Assembly: GCA_903885605.1 (NCBI GenBank)
Contig: CAISJD010000192.1
Span: 65,063-129,062, forward strand
Origin: an uncultured Chthonomonas sp.
GTDB taxonomy: Bacteria; Armatimonadota; Chthonomonadetes; Chthonomonadales; CAJBBX01
Length of the DNA stretch: 64,000 nucleotides
Reading direction: 5' to 3'
Below are positions 1 through 64,000 of this stretch, piece by piece. The position numbers and the translations under genes were made by a program. Numbering within the stretch: the first letter of the stretch is position 1; each line of letters starts with the position of its first letter. Below the pieces are notes generated by a model. It did not search any database, was not told the origin of the DNA, and worked only from the letters and a program-made list of their open reading frames with translations.

Positions 1-1985
1 GAGCTGGGCGAGAGCTTCAGGTTCAGGCAGAACCCGCTGGTCGCCAGCCGTTGGGGCAGGTGGGCGGCGGAACGGAGCAGTGCTGTGGGACCCCCTCGGT
101 CGCGGCCCGGCGCGGCGCCGCAGGAGTCGGCCACGGTCTCGCCGGCGCGTCGGCCGTCGGCCCCGGCGGCCAGGTGCTTGCCGTAGCCCGGCGCGCGGGT
201 GAAGGTGCAGAGCCCGCCGGAGTAGCGGCCGCCGCGCCACGTGGTCAGCGTGTTGAGGCAGTCGAAGTACCAGCGCACCACCTCGGAGGCGAGCGCGTCC
301 ACCTCCGGTAGGTCGTTGCCGAAGCGCGGCGCGCAGGTGCGGATGCGCTGCAGCAGGGGCTCGTCGCCGGCCCAGTCGCGGTCCAACGCCTCGACGAGGC
401 CCGAGAGCGAAAGGGCGCGCTCCATGAAGACCAGCCTCTGGATGGCCGCCAGCGCGTCGGCCGTGTTGGCCACGCCCTCGGTCAGGAACTGGCCATGGTT
501 ATAGAGCGCCCCGCCCCGCTTCATGTCCTGCCCGCGGCCGACGCAGTCCGCCAGGAAGAGGGAGCGGTAGAGGTGCGGCGCGCTCGCGGCAATCACCTCC
601 TGGAAGAGGTTCGCCCGCCGGGTGAGGAGGCGCGTGGCGTGCTCGATCTGGAGGCGCAGCTGCTCCTTGAGCTCCCCGAGGCTCGCGATGGAGGCCACGG
701 GAGCCGTCTTCGGTCCGACCTGCCGGCCGCTGACGGGGCTCCGGCCTTCGTGCAGGGCCAGCTCCAGGCACTTGGCGAGGTTCAGCTCGCCGTCTTCAAG
801 GCCCATGTGGCTCATGCCCTGGATATCGACTTGCATGCAGCCGTTCATGGCGTAGTTGCGGGCGTGCTCCAGAGGGATGCCCAGGTCGGTGAGGGCGGGG
901 ACGAGCGTGTCGTCGTTGTACAGGGCGGGCATGCCGGCGCCCAGCGCGATCACCTCGGTACAGCGCCGCCGCAGGGCCGGATCGGAGCCGGAGAAGAGCC
1001 TCACGCTCAGGTTCGGAGCCTCGCGGCAGTGCTTCGCCTGCAGGTCGAGGAAGGCGAACGAGAGGGCATTGGCGGCGTCGCGGCCGTCGGCTGTCTGGCC
1101 GCCCAGGCAGACGTTCCAGCTTCGGCACGCCACGAACCTGCCCCAGAGCGCATCCAGCACCGGCATGGCCGAGGCGGCGCGCTGGGCGTCGTCCTTGCCG
1201 CGCTCGGCGGCGAGGAACGGATAGAGGAACTGGTCGATGCGGCCGGGCGAATCGGTCTCGTCCAGCACGTGGAGCATCCAGAGGAGCTGCACGGCCTCGC
1301 GAATGTCCCGCGCGCCGAGCCGCGAGACGTGGCGGCAGGTGCGGGCGACCTCGGCGTAGTGGCGGACGTCATCGGGGTGGTCGGCTTCCGCGGCCAGGGC
1401 CTCGGCGCGGTCGGCGTGGGCGGCGATGAAGTCGCCGATGCCCCGGGCCACGTGCAGGGCGCCGCGCCGCCAGTCCATCTCGGCGTCGTCGGCCCCGCCG
1501 GACCGTGCGGCCTCCTCGGCGGCCTCCAGACGCGCCACGAGGGCGCCGATGCCGTTGCGTAGCGGCTCCTCATAGCCCAGGATCGCGTGTCCGCCCCAGC
1601 CTCCGCCCCAGCCGAAGGAGGGCTCATCCATGGCCTCCCGCTCTTCCGGCGTGAAGCGCTCTCGGATCGCCTCGGCAAAGCGCGCGCTCGTGGTGCGGGG
1701 CGTCCAGAGGGCGATGGCGGCGCGGGCCTCGTCCATCTCGGCGCCCGAGAGGTCGGCCGGTAGCTCGCCCTCGCAGGTGAGCCCGCCGACGCCCATGCGG
1801 ACGATGGATCTCGAGCCGGGCATGCCCGCCAGGAGGCAATCGCGCACGACCACGGGCGCTCGGGCCCGCCACTCCTCGGCCCAAGCCCAGCCAAGGGCCT
1901 CGTCGTGCCGCATGCCCTGAGCCTCGGCCCACGCGTGGGCGCGGGTGAAGGAGAAGACGGCATCGGTCGCGTTCGCCGGCGGCAT
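1..1985 (-). CDS. Glycyl radical enzyme (pyruvate formate-lyase-like), C-terminus truncated by window edge
   Basis: Continuous reverse-strand frame from ATG near 1985 (MPPANATDAVFSFTRAHAWAEAQGM...) through RNYAMNGCMQVDIQGMSHMGLEDGELNLAKCLEL (active-site Cys region) to GRRAGETVADSCGAAPGRDRGGPTALLRSAAHLPQRLATSGFCLNLKLSPS, typical of the PFL family; the Gly-radical loop lies beyond the left edge. The frame is missing from the ORF track because it has no stop in the window. Start codon approximate. Confidence 0.8.
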   Translation of the reverse strand, partial: MPPANATDAVFSFTRAHAWAEAQGMRHDEALGWAWAEEWRARAPVVVRDCLLAGMPGSRSIVRMGVGGLTCEGELPADLSGAEMDEARAAIALWTPRTTSARFAEAIRERFTPEEREAMDEPSFGWGGGWGGHAILGYEEPLRNGIGALVARLEAAEEAARSGGADDAEMDWRRGALHVARGIGDFIAAHADRAEALAAEADHPDDVRHYAEVARTCRHVSRLGARDIREAVQLLWMLHVLDETDSPGRIDQFLYPFLAAERGKDDAQRAASAMPVLDALWGRFVACRSWNVCLGGQTADGRDAANALSFAFLDLQAKHCREAPNLSVRLFSGSDPALRRRCTEVIALGAGMPALYNDDTLVPALTDLGIPLEHARNYAMNGCMQVDIQGMSHMGLEDGELNLAKCLELALHEGRSPVSGRQVGPKTAPVASIASLGELKEQLRLQIEHATRLLTRRANLFQEVIAASAPHLYRSLFLADCVGRGQDMKRGGALYNHGQFLTEGVANTADALAAIQRLVFMERALSLSGLVEALDRDWAGDEPLLQRIRTCAPRFGNDLPEVDALASEVVRWYFDCLNTLTTWRGGRYSGGLCTFTRAPGYGKHLAAGADGRRAGETVADSCGAAPGRDRGGPTALLRSAAHLPQRLATSGFCLNLKLSPS

Positions 1986-2216
1986 GGGCGGCCTCCACGG
2001 TACGGCGCCTCGCGGGCGCTCACAGCCATTCTACCTGCGGCAGTGGGTGCCTCCACCCGCCGGGCTGCCGCTCGCGCGGCAACGCCCAGGTAGTCGACCA
2101 GACCCTCGGCCTGGCGGCCCGGTGAGCCCCTGCACCGAACCTGCCCGCGCCCGCCTTCCCGAGCAGGTATCATCCACCGCACCGCTGCGCGGGCAGGGCC
2201 CAGGGAGGGACGAGGC

Positions 2217-3443
2217 ATGACCATTCGACCGCTGGATATGGAGCGCGACCGTATCGCGGCCAGGCGCATCTGGCAGGAGGTGGGCTGGATATCGGCCGCA
2301 CAGGCCGAGAAGATCGACCCGTACATCGCCGCAGGCAACGCCTGGGTGGCCGAGGTAGGCGGCGAGGCCGAGTGCCTGGTCTGCACTGCGCCCGGCACGA
2401 TGCGCTACCTCCGGCGGGATCTGCCCGCGTCGTTCGTCACCGGCGTCACCGTGAGCCGCGTGGCGCGCAAGCAGGGGCTCGCCCGCCGCGTGCTGGCGCG
2501 GGCGCTGCAGCAGGATGCCGAGCAGGGCGCCGCCGTCTCGCTCCTCGGTATGTTCGAACAGGGCTTCTACAACCGGCTGGGCTACGGCACCGGTTCCTAC
2601 GTGCACTCGGTAGCGCTGGATGGCTCCATGCTTGACGCCGGCGCAGCCTTTCGCACACCGGTGCGCCTGTCATCGGCCGACGCCGAGCGTATGCATGCCC
2701 TGCGCGTGCGCCGCCACCGTGGCCATGGTGGCTGTAGCCTGACGCCGGCAGCCGTCACGACCGGCGAACTCAACGGCGAGGATAACGGCTTCGGCCTGGG
2801 CTACACGCGCGACGGCTCCGCTGAGCTGACGCACTTCGTCTGGTGTACCGCCAAGGACGCCGAGTCAGGGCCCTACCGCTGCCTCGTGTGCTTTGAGGAG
2901 CCGGCGCAACTGAAGGAGCTACTGGCGCTGCTGGGGTCGCTGGGCGACCAGGTCCGTGTCTTTAAGCTCGCGGAGCCGCCCGGCGTCCAGCTCACCGACC
3001 TGGTCCGCAAGCCCATCCGCACGCACCATGTCACGCGGAAGGGTGACTATGAGACCGGCATCCGCGCCTCTGCCTACTGGCAGGCCCGCATCCTGGACCT
3101 GCCTCGGTGCGTGGCCGCCATGGGGCCCTCCGGACCCGGCTTCCAGTTCAACCTGGAGCTCACCGACCCGGCTGACGCCTATCTCGAGCCCGAATGCGGT
3201 TGGCCGGGGCTGCGCGGCGACTACCGCATTACGCTGGGCCCCGAGTGCGCGTGCGAACCGGGACCCGACGCCGGGCTTCCCACGCTCAGGGCGAGCGTCG
3301 GCGCCTTCACCCGGCTCTGGCTCGGCGTCCGGCCCGCCTCGGGCCTCGCAGTGACGGACGACCTCAGCGGCCCTCCGGCGCTGATCGACCTGCTGGACGA
3401 CGCCCTACGCCTGCCGCCGCCCTCGCCGGACTGGGACTTCTAG
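2217..3443 (+). CDS. GNAT family N-acetyltransferase, Eis-like (GNAT + C-terminal SCP2-like domain)
   Basis: MTIRPLDMERDRIAARRIWQEVGW...VTGVTVSRVARKQGLARRVLARAL (acetyl-CoA binding motif) and C-terminal LRASVGAFTRLWLGVRPASGLAVTDDL typical of Eis-like proteins. Confidence 0.8.
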   Translation: MTIRPLDMERDRIAARRIWQEVGWISAAQAEKIDPYIAAGNAWVAEVGGEAECLVCTAPGTMRYLRRDLPASFVTGVTVSRVARKQGLARRVLARALQQDAEQGAAVSLLGMFEQGFYNRLGYGTGSYVHSVALDGSMLDAGAAFRTPVRLSSADAERMHALRVRRHRGHGGCSLTPAAVTTGELNGEDNGFGLGYTRDGSAELTHFVWCTAKDAESGPYRCLVCFEEPAQLKELLALLGSLGDQVRVFKLAEPPGVQLTDLVRKPIRTHHVTRKGDYETGIRASAYWQARILDLPRCVAAMGPSGPGFQFNLELTDPADAYLEPECGWPGLRGDYRITLGPECACEPGPDAGLPTLRASVGAFTRLWLGVRPASGLAVTDDLSGPPALIDLLDDALRLPPPSPDWDF

Positions 3444-3471
3444 CCGGCCAGGACGCACCAGACATGCAGAG

Positions 3472-3498
3472 GGCCCCGGCAGCGGTCGCCGGGGCCCC
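3472..3498. terminator. Bidirectional intrinsic-terminator-like hairpin between convergent genes
   Basis: GGGCCCCGGC-agcggtc-GCCGGGGCCC: perfect 10-bp stem, 7-nt loop, between the stops of the GNAT (+, 3443) and ferredoxin (-, 3518). Confidence 0.7.
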
Positions 3499-3517
3499 AG
3501 TGCGGACGGCCTTGCCC

Positions 3518-3775
3518 TTACTGCGCGTGGAAGGCGCTGTTGATCTGCTCGAAGTGCGCCTTGTCGGCGGGCAGGTCGACGTCGGCGTAGATGGCAGCGG
3601 TCGGGCAGACCGGCTCGCAGTTGCCGCAGTCGATGCACGTGTCGGGATTGATGAACATCTGGTTGTAGGTGTTGCCGTCAGCATCGGTGAAGACGCCCTC
3701 GACGATGCTGTCGGTCGCACACACCTGGATGCACTCGCCGTCCTTGGTGCAGCCGTCCGTAATCACGTAAGCCAT
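3518..3775 (-). CDS. 7Fe-type ferredoxin ([3Fe-4S]/[4Fe-4S])
   Basis: MAYVITDGCTKDGECIQVCATDSI...CIDCGNCEPVCPTAAI; Cys spacing resembles Azotobacter FdI-type ferredoxins lacking the non-ligand Cys. Confidence 0.85.
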   Translation of the reverse strand: MAYVITDGCTKDGECIQVCATDSIVEGVFTDADGNTYNQMFINPDTCIDCGNCEPVCPTAAIYADVDLPADKAHFEQINSAFHAQ

Positions 3776-3883
3776 TCTGTAGTCCACCTTTCTGGGTCAG
3801 GCATTTGGTTTGTTTGGCGCCTCAACGGGAGAGCCGATGGGCCCTCCCGAGGCTGGTTGTGAAATCTGCCGCCGAACCGGCCG

Positions 3884-4525
3884 CTAGTCCTGCGGGCCGC
3901 GGGCCTGGTCCGAGTTGCGCTTGGCGATGCGGAACGAGAGGGCCATGAGCCCCTGCTCGAGCCGCTGGTTCTCCACGATGATGCCGGCCGGGACATCCAG
4001 GTCGATGAGCGCGAAGTTCCAGAAGGCTCGGACGCCGGCATTCACCAACCGGTCCGCCACGGCCTGGGCTTTGTCGGCAGGCAGGGCGAGGCACGCGGAT
4101 TCGATGCCCTGCTCCTGGATGAAGCGCTCCATGGTCGCGGCGTCCCGCACCGGAATGCCCGCCACGGCGGTACCGATAACCGCCGGGTCGGCGTCGAACA
4201 AGGCCACCAGGTCGAAGCCCGCATGGCTCCAGATATCGCTGAGCACCAGGGCCCGCCCCAGGTTGCCGATGCCCACCAGCGCCACAGGCTTGGCGGAGAG
4301 GATATCGAGCATGGAGCTGATCAGGATTTCGAGGTCCGCAATACGGTAGCCCTGGCGCGGCTTGCCGAGGATGCGCAGGGCCGACAGGTCCTGTCGCACA
4401 CGTGAGCCGGTGACGCCTTCTCGCACGGCCAGCTCGTCGCTGGTCACCGTGGCGCGGCCCTCGCTCTTCAGCTTCGTGAGCAGGAGCAGGTAGTTCATGT
4501 ACCGCTGAAGCGTCTCTCGATGCAT
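3884..4525 (-). CDS. rex: Redox-sensing transcriptional repressor Rex
   Basis: 213 aa; N-terminal wHTH (VTSDELAVREGVTGSRVRQDLSAL), Rossmann motif VALVGIGNLGRALV, KAQAVADRLVNAGVRAFWNFA. Confidence 0.92.
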   Translation of the reverse strand: MHRETLQRYMNYLLLLTKLKSEGRATVTSDELAVREGVTGSRVRQDLSALRILGKPRQGYRIADLEILISSMLDILSAKPVALVGIGNLGRALVLSDIWSHAGFDLVALFDADPAVIGTAVAGIPVRDAATMERFIQEQGIESACLALPADKAQAVADRLVNAGVRAFWNFALIDLDVPAGIIVENQRLEQGLMALSFRIAKRNSDQARGPQD

Positions 4526-4569
4526 CGTTGTCTCCTTCGGTTGGGCCCCGTCGTAGCCGCGACGCTGCT

Positions 4570-4575
4570 ATTATA
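4570..4575 (-). promoter_or_regulatory. Putative -10 element of rex promoter
   Basis: Reverse strand reads CTACTATAATAGC with a perfect TATAAT about 45 nt upstream of the rex start; no good -35 seen. Confidence 0.4.
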
Positions 4576-4735
4576 GTAGATGAGCCGCCGGTCTCGGTAC
4601 CCGGTTATCGATTCTACGTGCTTCAGCGGCCGGCCGTGCCCCGGATCTGGCTATAGGTCGGCCTTGGGAGGCCCTCAGGGCGCGCCGAGCGCCCCGTCGG
4701 CGCGGCGCGGTCCGGCCGCCGGCCAGGAGGTCGCC

Positions 4736-7700
4736 ATGCGCTCGTCGTTTGGGTTGCCCTGCAGCTTTGCCGCCTGTTGCGCCCTCTGGCCCGGCCTGAC
4801 GCTCGCGGCCCCGGCTCCGTCGGCGCCCGCTCGGCCCGGCGCCCGCCCGTCCGTGGCCTCGCTCATGCCCTCGGGCCGCGACTACGTGCTGCAGTACTGG
4901 CACGACGGCTGGCGCGGCCGCTCCGCCGACGGCCGCAAGCTCCGCGTGGTGCAGACCGGCCGGTACGCCATGGCCCTCGACACCGAGCGCATCGCCATCC
5001 CGCACCTGGGTCCCGTGCACGCCCCCGCGCCCTACGCCCGAGCGGGATCTGACGGGCTCCCCGGCCTCGGAAAGCTGCCCCCGGCCGCCCTCACGCTGAC
5101 GCTGGAGGTGGACGGCCGCACGTACCGCTGCACCGGCGCCGAGCCGCCCAGCCTGCACGGCGGCCCGCGCATCGTGGAGGCCGGCCGCTGGCTGCAGCGC
5201 TCCGACGTGACGGGTCTCATCTTTAAGGACGACAGCGGCGCCCGTCTGCCCGTGGAGGCGCGGCTGGAGACCATCGCCTGGCCTGATCGCCTGGGCCTGC
5301 TGCTGGAGGCCGCGCCCGCACTGGGCGACCTGATCGCCGGGCCCGGCTTCGGCCGCGTGGGCGGCGGCTGGATCTTCGACGGCTCCGGCGCCATCGTCGA
5401 TGCGGCCGCCCCGGAGCTCGACCCCGCCGCCTTCACGGTGGAGATGTGGGCCTACCTCCCCGACGCGCCGGAGGCCACCAACGCCTACCCCTGGCTCTTC
5501 TGCAAGGGCGGCAACGAATGGGTCGACGGCGCGTACGGCCTGGCCGTCATCAACGGCACGCCGACAGCGCGCCTCTGCATCGGCGGCGGGCGCGAGAACG
5601 CCTTCGACCTGGAGGCCCGCTACGAGAACGGCGGACGCCTCACCATGCAGCGCGAGCGATGGACGCACCTGGCCATGACCTATGACGGCCGCGACCTGCG
5701 CCTCTTCGTCGACGGCCGCCCGGCCGGCTCCATGGCCGTGAACCGCGCCCGCACGCCCCGCGCCGACGGTATCGCCCTGGGCCGCAGGCTGGACAACTCC
5801 GGCGACGGCTACCACTTCCGCGGCGCGCTGGACGAGGTGCGCCTCACCGCCCGGGCCCTCACCGCCGCCGAGGTCGCCCAGCGCTTCGCCGGACCCGAGG
5901 CCGTACCGGCGGATGCGGCGCAGGTGCGTGAGTGGCGCTTCGATCCCGGCGGCCCGGCCATGGAACGGCGTCCCGTGCGCTCGTGGCGCGGCGCCACCCT
6001 GCGCATGGAGCTGCGGACCGGCGGCCGCACGCACGTCGCCCGCCTGGATCCCGGTCCCGGCAAGGAGTGGCGCACCGGCGAGCGGCGGAGCGTCTCCGTG
6101 GCGATCGATCCTGCCACGGGCCTGGCCGCCCCGCCCGACCCGGTGCGCGTCGTCGCCTCCGGCATGGGCGGCAAGCCCGCGCTTGCCGCCGAGGCCGATC
6201 CCGCCAGAGGCTGGGTGCGGGTGAACCTGGACGACGCCGACCGCAGGGGCTCCGGGAACGACCTGCTGGACCGCGCACGGCTCACGCTCACGAACCCCAC
6301 CGACCGGCCGCAGCCCGTTCGCCTGCTGCTGGAGAAGACCGATCGCGGCCTGCAGGCGCCCGGCATGTCGCAGGTCACGGGCATTTCGCCCATGCTCCGC
6401 GACGCCGACGGCAACCCCACGGGCCTCCACGTGCAGCTGAGCAAGAACTGGCACTCCCAGCCCGGCCGCGACCTGGTCTACCAGGGCGCCTGGCTCCACG
6501 CCGCGGCCTTCCTGCGCCTTCCGCCCCGCGCCACCGTGGACCTGGAGGCGACGCTGGCCTATGCGCATTGGGGCGGAGTGCCCGCGGCGTCCCACGCCCA
6601 GCTCTGCCTGATCGGCTGGGGGTCCAACCAGGAGTGGAACCAGTCGGCCATCGGCGCCTGGGGCGAGAGCATCTGCTACGAGCCCGACCAGGCCCAGGCC
6701 GACTGCCTGATCTGCGACGTGCGGCCCGTGCTGGTGGCCTCGCGCTTCGCCGGGAAACCCGTGCGATGGACCTGGACCGGCAATGTGGGCGGCGGCGACC
6801 TGGTCCGCTGGTTCGACCCGAAGGGCCAGCGGCGCTTCCCGGACCGCATGAACTCCGTCGTGCGCCGCGTCGGCCCGAACCTGACCGAGGTGACCTACAC
6901 CGGTGGCTTCGGGCAGGGCGCCATCCGCCACTCCGTCACCGTGAGCCTCCACCGCACCGACGACCTTGTGCGCGGCGTCTATCGCCTCTCCATGCGCGTG
7001 GCGCGGCCGGTGGAGTTCAGCCGCCTCGTCCTCTTCCAGATCGGCGCCGATACCTACAGCTACACGGGCGAGCGGCGCATGGCGACCGGGAACGCGTCGG
7101 GCCTGACCCGCGAGTGGGCCACGCAGTGGGGCGGCAACGCCTACCGCACCCAATCCGAGCCGCTGAAGGGGCCTTCCGCGTGGGTGGCCATGCAGGGCTG
7201 CGCACCGCGCTCCGACGGCGCCGACTGGCTCGCAGAGGCCAACCGGGGCCTGGTGATCCGCTCGTGGAAGGCGCGTCTGGGAGGGAAGCCCGCCGAGCCC
7301 TGGTTCGCCGAGCACGGCATGCGCGTGGGCGGAGCGGATACCTCCACCGCCGACATCCTGCCGCCCCCGGGCGTCACGCGGCTGCTGCCGGGCGACACGG
7401 TGGAGGCCCTCTTCGAGCACGTCGTCGTCCCGCAGCGCGCCGAGGACTACTACGGGCCCAACGCCGCGTTCCGGGCCGCGCTGGAGAAGGATCAGGACAC
7501 CTGGCGAATGATCCACCGTGAAGCCGCGGACAACGCGCTCACCGCGAAGGCCGGCGTCGGCCGGATCGCCTCCGAGTGGCCGCTGAAGGTCGCGGTGAGC
7601 GGCAACCGGGCGCAGTTCAGCGTCACGGGCGGGCTCGGCTACGTGCCGATCACCTTCACGGGGCTCTCCGGCTATCGCGACCCCGTGCTGGAGGTGCGCG

Positions 7701-7870
7701 AGGCGGGCGGCCCATGGAGGCGCGTCGACCAGTCCCTCCACGGCAAGGACTACTGGCAGGCAGACTTCGACGCCGAGGCCCGGACGTGGGAGCTCACCTA
7801 CACGATCCCCCTCGACACGCCCGGCGACGCACCCCTGCCGAGGGAATTCCGCTTCCGCCAGGGCCGGTGA
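4736..7870 (+). CDS. Secreted LamG/concanavalin-like domain protein
   Basis: Signal peptide MRSSFGLPCSFAACCALWPGLTLAAPAP with SD AGGAGG upstream; LamG-type segment FTVEMWAYLPDAPEATNAYPWLFCKGG...DGRDLRLFVDGRPAGSMAVNRA...GALDEVRLTARALTAAEVAQRF. Confidence 0.75.
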   Translation: MRSSFGLPCSFAACCALWPGLTLAAPAPSAPARPGARPSVASLMPSGRDYVLQYWHDGWRGRSADGRKLRVVQTGRYAMALDTERIAIPHLGPVHAPAPYARAGSDGLPGLGKLPPAALTLTLEVDGRTYRCTGAEPPSLHGGPRIVEAGRWLQRSDVTGLIFKDDSGARLPVEARLETIAWPDRLGLLLEAAPALGDLIAGPGFGRVGGGWIFDGSGAIVDAAAPELDPAAFTVEMWAYLPDAPEATNAYPWLFCKGGNEWVDGAYGLAVINGTPTARLCIGGGRENAFDLEARYENGGRLTMQRERWTHLAMTYDGRDLRLFVDGRPAGSMAVNRARTPRADGIALGRRLDNSGDGYHFRGALDEVRLTARALTAAEVAQRFAGPEAVPADAAQVREWRFDPGGPAMERRPVRSWRGATLRMELRTGGRTHVARLDPGPGKEWRTGERRSVSVAIDPATGLAAPPDPVRVVASGMGGKPALAAEADPARGWVRVNLDDADRRGSGNDLLDRARLTLTNPTDRPQPVRLLLEKTDRGLQAPGMSQVTGISPMLRDADGNPTGLHVQLSKNWHSQPGRDLVYQGAWLHAAAFLRLPPRATVDLEATLAYAHWGGVPAASHAQLCLIGWGSNQEWNQSAIGAWGESICYEPDQAQADCLICDVRPVLVASRFAGKPVRWTWTGNVGGGDLVRWFDPKGQRRFPDRMNSVVRRVGPNLTEVTYTGGFGQGAIRHSVTVSLHRTDDLVRGVYRLSMRVARPVEFSRLVLFQIGADTYSYTGERRMATGNASGLTREWATQWGGNAYRTQSEPLKGPSAWVAMQGCAPRSDGADWLAEANRGLVIRSWKARLGGKPAEPWFAEHGMRVGGADTSTADILPPPGVTRLLPGDTVEALFEHVVVPQRAEDYYGPNAAFRAALEKDQDTWRMIHREAADNALTAKAGVGRIASEWPLKVAVSGNRAQFSVTGGLGYVPITFTGLSGYRDPVLEVREAGGPWRRVDQSLHGKDYWQADFDAEARTWELTYTIPLDTPGDAPLPREFRFRQGR

Positions 7871-7881
7871 CCCTCCATCCC

Positions 7882-7908
7882 GTCCGTGGAGGTCCGTGCT
7901 GGTCCGCG
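7882..7908. repeat. 10-bp-phased GTCCGTG intergenic repeat (3 units)
   Basis: GTCCGTGgagGTCCGTGctgGTCCGCG, exact 10-bp period, between the LamG-protein stop and the URO-D gene. Confidence 0.6.
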
Positions 7909-7971
7909 CCGGCAGGGAAAACGCCCGCCCGCGCCGAATTAGCGCGCATCGCCCATCGGCAAGGAGCCGCC

Positions 7972-9036
7972 ATGACCTCCAAGGAGCGCGTCCTCACCAC
8001 CTTCGCACGCCGCGAGGCCGACCGCGTGCCCATCGACTACTCGGCCAATCCGGGCATCGACCAGCGGCTCAAGGCCCACTTCGGGCTGGAACCGGGCGAC
8101 CATGAGGGCCTGCTCGTGCGCCTGGGCGTCGACTTCCGAGGCGTCGGCGCGCCCTACGTCGGCCCGAAGCTGCACGGGGACATCCCCGACCGGCACGTCG
8201 ATATCTGGGGCATCCACCGGCGCTACATCGAGCACCCCTCGGGCGGCTACTGGGACTACTGCGACTTCCCGCTCCAGTCCGCCACAGAGGAGGAGGTCGC
8301 CGCCTGGCCGCTCCCCTCCGCCGACGACTTCGACGTCTCCGGCGTCTACGAGGCCTGCCGCCGCCAGTCGGAGTACGCCATCAACGGCTCGGGCGGCTTC
8401 GGCGACATCATCAACGGCAACGGCATGCTCCGGAGCATGGAGCAGACCCTCGTCGACCTGGTCACCGAGGAGCCCGCCGGCCTCCTACTGGCCGACCGCC
8501 GCATGGCCATCCAGATGGAGCTGACCGAGCGCATCCTGGAGGCGGCCAAGGGCGGCGTCGACTACATCTACATGGGCGAGGACCTGGGCACCCAGATCGG
8601 CCCCATCATCAGCATGAAGACCTTCAAGCGGCAGATCCGCCCCCGCTACGAGAAGTACTGCGCCCTGGCGAAGGCCTACAACGTCCCCGTGATGATGCAC
8701 TGCTGCGGCTCCAGCAGCTGGGCGTTCGACGACTTCGCCGAGATCGGCATCCACGTGGTGGACACACTCCAGCCCGAGGCCGCCCTCACCGCGCCGGAGT
8801 ACCTGAAGGCCCGCTACGGCGACAGGCTCGCCTTCCACGGCTGCATCTCCACGGCCGGGCCGGTGGCGAGCGGCACGGTGGACGACGTGGTGGCCGACTG
8901 CCGCCGCACACTGGAGATCATGATGCCCGGCGGAGGCTACTGCTACGCGCCCACCCACGCCCTGCAGGACAACTCCCCCACGGAGAACGTGGTAGCCATG
9001 TACGAGACGGCGCACAGGTACGGCCGGTATGTGTAG
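7972..9036 (+). CDS. Uroporphyrinogen decarboxylase (URO-D) family protein, methyltransferase-like
   Basis: MTSKERVLTTFARREADRVPIDYSANPGI...MHCCGSSSWAFDDFAEIGIHVVDTLQPEA...YGDRLAFHGCIST...GGGYCYAPTHALQDNSPTENVVAMYE. Confidence 0.85.
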   Translation: MTSKERVLTTFARREADRVPIDYSANPGIDQRLKAHFGLEPGDHEGLLVRLGVDFRGVGAPYVGPKLHGDIPDRHVDIWGIHRRYIEHPSGGYWDYCDFPLQSATEEEVAAWPLPSADDFDVSGVYEACRRQSEYAINGSGGFGDIINGNGMLRSMEQTLVDLVTEEPAGLLLADRRMAIQMELTERILEAAKGGVDYIYMGEDLGTQIGPIISMKTFKRQIRPRYEKYCALAKAYNVPVMMHCCGSSSWAFDDFAEIGIHVVDTLQPEAALTAPEYLKARYGDRLAFHGCISTAGPVASGTVDDVVADCRRTLEIMMPGGGYCYAPTHALQDNSPTENVVAMYETAHRYGRYV

Positions 9037-9375
9037 GTGCGGGCCGAACTGGCCGCCGGTTACAGAATGCCCCGCGGCGGTTGGTATTTGTCTGGTACTG
9101 CACGCCCCGCGGACCATGCGGCCAGGGCGGCGCTCATGCAGGCAAACCGCCGCCTACCGGCGTACTGGAGTAACCAGACGAGTGAGCCGCTTACCATCTG
9201 ATCGCTGTCGCCGCCGGTGGGGTCGGACTGCAGCGCCCGCTTCTCCGCTCGTGCCGGTCGCATGACCCGACATCGCGGGCTACCTGCCCCCGAGCATGGC
9301 GCCGGGCACGGTCCGGTGGGTCCGAACCAACACTCCAGGGAATGTGGGGGCATCTGCCCTTCAGGTGGTCGCCAA

Positions 9376-12300
9376 ATGCCGTACGACACGCGTCCAGTGC
9401 ACCGGCGCACTGAAGCGCCCTCGTTCTACCTTGTGCTCAGCGTAGCGCTATGCCTTGGATGCCTTGCCCTGTCGGCTCCCGCCCGTTCCGCGGAACCGAT
9501 CACAGCAGGCTGCGAAGTAAGCTACCAGCCGTTCTGCATCGTAGACGCCCGCGGCCGCGCGACCGGCTTCTCCGTTGAGCTGATGGATGCCGCGCTCCGA
9601 GCCATGGGGCGCGGCGTGACATGGAAGACCGGCCTCTGGGCCGATGTTAAGACCTGGCCCGCCCGGGGCGTCGTGCAGGCGCTGCCCATGGTCGCCCGTA
9701 CACCGGAGCGGGAGGCGCAGTACGACTTCACCTTCCCCTACATGACACAGCACGGCGCCATTGTCGTGCGCCAGGACGAGAGGGGCTTGCGACAGCTCGC
9801 CGACCTGACGGGCCGCGATGTCGCGGTGATGAAGGGGGATATCTCAGAGGAGTTTATGCTCGGCGCAGGCAAGGGCGCCCGGCTGCACTCCCTGCCTACG
9901 TTCCCGGAGGCCCTGCGCCGCCTCTCCGGTGGCGAGTTCGATGCCGTGGTGATGCAACGGCTACTGGCGACGAGGCTGATTCGTGAGAGTGGCCTGACCA
10001 ACCTCCAGATCGCCGACCGCCCGCTGGAGGGCTTCAAGCAGGTCTTCTGCTTCGCCGTGAAGGAGGGCGACCGCAACACGCTGGCGCTCCTGAACGAGGG
10101 CCTCTCGCTCGTCATCGCCGACGGCACGTACGCCCACCTGCACGCCAAGTGGTTTGCCGCCATGGAGCTACCCATGCGGCGACGGCTGGTGATCGGCGGC
10201 GACAGCAGCTTCCCTCCCTACGAGTTCCTGGATGCGCATGGCCTGCCCGCCGGCCTCAACGTCGACCTGGCCCGCGCCGTCGCCGGAGAGGTCGGGCTTG
10301 ACATCGAGATCACGCTCGGGCCCTGGGATGCCGTCCGTAAACGGTTGGAGACCGGTGAGGTCGATGCACTGGGAGGCCTGGCCTACTCGCCGGACCGCGC
10401 GATGAAGGTGGACTTCGCCCCGCCGCATACCATGCTCAACTACGTCACCGTGGTGCGCCGTGCCGGCGGCGCGCCGCCCGAGACCGCCGCCGGGCTCCGG
10501 GGCAGGGGCCTCGTCGTCCAGCGTGGCGATATGAGCCACGACTTGGTTGTGCGCATGGGCCTGGGCTCACGCGCCGTGGCGGTGGGCTCGCAGAGGGAGG
10601 CCATGCAGCACGTCGTCGACGGCAAAGCAGACTGCGCCGTCGTGACGCGGCTCGCGGCCCTCGAATGGGAGCGGGCGCATGGGTTGGCGGGCCTCCGCGT
10701 CGGGCGCCAACCGATCCTCTCGGTTCCGTACGGTTTCGCCGTGGCCAAGGGGAACGGCGCCTTACTTGCCCAGATCAGCGAGGGCCTCAAGACCCTGGCC
10801 GAACGCGGCGAACTGAGGCGCATCCACAATAAGTGGCTGGGCCCTGACGACAGGCTGGATGCGGCGCTGGTGCTCCGCTACGTGGCCATGGTGGCAGGTC
10901 CCCTGCTCCTCGTGCTGCTGGGCGCGGTCCTCTGGGTCAGATCGCTCCGACGGCAGGTGGCGCTCCGCACCGCATCGCTGAGCCAGAGCGTGCAGCAGTT
11001 TGAACGGCTCATGCAGAACGCGCCGGACGGCATCATCATCCAGACCGAGCATCGGTTCCGGTACGTCAACACGGCGCTATGCAGGCTCCTCGGAGCCAGT
11101 GCGCCCGAGGATCTGATCGGACGCCCCGTCATGGAGCGGTTCCATCCGGCATTCCACAGCGTCATCGAAGAGCGCATCCACTCGCTGAACGTTCTGAAGG
11201 CCACGGCTCCTCCCATCGCACAGAGGTGGCTGCGGCTCGACGGCGGCGAGGTACCGGTCGAAGTCTCCGGCGTGCCCATCACCTACGAAGGCGCCGACGG
11301 CGGGCTGGTCTTCGTACGCGACATCTCAGAGCGTGAGCGGATGGAGGCGCAGCTCCGGCAGGCCCAGAAGATGGAGGCTGTCGGGCGGCTTGCCGGAGGC
11401 GTGGCGCACGACTTCAACAACATGCTGGTGGCCGTGCTCAACTACGTGGAGCTGGCCCGCGATGCCGTTGAACCCGGCCACCCGGTCCGGGAGTGCCTCG
11501 ACGAGATCGAGGGCGTGTCGCAACGCTCCGCCAACCTCACCCGGCAGCTCCTGGCGTTCGCCCGCCGGCAGACCATCGCGCCGACCGTGCTGGACCTGAA
11601 CGCCGAGATCGGCCGCATGCTCAGGATGCTCCGCAGCCTGATCGGCGAAGACATCGAACTGATCTGGAAGCCGGGTGAGGGGCTCTGGCCCGTCAAGGCC
11701 GACCCCTCGCAGGTCGACCAGGTCCTCGCCAACGTCAGCGTGAACGCCCGCGACGCCATGCGCGGACCCGGCACGCTGACGGTTGAGACCGCCAACGTCA
11801 CGATCGATGCCGCCACGGCATCGCAGCACGACGACGCGCTGCCGGGCGACTACGTGGCCCTGGCCCTGACAGACACCGGTCAGGGTATGGACGCCGAGGC
11901 GCTTGAGCATATCTTTGAGCCGTTCTACACGACCAAGGGGGTCGGCGAAGGCACGGGCCTAGGGCTGGCCACCGTTTTCGGGATCATGCAGCAGAACGGC
12001 GGCTTCGTGGAGGTCTCCAGTGCGGTGGGCCGTGGGACGACACTGACGATGTACTTCCCGCGAGAGATCGATGCGCGAGCCGATGCCGCCTCGCCGGCGC
12101 CCGTTGCCGAGCGGCCGGGCGGAGGCGAGACGATCCTGCTGGTGGAGGACGAGCGGGCCATCCTCGTCTCCACGACACGGCTGCTCGAACGGCTCGGCTA
12201 CCGCGTCCGGGCGGCCGGAGGGCCGGACGAAGCCCTGGCGGTCGCCCGGGAGCCGGGGACTCGGGTTAACTTGCTGCTCACCGACGTGGTTATGCCGGAG

Positions 12301-12501
12301 ATGACCGGCCCGGAACTCGCCGCCCGCCTGCTGGAACTGAAGCCCGGCATCAAGTGCATCTACATGTCCGGGTACACCGCCAACGTCATCGCACAGCATG
12401 GCGTCCTCGACGAGGGTGTACGGTTCCTGCCGAAGCCCTTCACGCGGGATGACCTGGCCGGCGCCGTTCGCGCCGCGCTGGACGACGAGCCGCACCCGTA
12501 A
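9376..12501 (+). CDS. BvgS-like hybrid sensor histidine kinase (tandem SBP_bac_3, TM, PAS, HisKA, HATPase, REC)
   Basis: Two periplasmic solute-binding-like domains (EPITAGCEVSYQPFCIVDARGRATGFSVELMDA; RRLVIGGDSSFPPYEFLDAHGLPAGLNVDLARA), TM YVAMVAGPLLLVLLGAVLWV, PAS QFERLMQNAPDGIIIQ, H-box AGGVAHDFNNML, N-box NARDAM, receiver ILLVEDE...LLTDVVMPEMTGPEL. Confidence 0.88.
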   Translation: MPYDTRPVHRRTEAPSFYLVLSVALCLGCLALSAPARSAEPITAGCEVSYQPFCIVDARGRATGFSVELMDAALRAMGRGVTWKTGLWADVKTWPARGVVQALPMVARTPEREAQYDFTFPYMTQHGAIVVRQDERGLRQLADLTGRDVAVMKGDISEEFMLGAGKGARLHSLPTFPEALRRLSGGEFDAVVMQRLLATRLIRESGLTNLQIADRPLEGFKQVFCFAVKEGDRNTLALLNEGLSLVIADGTYAHLHAKWFAAMELPMRRRLVIGGDSSFPPYEFLDAHGLPAGLNVDLARAVAGEVGLDIEITLGPWDAVRKRLETGEVDALGGLAYSPDRAMKVDFAPPHTMLNYVTVVRRAGGAPPETAAGLRGRGLVVQRGDMSHDLVVRMGLGSRAVAVGSQREAMQHVVDGKADCAVVTRLAALEWERAHGLAGLRVGRQPILSVPYGFAVAKGNGALLAQISEGLKTLAERGELRRIHNKWLGPDDRLDAALVLRYVAMVAGPLLLVLLGAVLWVRSLRRQVALRTASLSQSVQQFERLMQNAPDGIIIQTEHRFRYVNTALCRLLGASAPEDLIGRPVMERFHPAFHSVIEERIHSLNVLKATAPPIAQRWLRLDGGEVPVEVSGVPITYEGADGGLVFVRDISERERMEAQLRQAQKMEAVGRLAGGVAHDFNNMLVAVLNYVELARDAVEPGHPVRECLDEIEGVSQRSANLTRQLLAFARRQTIAPTVLDLNAEIGRMLRMLRSLIGEDIELIWKPGEGLWPVKADPSQVDQVLANVSVNARDAMRGPGTLTVETANVTIDAATASQHDDALPGDYVALALTDTGQGMDAEALEHIFEPFYTTKGVGEGTGLGLATVFGIMQQNGGFVEVSSAVGRGTTLTMYFPREIDARADAASPAPVAERPGGGETILLVEDERAILVSTTRLLERLGYRVRAAGGPDEALAVAREPGTRVNLLLTDVVMPEMTGPELAARLLELKPGIKCIYMSGYTANVIAQHGVLDEGVRFLPKPFTRDDLAGAVRAALDDEPHP

Positions 12502-12670
12502 CGCTGCCGGCGGCCTCGCTGCTGTAGCCCGACCCGCGCCACGGTCCTGCCGGACGCCCGTAGGGGCCCTGCCGCACGCCCACCTCCGCGCCCCGGCCCT
12601 CAAGACCTCCACGCCCGATCCTCATTGCGTTTCAGGCGCCTGCGCTCCGCCTTCAAGTCGAGAGAAGGGC

Positions 12671-12699
12671 TTGCGCTCCTCTTCCAAACGTGATATCCT
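12671..12699 (+). promoter_or_regulatory. Putative sigma70-like promoter upstream of SBBP-repeat gene
   Basis: TTGCGC - 17 bp - TATCCT with TGa extended -10; predicted 5' leader of about 120 nt. Confidence 0.35.
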
Positions 12700-12825
12700 A
12701 CGACCGGCAGGCGGACTAACGGCCGAACGGCTGCCATGGGCCGCCACCTGGATGGTACGGTTGCCATTAGCGGGCGGCCCCTCCGCGTTGAGGAGGCCGG
12801 TACTCGGAACTAACAGGAGTGTAAC

Positions 12826-15792
12826 ATGTTCAATCACTCGCTCCAGCGCCGGCGCGCGTTCGCACGCCCCCTTGCGCTCCTCGCCTGTACCGTCGCGGCA
12901 ACCACCGCGGCAGCCGCCCCCGCCGCGCGCCCACAGCGCGCTTCGGTCCCGAACCTGCCGCTGACGTTTGAGAAGAACACCGGGCATTGGCCCAGGGAGG
13001 TGCAGTTCGTCGCCCGCTCCGGCGGCGGCACGCTCTTCCTGACGAAGCGCGAGGCCGTGCTCGATCTGCGCGGCAAGGGCAGGTCCGCGGCGCTCCGGCT
13101 GAAGCTGGCCGGATCGAACCCCGCCGCGGTGGTGACCGGACTGGATAAGCAGTCCAGCATCGTGAACTACTTCCTCGGCAATGACCCGAAGCAGTGGTGT
13201 GTGAACGTCCCCACCTACTCCCGTGTCAAGCTGGCCGGCGTCTACCCCGGCGTCGATCTCGTCTATTACGGCGCGGGGAAGTCGCGCGCGCTGGAGTATG
13301 ACTTCGTGGTGAAGCCCGGCGCCGACCCGTCGCGCATCCGCATGGCGGTCTCCGGCGCGAAGTCGCTCCGCACGGTGGGCGGCCGGCTCATCGCCTCCAC
13401 GGCCTGCGGCGACGTGACGCTGAACCGGCCCTACGCCTACCAGACCGTGGCCGGCGTCCGCCGTCAGGTCGCCTGCTCCTTCACGCTGGAGCGCAACACG
13501 GTGGCCTTCCAGGTGGCGCGTTACGATGCGTCACGGCCGCTGGTCGTGGATCCGGTGCTCACCTACAGCACGCTGCTGGGTGACACCGGCCTGGACTATG
13601 GTTACGGCATTGCCGTGGACACCGTCGGTGCGGCCTACGTGACCGGCGCCACGGCTTCGGCCGCCTACCCGACCACCGCCGGCGCCTACGACACGACCCA
13701 AAACCTCAATGAGGATGTCTTCGTCACCAAACTCGATGCCTCCGGTTCGGGCTTGGTCTACAGCACCTTTATAGGAGGCTCGGGCGCCGACTACTGCTCC
13801 GGCATCGCCATCGATAGCGACGGCGCGGCCTACATGACAGGTTACACCCCTTCGTCCGACTTCCCGACCACCGCAGGCGCGTATGACACGATCTACAACA
13901 CGAACACAGACGCCTTCGTCGCCAAGCTGAATGCCACAGGCGCGACGCTGGTCTACAGCACGTTCCTCGGCGGCGCGGGCGCGGACTCCGGCAACGGCAT
14001 CGCCATCGACGGCTCCCGGGCGGCCTACGTCGTGGGCAGCACGGCTTCGGCCGCCTTCCCGGTCACGGCGGGCGCCTACGACACCACCCAGAGCGGCACC
14101 GACGGGTTCGTAAGCAAGCTGAATGCCGACGGAACCGCGCTGGTCTACAGCACCTTCCTGGGCAGCGCAGGTACTGATCAGGCTCGCGCCATCGCCCTGG
14201 ACGGCGATGGGGCTGCCTATGTCACCGGCAGCACGGACAACTACGAGTTTCCGACCACGTCAGGCGCATACAACACGAGCATCGGAGGAGGCACTGATGC
14301 CTTTGTCACCAAGCTGATTGCCAACGGAACCGCGCTGGTCTACAGCACCTTCCTGGGCGGCGAGCTGAACGACAACGGCTACGGTATCTGCGTGGACAGT
14401 TCCGGTGCGGCCTATGTCACCGGCAACACGGGTTCGACAGGCTACCCGACGACGCCGGGCGCCATTGATACGACGCAGAACGGCGCCAGCGATGTCTTCG
14501 TGACCAAGCTGAACGCCGCGGGCACGGGGCTGGGTTACAGCACCTTCCTGGGGTCCAGCAGCTACGACTACGGCTACGCCATAGCCGTCGACAGCGCCGG
14601 CGCGGCCTACGTCACCGGCAACACGTACAGGGGCGACTTCCCTAAGACGTCGGGCGCCTACGACACCGTGCATAACGGGAACGCTGATGCCTTTGTCTCC
14701 AAGGTCGACGCCTCAGGCGCCGCCCTGGCTTACAGCACCTTCCTGGGCGGCGCATCGAACGATACTGGCCAGGGCATCGCCCTCGATAGCACGAGCGCCG
14801 TCTACGTCACGGGCCACACGTTCTCGACCGCCTATCCGACCACCGTGGGCGCCTACGATACGTCGTACAGCAGCACCGGCGATGTCTTTGTTAGCAAGCT
14901 GACCCTGCCGGCCGCCACCACACTGTCTGTCTCCAGTGTCACCGGCCAGGTCGGCGAGCGCGTCTACATCACCGCCACGCTCACCTCGGGCGGCAGCGGC
15001 GTGTCGGGCGCGACGGTCAGGTTCACGATGCCCGGCGGCGCCACCATCGACCGGCTGACGGATGCCGCCGGCATCGCCGACTACTACTGGGATATCCCGG
15101 CGGGTCAGGCCGGCGCAACCATCGGGGCGGCCTTTGCGGGCAATGCGAGCTACCAGCTCTCGAGCGGCTCCGGCGCGCTGACGGTCACCGTGGCCTCCAA
15201 GGTCACGGTGCTGCCCGCGACAGGCACGGCGGGGCAGTCCACCGGCATCGTGGCGTACCTGTGGGACGGCAAGTCGATGTCCGGCCTCACGGGCAAGCAG
15301 CTGACGCTGAAGATCGACGGCGGCGCGGCCTCCAACTTCCCGGCCCTCACGTCCGGGACCTACGGCAAGACCACGTACACCTACGCCATTCCCGCGGCCA
15401 TGGCGGGAGGAGCGCACAGCACCACGGTGGACTGGGCAGGCGGCGGCGGCTACCCGGCCTCGCAGGGCACCGGCACGCTGAACGTAACAGCGCTGGCCAA
15501 CACCTACGTCTGGGTCCACAGCCACGGCGCCTCGCAGAACGTGGCCACCAAGCTGACCTGCTACCTGTATGACTATCGGCGCAACGGCGACCTGATCCCG
15601 GTCTCCGGTAAGTCCATCAGCTTCAGCGTGGCCGGCACCACGGTGGGCACGGCCACCACGGACAACTCCGGCAAGGCATTCCGGAACCACACTCCCGCAT
15701 CGGCCGGAGCCCTGACGCAGACCATGTCCTTCGCCGGTGACGCGGCCTACGCCGCCGCAAGCAACACCGGCACGCTCACCGTCGCTCCGTAG
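12826..15792 (+). CDS. Secreted SBBP-repeat (beta-propeller-like) protein with C-terminal Ig-like domains
   Basis: Signal peptide; N-terminal LTFEKNTGHWPREVQFVARSGGGTLFLTKREAVLDL...PGVDLVYYGAGKSRALEYDFVVKPGADPSRI typical of SBBP proteins; seven (L)xYSTFLGG...GIAxD...AAYVTG...FPTTxGAYDT repeats. Confidence 0.85.
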   Translation: MFNHSLQRRRAFARPLALLACTVAATTAAAAPAARPQRASVPNLPLTFEKNTGHWPREVQFVARSGGGTLFLTKREAVLDLRGKGRSAALRLKLAGSNPAAVVTGLDKQSSIVNYFLGNDPKQWCVNVPTYSRVKLAGVYPGVDLVYYGAGKSRALEYDFVVKPGADPSRIRMAVSGAKSLRTVGGRLIASTACGDVTLNRPYAYQTVAGVRRQVACSFTLERNTVAFQVARYDASRPLVVDPVLTYSTLLGDTGLDYGYGIAVDTVGAAYVTGATASAAYPTTAGAYDTTQNLNEDVFVTKLDASGSGLVYSTFIGGSGADYCSGIAIDSDGAAYMTGYTPSSDFPTTAGAYDTIYNTNTDAFVAKLNATGATLVYSTFLGGAGADSGNGIAIDGSRAAYVVGSTASAAFPVTAGAYDTTQSGTDGFVSKLNADGTALVYSTFLGSAGTDQARAIALDGDGAAYVTGSTDNYEFPTTSGAYNTSIGGGTDAFVTKLIANGTALVYSTFLGGELNDNGYGICVDSSGAAYVTGNTGSTGYPTTPGAIDTTQNGASDVFVTKLNAAGTGLGYSTFLGSSSYDYGYAIAVDSAGAAYVTGNTYRGDFPKTSGAYDTVHNGNADAFVSKVDASGAALAYSTFLGGASNDTGQGIALDSTSAVYVTGHTFSTAYPTTVGAYDTSYSSTGDVFVSKLTLPAATTLSVSSVTGQVGERVYITATLTSGGSGVSGATVRFTMPGGATIDRLTDAAGIADYYWDIPAGQAGATIGAAFAGNASYQLSSGSGALTVTVASKVTVLPATGTAGQSTGIVAYLWDGKSMSGLTGKQLTLKIDGGAASNFPALTSGTYGKTTYTYAIPAAMAGGAHSTTVDWAGGGGYPASQGTGTLNVTALANTYVWVHSHGASQNVATKLTCYLYDYRRNGDLIPVSGKSISFSVAGTTVGTATTDNSGKAFRNHTPASAGALTQTMSFAGDAAYAAASNTGTLTVAP
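13546..14905 (+). repeat. Seven tandem SBBP repeats (~64-65 aa / ~195 bp each) inside the CDS
   Basis: Recurrent LVYSTFLGGxGxDxGxGIAxDxxGAAYVTGxTxSxxFPTTAGAYDTxxxGxxDAFVxKLxAxGTA; also near-identical nucleotide blocks such as GCGCTGGTCTACAGCACCTTCCTGGGC. Confidence 0.85.
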
Positions 15793-15823
15793 CGCGACGG
15801 CCGCACCCACCGCAGCCGCATCG

Positions 15824-15863
15824 CACAGCGCCCCCGGAGGCTTTGGCTTCCGGGGGCGCTGTG
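15824..15863. terminator. Bidirectional terminator-like hairpin
   Basis: CACAGCGCCCCCGGA...TCCGGGGGCGCTGTG: perfect 15-bp stem with short loop between convergent genes (stops at 15792 + and 15914 -). Confidence 0.75.
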
Positions 15864-15913
15864 GCGTTTGGGTCGGACGTGTCAGACGGTTCGGACACGT
15901 CGGCCGAGCCAGG

Positions 15914-16144
15914 CTAGAAGGTTTTCGGCGCCGCCTCGGGCCTGGACTCGGCGGGCGCCGCGCTCGGCCGGCCGGGTATGGGCGTCACGGCGGATCCCTC
16001 GGCCATGGGGGTCTCGCGGGAGTTGGCCCGTGGCGGCTCCGGCGGACCGTAGGTCTCGTTCTTCTTGTCGGTGCATCCGGCCAGCGCCATGACTGCCGGC
16101 AGAACGCACCAAACGGCTCGCCGCCATGCGCTTCCTCGTCTCAT
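15914..16144 (-). CDS. Small predicted lipoprotein
   Basis: 76 aa; signal and lipobox VMALAGC followed by Pro/Ala-rich low-complexity sequence. Confidence 0.6.
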   Translation of the reverse strand: MRRGSAWRRAVWCVLPAVMALAGCTDKKNETYGPPEPPRANSRETPMAEGSAVTPIPGRPSAAPAESRPEAAPKTF

Positions 16145-16326
16145 GCGTCTCTCCTTCCTTGTCGTGCGTCGCGGGTACGGGAGGTCCGGCGATCGCAGCG
16201 TCTGCGACGGTTGGGTCCGCCGCAGGCGCTCCGGTCGCCGGTCAGGGGTTCCTCCCGCTGCGCCTCACCTCCGCTTCAGGGGCCGGCAGGGGGTTACGCC
16301 GGCAGCGGCGCGAGGCGCCCTCGCAT

Positions 16327-17196
16327 CTACGGCTGGTAGTCCGGGCGGAACAGCCAGCGGTGGCATCCGTTCCACCAGGTGCTGAAGCCGCCCGAGGCGT
16401 TGAGGACGTCGCCGGTCTCGGTGTTGGTGGTCGAGAAGGGGTCCATGTTCGGGTCGGCCTTGAGCGGCCGCCACTTCGAGTGACCGTCGGCGAAGGTGAA
16501 GTTGTCGCCGCTGCCGTGGACCCATGAGTTGTACTTGGGCATGCCGGCGTAGAGGCGCAGCGCGTCGCGATAGCCGTTGGTGGTAGCCGCGGCGCACCCG
16601 GCGGCGCTACGCGGTTGGTAGACGCAGGGCTGCGTGGCGTCGGGACAGGTCAGCGTTGGGTTCACGTTGGCGTATCCCAGCGGCCCGCTCTTCAGGAACC
16701 CGGTCCAGACCATGATCACATCGGCCTGTTGCGGGATGCCCGGCTGTGGGTAGCTGCCCAGGTCGCCGTTGAAGATGCCGGAGATCCGGTGCGGCGTCCT
16801 GACGGTGGGGGTGGCATTGAGCGACCAGGGCATGGTGCTCGGGCACTCCAGCACGCCGACGTTCTTCATGTACGACTGGATCGCGTTGGCCCAGATGCAC
16901 TGGCCCAGGCCGGCCGATCCCCCGCGGATGTCGTAGGGCGTCGACCAGAAGTAGGTGGCTCCCCAGCCGATGCCGGGGATGTTGAGCAGGCCCTGAGGCA
17001 TCAACTCGTCGTAGTCCTGCGAGTACATCAGGATGGCGAGGCCGTGCTGCTTCATGTTGGAGAGGCAGGAGGCCTGCCGGGCCTTCTCCCGGGCCTGTGC
17101 GAAGACCGGGAAGAGGATGGCCGCCAGTATCGCGATGATGGCGATAACTACCAGCAGCTCGATGAGGGTGAACCCACGTCTCTGATCAGCGCGCAT
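16327..17196 (-). CDS. DUF1559-family prepilin-like protein (type II/IV pilin N-terminal methylation signal)
   Basis: [64 protein letters not shown] ... C-terminal [12 protein letters not shown]. Confidence 0.88.
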
Positions 17197-17379
17197 GGTG
17201 CGCCGCTCCTTTCTGGTGTGCGGGAGGCCTGCGCGGCCTCCTTGCAAGCGGGTCGGGCCCTGCCCGGGCGTGACGGCGGCGTTGACGGAATAGGCCGATC
17301 TGCGTGAACTTCCCGCCGATGGCCCTTCCCGGCGCAACGTCACGCCCGGTTGGTCCGTCGAATGTCCGTAATGCCGGGG

Positions 17380-17841
17380 TTAGTCGATGACGCGGCGAGC
17401 CATGGTCGGTGATGACAGGCGCGCCTCGGCTACCGGCTCAGGCATCATCAGCTCAGCCTCGCGGCGGGCAGCTTCACGGGCGTGGATGCGGGCATAGATG
17501 CGTGCCGAGATCGGGCTGGGTGATGTCTCCATGGGCAGGTGCGATGTGTCGTTGGCGCGGGCCACGCCCACCGCGTAGATGCCGATGTAGGCCGCGACGG
17601 CGGCGTTGGCCGCGAGCCGGACCGTGCGGGGATGGACCCGCCATGCCCACTCGAGGATGCCCAGGGCCATCCCCAGTGCGCCGAGCTTGACGGCCGCCAG
17701 CGCCCACGGGCTGTGGGCGAGGAGCCGCGCCATGAAGGGGTTGGCCTCCGCCGCGCCGCAGCGGCCGACCAACCAGAGTGTCGCTGCCAGGTCGGCAATG
17801 CCGAGGGCAGCAAGAGCGACGGTCTGTCGATGCAGTTTCAC
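17380..17841 (-). CDS. Small membrane protein, DUF5658-like
   Basis: GTG start with SD GGAGG: VKLHRQTVALAALGIADLAATLWLVGRCGAAEANPFMARLLAHSPWALAAVKLGALGMAL...; hydrophobic segments with the (A)DLxxTxxxxxxGxxxExNP pattern. Confidence 0.6.
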   Translation of the reverse strand: MKLHRQTVALAALGIADLAATLWLVGRCGAAEANPFMARLLAHSPWALAAVKLGALGMALGILEWAWRVHPRTVRLAANAAVAAYIGIYAVGVARANDTSHLPMETSPSPISARIYARIHAREAARREAELMMPEPVAEARLSSPTMARRVID

Positions 17842-17865
17842 CTTGGTCGCCTCCGAGGAGTTGAG

Positions 17866-20838
17866 ATGAACCCAGTATCCGCCGTGGCCGTAACGGCGCC
17901 GATGACATTGCGAGCCGACTTGCGTGACATGCACGCGCGCCGCGGCGTCACGCATCGCACGCTCCGGTTCAGCTTCTTCGGGGCCTTCGCCGGGGAGCTG
18001 GACGGCGCGGCCATGCCCCGGCTCCGCTCCCGCAAGGGGGTCTGGCTGCTGGCGCTACTGGCGCTGCGGAACGGCCGGGAGGTCTCACGCGAGTGGCTCA
18101 CCACCATGCTCTGGCCCGACGCCACCGAGGCGGCCGGGTCCGTGAGCCTGCGGCAGAGCCTGGCCGACCTGCGCCGGGCGCTGGGGCCGCACGCGGAGAG
18201 GATCGAGGCGCCGTCGCCGCGTTCGCTCCGCGTGGACCTTTCCGCGGAAGAGGCCGACCTGGTGGCCTTCGACCAGGCCGTCCGGCGGACCGATCCCGAG
18301 GCGGCGGCAGTCGCGGCGGCGGCCTACTCCGGCCCGCTGCTGGAGGGATGCACCGAGGAGTGGGTGGGGCAGGAGCGGGACGTCCGGGAGCAGGCCTACC
18401 TCGACGCCCTGCAGCGCCTGGCCGACCACTGCGCCGAGGTCGGCGACCTGCCCGGCAGCATCGCCTACCTCCGCCGTATGGCCGGCGCCGACCCGCTCAG
18501 CGAGACCGCGCGACGGGCGCTCATGCAGGCGCTGGCTCGGGGCGGCGACTACGCGGGCGCGCTGGCGGCCTACCGCGACCTGCGGATCCTGCTGCGCCGG
18601 GAGATGAACTCGGACCCCGCGCCGGAGACCGTGGACCTGTTCGAGGCCGTGCGGCTGGAGGCGCGGACCCGGGCCTCGGCGCGCCCGGCCCTGATCCTTG
18701 AGCTTGAGCCGCCCCTGGCCGCCACGGGCCGGTTGCCCGCGCCGCTCACCCAGCTCATCGGCCGCGAGGCGGAGGCGCGCCGGGTGGCCGTGGCGCTGGA
18801 GGAGGCGAGGCTCGTCACGCTGGCCGGTCCCGGCGGCGTGGGGAAGACCCGACTGGCGCTGCACGTGGCCCGCGAGCTGGGCTCGGCCTTCCCCGACGGC
18901 GTCTGGCTGGTGGACCTGAGCGCCATCGCTCCCAGCGGCCAGGTCTGCCGGGCCGCCGCGGCCGCGCTGGGGCTGGCGGAGACGCCCGGCGAGCCCTGCC
19001 TCGACGCGCTGAAGCGCATCCTGGGCCCGCGCCGCCTGCTCATGGTGCTGGACAACTGCGAGCACGTCCACGATCAGGCGGGCCGGATGGCGGCGCTGCT
19101 CCTCACCAGCTGCCCGGACCTGCGGCTTCTGGCCACGTCGCGGCAGCCGCTGAGCGTGGTGGGCGAGAGCGTCTACCAGCTGCCGGCGCTGGCCATGCCT
19201 CCCGACGGCGGGGCGCCGGAGCCGTTCACGGCGGCCGGCCTGATGGAGTACCCTGCGGTCCGGCTCTTCGTCGAGCGCGCGCGGGGCGTCCGATCGGACT
19301 TCGCCCTGACGGAGAAGAGCGCGCCGGCCGTGGCGGCCATCGTGCGGCGGCTGGACGGCAACCCGCTGGCGCTGGAGCTGGCCGCCGCCCGGGTTCGGGC
19401 CATGCCGGTGGAGCAGATCGCCCAGCGGCTGGGCGACGCCTTCCACCTTCTGGTCTCCAACTCGCCCGGCGCGCCGCAGAGGCACCAGGCCCTGGGCGCC
19501 GCCATCGGCTGGAGCCACGATACGCTCACCACGGGCGAGCGGGCGCTCTTCCGACGCCTGGCTGTCTTCGGCGGCGGCTGGACGCTGCCAGCGGCAGAGG
19601 AGGTCTGCGCGCTCGACGAGGGCGATCCCGAGATCGAGGAGACGCCCATTGTCGACCTGCTGAGCGCGCTGGTAGACAAGTCGATGGTCGTATTTGATCC
19701 GAGCAGTGGCGAGGAGGGCAGGTACCGCATGCTGGAGACCGTCCGCCAGTATGCCGTGGAGCGCCTGGCCGAGAGCGGGGAGGAGGACGCGGCCCGGAGG
19801 CGGCACCTCTGCTTCTACGCCGCCGCGGCCCACCGCACCTCGGCCGACGACCAGGGGAGCCGCCGCGAGTGGATCGAGGCCATGGACGGCGAGCGGGACA
19901 ACCTGCGCGGCGCGCTGGACTATGCCGAGGCGCGCGGCCTGGCGGACGAGGCCCTGTCGCTCTCGAGCGACCTGGTCGTCTACTGGTGGGCGCGGCGGGC
20001 CGCCGGCGAGGGAGCGATCCGGCTGAACCGGGCGCTTGCGCTGGCCGAGGGCCAGGCGCCGTCCGACCTGCGCGTGGCGGCTATGCTCCGATCAGCGGAG
20101 TTCGCGTGGCTCGCCGGCGACGCGGCCGAGACCGACCGGCTCAGCACCCAGGGCCTGAGCATGGCGGAGGAGCTGGGCAACGCGGCGCACAGGGCGTGGG
20201 CCCAGGTCCTGCGCGGGCACACCGAGCTGGAGCGCGGGGCCGCCGACGCCGCGGACGAGCAGTACGGGTCCGCGCGGGCCTACTTCCAGTCCGTCGGCGA
20301 TGAAGGGCAGGTGGCCGCCACGGACCTCTACGCCGGCGAGGCCGCGCGCCTTCGCGGCGACCTGGAGAGGGCGCGCAGCGACTACGAGGCCGGCAGGGGC
20401 CGGGCCCTGGCCGCCGGGCAGCGCCGCGTGGCCGCCCTCTGCGCCCACAACCTGGGAGCCATGGCCCTGGACCGGCAGGAGACCGGCGAGGCGCTGCGCC
20501 TGCTCCGGCACGCGCTCGCCGAGATCCTGAACACGCCGAACACCAACATGGTGCCCATGATGCTCCCCACCTTCGCCGGGGCGGCCCTGGCCCTGGGCGA
20601 TCCGGCGGCGGCTGTGCGGCTGCTGGCCGCATCCGTCGCGCTCCACATACAGAACGGGACGGTGCCGCAAGCGGCCGACAGGGCCCAGCACGCGCAGATA
20701 TGCGCCGGCGCCGAGGCCGCCTGTGCCGCGCTGGGGCTGGAGGCGGACCGCGAAGCCGGCCGAGGCATGACCTTCGACGAGGCCGTGGCCCTGGCCCTGG
20801 CCCTGCACCCGAACGGCCAAAACGATCTCTGCGCTTGA
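17866..20838 (+). CDS. SARP/BTAD-type transcriptional regulator with NB-ARC-like ATPase and TPR domains
   Basis: Winged-helix LRFSFFGAFAGELDGAAMPRLRSRKGVWLLALLALRNGREVSREWLTTMLWPD; BTAD; Walker A LAGPGGVGKTRLAL; Walker B LLMVLDNCEHV; C-terminal TPR-like repeats. Start 17866 or 17902. Confidence 0.85.
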   Translation: MNPVSAVAVTAPMTLRADLRDMHARRGVTHRTLRFSFFGAFAGELDGAAMPRLRSRKGVWLLALLALRNGREVSREWLTTMLWPDATEAAGSVSLRQSLADLRRALGPHAERIEAPSPRSLRVDLSAEEADLVAFDQAVRRTDPEAAAVAAAAYSGPLLEGCTEEWVGQERDVREQAYLDALQRLADHCAEVGDLPGSIAYLRRMAGADPLSETARRALMQALARGGDYAGALAAYRDLRILLRREMNSDPAPETVDLFEAVRLEARTRASARPALILELEPPLAATGRLPAPLTQLIGREAEARRVAVALEEARLVTLAGPGGVGKTRLALHVARELGSAFPDGVWLVDLSAIAPSGQVCRAAAAALGLAETPGEPCLDALKRILGPRRLLMVLDNCEHVHDQAGRMAALLLTSCPDLRLLATSRQPLSVVGESVYQLPALAMPPDGGAPEPFTAAGLMEYPAVRLFVERARGVRSDFALTEKSAPAVAAIVRRLDGNPLALELAAARVRAMPVEQIAQRLGDAFHLLVSNSPGAPQRHQALGAAIGWSHDTLTTGERALFRRLAVFGGGWTLPAAEEVCALDEGDPEIEETPIVDLLSALVDKSMVVFDPSSGEEGRYRMLETVRQYAVERLAESGEEDAARRRHLCFYAAAAHRTSADDQGSRREWIEAMDGERDNLRGALDYAEARGLADEALSLSSDLVVYWWARRAAGEGAIRLNRALALAEGQAPSDLRVAAMLRSAEFAWLAGDAAETDRLSTQGLSMAEELGNAAHRAWAQVLRGHTELERGAADAADEQYGSARAYFQSVGDEGQVAATDLYAGEAARLRGDLERARSDYEAGRGRALAAGQRRVAALCAHNLGAMALDRQETGEALRLLRHALAEILNTPNTNMVPMMLPTFAGAALALGDPAAAVRLLAASVALHIQNGTVPQAADRAQHAQICAGAEAACAALGLEADREAGRGMTFDEAVALALALHPNGQNDLCA

Positions 20839-20878
20839 CGCCGTCCCGAACTACGGGGGATGCCTCGTTCCTCGGGAT

Positions 20879-20893
20879 GGCGCCGGCGGCGCC
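20879..20893. terminator. Possible terminator hairpin between convergent genes
   Basis: GGCGCC-ggc-GGCGCC between the stops of the SARP regulator and the GH95-like gene; short stem in GC-rich context. Confidence 0.3.
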
Positions 20894-20894
20894 G

Positions 20895-23219
20895 CTACTC
20901 CATCGTCGCCTCCAGCGCCTCGCCCTTGGCCAGCTGGATGACGTAGTCGGCGCCGGCTCGGGTGACGCCGGGGCGGCTCCAGCGCGGCGTTCGGCCCGCG
21001 AAGGCGTCGCGGAGGCGCACCGGGCCCGTGCCGCCGGCCACCACCTTCAGCCAGACGGTCCTGCCACCCCGGCGCCTGGCGGAGACGCGGTGGCCTCCCT
21101 CGGCGCGGAGGTCGCTGAACGAGGCGTCGGTCCATTCGGCGGGCGTGGCCGGGAAGAGGCGGATCACCTCGGAGCCGCGCTTGCCGGGCGTGGGGCTCCA
21201 GCTCTGGAGCAGCATCTCCTGCAGCGCCTGCATGGCCACGAAGTTGCCTTCGAGCGTGAAGGGGCGGTAGGTGAAGCTGCTGTAGCCGCTCCTCGTCTGG
21301 TCGCCATTGGCGTGGAAGCCGTTGCGCAGGACGAAGGCCTTGGTGAAGACCCGCAGCAGGCGGAGCGCCTCGTCGGCGCGGCCGGCGCGGGCCTGGAGGG
21401 CGCTCATCCAGCCGAAGCTGTAGCCGCACCACTGCGAGGTGCCGAGCCGCGCCCACTGAGCCAGGGAGGCGTCGATGCGGCGGCGGTCGGTCTCGTCGCC
21501 CTCCACGGTGATCAGGTTGAACGGGTAGAGGCCGATCAGGTTTGAGAGGTGCCGGTGGCTTTCGGCCAGGGGCTGCACCGGGTCGATGAGCAGCTCACCG
21601 CGCGCGTCGGCATGGAAGTCGCCCAGCGCGGCGGCGGACTTCAGCCACTCGGCGGCCTCGGCGGGCTTGCCCCGGGCGTCGGCCATCTCCGCCACGGCGA
21701 GGAACTGCATCTTCAGGCTCATCAGGTCGTAGTTGCTGTTCGGCCGCACCCAGGCCTCGGCGCTGTTGCCGTGGATCTCCGGCGAAGAGGAGAGCGGCAG
21801 CGCGAGGACGCCCCGGGCGTCGGGCTTCAGGAGCGAACGCACGCAGCGCGCGGCATCGAGGCACCAGGGGTAGGCCCGGTCGCGAAGGAAGGCGGGGCTG
21901 CCCGTGTAGCGCCAATGCAGGTAGAAGATGTGCGCGTTCCAGCTCGTCATCGTGGGCGACATGCTGTACTGGCCCCACCCGCCCAGCGGCTGCCCTGCCA
22001 GCGACATGACGCCCGGCGTGGCGAGCCCCTCGACGCCGTAGAAGCTCCGTGCGAAGTCGCGGAAGGTCGGGCGGAGCTTCCAGAGCAGGTCCAGGTAGGA
22101 GAGCCCCTGCTCGAAGTGGCCCGCGGCCTGGTACGAGATGTAGGTCATCTGCGTGTTCAGGTCGTTGTGGTAGTCGCCCTTCCAGGGCGGCAGGCCCCCG
22201 GTGTCGGCGGTCCAGACGCCCTGCAGCGGGATGGGCGGCGCACCCCGGCGAGATCCGGCGCCCAGCAGGTAGCGCGAGAGCAGGTACTGGCGGCGCACGG
22301 CGGCATCGGGCACGTCCACGGCGCTGGCGGCCCAGAAGCGCTGCCACCAGGCCGCGTGGGCGGCCATGAGCCCGGCGCGGCCCCGGCGGAAGGCGTCAGC
22401 GCAGCGCTTGCGGGCGATGGCGAGGGGGTCGGGGCCGTCCGTCGTAGCTGCCACCGTGACGGCCAGGAGCGAACCGCCCTGCACGGGCTTCGTCTCGACG
22501 TAGACGCAGTAGCGCAGGCCCTGGGCGGCCTCCTGCACGTACCAGCGCGCGCCGCCCGAGGCGCCCGTGACGGCCTCGGGGTAGCCCAGGCGATCCACCG
22601 AGCCGCCGCTGCTGGGACCGGCGTCGGCCCCGGCGGCGCGGCGCAGCACCTGCAGCGGCGTGAAGAGGGCGACGGCCGGCGCGGGACCCGGGACATGGAG
22701 GAGGATGACGGGCTGCGTGGCGGAGGCGAAGGCGGAGACGCGGCGGCCGTCGGCCAGGTCGGCGAAGGCCTCGGCGCGGGCGAGGCGGAGCCGGAAGCGC
22801 TCCACGCGGGCGCCCCCTCCCAGGTCCAGCTCCACGCGCCCGGCGGGCAGCTTGGTGGGGCTCACTCCGTTGTAGGGGCTGTCCCACCAGCCGTTCACCG
22901 TGGCGGCGTCGCCGGCGTCAATGCGCTTCTTGCCCTCGGCCCAGGTCTGCTTCTTCCACCAGTTCGGGTCGCCTGCGGGGCGCTCGTCCCAGAGGTCGCC
23001 GCGGTCCAGCGAGAGGCGCAGCGTGCCGCCGCCGCCCCAGAGCAGCCCGCCCATCAGGCCGTTGCCCATGGGCACGGCCTCGTCCCAGGTGTCGATGGGA
23101 GCCTGCAGCGTCAGGTCGTCAGTGGCGGGCGGCGGCGCGGCGCCGGCGGCGGCCAGGGCCGGCAGCGCCTGCAGCAGGCAAGCACAGGCAAGGAGCGCCA
23201 GGGGAAGAAGCAGCCTCAC
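20895..23219 (-). CDS. Secreted glycoside hydrolase, GH95-like (alpha-L-fucosidase/galactosidase family)
   Basis: Signal peptide then LQAPIDTWDEAVPMGNGLMGGLLWGGGGTLRLSLDRGDLWDERP; GDYHNDLNTQMTYISYQAAGHFEQGLSYLDLLW; C-terminal GYSSFTYRPFTLEGNFVAMQALQEMLLQSW typical of GH95. Confidence 0.8.
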   Translation of the reverse strand: MRLLLPLALLACACLLQALPALAAAGAAPPPATDDLTLQAPIDTWDEAVPMGNGLMGGLLWGGGGTLRLSLDRGDLWDERPAGDPNWWKKQTWAEGKKRIDAGDAATVNGWWDSPYNGVSPTKLPAGRVELDLGGGARVERFRLRLARAEAFADLADGRRVSAFASATQPVILLHVPGPAPAVALFTPLQVLRRAAGADAGPSSGGSVDRLGYPEAVTGASGGARWYVQEAAQGLRYCVYVETKPVQGGSLLAVTVAATTDGPDPLAIARKRCADAFRRGRAGLMAAHAAWWQRFWAASAVDVPDAAVRRQYLLSRYLLGAGSRRGAPPIPLQGVWTADTGGLPPWKGDYHNDLNTQMTYISYQAAGHFEQGLSYLDLLWKLRPTFRDFARSFYGVEGLATPGVMSLAGQPLGGWGQYSMSPTMTSWNAHIFYLHWRYTGSPAFLRDRAYPWCLDAARCVRSLLKPDARGVLALPLSSSPEIHGNSAEAWVRPNSNYDLMSLKMQFLAVAEMADARGKPAEAAEWLKSAAALGDFHADARGELLIDPVQPLAESHRHLSNLIGLYPFNLITVEGDETDRRRIDASLAQWARLGTSQWCGYSFGWMSALQARAGRADEALRLLRVFTKAFVLRNGFHANGDQTRSGYSSFTYRPFTLEGNFVAMQALQEMLLQSWSPTPGKRGSEVIRLFPATPAEWTDASFSDLRAEGGHRVSARRRGGRTVWLKVVAGGTGPVRLRDAFAGRTPRWSRPGVTRAGADYVIQLAKGEALEATME

Positions 23220-23291
23220 GGGTCACCTCCATGCGCGGCGGCTGGTTGCGGCGCCGCGCCGATGCCCGCAGGTTCGCCGGGGAGGCGCCGA

Positions 23292-25343
23292 TCACCTGCC
23301 GCGCGGAGCCGCTTTGCCCGGAGCCGGCCCCATCTTGCCGAGGACCCACTCCAGCGCCTGCGGCAGCGCATGGAGCGGCGTCTCATGGTCGCCCTGGGGC
23401 TGCTCGTCGTAGCGGAAGCCGGCGCGGCCGGCCATCGCCTTCGCCAGCAGGCGGCTCCAGGTGACCGGGATGACGGCATCCAGCGCACCGTGGCAGACAT
23501 AGACCGGCATGCGCAACGCGGCGGCCCGGCGGATGGGAGAGCGGGCGGCATAGACCCGCGGGATCTCGCGCGGCTCGCCGGCATACGCGGCGCGGATGGC
23601 CTGGCCGATCTCGCGGCAGATGGGCGGCTCGGCCGTGGCGCACCAGGCGACGTAGGCGCCGATGTCGGAGGCAGGGCAGAGCGCGATGACGCCGTCCGCG
23701 TCCTCGGGGTGGACGGCGGCGTAGGCGAGCACGCTGGAGCCGCCCATGCTCCCGCCCACGAGCAGGAAGCGGCGTGCGCCGCGCTTCTCGCGCATCCAAC
23801 GGAGGAGGGCGTGGAGGTCGGCGGCGGCCTCGGGCGACATCCAGGGGTTGCCGCGCAGGTTGGGGGTCAGGATGCCCAGCCCGCGCGCCCGGAAGGCGGG
23901 GAGCCAGAGGTCGCGGATGTCGGGCCGGGTGTAGAGCTGGTCGCCGGTGGAGCCGTGGCCGTGGAGGTTCACCACCCAGTCGGCGCCGCGCGTGGGCGGC
24001 AGCAGCAGGGCCCAGTCGGGCGTGCCGTCGACGCCGATGGTGTCGAGCCGCCGGACGCCGCCGGGCAGCCCGGCTCCGGCGGGCTTCTCTCCGGGCGCGC
24101 GGAAGCCGGGCGCGGGTATCGGAAGCGGAGCCGCGGCGACGCGGGCGTAGGCCTGGCGCAGGAGCGGCATGACGGCGTTCGGCGTTACCGTGTCGGCCTC
24201 GAAGGCGAAGTGGGCGTGGGTGTAGTCGAGCCCTGCGAGGCGGCATCCGAGGACCACGTCGGCCAGGTGGCCCGGGTTGTTCGCGGCGCCGGCGAACCCG
24301 GCGTTTTCGCCCCACATGGGCGGCGCGGAGGCGCCTCGGGCATCGAGGTAGGCGCGCAGGCGGCGGACCTCGGGCTCGTTCTCGCAGCCGGTGTACTGCA
24401 GGTCGCTGCCGGTGCGGGCGGCGAGGTCCATGAGGAAGAAGGAGTCGGCCATCATCTGGACCGCGTCACCGCCACGGCCCGTGCGGACGGCCTCCTGCCA
24501 CTGCTCCGGCGTGTAGGCGGCACCCGGCACGTAGATGAGCGTCCGCGCGCGGGGGAACTCCTTCTTAAGGGAGGCCACCTGCCAGGCGCAGAAGCTCCGC
24601 TTGCTGTCGCGGTACCAGGTGAGCAGGTCGTGCCACATGGCGCCCGGCCGCTCGCCGGGGCGAGGCGGCGCCACGGCGTCCCAGGCGGCGTAGGCCGTGC
24701 CCCAGGCCCGGTTGGCGTCGGCCAGGACCGGGTACCTGCGCTGCATGGCCCTGCGGAAGTCGGCCCGGGCGTGGATGTCGTAGCACCACATCGTCTGGGC
24801 GCGGACGTGCTCGCCCAGCGTCCAGGGCACCGGGTAGATCGCCTCGCCGGCTGGCCCCAGGGCGGGGATGACGAAGTCCACGCGGTCGGCCAGGCCCATG
24901 TCGGCCAGCGCCCTGCGAATGCCGCGGACCTTGTCGGTCATCAGCGCCTGCAGGCCGGGGTACCAGTAGCTGAGCGTGTTGAGGCTCACCTGCCCGTTCT
25001 CATCGGTGATCAGGGCGTCGGGATGCTGCTGCACGAACCACTGCGGCGGGCCCATGAGCGCGCCGACGATCAGCTTCACGCGGAAGCCGTGCTCCCGCAC
25101 GAGGCCCAGGTAGGTCCGGAACGGCGCCGGGTCCCAGACGCCGGGCGAGGTCTCCAACTGCCGCCAGTCCAGCTCCACGCGGAGCGTATCGACGCCGATC
25201 TCGCGGTAGATGCGGAACCGGGCGGCGATCTTCTCGGCCGGCTGGAAGTACCAGCCCTGCGGGTCGGTCATGCAGCATCGCCCCGGCGCGGCGGCGGCGG
25301 GCAGGGCGGCGAGGAGCATTAGGAGCAGGCAGGCGGTGCGCAT
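23292..25343 (-). CDS. Secreted fusion: GH42-like TIM-barrel glycosidase N-terminus + alpha/beta hydrolase (esterase) C-terminus
   Basis: N-term FRIYREIGVDTLRVELDWRQLETSPGVWDPAPFRTYLGLVREHGFRVKLIVG...; C-term DWVVNLHGHGSTGDQLYTRPDIRDLWLP..., nucleophile elbow LVGGSMGGSS, acid HGALDAVIP, base QGDHETP. Confidence 0.7.
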   Translation of the reverse strand: MRTACLLLMLLAALPAAAAPGRCCMTDPQGWYFQPAEKIAARFRIYREIGVDTLRVELDWRQLETSPGVWDPAPFRTYLGLVREHGFRVKLIVGALMGPPQWFVQQHPDALITDENGQVSLNTLSYWYPGLQALMTDKVRGIRRALADMGLADRVDFVIPALGPAGEAIYPVPWTLGEHVRAQTMWCYDIHARADFRRAMQRRYPVLADANRAWGTAYAAWDAVAPPRPGERPGAMWHDLLTWYRDSKRSFCAWQVASLKKEFPRARTLIYVPGAAYTPEQWQEAVRTGRGGDAVQMMADSFFLMDLAARTGSDLQYTGCENEPEVRRLRAYLDARGASAPPMWGENAGFAGAANNPGHLADVVLGCRLAGLDYTHAHFAFEADTVTPNAVMPLLRQAYARVAAAPLPIPAPGFRAPGEKPAGAGLPGGVRRLDTIGVDGTPDWALLLPPTRGADWVVNLHGHGSTGDQLYTRPDIRDLWLPAFRARGLGILTPNLRGNPWMSPEAAADLHALLRWMREKRGARRFLLVGGSMGGSSVLAYAAVHPEDADGVIALCPASDIGAYVAWCATAEPPICREIGQAIRAAYAGEPREIPRVYAARSPIRRAAALRMPVYVCHGALDAVIPVTWSRLLAKAMAGRAGFRYDEQPQGDHETPLHALPQALEWVLGKMGPAPGKAAPRGR

Positions 25344-25426
25344 TGAACCCTCCGGGCGCGGCGAGTGCAACCGCGCAGAGCCATAGTACCGGCCCGTGGG
25401 CCAAGATGCACCAGGCCGCGGCTCTC

Positions 25427-25499
25427 ATCGACGACCCCGTCAGCAACGTCGGCAACGTCAACACCCGACCTTGTTGACAGGGTTGACGGCGTTGTCGAT
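25427..25499. repeat. Intergenic inverted array of 9-bp units (GTCRGCAAC / GTTGACNNN) forming an imperfect hairpin
   Basis: GTCAGCAAC GTCGGCAAC GTCAACACC (25439-25465) followed by GTTGACAGG GTTGACGGC GTTGTCGAT (25473-25499), preceded by ATCGACGAC which is the near reverse complement of the last unit; lies in the divergent promoter region. Confidence 0.65.
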
Positions 25500-25565
25500 G
25501 GCGGCGGGCTGCTCAGGCAGGGAACCACGGCCCGGACCGCGAACCTTTCGCCGGAGGAGCCCACC

Positions 25566-27149
25566 ATGATGGCAAGGCGCGATCTGGCGAAGGTTGCGGC
25601 CGCGGCGGCGGCTGTGGCGCTGATGAACGAACCCGAGGCCGAGGCGGCCGCGAAGCCCGCGCCCGGCGGCCTCTGCCTGAACGAGGACGACAGCCACTAC
25701 TTCGGCACGCGGGCCGGGCAGAAGCTGGACGCCGAAACCGTGGCGTCCTGGGTGGACCAGTACGCCGACACGCAGGTGCGCGAGCTGATGCTCTGCCCCA
25801 ACTGCATGCGGACGAGCTACGGCAGCAAGGTGTGGGACCCCATCTGGCGCGGCTACGACCCCGCCGGACCGGACGACCAGCCGCTCCTCGCCAGCACGCC
25901 TGCCGACGGCCGAAAGGGCGCGCGCGACTGGATCCATACCGCGTGGAAGCTCAATCAGGATGGCATCGACCCCTACGCGCTCTGGATCGCCCGGGCGCGC
26001 AAACGCGGGATGGCTCCCTGGATCACCATGCGGATGAACGACGTGCACTGCGTCGACGACGAGCGATCCTACATCCACAGCGAGTTCTGGCGGAGCCGGC
26101 CCGAGCTTCGGCGCGTACCCTACCGCTTCGGCGAGTGGGTGGACCGGGCCTTCGACTACGGGCACAAGGAGGTCCGCGACTACCACCTGGCGCTGGTGCG
26201 CGAGCTGATCGACCGGTACGACTTCGACGGGCTGGAGCTGGACTGGATGCGCTTCGGCTTCCACCTGCGGCCGGGCCGGGAGCTGGAGGACGCGCCGCTC
26301 CTCACCGAGTTCACCGCCACCGTTCGCAAGTGGCTCGACGCCAAGGGGCGCCGCACGGGCCGGCGCATCCGGCTGGGCGCGCGCGTGCCGTCGCGTCCGC
26401 AGACGGCGCTGAACCTGGGGCTCGACGCGGCCGAGTGGGCCCGGCGCGGGCTGGTCGACATGCTGGTCATCACGCCCTTCTGGGCCAGTTGCGAGACCGA
26501 CATGCCGGTGGAGGTCTGGCGCGCCCTACTGCGCGGAACGCGGGTGACGCTGGCCGCCGGGCTGGAGATCCTGCTGCGCCCCTATCCCGGCTACGGCGTG
26601 AACCAGACGAACTCGCTGGAGACCGTGCGCGGCGCGGCGGCGTCGCTGCTGGACCGGGGCGCCGACCGGATTTACCTGTTCAACTATATGGACTCGCAGA
26701 CGGCGATGGACGACCTGGCCAACTACCCGGCGCTCCTGCGCGAGTGCGGCGACCTCGCCACACTGACAGGCAAGCCCCGGCGGCATGTGGTGACCTACGC
26801 CGACACCTGGGCGCCCGGCGAGCCGCACGGCAGCGCCCTGCCGCTGGAGGTGGGTCCGGGGCGCTGGGCGGCCCTCCGCATCGAGACCGGCCCGAAGCCG
26901 CAGGGGCACGCCGCGGAGGTGGCGCTGGGCATCGAGGGCGGCGCCGCCGGGATCGCCCAGTGGCAGGTGCGGCTCAACGGCGCCCGGCTGGAGCACGCCG
27001 GTCCACTGCCGGCACGCAAGCCCGGCCCGGCCGCTCCGCTCCACGGGTGGCGCGTGCCGGCCGACGTGCTGCAGCGGGGCCACAACCTCGTCGAGGTGCA
27101 GGCCACCGAGGCGGGGCGGATCGCGTGGGCGGAGGTTGCGGTCAGTTGA
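25566..27149 (+). CDS. Exported glycoside hydrolase-like TIM-barrel protein (uncharacterised)
   Basis: Twin-Arg start MMARRDLAKVAAAAAAVALMNEPEAEAAAKP; barrel strand LIDRYDFDGLELDWMRFGFHLRPGRELED; C-terminal beta-sandwich-like region. Confidence 0.65.
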   Translation: MMARRDLAKVAAAAAAVALMNEPEAEAAAKPAPGGLCLNEDDSHYFGTRAGQKLDAETVASWVDQYADTQVRELMLCPNCMRTSYGSKVWDPIWRGYDPAGPDDQPLLASTPADGRKGARDWIHTAWKLNQDGIDPYALWIARARKRGMAPWITMRMNDVHCVDDERSYIHSEFWRSRPELRRVPYRFGEWVDRAFDYGHKEVRDYHLALVRELIDRYDFDGLELDWMRFGFHLRPGRELEDAPLLTEFTATVRKWLDAKGRRTGRRIRLGARVPSRPQTALNLGLDAAEWARRGLVDMLVITPFWASCETDMPVEVWRALLRGTRVTLAAGLEILLRPYPGYGVNQTNSLETVRGAAASLLDRGADRIYLFNYMDSQTAMDDLANYPALLRECGDLATLTGKPRRHVVTYADTWAPGEPHGSALPLEVGPGRWAALRIETGPKPQGHAAEVALGIEGGAAGIAQWQVRLNGARLEHAGPLPARKPGPAAPLHGWRVPADVLQRGHNLVEVQATEAGRIAWAEVAVS

Positions 27150-27208
27150 AAGTCGAAAGGGACAACTCGCAAGGGACGGCGGCGCGTGTAGTCGCGGGGA
27201 GGGTGAGG

Positions 27209-28519
27209 ATGATGCAGGTGGTTTGGGTGGTGGCGGCGCTGGCGCTGGTGGCTTCGGTCTGTTGCGTGGCGGATGACCGGTCGGCTTCGCCGCGTCCTGC
27301 TACCGCCGAGGAGATGCAGTGGTGGCGCGACGCCAAGCTGGGGCTCTTCATCCATTGGGGACCGGCCAGCGTGCGGGGCGTGGAGATCAGCTGGGCGCGG
27401 ATCGGCCACCCCTTCGACCACCACGGCCATGAGACGGTGCCCGCCGGCGAGTACGACCAGCTCTACAAGCGGTTCGACCCGGAGAAGCTGGACGCCGACA
27501 AGTGGATGCGGATGGCCAAGCAGGCCGGGTGCAAGTACGTAGTCTTCATCACCAAGCACCACGACGGCTTCTGCCTCTGGCCCAGCAAGCTGACCGACTA
27601 CAACATCACCAACACGCCCTACAAGCGCGATATCTGCCGCCAGATCGCCGACGCCGCCCACAAGCATGGCCTGAAGCTGGGCTGGTACTACTCGACGCGC
27701 GACTGGACCCATCCCGACTACCTGCAGGGCGACAACAGCCGCTACAACGACTACTACCACGGCCAGATCGAGGAGTTGCTGAGCAACTACGGCAAGGTCG
27801 ACATCCTCTGGTTCGACCACGTCTGCGGCAACTGGGGCGCCTACCGCTTCCGGGAGCTGTTCAGCATGATCTACCGGCTGCAGCCGCACATCCTGGTCAA
27901 CAACCGCGCCGCCCGGTTCGTCTTCCCGACCAAGGACCAGCCTGCGGCGGGCCTGCTCGACTTCGTGAACGGCGACTACGAGACCCCGGAGCAGCAGATC
28001 GGCGCCTACCACATTGACCGCGCGTGGGAGTCCTGCATGACGATGACCGAGTGCAAGGACGGCGGCGGCTGGTCCTACCGTCCCGACGGGCGCACCCGCG
28101 ACGCCGCCGAGTGCATCAAGATCCTGGTCAGCACGGTTACCGGCGACGGCAACCTGCTGCTCAACGTGGGCCCCATGCCCACGGGCGAGATCATGCCCGA
28201 CCAGGTGGAGCATCTGGCCGAGATGGGCGCGTGGATGAAGCAGTACGGCGGCACGCTGTACGGCACGCGCGGCGGACCCATCCCGAACGGGGCCTGGGGA
28301 GGCGCCACCCGCAAGGGCGATCGGGTCTGGCTGCACCTCTTCCCCTGGCAGGGCGAGAGCCTGAAGCTGCCCGCGCTTCCCGGCAAGGTAGCCTCCGTCA
28401 AGACGCTGACAGGCGGCCAGGCCACAGTGACGCAGGCCGCCGACGGCACGGTGGTCACGCTTGCGGCGAAGGACCGCCACGCGGTCGACACCATCGTGGA
28501 GTTGCGAATGGAGCGGTAG
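27209..28519 (+). CDS. Alpha-L-fucosidase, GH29
   Basis: MQWWRDAKLGLFIHWGPASVRGVEISW...KYVVFITKHHDGFCLWPSKLTDYNITNTPYKRDICRQIADAAHKHGLKLGWYYSTRDWTHPDY...VDILWFDHVCGNW...GDGNLLLNVGPMPTGEI. Confidence 0.92.
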   Translation: MMQVVWVVAALALVASVCCVADDRSASPRPATAEEMQWWRDAKLGLFIHWGPASVRGVEISWARIGHPFDHHGHETVPAGEYDQLYKRFDPEKLDADKWMRMAKQAGCKYVVFITKHHDGFCLWPSKLTDYNITNTPYKRDICRQIADAAHKHGLKLGWYYSTRDWTHPDYLQGDNSRYNDYYHGQIEELLSNYGKVDILWFDHVCGNWGAYRFRELFSMIYRLQPHILVNNRAARFVFPTKDQPAAGLLDFVNGDYETPEQQIGAYHIDRAWESCMTMTECKDGGGWSYRPDGRTRDAAECIKILVSTVTGDGNLLLNVGPMPTGEIMPDQVEHLAEMGAWMKQYGGTLYGTRGGPIPNGAWGGATRKGDRVWLHLFPWQGESLKLPALPGKVASVKTLTGGQATVTQAADGTVVTLAAKDRHAVDTIVELRMER

Positions 28520-28571
28520 GAAGGTTGGAAGGGTACTATGCTGGTGTCCTGCAGACCCGAGGAGGGATGTA

Positions 28572-29045
28572 GTGGCTGGATCATTGTTCAGTGCAAAGGC
28601 ATATTACACAGCCGCCAATGAGCACCTTGGTCTCTCACTGCGGCTTGTCAACTCCGGTGAGCACCTCGCTGCGCACTACTTCGCCGGGGTGGCGGCGGAG
28701 GCTGTGTTGCGTGCCCACGTGGTGCGCATCGGGCACGCATTCACCAGCAACCATAGCATCTGGTATCTCGCGGGGCTAGCAGGCCTCACCAGTGATGGTC
28801 GCCGTGATGGTACGGATGACCTTCAGGCCGCACTGATCGAGATCGAGACGCGTTGGCGGGCCAACCACCGCTACCTGCCGCGCGAAGGTCTCCTTGCATA
28901 CCTGAACTCGACAGGCCTCGATTGGCGCGTTCGAGGTGACCGGGTCAAGTACAGCGCCACTCGAATGGTGGATATGGCCGGCACGGTTGTCGCAGAAGGG
29001 GCCCGCAAATGGAGCAAGTCGAACAACACGTTCGCGAGAGCATAG
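28572..29045 (+). CDS. HEPN-like helical protein (putative)
   Basis: GTG start after GGAGGGATGTA; VAGSLFSAKAYYTAANEHLGLSLRLVNSGEHLAAHYFAGVAAEAVLRAHVVRIGHAFTSNHSIWYLAGLAGL resembles the HEPN helix/AAExxLRA...H pattern; canonical RX4-6H not clearly present. Confidence 0.45.
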   Translation: MAGSLFSAKAYYTAANEHLGLSLRLVNSGEHLAAHYFAGVAAEAVLRAHVVRIGHAFTSNHSIWYLAGLAGLTSDGRRDGTDDLQAALIEIETRWRANHRYLPREGLLAYLNSTGLDWRVRGDRVKYSATRMVDMAGTVVAEGARKWSKSNNTFARA

Positions 29046-29266
29046 CGCGTCGTTTTCCCGGCGCCGAGATACATGTGGGGTGGGACCCCGACATGGAGAA
29101 GGTTGCCGGGTATGTGCTGTGGTCGGGGTTCGAGCGCAAGAAGTTCATCACACGCCAGAAGCTGCTCTTTGGCGCTCTACGCAAGGACCTCGGGGACGAA
29201 GCCCAGCACGTGTCCATCATCTTCGCCCATACGCCCAACGAGTACGAGGTGATGAGCGCCTGCTAG
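29009..29266 (+). CDS. Small BolA-like-pattern protein overlapping the HEPN-like gene
   Basis: 85 aa MEQVEQHVRESIARRFPGAEIHVGWDPDMEKVAGYVLWSGFERKKFITRQKLLFGALRKDLGDEAQHVSIIFAHTPNEYEVMSAC; overlaps the upstream CDS by 37 nt in another frame. Confidence 0.55.
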   Translation: MEQVEQHVRESIARRFPGAEIHVGWDPDMEKVAGYVLWSGFERKKFITRQKLLFGALRKDLGDEAQHVSIIFAHTPNEYEVMSAC

Positions 29267-29327
29267 CTGCCACGCCTTCGAGTGCAGCTGCCGCAGCCCG
29301 TGCCCTGCCATGGAAGGAGTGCCGGCG

Positions 29328-31427
29328 ATGTGGTTCCTCACGTCATGTGTGGCTCTGATGGCTGCGGGGCTTCTGCTCGCGGAGGCCGGGGCCGCGCCTC
29401 CTCCTCGCACGCTCTACGTCTCGCCGGTCGGGCGCGATAGCTGGTCGGGCACGCTTCCGGCCGCCAACCGGGCCCGCACCGACGGCCCCTTCGCCACGCT
29501 GGAGCGCGCCCGCGACGCCATACGACAGGCCCGGGCGCATGGCTCGGCCGGCGCGGCCACGGTTCTGCTGCGCGGCGGCGTCTACCGGCCGGCGCGGCCC
29601 TTCGTGCTGCGCCCCGGCGACTCCGGCACGGAGCGCTCGCCGGTGACCTACGCCGGCTACCCCGGCGAGGAGCCCGTCCTCAGCGGCGGGGTGCCGATCA
29701 CCGGTTGGCGGCGCATGCCGGATGGGCTATGGAGCGCTCCCGCGCCCGCCGCGGCGGCCAAGCGCGGCATCCGGCAGCTGTTCGTCAACGGCGCCCGCCG
29801 GGAGCGCGCGAGGTGGCCCGCCAAGGGCTGGTTCACCGTGGCCGGGGCCGCCGACCACAAGACCACCAACTGGGCCGCGTCGCTGGGCGGGAGGCCGGAT
29901 GACGAGGTCGCCCGCCGTTCGTTCCGGTTCCGTCCGGGCGACATCCGGGCCGACTGGGCGGGCGCCGACAACGTGGAGGTGGTCGTGCTCCAGTTCTGGA
30001 TGGCGGCTCGCCTGCGCATCCATGCCGTGGACGAGGCCTCGTCCACCGTGCTCTTCACCGGCGGCAGTTGGCGGCCCCTCACCTGGTCGTTCGGCTACAC
30101 CATCGACAACGCGCCGCAGGGCCTCGTCACGCCCGGAGCCTGGCGATGGGATGCGGCCACACGTACGGTGCTCTACCACCCCATGCCGGGCGAGGAGCCG
30201 GACACGGCCGAGGTGGTGGCTCCGCTGACCGACGAGTTGGTGCGGATCGAAGGCCGGCCGAACGGACCCGAGCGGGTCCACGACGTCACCTTCCGGGGCA
30301 TCACGCTGAAGCACACCGGGTGGCCGCTGCCTGCGGAGGGGTACGCGTTCACGCAGGCCGAGCTCGGAGCCCCATCGGCGGTGACCGCCGTGGGAGCGCA
30401 GCGTTGCCGGTTCGAGCGGTGCAAGGCGCAGCACCTGGGCGGCTGGGCCATCGACCTCGGCCGGGGCTGCCGCGACAACAGCATCGTGGGCTGCGACATC
30501 CGCGACGTGGGCGCCGGCTGCGTGAAGGTGGGCGAGGCCGCCGATCCCAAGCTCGACGCGGCGGAGGCCTGCGGCACGCTAATCTCCGACAACCGCCTGG
30601 CGGACGGATGCCGGGTCTACCTGGGCGCTCCGGCCATCTGGGTGGGGCAGAGCGGGCGCAACCGAATCTGCCACAACGAGATCACCGGGCAGTTCATGTG
30701 GGCGGTGTCGCTTGGGTGGAACTGGGCCTACTTCCCGCTGAACCGGTCACGCGACAACATCGTGGAGCGCAACTTCATCCACGACCTCGGCACCGGCACG
30801 CTGGGCACGCACGGGGCGCTCTATTGCCTGGGCATCTCGCCGGGCACCGTGCTGCGCGGCAACCTGATCCGGGGCGTCCACGCCACCGAGGCCTGGGGCG
30901 CCGGCGAGGGGATCATCCTCGACAACGGATGCTCCGGCATCCTGGTCGAGGACAACGTGGTGGTCGATGCCGTCTCCGGCGGCTGGGGATGCAACTTCAA
31001 CTGTTACGGAAACATCATTCAGAATAACATATTCATCAATGGGACGCGGTATCAGCTCACTCGCTACGGCGACGCGCCGGACGGGCCGCCGCCGCCCAAC
31101 GGCGAGGTCTTCGCCCGGAACATCGTGGTATGGCGCGACGGCCCGCTCTTCAACGAGAAGGACTGGTGGTCATTCGCCACGCTCTGGAACTGCAACCTCT
31201 ACTGGCGGACCGACGGCGATCCGGTCCGCTTCATGCGCTACAGCTTCGACGAATGGAAGGCCAAAGGGCTGGACCGCGACTCGCTGATCGCGGACCCGCT
31301 CTTCGTGGCGCCGGAGAAGGGCGACTACAGGCTCAAGGCGGGTTCGCCGGCGCTGACGTTGGGCTTCCGGCCCATCGACCTCCGCGGCGTCGGCCCCAGG
31401 AAGCCCGGCAAGGCCGCTACTCCGTAA
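29328..31427 (+). CDS. Secreted right-handed parallel beta-helix protein (pectate-lyase-like)
   Basis: Signal peptide; RTLYVSPVGRDSWSGTLPAANRARTDGPFATLERARDAIRQAR; many short repeats (NSIVGCDIRDVGAGCVKV, NIVERNFIHDLGTGTLGTHG, ILVEDNVVVDAVSGGWGCNFNCYGNIIQNNIFING). Confidence 0.85.
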   Translation: MWFLTSCVALMAAGLLLAEAGAAPPPRTLYVSPVGRDSWSGTLPAANRARTDGPFATLERARDAIRQARAHGSAGAATVLLRGGVYRPARPFVLRPGDSGTERSPVTYAGYPGEEPVLSGGVPITGWRRMPDGLWSAPAPAAAAKRGIRQLFVNGARRERARWPAKGWFTVAGAADHKTTNWAASLGGRPDDEVARRSFRFRPGDIRADWAGADNVEVVVLQFWMAARLRIHAVDEASSTVLFTGGSWRPLTWSFGYTIDNAPQGLVTPGAWRWDAATRTVLYHPMPGEEPDTAEVVAPLTDELVRIEGRPNGPERVHDVTFRGITLKHTGWPLPAEGYAFTQAELGAPSAVTAVGAQRCRFERCKAQHLGGWAIDLGRGCRDNSIVGCDIRDVGAGCVKVGEAADPKLDAAEACGTLISDNRLADGCRVYLGAPAIWVGQSGRNRICHNEITGQFMWAVSLGWNWAYFPLNRSRDNIVERNFIHDLGTGTLGTHGALYCLGISPGTVLRGNLIRGVHATEAWGAGEGIILDNGCSGILVEDNVVVDAVSGGWGCNFNCYGNIIQNNIFINGTRYQLTRYGDAPDGPPPPNGEVFARNIVVWRDGPLFNEKDWWSFATLWNCNLYWRTDGDPVRFMRYSFDEWKAKGLDRDSLIADPLFVAPEKGDYRLKAGSPALTLGFRPIDLRGVGPRKPGKAATP

Positions 31428-33999
31428 CCACCGTCTCGGCCAGCAGGGGGGTGCCCAGGTGGACCACCGCCTTACCGGGCACCTCCATGGCAAACGCCCA
31501 ATGGTTCTCGAAGCGGCCCGGCCGGTGGGTCGCGTAGGGCAGGCGGAGCTTCACGCTGCCGCCGGGAGGAACCGGAGGGCCGGCGGGCAGGTCGATGCGG
31601 CTCTCCTTCGCCGCGTCCCACTGCCGCGTGAGGGCCAGGTGGAGCCGGTAGGCTTGCGCGGCCGTGTCCCAGGCCTGGGAGCCCGTGTTGCGTATCGTGA
31701 TCTCCAGTTCGGCCTGCTCGCCGAGGCGCATTCGGGCCGGCGCCGACGCCGTGACCTCCGCGTCCCAGAGCCGGGGCTTCGAGATCGCCTTGGCGTTGTC
31801 CTCATTGGACGGTCGGCTCCGGCGGCCGCGTGCGTCCAGCGCGACCACGTGGTACCAGTAGGCGTGGTCGCGCAGGGGCGGCGTGTCCAGGACCATCGTG
31901 GCACGGGTGGTGGCGACGGCGGTGGCCTTGGCGCCGAAGGCATCCGCCCGCATGAGCACGTACCGGTCGGCGACGCCGCCTTCGGGCGCGAACCACTGGA
32001 CGCGGATGCGCCCCACCTCGCGGTGCGCCACCAGCTTGCGCGGCGCCTGGAGCTCCACGGCGCGGACCACGGCGACCGTCGCAGGTCCGAATGCGCGTCC
32101 CTTGGCGTGGGCCAGCCGCAACAGGTGCGCGGTCTGCCCGGCGCAGGCGGCTCGGGGCAGGCGCAGCAGGTCCGCCGTCGATGCGCCGGGGACCAGGTCG
32201 TCGCGAAGCGTCCAGAGCGTGCGTCCGCCGATGCGGATATCCACGCAGCCCGCCGTCCATGCGGCCGTGCCCGTGTTCGTCACCGTGGCCGCCACCGAGG
32301 CGATCTCACCGACGCCGCACTCGGCCGGCGCGTCTGGCAGCGCGATGGCTCCGTCGATGGCCGGCCGCGCGCGCACGATGCGGACGGTGGTGAAAGGCGC
32401 CCCGGTGCTGACCGGCAGCCGCAGCGAAGAGGCCGCGACGACCGGGGTCCGCCTCACGGGCCCCGGCGTCTCCGCACCGGTCCGGTAGTCGATGCCGGCT
32501 CCCTGCGTCCGCACCTCCAGCGGCGTTCCGGCGACCCAGCCGGTGGCGGCGAGATCCAGCAGGACCGTCGTGGGACCGGGCTGGTCTAGCTGCACCAGCG
32601 CCACCGCCTCATCGCGGCATCGCAGGTAGGTTGCCAGCAGGCCCGGCGCCTTGGCCCTGGGTTCGGCCGCGAACCGCGCAGGCAGCCGCACGGCCTCAGC
32701 TCCGGGCGGCGACGCCTGCGCCCAGAAGCGGTAGACCGACCAGATCGGATGGTAGGGGTCGGCCTGGGCCGAGGTCCATCCGGGCCGCAGGTCGATGACG
32801 GCGCCGTCGTCGGTCTCGCTGCCGAAGACGATGTTGGTGCCGGGCACCTTGTGCTTGGCCGGCCAGATGTCCCACCAGTCCTGGTACTTGCGGAGGCCCC
32901 AGCGCCATACCCATCCGCCGCCGGGGGCGAACTCCGACGCCCAGAACATGAACTTCGAGCCACCGAGGCCGAAGAACTCGGCCATGGATCGGTTGAAGCG
33001 CCACGCCTGCCCCTCCTCGGAGAGCGGCGGCTGGGGATGCGGCGCGGGATCGGGCTTCCACGGCGGAGGCGCGGCCTTGACCTGCCGGCTGTCCAGCGCC
33101 CACTGGAAGGAGCTCTCGCCTGATCCCACCTCGACCTGGCGCTGTCCCAGTTCGTCCAGCACCGAACGGATCGAGGTGAAGTAGTCCTTCAGGCCCGCAT
33201 AGGGGTCCGCGCCGAAGACGTCCGCAAAGTAGTTCATGGGGACGTCGTCATACTTCCCCTTGCAGGCCGTCAGGTTGTCGCGGGTCCAGCGGTCCATCTG
33301 GTCGCGGTTGTTCAGCGCGCCGTAGACGTTCATGCCGCCGATGCCGGGCGTGGCGCCGCTGATGCTGATGAACGTGCCCGGATCGGCTCGCTTGAAGGCA
33401 TCGTAGCCCGTGCGGTAGATCTCCTGCACATGCTTGATATCCATGCCCGGCCAGTAATCGCGCATGTTGGCCTCGCCCTGCAGCAGCCAGAGCGCCACGC
33501 GGCCCCGGTAGCGGCGGCCCAGCAGGTCGCAGAGGTGCATCCAGTCGTCGGCGTCCACGGGGCCCAGCACCAGGTTGGTGTCCTTGGGCCAGTCCCTGTC
33601 GTTGGTGTAGGGGGTCGACCAGGAGAGGTCGATCTTCACCTTCATGCCGCGCCGGAGGCACTCGTCCACGATGGCGTCCATCTCCGCCATCCCCTTCTCG
33701 TCGCCCTTGTAGCGCTCGAACTCGTACCACCAGTGCCAGAAGTCGGCATAGGAGATGCGCTTCAGGTCCTCGGGCATCTTCTCCGTGTAGTCCCAGAAGC
33801 TGGGCGCCACGTTGAGTATGCCGGCGCCGGTGGTGTTGCAGTCGGCGCGCTCGTGCAGGAAGTGGATGCCGAGCAGCACGTTGTCATGCGTCATGGCCCC
33901 TGAGTGCGGCGGGCCGGACGCCAGGGCGTGGGGCTTCGGGCAGAGCGCGATGGCCATGAGCATCACCTTTGCGATGAGTGAACGAACGGGACGAGACAT
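31417..33999 (-). CDS. Secreted putative glycosyl hydrolase with C-terminal CARDB/Fn3-like domains
   Basis: MSRPVRSLIAKVMLMAIALCPKPHALASG; ISYADFWHWWYEFERYKGDEKGMAEMDAIVDECLRRGMKVKIDLSWSTPY; C-term ASVAATVTNTGTAAWTAGCVDIRIGG, VRVQWFAPEGGVADRYVLMRADAFG (Fn3-like), MRLGEQAELEITIRNTGSQAWDTAAQ. Confidence 0.7.
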   Translation of the reverse strand: MSRPVRSLIAKVMLMAIALCPKPHALASGPPHSGAMTHDNVLLGIHFLHERADCNTTGAGILNVAPSFWDYTEKMPEDLKRISYADFWHWWYEFERYKGDEKGMAEMDAIVDECLRRGMKVKIDLSWSTPYTNDRDWPKDTNLVLGPVDADDWMHLCDLLGRRYRGRVALWLLQGEANMRDYWPGMDIKHVQEIYRTGYDAFKRADPGTFISISGATPGIGGMNVYGALNNRDQMDRWTRDNLTACKGKYDDVPMNYFADVFGADPYAGLKDYFTSIRSVLDELGQRQVEVGSGESSFQWALDSRQVKAAPPPWKPDPAPHPQPPLSEEGQAWRFNRSMAEFFGLGGSKFMFWASEFAPGGGWVWRWGLRKYQDWWDIWPAKHKVPGTNIVFGSETDDGAVIDLRPGWTSAQADPYHPIWSVYRFWAQASPPGAEAVRLPARFAAEPRAKAPGLLATYLRCRDEAVALVQLDQPGPTTVLLDLAATGWVAGTPLEVRTQGAGIDYRTGAETPGPVRRTPVVAASSLRLPVSTGAPFTTVRIVRARPAIDGAIALPDAPAECGVGEIASVAATVTNTGTAAWTAGCVDIRIGGRTLWTLRDDLVPGASTADLLRLPRAACAGQTAHLLRLAHAKGRAFGPATVAVVRAVELQAPRKLVAHREVGRIRVQWFAPEGGVADRYVLMRADAFGAKATAVATTRATMVLDTPPLRDHAYWYHVVALDARGRRSRPSNEDNAKAISKPRLWDAEVTASAPARMRLGEQAELEITIRNTGSQAWDTAAQAYRLHLALTRQWDAAKESRIDLPAGPPVPPGGSVKLRLPYATHRPGRFENHWAFAMEVPGKAVVHLGTPLLAETVVTE

Positions 34000-34222
34000 G
34001 GTCGGCCTCCCGCAGAACAGGGCTCGGGCACGAGCGCGCCGCCCTCCCCCGCGTCCTCGGTGGTGTACGAGGGCAACTACGCCGGGGGGCCATCGGCCTC
34101 CTGCCTGGGCGCGCGAGTTCCGGATCGCGGCCAGGCATGCAGGGCATCCGCGCCTCGCTGTAGAACTCACTGCCGGCCCGCGCGCGCCTGATCGCGTCCG
34201 GGCCGGTAACGAGGTGCGAACC

Positions 34223-36730
34223 ATGCTCAGCCTGGCCCTGCTTGCGGCACTGGAGTGTATGCCCATGTCCCTGCCCGCTTCCGATCCGTTCGCCTCCATC
34301 GCGTCGACCACGCGGCAGTGGGCCAGGTCGGCATTCGCCGAGGCGAAGGCTGCGCCCGCCCCGGCTTGTCGGCTCGTCGTCGTCCACGAGGATGTGGCGG
34401 GCGATACGCACCTGCGCAGGGGCGCCGGCGGCGGACCCATGCGGCTGGGCGACCGGACGTTCGCCCACGGGATCGGCGTCAACTCGCACAGCGTCCTGCG
34501 CGTGGAGCTTGATGCGCCGGCCCGCACGTTCACGGCCCTGATCGGTCTGGACCGCAACGTGGACAACACGGCGGCTTCGGTCCGCTTCCATGTCCAGGTG
34601 GCGGGCAAGGACCTCTTCGCCACGCCCGTGATGCGGGCCGGCGAGACGCCTGTGCCGATCGCTGTGCAGATGCACGGCGCCCGATCATTTGATCTCATCG
34701 TGGACGACGGCGGCGATGGGCGCGGATGGGACCAGGGCGACTGGGCCGACGCGCGCGTCACGCTTGAGGACGGCCGAAGCGTCTGGCTCGACAGCCTCGC
34801 CGGCCGGGCCGCGATGAAGCCGGGGCTGCCGTTCTCGTTCACGTATGGCGGACGGCCCTCCTCCGAACTGATCGGCGGCTGGCGGCGCGAGGTCCGCGTC
34901 GTCGCCTCGCCGACCGCCGAGAAGCGGACGGTGGTCCTGACCGATCCCGAGACCGGGCTGGAGGTCACAGCCGAAGCCACGGTCTACCTGGACACGGCCG
35001 GCGCCGACTGGACGCTCCACTTCCGCAACACCGGCGCGGCCGACACGCCGATCCTGGAGGAACTCCGGGCCGTCGATGCCTCGGTGCGGCTGGGCCTGGG
35101 CGCCGACGTTTCGCTGCACCGGCTACGCGGCAGCGCCCATGGGCCCCTGAGCTGGCAGCCGATCGACGAGAAGGTTGTCTCGGGAGCGACGGCCCGCCTC
35201 GTCAGCGCCGACGGCCGCACCGCGGCCGAGGTGGGGCCCTTCTTCACGGTGGACTGGGGAACTGGCGGCGTGGCCACCGCGGTGGGTTGGTCCGGCCAGT
35301 GGCAGGCGGCCGTCGAGCGTCCCACGGGCGGCGACCTGCGCGTTTCGGCCGGTATGCAGGGCGTCCATGTGCGCCTCAAGCCCGGCGAGGCGGTCCGTTC
35401 GCCGCGCATCCTGCAGGTCTACTACGCCGGGGCCGACATGGAGACGGCGCACAACGCGCTTCGGCGGACGATGCTGGCCCACGTGCTGCCGAGGATCGAC
35501 GGCACGGTGGTCACGCCGCCGGTCGTCCACCTGAGCACCTCGTTCTACGAGATGAACGCCACCACGGAGCAGAACCTGACGGCGCACCTGCGCTCAGTGG
35601 AGGGCCTGGGCTTCGAGGTCTTCTGGCTGGACGCCTACTGGACGCGGGGCGGCTTCCCGGAGGGGATGGGCAACTACGCCCTGCCCCTGAGCAGCGCCGA
35701 GCCGCCGGACCGGTTCCCGCATGGCCTGAAGCCCATGGGCCGGGCGGTGCGGCAGGCCGGCATGAAGTTCCTCATGTGGTTCGAGCCGGAGCGCGTGGCG
35801 TCGGGCACCATCATCGCCAAGCAGCACCCGGAGTGGGTCCTCTCGCCCGCCGGCGACGGCAGCGGCCTCCTGGACATGGGCAACCCGGCCGCCCGGGAGC
35901 ATGTCACCCGCTACCTGGCCGAAGCCGTCCGCGAGTACGGCCTGAGCTGGCTCCGGTTCGACTTCAACATCAACCCGCTTCCTTACTGGCGGCACGGCGA
36001 CCGCACCGATCCGGACCGAGCCGGCCTGACGGAAATACGCTACGTCGAGGGCGTCTACCGCATGTGGGACGACCTGCGCCGCATGTTCCCGCACCTGGCC
36101 ATCGACAACTGCGCCAGCGGAGGCACCCGGATCGACCTGGAGACCTGCTCCCGATCCATCCCGCTCTGGCGCACGGACGACACCATCGGCCCGCTCTTCG
36201 ACCTCGACTTCAACGAGGCGGCCATTCGCAACCAGATCATGACCGACGGCCTGAGCCCCTACGTGCCCTACAGCGTCAGCGGCATGATGGGCTCCAGCCC
36301 CTACCTGTTCCGCAGCGGCTGCAACGCCGGGATCGCCTTCGCCGAGGATGTGCGCCCGGCCCGCTACCCGAAGGCCGAGCTGAAGCGCGCCATTGCCGAG
36401 GCCAAGCGGCTGCGGCGTTACCACGCGGGCGACCTGTACGTCCAGACCGCCACCGATCACGACCCGAGGAACTGGTCGGTCCGGCAGTACGACCTGCCCC
36501 AGTCGGGCGAGGGCATGGTGGTCGCCTTCAGGCGGCACCTGTCGCCGTTCTGCGCGTTCGACTGCACGCTCAGGGGGATCGACCCCAAGGCGACCTACGC
36601 CGTCCGCCGCTCGGCGGGATACACGCGCGGCAAGGCGGAGACGATGACCGGCGTCCAACTGGCCAAGCTGCAGGTCGCCATCCCGGCGAGGCCCGGATCG
36701 GTGGTGGTGGAGTACGCGCGGCTGAAGTAG
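34223..36730 (+). CDS. Alpha-galactosidase, GH36-like with N-terminal NPCBM domain
   Basis: NPCBM-like RRGAGGGPMRLGDRTFAHGIGVNSHSVLRVELDAPARTFTALIGLDRNVD; GH36 GLGFEVFWLDAYWTRGGFPEGMGNY...MKFLMWFEPERVASGTIIAKQHPEWVL...LSWLRFDFNINPLPYWRHGD...LAIDNCASGGTRIDLETCSRSIPLWRTDD. Confidence 0.9.
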   Translation: MLSLALLAALECMPMSLPASDPFASIASTTRQWARSAFAEAKAAPAPACRLVVVHEDVAGDTHLRRGAGGGPMRLGDRTFAHGIGVNSHSVLRVELDAPARTFTALIGLDRNVDNTAASVRFHVQVAGKDLFATPVMRAGETPVPIAVQMHGARSFDLIVDDGGDGRGWDQGDWADARVTLEDGRSVWLDSLAGRAAMKPGLPFSFTYGGRPSSELIGGWRREVRVVASPTAEKRTVVLTDPETGLEVTAEATVYLDTAGADWTLHFRNTGAADTPILEELRAVDASVRLGLGADVSLHRLRGSAHGPLSWQPIDEKVVSGATARLVSADGRTAAEVGPFFTVDWGTGGVATAVGWSGQWQAAVERPTGGDLRVSAGMQGVHVRLKPGEAVRSPRILQVYYAGADMETAHNALRRTMLAHVLPRIDGTVVTPPVVHLSTSFYEMNATTEQNLTAHLRSVEGLGFEVFWLDAYWTRGGFPEGMGNYALPLSSAEPPDRFPHGLKPMGRAVRQAGMKFLMWFEPERVASGTIIAKQHPEWVLSPAGDGSGLLDMGNPAAREHVTRYLAEAVREYGLSWLRFDFNINPLPYWRHGDRTDPDRAGLTEIRYVEGVYRMWDDLRRMFPHLAIDNCASGGTRIDLETCSRSIPLWRTDDTIGPLFDLDFNEAAIRNQIMTDGLSPYVPYSVSGMMGSSPYLFRSGCNAGIAFAEDVRPARYPKAELKRAIAEAKRLRRYHAGDLYVQTATDHDPRNWSVRQYDLPQSGEGMVVAFRRHLSPFCAFDCTLRGIDPKATYAVRRSAGYTRGKAETMTGVQLAKLQVAIPARPGSVVVEYARLK

Positions 36731-36757
36731 GCCGAGCCCGCGCGTACCCGATCGGCG

Positions 36758-38131
36758 TCACCCCCGCTTCAGGGTCACGAGCACGGCAGCCTCGCCGGGG
36801 TAGTCCGGCGGCGTGATCTGGAGCGGGGCGCCTGTGGAGGTGCACGTGCGGTCGGTGACGGCGCCCGTCAGCGGCTGGGTCCATCGGACGCGGTACCTGC
36901 CCGCAGGCAGCGTGACGGTAAGGCCGCCGCCCGCGCCGCCGCAGATGTAGGCCGCGTACTGGGCGCCGGGCCTGGCCATGGCGAAGGCCTGCGCTGCGCC
37001 GTCGGCGGGCTTGAGCCAGGACGTGTCGGGCGCCACGGCGGCGAGGTCCAGCGCGTTCATGAAGCGCAGGAGCGTCGCCATCTGCTTGCGGAAGGCCGGC
37101 CCGCCGCTACCGGGCGTGGGCTCCTCCACGACCTCCGTGCCGTCCGGGTGCGCCACGGTGAAGGAGTAGTCCAGGTTGTTGTACATGCCCCCGCCGCTGA
37201 GCATGAAGGCCCACCCCTGGCGGCGGTAGGGTTCACCGGCGATGCCCTGGAAGCCCGTCTCGTCGCAGGTGACGATGCGCTTCAGGTCGGCGTTCTCGGC
37301 CACGGCCACGGGCGGCGACGTGTAGTGGAAGTTCAGGATCTGCACGTTGGGGTCAGGGTCGGTGACGCGGGCCGAGCCGTTGGCGATGTTCTGGGCGATG
37401 AGGTGCTTCCTGGGCAGGCGGCGCTCCTCGTCGGCGATGGCGTCCGATATGCGCCGCTGCCACGCCGCCGTGACGCCGCCGAAGTAGGGCTCGTTGCAGA
37501 TCTCGAAGAAGAGGTTGTCGTGGCGGTTCATCTCGCGGGTCAGCTTCCGGGCCAGCGCGATCTGCGCCTGCGTCAGGGCCTCCTCCTTCAGCGCGTAGAC
37601 CTCTTCGCGTCCACAGGTGCCCACGCCGTTCACGTTGTTGGCGGCCTTCATGGGGCTCAGGTTCCACATGCCGTCTCCGTAGAACGGGCAGAAGAAGGTC
37701 AGTTCCACGATCACGCCCCGCTTGCCGGCCTCGTTGACGAAGGCGTGCAGGCGCTCGAAGTATGCCGGGTCCCAGCGTGTGAGGTCGAACCTGGCGCCGC
37801 CGCCGGCATAGCCCTCGGTGGTTGACCGGGCCCAGGGGCAGATGAGCTTGCCGGGCGCGGGCGCCAGCGTGTTGTGGCGGATGCCGAAGTCGGCCGGGCT
37901 CTCGCAGTAGACGCCGGAGAAGATGCGCGTGTAGTTGAGCCCATCGGCCCTCAGGGCGGCGAGGTAGGTCCGGGCGTCCATCTCCAGGTTCAGCACGCCG
38001 CCATAGTGCTCGGCCGAGGTGACCAGCACGGTCGGCTTGCCCTTGTAGGTGAAGACGCGCGGGTTGGCCGGGTGCTGGGCGATAGGCCCGGAAGCCGCCG
38101 CCGCCAGTGCGGCCATGGATGCGATGAGCAT
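36758..38131 (-). CDS. Secreted GH5-like/cellulase-type glycoside hydrolase
   Basis: NPRVFTYKGKPTVLVTSAEHYGGVLNLEMDARTYLAALRADGLNYTRIFSGVY...RHDNLFFEICNEPYFGGV (acid/base NEP)...RIVTCDETGFQGIAGEPYRRQGWAFMLSGGGMYNNLDYSF. Confidence 0.75.
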   Translation of the reverse strand: MLIASMAALAAAASGPIAQHPANPRVFTYKGKPTVLVTSAEHYGGVLNLEMDARTYLAALRADGLNYTRIFSGVYCESPADFGIRHNTLAPAPGKLICPWARSTTEGYAGGGARFDLTRWDPAYFERLHAFVNEAGKRGVIVELTFFCPFYGDGMWNLSPMKAANNVNGVGTCGREEVYALKEEALTQAQIALARKLTREMNRHDNLFFEICNEPYFGGVTAAWQRRISDAIADEERRLPRKHLIAQNIANGSARVTDPDPNVQILNFHYTSPPVAVAENADLKRIVTCDETGFQGIAGEPYRRQGWAFMLSGGGMYNNLDYSFTVAHPDGTEVVEEPTPGSGGPAFRKQMATLLRFMNALDLAAVAPDTSWLKPADGAAQAFAMARPGAQYAAYICGGAGGGLTVTLPAGRYRVRWTQPLTGAVTDRTCTSTGAPLQITPPDYPGEAAVLVTLKRG

Positions 38132-38319
38132 GGATGTAACCTTTCCGTTGAGATGCAGCCTCGGGGCCTCGCCGGAAACGCGGCCCCCGCAGTGTGTAGT
38201 TACGCCTCAAGGCTCCGACCTCCTGCAAGGCCGAGGATCGGGTTGCGGAACGTGCTCCGGGGGTGCTATATCTGTTCATGCTGTACCGGTAGAGTCCACC
38301 ATGGCGGGAGAGCGGTCCC

Positions 38320-38919
38320 TTGGCGAAGCACGGAATACCCGGTGGCCCTTGTCTGTTGTTCGTTGACTACGAGAATGTCCAGACCCTCGACCTGGCGGCT
38401 CTGCCGGGCGACTGGCGGGTACGGGTGTTCGTTGGAAGCGCCCAGAAGAGCATCTCAATCACGACGGTGCTGGCAGCGCAGGCGTTGGGGCCGCGCCTTG
38501 AGTGGGTGCGAAGCGTCGATGGCGGCCCGAACGCCCTGGACTTCATCATCACGTACAGCCTTGGCGCCGAACTCGCCAGGTCGCCGGGCACGCCGTGCGT
38601 CGTCCTATCCAAGGACCGGGGCTATGACGCGCTCCTGAGCTACCTCAAGGCGCAGGGGCACACCTGTCGGCGGGTGAACAGCCAACTGGAGCTAGCCCCG
38701 CCGGCAGCCGCGGCGAACGTGCCCGACCTCAAGCGCATCACCGACAGCCTCGTCAAGGCCGGCAAGGCGCGTCCGCAGAAGAAGGAGACCCTGGCGAAGC
38801 ACATCGCCAACGTACTGCAGAAGCCGTTCAACGGCCCGGAGGTCCAGACGCTGATCGACATCCTCTTCCGCGATGGCTTTGTCAGCGAAACCGCCGGGCG
38901 GCTGTCGTACAGCCTGTAG
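38320..38919 (+). CDS. PIN/NYN-like nuclease-fold protein with C-terminal winged-helix/OST-HTH-like segment
   Basis: CLLFVDYENVQTLDLAALPGDWRVRVFVGSAQKSISI...DFIITYSLGAELARSPGTPCVVLSKDRGYDALLSYLKAQGHTCRRV; C-terminal TLAKHIANVLQKPFNGPEVQTLIDILFRDGFVSETAGRLSYSL. TTG start uncertain. Confidence 0.65.
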   Translation: MAKHGIPGGPCLLFVDYENVQTLDLAALPGDWRVRVFVGSAQKSISITTVLAAQALGPRLEWVRSVDGGPNALDFIITYSLGAELARSPGTPCVVLSKDRGYDALLSYLKAQGHTCRRVNSQLELAPPAAAANVPDLKRITDSLVKAGKARPQKKETLAKHIANVLQKPFNGPEVQTLIDILFRDGFVSETAGRLSYSL

Positions 38920-38992
38920 TCGCCAGGCTCCGTGGTGCGGCGCCCTGCCACGAACCGACAGCAGGGCGCGTTCGGTCCCCTCCGATGCACCA

Positions 38993-39022
38993 TTGACGGC
39001 GGCAGGCCGCCTGTGCTAGTAT
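38993..39022 (+). promoter_or_regulatory. Putative sigma70-like promoter of the Tat-oxidoreductase operon
   Basis: TTGACG - 18 bp - TAGTAT with TGc extended -10, about 80 nt before the start codon at 39104. Confidence 0.5.
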
Positions 39023-39027
39023 TAGGT

Positions 39028-39042
39028 CGATCGGTCAGATCG
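39028..39042. promoter_or_regulatory. Candidate operator palindrome CGATC-N5-GATCG overlapping the predicted transcription start
   Basis: CGATCggtcaGATCG immediately downstream of the -10; the operon's last gene is a TetR-family regulator. Confidence 0.4.
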
Positions 39043-39103
39043 GGGGCTCAATGGGTCCCGACGGCCGGTTCATCCAGTCTTGCCGGCATGGAGGGCACAC
39101 GGC

Positions 39104-40096
39104 ATGGGCGACGAGGCGTTCGATAGGCGTGAGTTTCTCGGGAAGGCGGCCAGGGTGTCGGCGTTGCTCGCCGCGGCGCCGGCGCTTGGGCTCGACGCGG
39201 CGGCGGCTCCCAGGGGGCCGCGGATCTCCTACTACAAGGACGGCCGGATCCACGTGACCGAGGTCGGCAAGCCGGAGGGTGCGCCCGTTACGACCGGGCA
39301 CTGGGACTTCAAGCCGTCATGGTCGAAGACCGGCAACAGGCTCGTCTTCTTCCGAAGGCTGAAAGACGATCCCGATGTGGCGAAGTGGATCACCCAGGTC
39401 TGCGTCATCGGCATCGGCGGCGATGGGTTCCACGCATTGACGGATGGAACACGCACGGAGTTCAACCCCACCTGGACGCGCGACGGGAGGAACACACCTG
39501 TCTGGAACCGGAGGAACCCGGTGACGGGGACCTACCAGATCATGCAGGGCGCCGTGGGCGGCAAGCCCGGCGAGGAGGTCGCCCTCACCGACGAGCGCCG
39601 CCATGCCTGGGTCTACTCGAGCCTCAGGGACGGTCGCCTTCTGGTTTCGTGCGACCACCCGCAGCAGGGGTACCGGTACTTCCTCATGGCGCGCAAGCCG
39701 GGCGGCGCGCACTCCTACGAGCCCATCGACTGCGACCTCGCTCGGAAGGGCCTGCTGGATCGGGTGAGCGTATCGCCGGACGAGACGCAGGTCTGCTTCG
39801 AGTTCCAGAACGGTTTCGAGTACAAGGACCCGGGCCGCACGCTCTACGTCGCGGGCTTTGACGCCGGGAAGCGGACCATCACAGGACCTCGGCCCATCGC
39901 CAACGAGGAGGGCAAGCCCTACTGGATCGCCTACCCGCGCTGGATCGATGGAGGAACGGCGATCGTCTACCACTCGCACGAGACGGGCATCGGCCGCCTC
40001 CACGCCTACACGCTGCGCGACGGCTCGACCAGGCAGGTCTCCACCGCGCCGGGCTCGGACTACCGGTACCCGCACGGGGAGGCCGCGCCGTGCTGA
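39104..40096 (+). CDS. Tat-exported WD40-like/TolB-like beta-propeller protein
   Basis: MGDEAFDRREFLGKAARVSALLAAAPALGLDAAAA (twin-Arg); propeller segments GHWDFKPSWSKTGNRLVFFRR, FNPTWTRDGRNTPVW, RVSVSPDETQVCFEFQ. Confidence 0.75.
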   Translation: MGDEAFDRREFLGKAARVSALLAAAPALGLDAAAAPRGPRISYYKDGRIHVTEVGKPEGAPVTTGHWDFKPSWSKTGNRLVFFRRLKDDPDVAKWITQVCVIGIGGDGFHALTDGTRTEFNPTWTRDGRNTPVWNRRNPVTGTYQIMQGAVGGKPGEEVALTDERRHAWVYSSLRDGRLLVSCDHPQQGYRYFLMARKPGGAHSYEPIDCDLARKGLLDRVSVSPDETQVCFEFQNGFEYKDPGRTLYVAGFDAGKRTITGPRPIANEEGKPYWIAYPRWIDGGTAIVYHSHETGIGRLHAYTLRDGSTRQVSTAPGSDYRYPHGEAAPC

Positions 40097-40118
40097 CCCA
40101 TCGATGGAAGCAGAGCGT

Positions 40119-41168
40119 ATGAGCGCAGGTCTGGGTCGCCGGGAACTCCTGGCAGGCACGGTGGGCGCCGCCGTCGCGGGCAGCATGGCCCTTGCGGCGG
40201 GCTGCAGCAGTGAAGGGGCCGACAGGGGCGAAGGGGCCGCCAACGGTAAGGCATTGCCGCCGCTCCCCGCGCGCAAGCTCGGCAAGACCGGGCTGAAGCT
40301 CCCCATCCTCGGGTATGGCGGCGCGGCGTTGCCGAGCACCTGGGGAAATCCGCTCTCCATCGAGGAGCGCGTCCTCCTGGTGCGCTATGCCTACGACAGG
40401 GGCATCCGGTACTTTGACACCGCCGTGAACTATATGGAAAGCCAGCCCATCATCGGCGAGGCTCTAAGGGACCGTCGCAAGGATGTCTGCCTCGTCACCA
40501 AGGTGGAGTGCACCGAGCCGGGCGAGGTCCGCCGGTCCGTCGAGCGCTCGCTGAAGGAGCTTCAGACGGACCACGTGGAGATCCTCGTGATGCACGGAAC
40601 GCCGGGCATCGAGCAGATGAGCGTGCGGCAGGCGATGGCGGTCCACGCCGAACTGGTGAAGCTCCGCGACGAGAAGGTCATACGGTTCATCGGGATGTCG
40701 GCTCACGGCTACTTCGACAAGGCGCTGACCCTCATCAACACCGGCGGGTTCGACCAGTGCATGCTGTCGTTCGGGTACGTTCCGCGGGGCCTTGACCAGA
40801 TCTGGTCCGATCGGCAGACCCGGCTACGCGATGACTGCATCGCCAGAGCGGACCAGAAGGGCATGGGCATCGTCGCGATGAAGGTGGTCGGAGCCGGCAT
40901 GCTGGGCTCCTGGTCGCAGACCATCGTCCCGGGCTATGACCCGCAGAGCCTGGCGAAGCTGCCCGGCGCGGCCATTCGGTGGGCGCTCCAGGACCGGCGG
41001 ATCGACCTCCTGTGCATCGGCATGCGCCTCAAGGAGGAGATCGACGCCAATATCAAGACCGTGGCAGGCAAGCACGCCTATACAGACGATGATCGTCGGC
41101 TGTTGTCGGAGTTCGCCGTGAGCCTCTACCGGAGTGATGCCGTGAAGGCCATGAGGATCGAGCGTTGA
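40119..41168 (+). CDS. Aldo/keto reductase with Tat signal and lipobox
   Basis: MSAGLGRRELLAGTVGAAVAGSMALAAGCSSEG; AKR core LPARKLGKTGLKLPILGYGGAALP...YDRGIRYFDTAVNYMESQPIIGEALRDRRKDVCLVTKVE...LKELQTDHVEILVMHG. Alternative start 40104. Confidence 0.88.
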   Translation: MSAGLGRRELLAGTVGAAVAGSMALAAGCSSEGADRGEGAANGKALPPLPARKLGKTGLKLPILGYGGAALPSTWGNPLSIEERVLLVRYAYDRGIRYFDTAVNYMESQPIIGEALRDRRKDVCLVTKVECTEPGEVRRSVERSLKELQTDHVEILVMHGTPGIEQMSVRQAMAVHAELVKLRDEKVIRFIGMSAHGYFDKALTLINTGGFDQCMLSFGYVPRGLDQIWSDRQTRLRDDCIARADQKGMGIVAMKVVGAGMLGSWSQTIVPGYDPQSLAKLPGAAIRWALQDRRIDLLCIGMRLKEEIDANIKTVAGKHAYTDDDRRLLSEFAVSLYRSDAVKAMRIER

Positions 41169-41821
41169 CGCGGCCACCATGCTGGAAACCGGGCATGCCG
41201 CCGGCTGCCAGGCTGCGCGACAAGGGTGAGCTTTCGTTCATTGAGAAGGCCCGGCGCGCCCAGATCGTCGAGTGCGCCATCGAGACGATCGCGTCCGTCG
41301 GTTGCGCTCGGGCGTCGCTGGCGCAGATCGCCGAGCGCGCCGGCATCAGCAAGGGCGTGATCTCGTACCATTTCGCCGGGAAGGCGGAGCTGATCGAGCA
41401 GGTCGTCGATGCGGTCTACGCGGCCGCGGGCTCGTTCATGGCGCCCCGCGTCGAGCATGAGCCGACCGTTGCCGGGATGCTGCGGGCCTACATCGAGTCG
41501 AACCTCCAGTTCATGCGGTCGCACCGGACGCATATGCTGGCGCTCATCGACATCTGGGCCAACTTCCGCCCCAGGGACGGCGAGCCGTCGCCCCTTGCGG
41601 CGCTTCACCAGACCGGCCTGACGCACCTCGAGGGGCTTCTGGCCTATGGGCAGGAGCAGGGCGAGTTCCGCCGGTTCGCCCCGTGCGTGATGGCCCTCGT
41701 CATCCGCAAGGCGATCGACGAGGTGGCCTATCAGATCGCTACGCAGGACGATTTCGACCTGGACGCTTACGCGCACGAGCTTGTGGTCCTCTTCGATCGG
41801 GCCACTAGCCGGGACGAGTAG
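41165..41821 (+). CDS. TetR/AcrR family transcriptional regulator
   Basis: EKARRAQIVECAIETIASVGCARASLAQIAERAGISKGVISYHFAGKAELIEQVV; TTG start overlaps the upstream stop by 4 nt. Confidence 0.9.
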   Translation: MTRPPCWKPGMPPAARLRDKGELSFIEKARRAQIVECAIETIASVGCARASLAQIAERAGISKGVISYHFAGKAELIEQVVDAVYAAAGSFMAPRVEHEPTVAGMLRAYIESNLQFMRSHRTHMLALIDIWANFRPRDGEPSPLAALHQTGLTHLEGLLAYGQEQGEFRRFAPCVMALVIRKAIDEVAYQIATQDDFDLDAYAHELVVLFDRATSRDE

Positions 41822-41927
41822 CGAAACCCGGAGGGCCTGACCGGGGTACTAGTTGCGTACGGCCGCGCTGGACGCGGTGTGAGGCTCGGGCTCGTCATCG
41901 TCGAGGAGGCCCGGCAGGGAGAGTAAT

Positions 41928-43262
41928 ATGCGTGTGCCGGTCCTCTGTGTCGTGGCTGCGGCCTGCCTGTGCCTCGCGGTCGGTCCCGCGGCGGTGGCCC
42001 AGAACCCTCCCGCCCCTCCCGCCGTGGCCCCAGCGGCACAGCCCGCCGCCGAGCGGGTGATCGTGGACATCGGCGCCGAAGGCGTCTCGGTGGCCGCGGC
42101 CGGGGTCGACGCGCATGAGTTCTTCAACCGGTACGCCCGCAAGACCGGCCTGCAGATCATGATCGACGACACGGTCAAGCGGACCATCACGGTGAACCTG
42201 ACCCACCGCAAGGCCGGCGATATCCTCGACACCGTGGTCAGCGCCTACGGCCTCGCCTGCCGCCAGGTGAAGGGCATCTTCATGATCAGCGAGGGCATCC
42301 CGAAGACGCCCTCCTCCTACCTCCTCAGCGATATCGACTCGATCAGCACGCAGTACGTCCTGGCGCCCAACGCCAAGTCGCTCCTGCCGGTCTTCCTGCA
42401 GGACCACGTGAAGACGAACCCCGAGCAGAACTCCGTGATCCTCTCGGCGCCACCGGACGTGCTTCGCAAGTTCCGCGAGGATATCCGCCAGTTCGACATC
42501 CCCGCCTCGCAGATCATGATCGACGTGCTCATGGTGGAGTTCACCGACAGCGGAGCCCGCGAGTTCTCGCTGAAGTGGGACTGGACCAACGCCACGCGGC
42601 AGGTCTCCGTGGACACGCCGGCAGGCAGCCTCTTCTACCGGACGCTGGTGACGCTTCCCGACGCCTTCAGCGCGGGCCTCAAGTCGTTGGTGACGCAGGG
42701 CAAGGCCCGCGTGAAGGCCAACCCGCGCATCGCCACCGTGAGCGGCCAGAAGGCGGGCATCTTCATCGGCAAGCAGCGCTACCTGAGCACGCCCGTGGCG
42801 ATCACCGGTGGCTCCGACGGCTCGATGATCCAGACCAACTCCATCGACGCCGGCGTCCGGCTGGACATGACGCCCTTCACCGGCGGCGAGGGCGAGATCA
42901 TCATCGATATCCACCCGGAGATCAGTGTCCTCAGCGCCCTGGACCCAAAGACCGGCCTGCCCGACCGTAGCACGCGCCGGGCCAACACCACCGTCCGCGT
43001 CCGCGACGGCGAGACGGTGATCCTCGGCGGCCTCACGCAGCAGGAGACCATCAGCACCCGCACGCGCATGCCGATCCTCGGCGACCTGCCTCTCCTCGGT
43101 CCGCTCTTCCGCTCCACGGACTCGAAGGAGTCCAGCACCGAGATGGCCATCTTCATCACGCCGCGCATCCTCTCAACCACCGGCCACCTGCCCGCCGAGG
43201 AGGAGAAGAAGCTGCGCGAGCGCTTCCTGCAGGGCGACGCGCCCAAGGGCAAGGCGCCGTAG
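41928..43262 (+). CDS. Secretin-like protein (GspD/PilQ family), paralogue 1
   Basis: HEFFNRYARKTGLQIMIDDTVKRTITVNLTHRKAGDILDTVVSAYGL; C-term NTTVRVRDGETVILGGLTQQETISTRTRMPILGDLPLLGPLFRSTDSKESSTEMAIFITPRIL. Confidence 0.85.
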   Translation: MRVPVLCVVAAACLCLAVGPAAVAQNPPAPPAVAPAAQPAAERVIVDIGAEGVSVAAAGVDAHEFFNRYARKTGLQIMIDDTVKRTITVNLTHRKAGDILDTVVSAYGLACRQVKGIFMISEGIPKTPSSYLLSDIDSISTQYVLAPNAKSLLPVFLQDHVKTNPEQNSVILSAPPDVLRKFREDIRQFDIPASQIMIDVLMVEFTDSGAREFSLKWDWTNATRQVSVDTPAGSLFYRTLVTLPDAFSAGLKSLVTQGKARVKANPRIATVSGQKAGIFIGKQRYLSTPVAITGGSDGSMIQTNSIDAGVRLDMTPFTGGEGEIIIDIHPEISVLSALDPKTGLPDRSTRRANTTVRVRDGETVILGGLTQQETISTRTRMPILGDLPLLGPLFRSTDSKESSTEMAIFITPRILSTTGHLPAEEEKKLRERFLQGDAPKGKAP

Positions 43263-43263
43263 C

Positions 43264-44961
43264 GTGACCTGGAGGCGGCTCTTCCCGGCGGCCCTGTTGC
43301 TCCTCGCCTGCGCGCCCGCGCACGCCCAGCGCGTCTACTGCAACATCACGTCCATCGAATCGGTGCGGCGCGGCAACGCCGTGCAGGTGACGATCCGGGC
43401 CGACGGCCTCATGCGCGTCGTGGCCGATCCGGGCATCTTCTTCGACCTGGAGGCGGCGCAGAAAGGGCAGTGGGACAAGCTCCACCGGCTCATCGACACG
43501 GTGCCGATCTGGGTCACCAACGCCCGGTCGCAGGTGGGCAGCTTCGCCAACGTGGGCGTCTACCCGGTGAGCCATGTGGAGGCTTCGGTACCCGTGGGCG
43601 CCCAGGACGGCATCGGCCTGGAGCTTCGCGTCAGCCTGCTGACGCCGGGCGTCGTCTCGCTCTTCAAGTCCGGCAACGAGAACTGGGAGACCGGCGGCAA
43701 CGAGCTGCCGGTGCCCAAGATATCGCTCGAGGTGAGCCAGGACCAGCGCTCCATCGTGATCCTCGTGACCAGCGACCGCCGCACCCAGCCGCCCGCCGTG
43801 CGGCGCAAGGCCGCGCCCGGCGATCCGCACGAGCTGGAGGTGACGGGCGGGCCGGAGCGCATCTCGGTGCAGGCCCTGAACGGCGACCTGCGCGAGCTGC
43901 TGGCGCGCATCGGGGCCGCGGCGGGCACGACGATGCTGGTGGACCCCGGCGTCGACCGGCAGGTGAGCATGCGGCTGGACGACGCGCCCGTGGCCGACGC
44001 CCTGGACGCCATCGCGATGGCCTACGGCCTCGCCCTGGAGCGCCGGGACGGGACCGTGCGCGTGGCGGACGGCGGCTCCGCGGGCATGGCCGCCTACGAC
44101 GTGGAGGCGCTGGAGACCGTGCGCGTGCGGCACGGCTCGGCGGTCGCCATCCGCAACAGCCTGCCGGAGTTCCTGCTCCGCTACATCCACGCCAACCCGG
44201 GTGAGAACGCGCTCAGCGTCTTCGGGCCGCCGAACCTGGTGCGGAGGCTGCGTGAGGACATCGGCCGCCTGGACAGGCCCGTCGCCCAGATCGAGGTAAC
44301 CGCCACCACCGTGGAGTACAACCGGTCCGACGACCTGGAGGCGCTGCCCGAGCTACGGGGACTGGGGGCCTTCGGCGACCTGGCGGCATCGCCCGACGCC
44401 GCAGGCATCCGGTACACCAGCCTCGGCGCGCTCGAGGCGGACTTCAGCGCCCGGCTGCGAGCCCTGGGCAGCCAGGGGCGGGTGCGCATCAAGTCCGAGC
44501 CCAAGGCGGTCGTCCTCAGCGGGAAGTCCGCCTCGCTGTTCGCGGGGCAGCAGAAGTACATCAAGGCGATCACCTACAACACGTTTGTGAATGCCTACGA
44601 TACGGTCCTGATGCCGGTGGAGGTGGGCGCGCGCCTCACGGTATCGGCCACGGCAGGCGGCGGCGGCTCGATCCTGCTGGGCGTGATGCCGCAGGTGAGC
44701 AACATCGTTGAGCTTGACCCGGCAACCGGCGCTCCCACCGTCGCCACGCGCATCGCCGTGGCGCAGATGCGCATCCAGGGCGGCGAGACCCTCTTCATCG
44801 GCGGCCTCGACATCGCCCAGGACGAGCCCGCGCGCACTCGGATACCCCTGCTGGGCGATCTTCCGCTGATCGGCCGGCTGTTCACTCGCCACGGCGCTCG
44901 CCGAGCGGAGACCCGATTGGGTGTCTTCGTTACGGCCCGCGTGCTTCCGGACGCCACTTAG
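43264..44961 (+). CDS. Secretin-like protein, paralogue 2 (AMIN-like N-terminus)
   Basis: RVYCNITSIESVRRGNAVQVTIRADGLMRVV...; C-term MRIQGGETLFIGGLDIAQDEPARTRIPLLGDLPLIGRLFTRHGARRAETRLGVFVTARVLPD; starts 1 nt after the upstream stop. Confidence 0.8.
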   Translation: MTWRRLFPAALLLLACAPAHAQRVYCNITSIESVRRGNAVQVTIRADGLMRVVADPGIFFDLEAAQKGQWDKLHRLIDTVPIWVTNARSQVGSFANVGVYPVSHVEASVPVGAQDGIGLELRVSLLTPGVVSLFKSGNENWETGGNELPVPKISLEVSQDQRSIVILVTSDRRTQPPAVRRKAAPGDPHELEVTGGPERISVQALNGDLRELLARIGAAAGTTMLVDPGVDRQVSMRLDDAPVADALDAIAMAYGLALERRDGTVRVADGGSAGMAAYDVEALETVRVRHGSAVAIRNSLPEFLLRYIHANPGENALSVFGPPNLVRRLREDIGRLDRPVAQIEVTATTVEYNRSDDLEALPELRGLGAFGDLAASPDAAGIRYTSLGALEADFSARLRALGSQGRVRIKSEPKAVVLSGKSASLFAGQQKYIKAITYNTFVNAYDTVLMPVEVGARLTVSATAGGGGSILLGVMPQVSNIVELDPATGAPTVATRIAVAQMRIQGGETLFIGGLDIAQDEPARTRIPLLGDLPLIGRLFTRHGARRAETRLGVFVTARVLPDAT

Positions 44962-44970
44962 GAGAACCCC

Positions 44971-46638
44971 ATGCGAACCCATCCGGCGCTGCTGCTGATC
45001 GTCGCCATGACCGCCCTGGCCTCGGCTTGCCTTGCCCAGACCGCGGCGTTCTGCAACATCCAGAGCATCGACGCCCAGCAGCTGAGCAACGGGGTGCAGA
45101 TCAGCATCAAGGCCGACGGCGTGCTGGACTGGATGCCGGAGAACAACGACTGGGGCATGATCTACGGCGGCGGCGCGCGGCAGAAGGTGAGCATCGTCTT
45201 CACCAACGCCAAGTCGCAGGTCGGCAAGACCTTCATCGACGTCAGCAAGTACCCGGTCAGCTACCTCCAGCTCGCGGTGCCGCAGAGCGCCAAGGAGGGC
45301 GTCGGCGTCAACCTGGTGGTGGCCATGTACGAGCCGGCCTCCATCCGCTTCGCCAAGAGCACCGACCAGCAGAGCGTCATCATCACCGTGAACAGCGAGC
45401 GGAACACCGCCGCGCGGGCGACCTCGAACGGCTCGGCCGCGGCAGGGGCGGCGGCGGCGGGCGGCATGGATGTCAGCATGAAGGCGGGGCTACTGAGCAT
45501 CGACGCGACCAAGGCCAAGCTCCTGGCCCTGCTGGCCGCCGTATCGGTGACCGCCAAGGCCGACATGGTGATCGACGACTCGGTGAAGGATCGCGACGTC
45601 TCGGTGTCGCTGGACGGCATGGCGGTGGACGACGCCGTGGCCGGGCTCGCCGCCTCGTGCGGGCTGGCGGCCTCCAAGAGGGACGGCATCTGGACCATCT
45701 GCGACGGCACTCCCGTGGACCTGGCCACCTACCGCCTGTCGGGCACCGAGTCCTATCGCATGAAGTACATCAAGGCCCAGACCGCCTCCGGCCTGCTGCC
45801 GACGTTCCTGTATAGCTTCCTGCACGTCAACGAGGCGCAGAACGCCGTCGTGGTCACCGCGCCGGGGCAGATGCTGGACAAGATCCGCTCCGACTTCGGC
45901 AAGGTCGATGTGGCCCCGCCGCAGATCATGATCGAGGCGCTGGCCGTGGAGGTGGCGTCGACCTCCGACCTGACCGCCTCGCTGGCCACGGCGTTCCGGA
46001 ACGACCGCATGACGGCCGGGACCAACTCGGCCACGGGCGACATCACCTACAGCACCATCGGCACGCTCCCCACCGACTTCCAGGCGCTCCTCAAGGCGCT
46101 CGTCTCCGATGGCAAGGCGAAGGTACGGGCCAACCCGCGCATGGCGGCGGTGAACGGCCAGGCCGCCGACATCTTCATCGGCCAGACCAAGTTCATCAAG
46201 GTCGAGGTCACCTCCTACGGCGGCAAGCAGGAGCGCATCCAGGGCGTCGACGTGGGCGTGAAGCTGGAGGTGCGGCCCTGGACCGGCGGCAACGGCGAGA
46301 TCACCGTGACGCTGAAGCCCGAGGTGAGCAACATCAGCGAGCAGGAGCGCGAGACCGGCCTCCCGGTCCTCTCCACCCGCCGAGCCGAGACGACGGTCCG
46401 CGTGAAGGACGGCGAGACGATCATGATCGGCGGCCTCGTGCAGAAGCAGGAGTACCAGACCCGCACGAAGGTGCCGATCCTGGGCGACATCCCGGTCCTC
46501 GGCATCCCCTTCCGCAGCCGCAAGACCAGCACCGTAGACTCCGAGCTGGTCATCTTCGTAACCCCCCGCCTCCTGACCGACCGAGGCCGCCTCAAGGACG
46601 AAGCCGCCGAGGCCAAGGTAAGGCGGCTGCTGAAGTAA
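44971..46638 (+). CDS. Secretin-like protein, paralogue 3 (AMIN-like N-terminus)
   Basis: AAFCNIQSIDAQQLSNGVQISIKADGVLDWMPE...; C-term TTVRVKDGETIMIGGLVQKQEYQTRTKVPILGDIPVLGIPFRSRKTSTVDSELVIFVTPRLL. Confidence 0.85.
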   Translation: MRTHPALLLIVAMTALASACLAQTAAFCNIQSIDAQQLSNGVQISIKADGVLDWMPENNDWGMIYGGGARQKVSIVFTNAKSQVGKTFIDVSKYPVSYLQLAVPQSAKEGVGVNLVVAMYEPASIRFAKSTDQQSVIITVNSERNTAARATSNGSAAAGAAAAGGMDVSMKAGLLSIDATKAKLLALLAAVSVTAKADMVIDDSVKDRDVSVSLDGMAVDDAVAGLAASCGLAASKRDGIWTICDGTPVDLATYRLSGTESYRMKYIKAQTASGLLPTFLYSFLHVNEAQNAVVVTAPGQMLDKIRSDFGKVDVAPPQIMIEALAVEVASTSDLTASLATAFRNDRMTAGTNSATGDITYSTIGTLPTDFQALLKALVSDGKAKVRANPRMAAVNGQAADIFIGQTKFIKVEVTSYGGKQERIQGVDVGVKLEVRPWTGGNGEITVTLKPEVSNISEQERETGLPVLSTRRAETTVRVKDGETIMIGGLVQKQEYQTRTKVPILGDIPVLGIPFRSRKTSTVDSELVIFVTPRLLTDRGRLKDEAAEAKVRRLLK

Positions 46639-46686
46639 CAGGAAGGGCGGGGAGAGGGGGGCGATCAGAGCCCGACGCGCTAGGGG

Positions 46687-46692
46687 TACAAT
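46687..46692 (+). promoter_or_regulatory. Putative -10 (TACAAT) 6 nt upstream of an ATG: possible leaderless promoter
   Basis: GGGGTACAATCCGGGCATGAAAGAC; no convincing -35. Confidence 0.35.
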
Positions 46693-46698
46693 CCGGGC

Positions 46699-46941
46699 AT
46701 GAAAGACCAAGTCGTGGAGGCAATCAGGGACGTCTTTGAGCCGAGTATGATCGATGAGAGTGCGCTCACCGAAGTGGATGGCCATGTTTACGGCACCGTG
46801 CAGGTGATCGGATCGCCAGTGTTCGATGCGCTCGATGATGTGCGCCGCCAGCATCGCCTCTGGGACAAGCTCATCGCAGTGCTGGGTGGCGATGCTCTGA
46901 ACGTCGGCCCCGTCGTTCTTCAGCCTGGCCGGCGTGGCTAG
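46699..46941 (+). CDS. Small BolA-like-pattern protein
   Basis: 80 aa MKDQVVEAIRDVFEPSMIDESALTEVDGHVYGTVQVIGSPVFDALDDVRRQHRLWDKLIAVLGGDALNVGPVVLQPGRRG; overlaps the next CDS by 8 nt. Confidence 0.55.
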   Translation: MKDQVVEAIRDVFEPSMIDESALTEVDGHVYGTVQVIGSPVFDALDDVRRQHRLWDKLIAVLGGDALNVGPVVLQPGRRG

Positions 46942-47908
46942 AACGGTCGGCGCCATCGGCGCCCCGCGCAAAGCAATGCGGGAGCGTATCGATGTGCTTC
47001 GCCAGGCCCTGCCGCAGCTCATCCGTACGGCTGTTCTACGGGCCGCCCCGGACCTCCCGTGGCGCCTTGACGGATGTGTGTACCAGTACACGCGTTTCGA
47101 GGCGTTGCTGGCCATGGTGGGCGGCCCTATCGTCCGGCCCTCTGCGGCTAAGCAACCCATGTCCGAGCTGTGGGCAACATCATCGGTTCACCTTAACGAT
47201 TCGCAGGAGTTCACGCGCGGTCGCGAGGTGATTGCCAAGGCTCTGCCCATTCTGCCAAAGGACGAGGTCACCAGGAGGATGACCAGAGCGGTGCATGATG
47301 CAGACGCTCTGGAGGTCTACTGCACGTGCTTCTCTGGCGTGGATGATGATCTCAGCCAGTGGCGCGGTTACGGCGCCGACGGTACCGGAGTCTGCATCGA
47401 GTTTGACTTGCGCAAGCTCATAGAGGGGCTTGATGGCGTAGGATGCTGGCTCATCTACGGGAAGCCTAACGATAAGTCCGAGTTAACGCAGGTTGCTGTC
47501 GCCGAGAAGCTAGTCACGTATATCCATCGCAGCATCGCTACCGCACTGCCACCCGGGCGCGTACCGGAAGCGGTCTACAGTGAGGTCCGGGAGCAACTGG
47601 CCGAGATATGGTCGGCGCTGTTCTTGGTGTTTAAACACCAGGACTTCTGCGCGGAGAACGAGTTCCGGATCGTCTACTCTAGTGCTGTTGGTCGAACCAT
47701 TGAACCGGCGTTCCGCCCGGATTCCGTGGTTCCGTTCGTGCCACTTCAGATGACATCCGGTAAAGCGCTGCCGGTAACGGCCATACGCCTCGGGCCCGCT
47801 GTCAGTACTGACATCAACGTTCGAAGCCTTGAACTCCTACTGAGCAGGCTGAAACTCGGCGATCGTATCAGGGTAACCAAGAGCGACATACCTTACGTCC
47901 CCCGGTAG
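46934..47908 (+). CDS. DUF2971-like protein
   Basis: VYQYTRFEALLAMVGG...ELWATSSVHLNDSQEFTRGREVI...VYCTCFSGVDDDLSQWRGYGADGTGVCIEFDLRKL...FVFKHQDFCAENEFRIVYS: the DUF2971 pattern (xLwaSsvxxLNDxxEFxxG; CFSxxxDxLSQWRxYgxxGxGvcIgF). Confidence 0.75.
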   Translation: MARTVGAIGAPRKAMRERIDVLRQALPQLIRTAVLRAAPDLPWRLDGCVYQYTRFEALLAMVGGPIVRPSAAKQPMSELWATSSVHLNDSQEFTRGREVIAKALPILPKDEVTRRMTRAVHDADALEVYCTCFSGVDDDLSQWRGYGADGTGVCIEFDLRKLIEGLDGVGCWLIYGKPNDKSELTQVAVAEKLVTYIHRSIATALPPGRVPEAVYSEVREQLAEIWSALFLVFKHQDFCAENEFRIVYSSAVGRTIEPAFRPDSVVPFVPLQMTSGKALPVTAIRLGPAVSTDINVRSLELLLSRLKLGDRIRVTKSDIPYVPR

Positions 47909-47995
47909 GTACCTTGCACGCGCCGCCGGACCGCCCGACCGGCGATGCCATGGAAGTCGGTCAGGCGCTGCGGCGTGCTCCAGGGAGGCCACCTC

Positions 47996-49210
47996 ATGCG
48001 ATGGACGGATCGGCACTCCAGCCTCGCTCGCCTTGCGGCGTCGCTCGCGGTCGCCGGGGTGATGGTGGTCGGGCTTGTCTCCGGCTACCGCAGGCATTCG
48101 CGTTCGGCACCGCGGTTGGAGGCGGCGCCGCTGGTGGCCGCGGCCCAAGCCGGCGATGTGGAAAGGGTCCGGTTGCTCCTTCGCACCGGCGCCGACCCGA
48201 ACCGGCTCAGTGATCGGGGCTGGAGTCCCCTTGTCGGCGCCGCCTGGAAGGGCAGCGTGCCCATCGCCCGGATGCTCGTGGCGCGAGGCGCGAAACTGGA
48301 CCTGCCGGACTTCGAGGGAAGTACGCCGCTCTGGATGGCGACCTTCATGGGGCAGGAGACCATGGTGCGGTACCTGGTGGGCGCAGGGGCCGACGTCAAC
48401 GCCCAGAACAGGCGGCACCGCCGACCGCCGCTGATGGATGCCGTCTGGCTCGGCGAACGCGACATTGCGGTCTACTTGCTCAAGCACGGCGCCCATGCCG
48501 ACACCTCTGACGACTGGGGCCGGACGCCGCTGACCATGGCGCTGGGAGGCGGCGACACGGCCATGGTGCAGCTGCTGCTCGCGCACGGCGCAAGGGTGGT
48601 CCCCGGCGACCGGGCCAGTTCGGCCGAGGTGCTCCGTGCCGCGCTGGCGGGCGACGTCGAGGCGCTGCGGAAGCGGCTTGACGCCGGCGATAGCCCCGAT
48701 TCGTGCGACAAGCAGGGCGTTCGCGCACTGATGGCGGCGTGCCGCTTGCACAGGGTAGACGCCGCGGACCTCCTCCTGGCGCGCGGCGCCCGCGTGGACC
48801 TGATGGACATCGGCAACAACACCGTGGTCAGCCACGCGGTCCTGGGCGGCTGCCTCGAGCAGATGGCTCGCATGATCCGCCTGGGCGCGGACCCGAATGC
48901 CGCCAACGTTGAGGGCGCGACCCCGCTGAAGCTTGCGGCCGATGCGGGCCTGACCGATGCGGCGGCAGCGCTGCTCGGGTGCGGGGCCGATCCAAACAGC
49001 CGGAACGGGTACGGGCAGACGCCGCTGGCCCTGGCGGCAATGAACGGCCACGCGCCGGTGGTGCGCGCCCTGATCGCGGCAGGCGCTGATGTGAACGCGC
49101 TGCCGGCAGGCTGGAAGGAGAGCGACCGCCGCTCCGCCCTGCGCTGCGCCCGCGATGGCGGACACGCAGCAATCGTCAAGATGCTCCAGGCGGCCGGCGC
49201 GCGGGAGTAG
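47996..49210 (+). CDS. Membrane-anchored ankyrin-repeat protein
   Basis: N-terminal TM/signal LAASLAVAGVMVVGLVSGY; ankyrin repeats LVAAAQAGDVERVRLLLRTGADPNRLSDRGWSPLVGAAWKGSVPIARMLVARGAKLDLPDFEGSTPLWMATFMGQ. Confidence 0.9.
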   Translation: MRWTDRHSSLARLAASLAVAGVMVVGLVSGYRRHSRSAPRLEAAPLVAAAQAGDVERVRLLLRTGADPNRLSDRGWSPLVGAAWKGSVPIARMLVARGAKLDLPDFEGSTPLWMATFMGQETMVRYLVGAGADVNAQNRRHRRPPLMDAVWLGERDIAVYLLKHGAHADTSDDWGRTPLTMALGGGDTAMVQLLLAHGARVVPGDRASSAEVLRAALAGDVEALRKRLDAGDSPDSCDKQGVRALMAACRLHRVDAADLLLARGARVDLMDIGNNTVVSHAVLGGCLEQMARMIRLGADPNAANVEGATPLKLAADAGLTDAAAALLGCGADPNSRNGYGQTPLALAAMNGHAPVVRALIAAGADVNALPAGWKESDRRSALRCARDGGHAAIVKMLQAAGARE

Positions 49211-49316
49211 GAGGGGCGAGGCCCCGGCGTCATGCTGAGTGTTCGATGGAAGCCGAAGGGACTCACTTAGCCATGGCAGAGAAGCGAGCCCCCGAACCCT
49301 TGATGTCGCGGGGCGG

Positions 49317-49353
49317 GTCCGTGCTCGTCCGTGGAGGTCCGTGTGGGTCCGTG
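49317..49353. repeat. 10-bp-phased GTCCGTG intergenic repeat (4 units)
   Basis: GTCCGTGctcGTCCGTGgagGTCCGTGtggGTCCGTG at 49317, 49327, 49337, 49347; same unit as at 7882. Confidence 0.7.
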
Positions 49354-49475
49354 TGGCCTTCTGACGGCGCCCACGCCTCCGGGGGGTGTTTCGCTGCGAC
49401 CAGCCTGCCGTGGTCTCGGTGTGCGTGCCCGCCTTGCGGCGGGGCGCTTCACCGTCGGCAAGCGGGCCGCGTGCC

Positions 49476-51542
49476 CTACCTCGCGGTGAAGTCCACCACC
49501 ACGCCCTCTACCATTAGCTTCCGTCCCTGGCGCTGGAGCTTGCCGCCCGCCGGCGTGAGGACCAGTACCGCGGCTCGGTCGGCCGGCAGGCTCAGCCTGG
49601 CCCGGCCCTTGCAGCGGCGCGCCACGAAGCGCTTGGCGACGGTGTCGTAGAGGTCCACGGGCTTCGGACCCACGGGCACGCTGACCGTGCGCGGGGCGGC
49701 GTGGGGGTTGTAGAGCAGGTAGGTGGGGTAGGAGCGGCCGGCGAAGACGTCCATCATCCGGAGGTCGAGCCGCAGGATACCGCTCACGTCCGTCGTGTCG
49801 ACCAGGCCCGCCATGAAGGCCGCCGAGGCGCCGCTGTAGAGGCTCAGGTCCTTCACGGGCCAGTTGTAGTCCGGTGCGTCGCTGCCCGCCGTGAGCCACT
49901 TGCCCTTGCGGCCCCAGTTGATGCGCTCATAGGGGATGCAGCGCTTGGGATCGCCCTTCCAGTCCCAGCAGGACTGGCTGTCCGGCGGGACCTCGGCCGG
50001 GTAGAAGAGGCGGAGCGAGTTGGCCAGGTTGAGCACCCACTTGCCCATGGCGCGGGCGTAGGCGGGATCGTACCGGGCGACGCCGGCGAGGATCGACCAC
50101 TGCGCCGACTCGACCATGTAGGCCTTCGCGGCCGGGTCGTGCCAGAGGCCGCAGATGTCGAGGTCGCCCCAGCGGTCCACTCCCACGCCGTTATGGTCGA
50201 TCCCCTCGTGGCTGAAGGCGAAGGCGCGCTGCACGTAGCGGTCGGCAGGCAGGCGGAGGCCCAGTTCGGCGTTCATGCGGACGGCGGCCGCCGCGCCCCA
50301 GGCCACCCCGGTTTCGATGATCGGCACCTCGCCGTACCGATCCCAGAAGCGGAAGCACTCCAGTGCGCGGTCGAGGTAGGCCTTGTCGCCGGTGCGCTTG
50401 TAGGCCGCGTAGAAGAGCCACGCGGCGTGGCCGGCGTTGTCGGGCTCCTTGCTGCCCGTGGCGGCGGGACGGCGCGCGTCGTAGTCGTAGCCGCTGAAGT
50501 CGTAATCGGGCACGCCGTCGGAGCCCTTCAGGCCGTCGTGGATCCGAGCCAGCGTCTCGATGCTCCTGCGCCAGAGGCGCTCGGCCTCCGGCCTGCCGGG
50601 GTAGAGGTCCAGGAGCACGGCGTAGGCGGTGGAGGGCTGCAGGTCGTACCAGTAGTTGAGGGGCGTCGGGCCGTTGCGGTAGTCGGTGAACAGGCTCAGC
50701 CCCTTGTCGGTGCAGAACCAGGCGTCGCAGAGCCGGACCCAGTCCTGGCCGCCCTGCCGGCGCTTGTCGACGCCGCTGTAGGCCGCACCTATGACCGTCC
50801 ACATGGAGTTGATGCTCTCGCCGGCGCCGGTCTTGGCGCGGTCGTCGCCGATGTAGGTCGTCTGCGCGAAGAAGGGCCCGCGCTCGTCGGCGCCCACGCG
50901 GCAGAGCGGCAGGTTGGGGCCCGTGGCGCGCGTGTCGAAGGTAAGGGCGTCGAAGTCGCGGCAGACGCGCTTCCAGTCCAGCATCTTGTAGGGGCGGGGG
51001 AGGTTCGGCATCAGGTCCACGGCGAGGAGGCTCTTCTGGCCAGCGATGCGCGTCGCGGCCGGCCGGGGCATCGGCAGGAAGTCCAGCGCCGAGACCTCGC
51101 CCCAGGCGCCCTTGGGGCCTTCGATGGTGACGACGACCTTCAGCGGCCTGCCGCCTGCCGGGCGCACGGCGCGGGGGTCCAGCGGGCGCTCGTAGGTCCC
51201 CTGCCTGTCGGAGCTCCAGGCCGGCGAGTACATCCGCTGCTTGCCGTCGCCGTGGAGGTCGCCGGCGACCTGCATGATGAGCCGTCCGCCGCCGCCCAGC
51301 CGCACGTTCAGGCGCACCTTGCCCGCGTCGCGCGGCAGGATGACCGGCTCAACCACGCCGCCGCACCAGCCCTGCTCGACCACCAAGCGGAGGCCGGCAT
51401 CGGTCACCGAGAGCGTGCCCGAACCCGCGCGTGACCAGGCGGCAGGCGTGCGGATCAGTCCGGGTTCCCACCGCGGCGGGCCCGACGGCGTCTGCGCGAA
51501 GGCCCAGCAGAGCAGGGCGGGCATGGCAAGGGCAGTCAGCAT
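49476..51542 (-). CDS. Secreted alpha/alpha-toroid-like protein (putative glycoside hydrolase/lyase)
   Basis: Signal MLTALAMPALLCWAFAQT; helical repeat region WRRSIETLARIHDGLKGSDGVPDYDFSGYDY...AAWLFYAAYKRTGDKAYLDRALECFRFWDRYGE...; C-terminal beta-domain. Confidence 0.55.
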   Translation of the reverse strand: MLTALAMPALLCWAFAQTPSGPPRWEPGLIRTPAAWSRAGSGTLSVTDAGLRLVVEQGWCGGVVEPVILPRDAGKVRLNVRLGGGGRLIMQVAGDLHGDGKQRMYSPAWSSDRQGTYERPLDPRAVRPAGGRPLKVVVTIEGPKGAWGEVSALDFLPMPRPAATRIAGQKSLLAVDLMPNLPRPYKMLDWKRVCRDFDALTFDTRATGPNLPLCRVGADERGPFFAQTTYIGDDRAKTGAGESINSMWTVIGAAYSGVDKRRQGGQDWVRLCDAWFCTDKGLSLFTDYRNGPTPLNYWYDLQPSTAYAVLLDLYPGRPEAERLWRRSIETLARIHDGLKGSDGVPDYDFSGYDYDARRPAATGSKEPDNAGHAAWLFYAAYKRTGDKAYLDRALECFRFWDRYGEVPIIETGVAWGAAAAVRMNAELGLRLPADRYVQRAFAFSHEGIDHNGVGVDRWGDLDICGLWHDPAAKAYMVESAQWSILAGVARYDPAYARAMGKWVLNLANSLRLFYPAEVPPDSQSCWDWKGDPKRCIPYERINWGRKGKWLTAGSDAPDYNWPVKDLSLYSGASAAFMAGLVDTTDVSGILRLDLRMMDVFAGRSYPTYLLYNPHAAPRTVSVPVGPKPVDLYDTVAKRFVARRCKGRARLSLPADRAAVLVLTPAGGKLQRQGRKLMVEGVVVDFTAR

Positions 51543-51566
51543 TGGACCTCCTGGGGTCGTGGCGGG

Positions 51567-52991
51567 CTACAGCCCGCCCAGCTTGGCCAACTCCTCGCGG
51601 CCGCGCCGGCGCTCCTCGTCGGACTGCATGATGCCGTAGGCACGGTAGACGGCGGCGAACCATGCCACGGGGCGCTTCCTGGGTAGCGGCGCCGGGGCCG
51701 TAGCGGCGGGCGCAGGTACGGGTGTGCGCGGTTTGTCGGCGGCGCGGTCCCACGCGGAGCGGATGGCAGCCTCGTCGCCAAGGCCGTCGGGGAAGGCCTG
51801 CGAACGGTCGTTGGCGTTGTAGAACCAGAGCTTGGGCGCGGTCACGGGCACGGTGGCCGGCCTGCGCCCGGGCATCTGGAAGTGGCCCGAGCGGGTATGG
51901 TCACGCACCCATCGGTACGCGTAGTCGAGGAAGGCCCGGCGCCGCTCGTCGGGCAGGTTCGCCAGCCAGGTGGCCTCGTCGGCGCCCCAGAGGAAGACCC
52001 CGCCGGCATCGCTCAGGCCGGTCATGCAGTTGTCCACCTCGTAGAGTTGCGGGATCTCCGCGCAGCGCCATCCTGCCGGGTGGATGCCGCCGGGCGCGCG
52101 GCCATACATGGTGTCAAGGTAGTCTGCGCGCAGTTCGGCGCCCAGCGGCTCGGCGGTCTCCACGGGCCGCAGCGGGAAGCCCAGGAAGTCCCAGAGGAAC
52201 GTGCCGTTGAAGATGACACCGGGGTCGGGTCGGTTCATCACGAAGTGGCCGTCGCAGAGGACCCACTTGCGCCGGGCGTGCAGGGCGGCGTAGCGGCGGG
52301 TGCGTGCGACCACGGCTGCCCAGCATCTCCAGCCCTCGTCGCGCTGCCCCACGAGCTGGACCTGGCCGAAGTGGATGGCCTCGTAGCCCGCGTCGATGTA
52401 GCGTCTCGCTCGGTAGAGGAACCAGTACTGCGTCTCGCGCCGGGTGATATCGGGCACGGAGCCACCGGGCATCCAGAGGTTGCGCATGCGGCCGTCGGGA
52501 TAGAGCATCTCCTCGTAGCGGAAGCTGCGGGCCTCGGGCTCATCGCCGAACTCGCGGAAGACCCAGGCCGGGATCGGCACATCCTCGACGCCGGCCTGCG
52601 GCGAGCCCTTCCTGGCTCGCTCAAGGGCCTCGGGCGACTTGCTTGAGTAGGCCGTCTCGAAGACGCAGGCCTGCAGGATCGCCTCGGGGTCCTGCGCATG
52701 GACCCGGGCGGCGTTCTCGTGGGCGATGCGGAAGTGGCGCTCATCGTCGGCGGGGCAGTCCCAAGCGTAGGCGGCCCGGCCCAGGAACTTGGCGCCGGTC
52801 CGGCGCACCATCCGCAGGCTATCGTCGAAGCCCGGCGCCGGCCCAGAGGAGCCCTCGGAGCAGAGCCCCAGCGTCTGCAGGGAGCGGGCCAGGTAGCGCT
52901 CGAGCACCGCCTGCGGTATGGGACCGTTGAAGGCGTAGGGCGATGCCGAACTGCAGAGCGCGAGGAGGGCGGCGGCGGCGGGCATGGTCAT
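51567..52991 (-). CDS. Secreted protein of unknown function (possible TIM-barrel glycosidase-like)
   Basis: MTMPAAAALLALCSSASPYAFNGPIPQAVLERYLARSLQTLGLCSEG...GAKFLGRAAYAWDCPADDERHFRIAHENAARVHAQDPEAILQACVFETAYSS...YIDAGYEAIHFGQVQLVGQRDEGWRCW. Confidence 0.5.
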   Translation of the reverse strand: MTMPAAAALLALCSSASPYAFNGPIPQAVLERYLARSLQTLGLCSEGSSGPAPGFDDSLRMVRRTGAKFLGRAAYAWDCPADDERHFRIAHENAARVHAQDPEAILQACVFETAYSSKSPEALERARKGSPQAGVEDVPIPAWVFREFGDEPEARSFRYEEMLYPDGRMRNLWMPGGSVPDITRRETQYWFLYRARRYIDAGYEAIHFGQVQLVGQRDEGWRCWAAVVARTRRYAALHARRKWVLCDGHFVMNRPDPGVIFNGTFLWDFLGFPLRPVETAEPLGAELRADYLDTMYGRAPGGIHPAGWRCAEIPQLYEVDNCMTGLSDAGGVFLWGADEATWLANLPDERRRAFLDYAYRWVRDHTRSGHFQMPGRRPATVPVTAPKLWFYNANDRSQAFPDGLGDEAAIRSAWDRAADKPRTPVPAPAATAPAPLPRKRPVAWFAAVYRAYGIMQSDEERRRGREELAKLGGL

Positions 52992-53073
52992 GGCGCAGGT
53001 CTCCCGTAGCCGCACTGTCGCGGCGGTTGGCCTTCAGTGTACGCGATGGGGGCGGGCATCGGGACGCCCTCGC

Positions 53074-54489
53074 CTACCCCCGCCTGGCGCGGGCCGCCAG
53101 CACGGCGAACTCAACCGCGGCGGCCGCCGTCATGGCGATCGAGGCTACCCACATGGCCGGGCCGCGTAGCGCGACGCCCGCGGCGAGCAGGACCGCGTGG
53201 CAGGTCAGGCCCACCACCATGGCGCGGTAGACGTCGGTGGTCTTGCCGGAGGCCATGAGCAGGCCGCGCACCCAGCTTCCCAGCGCCGTCAGCAACGGCA
53301 GCGCGACGCCGAGGAGCACTGCCAGCCGCACCAGCCCGTGCAGTTCGACCGGCGCGTGGACGACCGCGCTGAGGTAGAGGCCGAGCAGCGGCGTGGCCGG
53401 CAGCGCCAGCGTCAGCGCCGTGCAGCCCCATCCCAGCCACCAGGCGAAGGCGCGCAGGACCGGCGGCGCCCCGGCCACACGGGCCTGCGAGACGGTGATC
53501 TCCTGGTACGCCATGGCCCCGCCGCGGATGACCAGCAGCGCCATGAAGGCCACGGGCCACGCCGCCAACCCCGCACGGGGATCGGGCAGGCGGGCCAGCG
53601 CGGCGGCCGTCATGGGCCCGGTGATCAGCGCCAGCATGGAGGTGGCGGCCAGGGGCAGGTGGTAGCGCCAGATGGCCCGTTGGGTGAGCGGCTGCAGGTC
53701 GGCGCGATGCAGCGTCAGCACCTCGCGCCGGACGATGGGCCGCGCAAAGAGGGTGGTCATGACGGCTTCCGACACCACGGCCGCCATGATGGCCAGCGCC
53801 GCCACCTGCACGCCCGTGAGGCGTCCCCAGAGCATCAGGCCCACAGCGGTGCCGACGGCCGCGATCAGCCGCACCACCGTGCCGTAGGTGACCCACCGCG
53901 TGTGGCCGTGGCTCACGAGGACGCCCTGATAGAAGCGTCGCCAGCCGATGGCTGCCGACCAGAAGAGCATGGATTGGAGCGCCGGGCGCGCCGCGGCCAC
54001 GATGTCGTCCGGCTGGCCCATGATGCCCCGGGCCACCAGGTCATAGAGCGGCGTGAAGGCTACCAGCGCGGTCACGGCGGTGCATCCCGCGCAGAGGATG
54101 AGCATGAACCGGCGGAGCTCGGCGAATGACTCGGCGTCGCGCGCGAGGGCCACGGCGGTTCCAAGCAGCATGATGACCGGGCTCTCGATGAGCAGCGAGA
54201 TGCCCATAGCGAGGCCCCACGCGGCGAGGTTCAGCGATGGGGCCGGCAGGCGGCCCATGACGCCCTGGAAGGCGGGCCCCTCCAGCATCATCAGCTCAAA
54301 GCTAACGGCCAGGGGGATCCAGAGGAGGAACAGGCCGCGTACCGAGGGGGCGCTTGGCCGATGGGCTTGTTGTGCGGTGATAGGAGGGGCACCTCGTGCT
54401 GACGTGGGTCCACAGCATACCGCAGTGACGGCTGCGCACGGTGCGGTATACCGGTAGGAGCCAAGCCGATGCAGCCGGCCGGGGCCCAT
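53074..54489 (-). CDS. Multi-pass membrane protein, MATE/MVF-superfamily-like (possibly ANKH-like)
   Basis: Around a dozen hydrophobic segments; FLLWIPLAVSFELMMLEGPAFQGVMGRLPAPSLNLAAWGLAMGISLLIESPVIMLLGTAVALARD...; true start probably downstream of 54489. Confidence 0.55.
   Translation of the reverse strand: MGPGRLHRLGSYRYTAPCAAVTAVCCGPTSARGAPPITAQQAHRPSAPSVRGLFLLWIPLAVSFELMMLEGPAFQGVMGRLPAPSLNLAAWGLAMGISLLIESPVIMLLGTAVALARDAESFAELRRFMLILCAGCTAVTALVAFTPLYDLVARGIMGQPDDIVAAARPALQSMLFWSAAIGWRRFYQGVLVSHGHTRWVTYGTVVRLIAAVGTAVGLMLWGRLTGVQVAALAIMAAVVSEAVMTTLFARPIVRREVLTLHRADLQPLTQRAIWRYHLPLAATSMLALITGPMTAAALARLPDPRAGLAAWPVAFMALLVIRGGAMAYQEITVSQARVAGAPPVLRAFAWWLGWGCTALTLALPATPLLGLYLSAVVHAPVELHGLVRLAVLLGVALPLLTALGSWVRGLLMASGKTTDVYRAMVVGLTCHAVLLAAGVALRGPAMWVASIAMTAAAAVEFAVLAARARRG
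54417..54449. promoter_or_regulatory. Inverted repeat ATACCGCA-N17-TGCGGTAT in the GH78 upstream region
   Basis: Perfect 8-bp arms at 54417-54424 and 54442-54449; a further TGCGGT at 54373. Confidence 0.4.
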
Positions 54490-54512
54490 GCCTCGGCGGC
54501 AAGGAGTGCTCG

Positions 54513-57500
54513 ATGCGCGTTCGTTGCGCCGTCCTGGCGGCGGCCCTGACCATCGTCTCGTCCCTCGCGTCCCACGCGTGCCGGGCCGCGCCGACCCTTA
54601 CGGACCTGCGCTGCGAGGCGCGGGTCAACCCGCTCGGCGTCGACGAACCGCGTCCCCGGCTCAGCTGGGTGTTTGTGTCGCCCGTGCGGGGTGAGCGGCA
54701 GACGGACTACCAGGTGCAGGCCGCCTCGGGCGCCGCGCGGCTCGCGGCGGGCGCGCCGGACCTGTGGGACAGCGGCCGCGTCCGCTCCACGCGCTCGACC
54801 TACGTGCCCTACGGCGGGCGACGGCTACCGGCCGCGGCCCGGTGCTGGTGGCGCGTGCGGGTCTGGGGCGCCGACGGCGCGGCGTCGGGCTGGAGTGCGC
54901 CGGCCAGGTGGGTGGTGGGGCTGCCCCGTCCCGAGGATTGGCGCGCCGTCTGGATCGCCGCTCGCGCCGAGGCGGACGCGCCCTCGGTGGGCCTCGGCTA
55001 CCACGCGGAGGAGGCCGCCGCCGCCGATGACGCCAAGTGGGTGCAGGTGGACCTGGGCCGCACCATGCCGATCGACGCGATCCACCTGGTCCCGCTGAAC
55101 CACGACGGCGTGGCGGGCTTCGGCTTCCCGCTGCGGTTCCGGCTGGAGGTGGACGACGACCCGGCCTTCGCATCGCCGCGAATGGTGGCTGATCACCAGG
55201 CAGAGGACTACCCCAGCCCGGGCCTGTCGCCGGTCGTGTTCCGATCCGCCGGGCTGCGCGGCAGGTACGTGCGGCTGAGCGTCGGCAAGCTCTGGAACCG
55301 GGGCTCGCGCGAGCGGCCCTTCTGCTTCGGCCTCTCCGAGCTGCAGGTCCTCTCCGGCGGGCGCAACGCGGCCCTGTCCGCCCCGGTGACGGCCAGGGAT
55401 TCGGTGGAGCAGTGGGGCTGGGGGCACGTCCAGCTCACCGACGGACGGCTGTCGGCCGGCTCCTCCGTCGGCGACCGCTATGCCGCGCCGCTGCTGCGCA
55501 AGGAGGTGACGATCGGCGCGGGCATACGCCGGGCCACCGCCTTCGTCTGCGGCCTGGGCTACTCCGAGCTCTACATCAACGGCGCCAAGGTCGGCGACAG
55601 CGTGCTCGACCCCGCCTGGACCGACTTCAACAAGCGGGTCTGCTACCGGACCTACGACGTGACGCGCGCCCTCCGCAAGGGCGCCAACGCCGTCGGCGCG
55701 CTGCTGGGCAGCGGGTGGTACCGGCCGTCCACGCCGGACCTGTTCGGGTATGAGAAGGCGTCGTGGGTCGGCCCGCCGAAGCTGCTGCTGCAGATCCGCG
55801 TGGAGCGGACCGACGGCCGCATCCAGTGGGTGACTTCGGACACGACCTGGCGCCGGGGCAAGAGCCCGATCACCTTCAACTGCGTGCGGGGCGGCGAGAC
55901 GGTCGATGCCCGCATGGCCGAGCCCCGGTGGTCGCGGCCCGGGTTCGACGACCGCGCGTGGCCCCGCGTGGTGGCGGTCCCCGCTCCCAAGGGGAGGCTC
56001 GTGCCGCAGGCGATCCCGCCGATCCGGGTGACGGAGCGCATCCGGCCGGTCCGCGTCACCGAGCCGAAGCCCGGCGTCTACGTGTTCGACCTGGGCCGCC
56101 ATATCGCCGGCTACGCGCGGCTGACGGCCAGGGGCGCTGCCGGGGCCAGGGTGGTGCTGGACTTCGACGAGAACCTGAACGCCGACGGCACGATCACCGT
56201 GAAGAGCCTCAACAGCCACACCAACGGGCGCTACCAGACCGGCGAGCTGATCCTCAGCGGCGGCCCGGCCGACGTCTTCCAGCCCCGGTTCACCTACCAC
56301 GGCTTCCGGTACGTGCAGGTCCGCGGCCTGACGCAGAAGCCCTGTCCCGGCACGCTGATCGGGCTGGCCGTCCACACCGACCTCCAGAGCGCGGGCTCCT
56401 TCGAGTGCTCCAACCCGGTCCTGAACCGGATACAGCAGGCGGTGCGGTACTCGATCCTGAACTGCCACCACAGCATCCAGACCGAGCCGGCGCGGGAGAA
56501 AGTGAACTGGACCGAGGACGCCCACAACACCGTGGAGCCCGCGATCCTGAACTTCGACTACGAGACCTTCGCCCGGAAGTGGCTCGACGACGTGCTCGAC
56601 TCGCAAGAGCCCAACGGCCACGTGCCGCCCATCAACCCCACCGCGACCTGGGGCAAGTCGCTCTCCAACGGCGCGCCGCCGGACTGGTCGGACCCCTGGT
56701 GGGCGGGCGTCGTGGTCGAGATTCCCTGGTTCCTCACCACCTACTACGGCGACACGGACGTGCTGCGGCGCTCATACGGCCCCATGAAGCGGTACGTGGA
56801 CTACCTCGCCACAACCACGAAGGAGTGGCCCTTCCTTGACTGGTGGCTGGGCGATTGGCTGGAGGTGGGCGCCGACGGCGGCCGCTCCACGCGCACGCCC
56901 ATCGTCCAGTGCTCAACGATGGCCTACTACCACTATGCCGTGCAGGTGGCCCGAGCGGCGCGCCTGCTCCAGCGGAAGGCGGACGCCGAACGGTACGAGC
57001 GCCTGGCCGAACGGATCAAGGCGGCCTACAACGCGCGCTTCCTGGATCCGGTCACCAGCCGGTATGCGCTGGACAGCCAGTCCGCCCAGGCCATGCCTCT
57101 CGCGCTGGGCCTGGCGCCGGCCGACCGGCGTGCGGCGATCCTGCAGCGCCTTGTGGAGAACGTGGGCGAGCGCAAGGGGCACATCAGCGCGGGCTTCGTG
57201 GGCTACCAGTATGTGCTGAGGGCCCTCACCGCCTACGGACGCGCCGACCTGGCATACGGCATGGCCGCGACCGAGGAGTACCCCGGTTGGGGCCACATGG
57301 TTCGCGGCGGCGGAACCACCTTGTGGGAGGCCTGGAACGGTAGCGCGTTCAACTTCACCTCGCTGGGCGCGGTCGGGGCTTGGGTGTTCGAGGCGCTGGG
57401 AGGCATCCGCCCGGACCCGGAGCAACCGGGGTACCGGCGCATCATCGTGCGCCCCAGCGCGGTCGACGGCCTCACATGGGCCCGTGCGAGCGCGCGGACA

Positions 57501-57743
57501 CCCTACGGGAAGGTGGCCGTGCAGTGGCGCAAGGCCGGCGCCGCGTTCGCGCTGAGTGTGATGATCCCGTGCGGCTCTACGGCGGAGGTCTGGGTGCCGG
57601 CGCGGTCTGCAACCGCCGTCCGGGAGTCCGGGCGGGCGACCGCAAGGGCGCCGCACGTGAGGTACCTGCGGATGGAGGCCGGCTGCGCCGTGTACGAGAC
57701 AGGCTCCGGCAGGTACCGCTTCACTACCCTCTCAGACCGCTGA
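54513..57743 (+). CDS. Alpha-L-rhamnosidase, GH78
   Basis: LTDLRCEARVNPLGVDEPRPRLSWVF...YSELYINGAKVGDSVLDPAWTDFNKRVCYRTYDVTRALRKGANAVGALLGSGWY...EKVNWTEDAHNTVEPAILNFDYETFARKWLDDVLDSQEPNGHVPPINPT...WGHMVRGGGTTLWEAWNGS. Confidence 0.93.
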   Translation: MRVRCAVLAAALTIVSSLASHACRAAPTLTDLRCEARVNPLGVDEPRPRLSWVFVSPVRGERQTDYQVQAASGAARLAAGAPDLWDSGRVRSTRSTYVPYGGRRLPAAARCWWRVRVWGADGAASGWSAPARWVVGLPRPEDWRAVWIAARAEADAPSVGLGYHAEEAAAADDAKWVQVDLGRTMPIDAIHLVPLNHDGVAGFGFPLRFRLEVDDDPAFASPRMVADHQAEDYPSPGLSPVVFRSAGLRGRYVRLSVGKLWNRGSRERPFCFGLSELQVLSGGRNAALSAPVTARDSVEQWGWGHVQLTDGRLSAGSSVGDRYAAPLLRKEVTIGAGIRRATAFVCGLGYSELYINGAKVGDSVLDPAWTDFNKRVCYRTYDVTRALRKGANAVGALLGSGWYRPSTPDLFGYEKASWVGPPKLLLQIRVERTDGRIQWVTSDTTWRRGKSPITFNCVRGGETVDARMAEPRWSRPGFDDRAWPRVVAVPAPKGRLVPQAIPPIRVTERIRPVRVTEPKPGVYVFDLGRHIAGYARLTARGAAGARVVLDFDENLNADGTITVKSLNSHTNGRYQTGELILSGGPADVFQPRFTYHGFRYVQVRGLTQKPCPGTLIGLAVHTDLQSAGSFECSNPVLNRIQQAVRYSILNCHHSIQTEPAREKVNWTEDAHNTVEPAILNFDYETFARKWLDDVLDSQEPNGHVPPINPTATWGKSLSNGAPPDWSDPWWAGVVVEIPWFLTTYYGDTDVLRRSYGPMKRYVDYLATTTKEWPFLDWWLGDWLEVGADGGRSTRTPIVQCSTMAYYHYAVQVARAARLLQRKADAERYERLAERIKAAYNARFLDPVTSRYALDSQSAQAMPLALGLAPADRRAAILQRLVENVGERKGHISAGFVGYQYVLRALTAYGRADLAYGMAATEEYPGWGHMVRGGGTTLWEAWNGSAFNFTSLGAVGAWVFEALGGIRPDPEQPGYRRIIVRPSAVDGLTWARASARTPYGKVAVQWRKAGAAFALSVMIPCGSTAEVWVPARSATAVRESGRATARAPHVRYLRMEAGCAVYETGSGRYRFTTLSDR

Positions 57744-57877
57744 TCGAAGGCCGGGTAAGGGGAGAGACGCCGCTTGCCGAGCCGGGGCGGCAGGATCGCG
57801 CACCGAAAGCCCGGCACGGTGCGGTATACCAGAGGGAAGCAGGTTGATGCTACCACCGGTCTTGGATAGGTAATGCC

Positions 57878-59584
57878 ATGAGCGAATGCGCCAACACCGA
57901 CATCCTTGGGCAACCCGGCCAGTACGACGACGTCGTCGGCCATGCCACTTCTGACGGACGCATTTTCAAGCAGGGCTCCGGCCCCGCGGACCCGGGCCTC
58001 GGTCGGCTCGATGAGACCGGCGCGGTCCTCCGCTTCGGGCGCGACGGCGCCGGCGAGACCGAGGTCGGCATCGTCGTCGACCTGAAGGCCTTCGGCCTGG
58101 AGGGTGACGGCGTCCGGCCCGAGTGGGGCCTCGTGAACGAGGAGGGGCATGTCGTTCTCCTCGGCGCCACGGCCGAGCAGAACAGGGCCATCGGCCGGGT
58201 TCGCGGCCCCAATGCCGCCGCCGCCCTTGCCTTCTTCATGCTCCGCTTCGAGGACCTTGTGGACGAAGTGCGTGAGCTCGAGGGTCGCGTTCACGCCGCG
58301 TCGCCCAAGCAGCCGCTCATGGCCGAGGTCCACGCCTGCACCACCTTCATGCGCCGGGCCAACGCCCTCGGCGATTTCAGCCGCCTCCTGCAGCCCCTCA
58401 AGGCCCTTGAGCATGCCGCGCACGACGAACTGAAGGCCAACGCTGCCGCCAAGGTCGAGCTCTGCGTCGAGGCCGAGGCCATCGCCGAGTCCGACGATTG
58501 GCCGCATGGACCCGACGGCCTGCGCGACATCATGGAGCGCTGGAAGCTGGTCGGCCCCGTCTCACGCGAGGACGGCGACCACCTCTGGAGCCGCCTCCAA
58601 GCCGCCCGCGATCGCTACTACGCCCGCCGGCGCGAGCATCACGACGAGTTGGAGCGGGGCCGTGAGGCCAGCCTCGAGCGCAAGACCGCCCTCTGCTCCG
58701 AGGCGGAGGCGTTGAGCCTGAGCGACGAGTGGAAAGCGGCTTGGGACAGGCTGCAGGCGATCGTCGATGAGTGGAAGCAGGCCGGTCCCGCCCCGCGTGA
58801 GCCGGAGCAGGCGCTCTGGGAGAGACTGCACGCCGCCCGCAAGACCTTCAACCATCGCCGCCAGGCCCACTTTGCCGAGCAGGACCGGGCGCGGCGAGCG
58901 AACCTCGAGGTGAAGAAGGAGCTCTGCGTCCGAGCCGAGGAGATCGCCCAGTCCACCGACTGGAAGGTCACCACCGAGGCCATGGGCGCCCTGTTGGAGG
59001 AGTGGAAGGCCGCCGGGCCCGGCCCACGGGACCAGGAAGCCGCCGTATGGGAGCGGTTCCAGGCGGCGCGGACGGGCTTCTACGAGCGCCGCAGGACCCA
59101 CTTCGCCGAGCAGGACCGCGAGCGCCGCGCACACCGCGACGCCAAGGCCGCCCTATGCGCGGAGGCCGAGGCGCTGGCCCGCGAGCCGGACTTCGGCGCG
59201 GCGCGAGAGCGCGTCCGGGAGCTTCAGGCGCAATGGAAGACCATCGGCGAGGTGCCCCGCGCCGAGTCAGACGCCCTCTGGCAGCGCTTCCGTGCGGCGA
59301 TCGACGCGGTCTTTGCCGCGGCCGACGCGGAGCGCGTCTCCCGCGTGGAGACCAACATCCGGCGCTGGGAAGAGCAGATCGAGAAGCAGGAGCAGTTCAT
59401 CGAGACCATGCGCGACGGCATCGCGCAGGATGAGTACCGGCGCGACCGGGCCCGCAACGATGAGTTCTCCGCCATCGTCACCGGCTGGATCATCGAGCGC
59501 ACGTCGAAGATCAGCGAGGCCGAGGGCCGCATCCGCGAGCTCAAGGACCGCATCAAGGACATTCGGGCCCGCCTGCGCGGCTGA
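57878..59584 (+). CDS. DUF349-domain repeat protein
   Basis: Four to five ~75-aa repeats LCSEAEALSLSDEWKAAWDRLQAIVDEWKQAGPAPREPEQALWERLHAARKTFNHRRQAHFAEQD; coiled-coil C-terminus. Confidence 0.9.
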   Translation: MSECANTDILGQPGQYDDVVGHATSDGRIFKQGSGPADPGLGRLDETGAVLRFGRDGAGETEVGIVVDLKAFGLEGDGVRPEWGLVNEEGHVVLLGATAEQNRAIGRVRGPNAAAALAFFMLRFEDLVDEVRELEGRVHAASPKQPLMAEVHACTTFMRRANALGDFSRLLQPLKALEHAAHDELKANAAAKVELCVEAEAIAESDDWPHGPDGLRDIMERWKLVGPVSREDGDHLWSRLQAARDRYYARRREHHDELERGREASLERKTALCSEAEALSLSDEWKAAWDRLQAIVDEWKQAGPAPREPEQALWERLHAARKTFNHRRQAHFAEQDRARRANLEVKKELCVRAEEIAQSTDWKVTTEAMGALLEEWKAAGPGPRDQEAAVWERFQAARTGFYERRRTHFAEQDRERRAHRDAKAALCAEAEALAREPDFGAARERVRELQAQWKTIGEVPRAESDALWQRFRAAIDAVFAAADAERVSRVETNIRRWEEQIEKQEQFIETMRDGIAQDEYRRDRARNDEFSAIVTGWIIERTSKISEAEGRIRELKDRIKDIRARLRG

Positions 59585-59601
59585 CGGTCTTCGGACTGCT
59601 G

Positions 59602-62292
59602 CTATGGGCGCCTCGCGCCCGGGACGGCCGCGAGCACCCGCACGCGGCCGTCCTCAGTCTCTACGATGATCTCCGAGTGCCCGTCGCCGTCCAGGTCCGC
59701 AGCGAAGGCGTCCCGGATGCCCGCCGCGAGGGGCTTGCGCCACAGCACCACGCCCTTGCCGTCGCGCTCATCCAGCGCGAGCAACTCCCCGGTCGGCAAG
59801 CCGACGATGAGGTTGTCCCGGCCGTCGCCGTCCACATCCACCGTGGAGACGTTAAACACGGATGCCCTGGTCCCGAGGTCCATTGTCCAGCGCGATCGCC
59901 CTGTCAAGGCGTCGACACAGTGCAGGATCCCGTCGTGGTTTACCATGGCGACATCCCAGGCTCCGGGGCGAAGGGAGGCCACCGCGGAGCCGCAATACTC
60001 GAACTCATAGGTATTGAAGAAGCGGTTCATCAGGACGGCGCCGGACGCGTCAAGGGACTGGATCGTGTCCAGTCCGGGCGTGAAGAGGATGCGGGATGCA
60101 CCGTCGGCGCCGAACGGACCCACGATCGGAAGGGCGTAGGGGCTGTTGACCATGATGCCGCCGCGGTACGATCCGTAGGGCAGGTCCACCAGCGTGCTGC
60201 CGTCCAAGCGGTAGATCGCCTTGTTGTAGTGGTCATTCACCACCAGAGACCACGCGCCGTCGGGACCCAGTCTGGCGGCGGCCGCGGACCGCGGGTATGG
60301 GCCGGTCGCCTTGTTGAGCCAGAGCTCCTTGCCGGTCTCGTCGTACAAGGCGGAAGCCAGCGTGTGAACGCCGGTCTGGAGGCCCACGAAGAGGCGCATG
60401 GCCTGGTCGCCGAACGGAAGCAGCGTGGAGCCGCTGCGTGTGATGGCGTTCAGGTACACCGGGAACGGCAGTGGCACGCGGCTCAGCGGCGCCGGCTTGC
60501 GGGAGCCCGCGTCCGGAACGCCGATGTGCAGCTCCTCCGGCGCGGGACCGGCCGTGCAGACGACGCGCCGCGCATCGGGCCCGATCCAGACGCTGGGCAT
60601 GGCCCCGGGCATCGACCAGGACGTCCGGAACCGGCCCGGCCGTCGCCAATCCGGAACCCCTCCGACGGTGCGCCCGTCCGACATCTCCACGATCAACTCG
60701 CGCACGCCGGACGCCATGCTGACCCGTGCATTGGCGGCATCGGCGCCCCCGGGACCGTCAGCGCCCCGGAACCCCTCGTCAACACCCGCCAGGTTGGGAC
60801 GCGCCATCGACAGCAGCACCGACCTGGCCCCGGCGCCGATGCGGCGCCTGCCGAAGCTGCCGCCCCCGCGGGACAGGCGCCAGAACTCCTCGGCGCCACC
60901 CCGGCGATGAATGAGCAGGCCGCCGTCGGCCCCGGCGACGAAGACCGGTGACGCCCGAAGGCCCATGAACCCGGTGTCGTCGCGTGTCGGGCCTGTCCAT
61001 GTCGTGAGCGAGGCGCTGCCGGCTGAAGAGACATCGCGCCCGGTGCGGCCGTCCACGATCTGGTATGTCGCGGAGGCGGAAGGACGCCTGGCGGCCTCGG
61101 AACTGGTGACTACCTCTGCTGCGCCGTCGCCGTCCATATCCCAGCAACCCCAGAAGAAGCGGCCCGGCAGGTCCATCCGGCGCGCCGAGTAGCCGCCCAT
61201 GGGGTTGAGCGCCACGGTATGCCACTTGCCGTCCCCGGTGGTGTTGTACAGGCCCACCACCAGTTCCAGCTTGCCGTCGCCGTCGAGGTCGGCGACCGAC
61301 GTGATGTTGGGGCGAAGTTCTACGCGGTCGTCGGGATAGTCCTTCTCCACGAACTGCGACCAGACGAGGCCTAGCGCCTTCCCGCCCACATTGCGGACGA
61401 CGCCGACATACTCCTCGACCTGGCATGAGGCGATCACCACATCGCGGTATCCGTCTCCGTCCAGATCCTGCGCCGTCAACAGGCCGTAAGGGCGCCCGAT
61501 GTCCGGGCCGTCGGTCACCTTGTAGTGCAGGTCGAACCGCATGGCGCCCGTATCGAGGTCGGCCACGCCGACGTAGCCCGGCTTGCCGGCGACTACCACT
61601 TCGGGCCGGCTGTCGTTGTCCATGTCGGCCAGGACGATCTGCGGCCCGTACCCGGCCCAGTAGGCGCCGGCATAGGTCCGCTCCCACATTATCTCGGGCG
61701 CCTTCCCGGCGCCGCCCAGCCGGAAGCAGTAGCCGTTCAGCGTGTTGAGCGGGAAACAGACGAAGCGCGAGTCGGTGGGCCGGATCAGCAGTTTGCATGA
61801 GCCCAGGTAGGCGCCGTTCGGAGGGCTCCACGTCCAGACGACCCCGCCCGTGGCGACATCGACCATGGCGGCCGCCGTCGATCCCACGGTGACGATGGCC
61901 TCCACGCCGCCCTGTCCCCGGAGGTCGCCCACCCCCAGGACGCCGGTGACGGCCATCCTGGCGTTCTGCCAGACGGTGCGGCCCCGGGCGTCGGTCAGCC
62001 GGATGGCGGAACGCACCTGGCCGAAGTAGCGCGTCGCGCCGCCTACCTCTACCCGCTCGCAGACGATGAAGTCATCGCGGCCGCCGCCCACCGACCAGAC
62101 CTCGCGGGGCGCCGTCGACATGCGCCCCGGCAGGTCGGCCCGGGCTGTGTTCCCGGCGTCCTTGCGAGGGAGGAGCCAGAGGCCCCGCGGCGCCGGCTCA
62201 GGGCCCATCGCACGGCAAGGCAGGGGCGCCATCCAGATCGAAGCGGCGCCCATTGCCGCGGAGAGCAACCGAAGGCCTTGGGGCCGGCTCAC
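59602..62292 (-). CDS. Secreted FG-GAP/VCBS-like beta-propeller protein
   Basis: Repeated calcium-loop-like DxDxDGxxE/D: LADMDNDSRPEVVVAG, AQDLDGDGYRDVVIAS, VADLDGDGKLELVVGL, CWDMDGDGAAEVVTSS, TVDVDGDGRDNLIVGL, AADLDGDGHSEIIVET. Confidence 0.85.
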   Translation of the reverse strand: MSRPQGLRLLSAAMGAASIWMAPLPCRAMGPEPAPRGLWLLPRKDAGNTARADLPGRMSTAPREVWSVGGGRDDFIVCERVEVGGATRYFGQVRSAIRLTDARGRTVWQNARMAVTGVLGVGDLRGQGGVEAIVTVGSTAAAMVDVATGGVVWTWSPPNGAYLGSCKLLIRPTDSRFVCFPLNTLNGYCFRLGGAGKAPEIMWERTYAGAYWAGYGPQIVLADMDNDSRPEVVVAGKPGYVGVADLDTGAMRFDLHYKVTDGPDIGRPYGLLTAQDLDGDGYRDVVIASCQVEEYVGVVRNVGGKALGLVWSQFVEKDYPDDRVELRPNITSVADLDGDGKLELVVGLYNTTGDGKWHTVALNPMGGYSARRMDLPGRFFWGCWDMDGDGAAEVVTSSEAARRPSASATYQIVDGRTGRDVSSAGSASLTTWTGPTRDDTGFMGLRASPVFVAGADGGLLIHRRGGAEEFWRLSRGGGSFGRRRIGAGARSVLLSMARPNLAGVDEGFRGADGPGGADAANARVSMASGVRELIVEMSDGRTVGGVPDWRRPGRFRTSWSMPGAMPSVWIGPDARRVVCTAGPAPEELHIGVPDAGSRKPAPLSRVPLPFPVYLNAITRSGSTLLPFGDQAMRLFVGLQTGVHTLASALYDETGKELWLNKATGPYPRSAAAARLGPDGAWSLVVNDHYNKAIYRLDGSTLVDLPYGSYRGGIMVNSPYALPIVGPFGADGASRILFTPGLDTIQSLDASGAVLMNRFFNTYEFEYCGSAVASLRPGAWDVAMVNHDGILHCVDALTGRSRWTMDLGTRASVFNVSTVDVDGDGRDNLIVGLPTGELLALDERDGKGVVLWRKPLAAGIRDAFAADLDGDGHSEIIVETEDGRVRVLAAVPGARRP

Positions 62293-62343
62293 AGGCTCGT
62301 CCCGTTCAGGCGCTCTGGTTCGTGCGCTGGCATCTGCCCCAAC

Positions 62344-63681
62344 CTAACCGGCGGCGTTGTCGCTGATCTTCACGCTGCCTGTGCTGTCGTTCTTGATCCG
62401 CTCCTCGCCCGTGATCACGTTCCCCGTGATGACGGCGCGGCGCACCTTCGGTCCCAGCTCCACCTGCGCCTTGTTCTCGCGGAACTCGCAACCGCGCACC
62501 AGCACCGTGCCGCCCGCGACCTGCAGGGCGTGACGTCCCTCGCGCTTGCTGTCCCAGTGGGTGAAGGTGCAGTCGCCGAAGCCTATGGTGCCCTTGCCGT
62601 CGATCCGGGCGATCTGGTTGCACGGGCCCCAGAAGGCGCAGTTCACGAAGCGCACGCTGCCGCTGTTCTTCGGCCCCACGGTGACCATGGTGGGATCCGG
62701 GCCGTGGAACGAGACGAACTCGCCGTTGGTGATGAGGATGCCGAACGGCGCGCTCTGCTCGATCAGGACCGCAGTGTAGCAGTCGTCGGCGCCGATCCCC
62801 AGGAAGTTGCCGTTGGTGGCCCCGGCCTTGGTCTCCATGAACCGGTAGCCCACCTTGTAGCCGAAGCAGAAGGTGTTGTGGACGTAGTGCCAGTCGGTGC
62901 GGCCGAAGATGAAGGCCTCGCCGTTCTGCTGCTGCCACTCGAAGAGCTTCGGCTTCATGGACCACCAGGGGTTGAAGTGGACGTTCTCCAGCCGGCCAAT
63001 GTCGTAGATCGAGTCGATCCAGACGCCGCGGCGGAGGGGCTGCCCGCTGACGTTGCGGATGAGGTGCCTCTCGTTCTGGCTGGCATCGATCCCGTTGTAG
63101 GGGTTCAGCAGCTCGACGTCGAGCACGGCGGGGTTCTTGCCGCGCATGGCGATGGCCCAGGGGTACGCCACCGGGGCGTCATCCACGATCTGGTTCGGGT
63201 AGTAGAGGACGACGCCTTTGAGCGTGGAGTTCGTGTTCAGCGTGATGAACGCCGCGGCATCCTCGGTCCCCGCGTCGCCCGTGACAAGGAACGTGGTGCC
63301 GTCATCGGTGGGCAGCGGCATGCCGGCGTCGCGGACGCCGTTGTGCGACGGGACCGATTCCCACATGCCCTTGAGCGTGACGGCGGCGGGCACGTTGAGG
63401 CGGCCCTTGAAGAGGTAGTTGCCGCGCGGCGCGAAGACCACGCCGCCGCCGGCCTTTGCGGCGGCATCCAGGGCCTTCTGGAAGGCGACCGTGTTGTCGG
63501 TCTTGCCGTCAGCCTTGGCGCCGAACTTCTTGTCCGTCACCGTCAGCCCGCTGAGGCCCAGAGGCTTGGTCGGCGGCGCGGGCTTGGCGGGCTTGGATGC
63601 CTTCTTGGGCGCATCGGCCCCGGCGGCTGCGGCCAGTGTGACCGCGGCGGCCAGCAGCGCGAACGGAAGCAGGCTCGGCAT
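62344..63681 (-). CDS. Secreted pectate-lyase-3/GH28-like right-handed beta-helix protein
   Basis: Signal peptide; TVTDKKFGAKADGKTDNTVAFQKALDAAAKAGGGVVFAPRGNYLFKGRLNVPAAVTLKG. Confidence 0.85.
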   Translation of the reverse strand: MPSLLPFALLAAAVTLAAAAGADAPKKASKPAKPAPPTKPLGLSGLTVTDKKFGAKADGKTDNTVAFQKALDAAAKAGGGVVFAPRGNYLFKGRLNVPAAVTLKGMWESVPSHNGVRDAGMPLPTDDGTTFLVTGDAGTEDAAAFITLNTNSTLKGVVLYYPNQIVDDAPVAYPWAIAMRGKNPAVLDVELLNPYNGIDASQNERHLIRNVSGQPLRRGVWIDSIYDIGRLENVHFNPWWSMKPKLFEWQQQNGEAFIFGRTDWHYVHNTFCFGYKVGYRFMETKAGATNGNFLGIGADDCYTAVLIEQSAPFGILITNGEFVSFHGPDPTMVTVGPKNSGSVRFVNCAFWGPCNQIARIDGKGTIGFGDCTFTHWDSKREGRHALQVAGGTVLVRGCEFRENKAQVELGPKVRRAVITGNVITGEERIKNDSTGSVKISDNAAG

Positions 63682-63697
63682 GGGTGGGTCCTCCCTC

Positions 63698-64000
63698 TCA
63701 GAGTCGGTAGATCTTGATGGCGTTCTCACGCAGGAGCTTCCGGCGGTATCCCACCGGCCAGGGGGCGATGATCTGGCGAAGGGCGCGCACCCACTCCGCC
63801 AGCTCGGCTCCCAGGGTGCAGACGGGCCAGTCGCCGCCGAAGACGATGCGGTCGGGACCGAACGCCCGGGCGCAGTGCTCGACGAAGGGCGCCAGGTCCT
63901 CAGGCGCCCAGGCGCCCTTGCGAACGGAACTCACGAGGCCGCTGATCTTGCAGCTCACGTTGGCGCGCTTGGCCAGGGCGTCGATGTCGCGGCGCCACTG
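63698..64000 (-). CDS. Amidohydrolase (Amidohydro_2-like), N-terminus truncated by window edge
   Basis: QWRRDIDALAKRANVSCKISGLVSSVRKGAWAPEDLAPFVEHCARAFGPDRIVFGGDWPVCTLGAELAEWVRALRQIIAPWPVGYRRKLLRENAIKIYRL. Confidence 0.85.
   Translation of the reverse strand, partial: QWRRDIDALAKRANVSCKISGLVSSVRKGAWAPEDLAPFVEHCARAFGPDRIVFGGDWPVCTLGAELAEWVRALRQIIAPWPVGYRRKLLRENAIKIYRL

Follow-up and report, generated by a model that had tools for sequence, protein, structure and literature searches.

Introduction

Many toxin-antitoxin, abortive-infection, and CRISPR systems use HEPN ribonucleases as effectors, and the well-described stand-alone partner controlling a HEPN protein is the MNT nucleotidyltransferase. 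The BolA fold, which is engaged in iron-sulphur trafficking, has been widely studied and is poorly understood, and DUF2971 is to our knowledge a family without known function. In the type VII HEPN/MNT (HepT/MntA) systems, a HEPN protein stands beside its partner in a two-gene unit (PMC7641770, PMC11586414) and carries RX4HXY, the motif known from the RNase toxin HepT (PMC7641770). The locus described here has both of these features, whereas its second gene encodes a protein of predicted BolA fold in place of the nucleotidyltransferase. In BolA itself, two His serve as Fe-S/metal ligands, one in the [H/C] loop and the other being the invariant C-terminal His (PMC7538681).

HEPN modules and BolA proteins are each known, but we could not find the combination of a HEPN protein with a His-less BolA-like partner described in the searchable literature. 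Queries pairing HEPN with BolA, DUF2971 with toxin, and KGGVGR with HEPN, together with a query for PDC-M28, returned nothing relevant (most subscription papers and preprints lay outside their scope), BolA is not mentioned in the HEPN survey PMC3710099, and both HEPN and toxin go unmentioned in the BolA review PMC10051749.

The HEPN Gene and Its Locus

The window, meaning the whole stretch of 64,000 nucleotides that was analysed, belongs to contig C192 of the Armatimonadota genome G000, a close relative of which is the Armatimonadetes MAG JAPLCQ01. The two coding sequences of 157 and 85 aa reported in an earlier note on this DNA, overlapping out of frame by 37 nt, were recovered as described (Table 1). 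An ORF on the 5′ side that ends at 28519 presumably encodes an alpha-L-fucosidase, and the ORF on the 3′ side, from near 29310, encodes what we take to be a beta-helix protein. The sequence around the pair showed neither a consensus promoter nor a consensus terminator. A scan of genome contigs gave a single match, the congener G002, in which the HEPN pair occupies the same position (L032).

Table 1. Positions of the two cassettes and their elements in the window.
Feature	Position	Strand	Remarks
Shine-Dalgarno-like AGGAGG	28560..28565	+	6 nt 5′ of the HEPN GTG; identical in congener G002 (L003)
ORF 1, HEPN gene (subfamily A, putative RNase effector)	28572..29045	+	GTG start, 157 aa
RX4HXY codons R94-W-R-A-N-H99-R-Y101	28851..28874	+	inside the HEPN gene
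ORF 2, His-less BolA-like partner gene	29009..29266	+	ATG start, 85 aa
Second, diverged BolA-like gene	46699..46941	+	80 aa; family profile E = 6.3e-4; alignment
DUF2971 gene	46934..47908	+	324 aa; Pfam DUF2971 2.9e-8, above cut-off; weak PADLOC PDC-S31 matches

The lowest GC of the window is found in the two cassettes, at 0.61 for the HEPN pair (lowest 1%) and 0.60 for the stretch 46699-47908 with its BolA-like and DUF2971 genes (lowest of its length), against 0.70 for the window. Both genes of the HEPN pair are under purifying selection, with pN/pS values of 0.25 for the HEPN gene and 0.12 for the small gene relative to G002, and of 0.53 and 0.22, respectively, relative to G001. A chance ORF was rejected on the grounds of this selection together with conservation.

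Sequence profiles assign the first protein to HEPN, in agreement with the likeness proposed in the earlier note: Pfam HEPN (PF05168) recognises 16 of the 19 members of the family, with a best value of 5.4e-7, the window protein on its own reaching 16 bits, under the Pfam cut-off of 22, and the PADLOC profile PDC-M28A matches 17 of the 19 (best 4.9e-7). An AlphaFold2 (AF2) model built from two sequences was poor (pLDDT 57, pTM 0.51) and all helical, and its top five Foldseek matches were of HEPN type (1wol, 1ufb, 1o3u, 4nqf, and 2hsb), each with E > 0.03. The same note had seen no clear RX4-6H RNase motif, which proved mistaken, as the window protein carries RX4HXY in the form RWRANHRY at residues 94-101 (R94, H99, and Y101). 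Of the 19 subfamily-A members, 17 retain R, 14 retain H (replaced by Q in four and by F in one), and 18 retain Y (F in one).

A BolA Fold without Its Histidines

Profiles and a structural model both indicate that the small protein is homologous to BolA, which goes beyond the likeness of pattern from which a BolA-like second protein had originally been proposed. A profile of 22 small-family members searched against the PDB found almost only BolA structures (best 1.4e-5), and profile-profile comparison of the small family with genuine BolAs gave a probability of 98.6%. The AF2 model of the partner (pLDDT 91.5, pTM 0.80) has the element order a-b-b-a-a-b-a of the BolA topology, and Foldseek ranks 1-11 in the PDB are all BolA (best 7e-4, TM 0.50-0.69). 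Pfam BolA (PF01722, curated cut-off 25.7 bits) gave no match to the window protein; it matches seven of the 22 members when E values up to 10 are admitted (best 1.6e-5), and one subfamily-B relative scores 25.7 bits. The family is thus recognisable by profile and has in common with BolA and IbaG (YrbA) the fold, the topology, the core hydrophobic Phe, the helix Arg, and the T-P-x-E region, while R49-Q50 and G34 are invariant within it.

This assignment bears on the possibility of a type VII HEPN/MNT pair, in which the partner would chemically modify the HEPN tyrosine. The RX4HXY motif would suit such a system, its tyrosine being the AMP acceptor in HepT (PMC7641770), but the partner has neither a nucleotidyltransferase fold nor GSX10DXD, its model and profiles being those of BolA. 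Because the partner is of the BolA fold and not a nucleotidyltransferase, adenylylation of the HEPN tyrosine by it is impossible as a mechanism, and an HEPN/MNT pair, to which we attach practically no probability, was excluded on the fold of the partner.

The small family is nevertheless not canonical BolA, as absence of BolA's three conserved His characterises the family, a loss that the earlier note had not recognised. No member of family A (0/23) has the [H/C]-loop His or the His that follows the helix Arg, each of which is present in 9/9 canonical BolAs, the latter position being invariantly Gln in the family; the C-terminal His, again 9/9 in canonical BolA, is kept in 1/23. That single case is the window protein, whose H67 aligns with the invariant C-terminal His of BolA. 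In a tree, the His-less clade stands on a branch apart from canonical BolA with 100/100 support (few columns, midpoint root). The neighbourhoods differ likewise, since the His-less genes adjoin HEPN or DUF2971 genes and no monothiol glutaredoxin. Genuine BolA is rare in Armatimonadota (2/151 genomes, L146 and L147), and both genes adjoin Grx4 and keep their His; when genomes were searched with the family profile, genuine BolAs of other phyla were recovered as well, of which at least seven, again with His, adjoin a Grx4-like gene.

An ordinary BolA, active in Fe-S or redox chemistry and standing beside HEPN by chance, would account for the clear BolA homology and for H67. The lost His of the family, the lack of a Grx4 neighbour, the well-supported separate clade, and the constant pairing with HEPN described below speak against it and make it highly improbable; this explanation was rejected on the lost His and the neighbours.

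Conservation and Distribution of the Pair

Searches were made by tblastn of the HEPN protein against 301 genomes and with profiles of both families against 397 genomes. Of about 290 Armatimonadota genomes, 23 contain subfamily-A HEPN genes, at 25 loci in all, and at 25/25 of these loci the small gene lies directly 3′ on the same strand (for G026:C181 from coordinates only), so that the adjacency on which the earlier note had made its proposal depend is conserved and the co-directional, overlapping pair looked for in toxin-antitoxin systems is found throughout. The overlap is mostly 7-37 nt at intact loci and is longer at L013, where the HEPN frame extends. That HEPN and the His-less BolA-like protein constitute a conserved module is close to certain.

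The association is specific, because HEPNs of other subfamilies found with the same profile (L123, L125-L127, L132, L133, and L135) carry a different, unrelated partner of ~130 aa. The comparison with PDC-M28A is limited in the same manner: this HEPN profile recognises most family members, but no PADLOC model convincingly matched the BolA-like partner, and other PDC-M28A-like HEPNs (L123 and L126) are among those with the unrelated protein. The ~130-aa partner itself overlaps its HEPN by 22 nt at L123, L125, L126, L127, L132, L133, and L135, and in the two cases tested neither Pfam nor PADLOC matched it convincingly; it may form with HEPN another pair, possibly undescribed.

Outside Armatimonadota, one genome (G411) contains a HEPN and BolA-like pair, at L131. 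A check for mis-binning gave a GC of 0.69 for its contig against 0.68-0.72 in four other contigs, so the contig is not obviously foreign, in a genome that is fragmented. Two other phylum-level groups that were probed yielded, apart from L131, only HEPNs with other partners. No match was obtained in scans of viral contigs or by tblastn in plasmids with both proteins and further members as queries, and the indication of mobility for this pair is therefore only indirect.

A broken or truncated HEPN gene accompanies an intact partner at four loci (L016, L022, L023, and L064), at L063 an intact BolA-like partner stands beside a truncated DUF2971 gene, and at L083 an orphan partner survives, whereas no intact HEPN without an intact partner was met among the loci examined. 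This asymmetry of decay is not significant, because the cases are few and HEPN is the longer target. L083 and one further locus show other states of decay. At L083 (G019:C269:6500-9500), the orphan BolA-like gene follows a decayed second copy, and its vicinity gave no HEPN match; at L014 (G024:C45), a decayed HEPN and a decayed partner are followed by a second BolA-like copy free of internal stops. The evolutionary distances of the HEPN and BolA-like families co-vary (r = 0.76), which may just mirror shared descent.

Other Effectors Sharing the BolA-Like Domain

The partners of the BolA-like domain further include DUF2971 proteins and HEPNs of a second subfamily, neither of which the earlier note was aware of. 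At about 15 loci (group B), a gene of the second HEPN subfamily lies directly 5′ of the BolA-like gene, its product retaining W..RY and lacking R...H. At seven loci (group C), the order is reversed, the BolA-like gene lying directly 5′ of a DUF2971 gene and abutting it or overlapping it by up to ~11 nt; the copy in the window (Table 1) has an 8-nt overlap. A third BolA-like gene of the same genome, at L063 (G000:C88:15200-18500), is likewise followed by a DUF2971 gene, in which the match ends after ~20 codons as if unrelated sequence had been substituted, and the copy in G002 (L086) is longer and recognisable.

Group B has a bearing on a second alternative, in which the two proteins would form an RNA-recognition complex, the KH/HTH-like surface of the BolA-like protein binding nucleic acid and directing or licensing HEPN in RNA processing or RNA sensing. 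BolA folds resemble nucleic-acid-binding proteins (PMC10051749), and HEPN domains without catalytic residues have been proposed as nucleic-acid binders (PMC3710099); the subfamily-B HEPNs keep their partner despite the lost RX4H, and the invariant R49-Q50 and G34 would be consistent with such a surface. The patchy, low-GC, and decaying accessory distribution is, on the other hand, atypical of housekeeping RNA processing, and the domain is common to DUF2971, which is not a HEPN effector. We regard an RNA-recognition complex as possible though unlikely, with something of a one-in-four standing.

In the phylum-level group to which G411 belongs, two loci (L144:2113-5228 and L145:2131-5225) consist of a HEPN gene followed, with a 4-nt overlap, by a gene for a large NTPase, whose product combines an N-terminus that may be BolA-like with an ATPase of KGGVGR/ParA-like type and a further P-loop NTPase region. 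Against a true-BolA profile, the N-terminus of L145 scores 20 bits (E 2.9e-5; best shuffle 4.4) and that of L144 no better than shuffles. At L153 (G741:C160), a HEPN gene and a KGGVGR ATPase gene lie directly 3′ of a reverse-transcriptase-like ORF, an arrangement that appears retron-like by eye.

These loci suggest a regulated defence module, in which a HEPN effector would be combined with a BolA-like adaptor that reads a signal, comparable to HEPN before a KGGVGR/ParA-like NTPase. The HEPN-NTPase gene order at L144 and L145, the score of L145, the pairing of HEPN with a KGGVGR ATPase beside a reverse transcriptase at L153, and the resemblance of HEPN to PDC-M28A all point in this direction. 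In Armatimonadota, however, the partner is a bare domain of 80-90 aa, with no fused NTPase seen, and of the two candidate fusions with a KGGVGR NTPase, that of L144 scores like shuffles, a BolA-like N-terminus at L153 being putative; we consider a signal-reading adaptor of this type rather improbable.

A Proposed Toxin-Antitoxin-like Mechanism

The explanation favoured here is a neutralising, toxin-antitoxin-like mechanism, in which the BolA-fold partner would bind and restrain a HEPN RNase effector. The earlier note had raised a toxin-antitoxin or RNA-binding module as a possibility. The first gene would encode a HEPN ribonuclease-type effector with RX4HXY as its active-site motif and a putative toxic activity, and the overlapping second gene a small BolA-fold protein without the Fe-S/metal ligands of true BolA. 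Direct binding of this protein would keep HEPN inactive until stress or phage upset the balance, whereupon HEPN would be released from its inactive state, which would give the module a role in defence or stress. The same repurposed BolA fold would serve the second HEPN subfamily and the DUF2971 effectors.

This mechanism is proposed because of the pairing at 25/25 loci with gene overlap, the patchy (23/~290 genomes) and low-GC occurrence, and the survival of partners alone (L016, L022, L023, L064, L083, and L063) with no HEPN-only case, and further because RX4HXY is known from the HepT toxin, the partner domain is common to the unrelated effector DUF2971, the HEPN family resembles the PADLOC candidate-defence profile PDC-M28A, and the distances of the two families co-vary. 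Against it stand the replacement of the H of RX4H by Q or F in five of 19 subfamily-A members and the loss of R...H in subfamily B and in the HEPN of L131, together with the small number of decayed loci, the shared descent that may underlie the co-varying distances, and the lack of viral and plasmid matches. On balance, we hold neutralisation of HEPN by its partner to be a proposal that could fall either way.

Conclusions

In a wider form of the proposal, the BolA fold, stripped of its metal-binding His, would have been reused as a general antidote or adaptor serving conflict effectors unrelated to one another, namely two HEPN subfamilies, DUF2971, and perhaps the KGGVGR-NTPase systems, and would amount to a new class of antitoxin or effector control; for this too we see the chances as evenly poised. 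A partner of the BolA fold would, if this is true, represent a new way of restraining a HEPN effector, and the BolA fold would gain a role outside Fe-S chemistry. As the same domain travels with DUF2971, it also offers a handle on the role of that family. Were the partner to serve effectors of several classes as their antitoxin, it would merit a class of its own.
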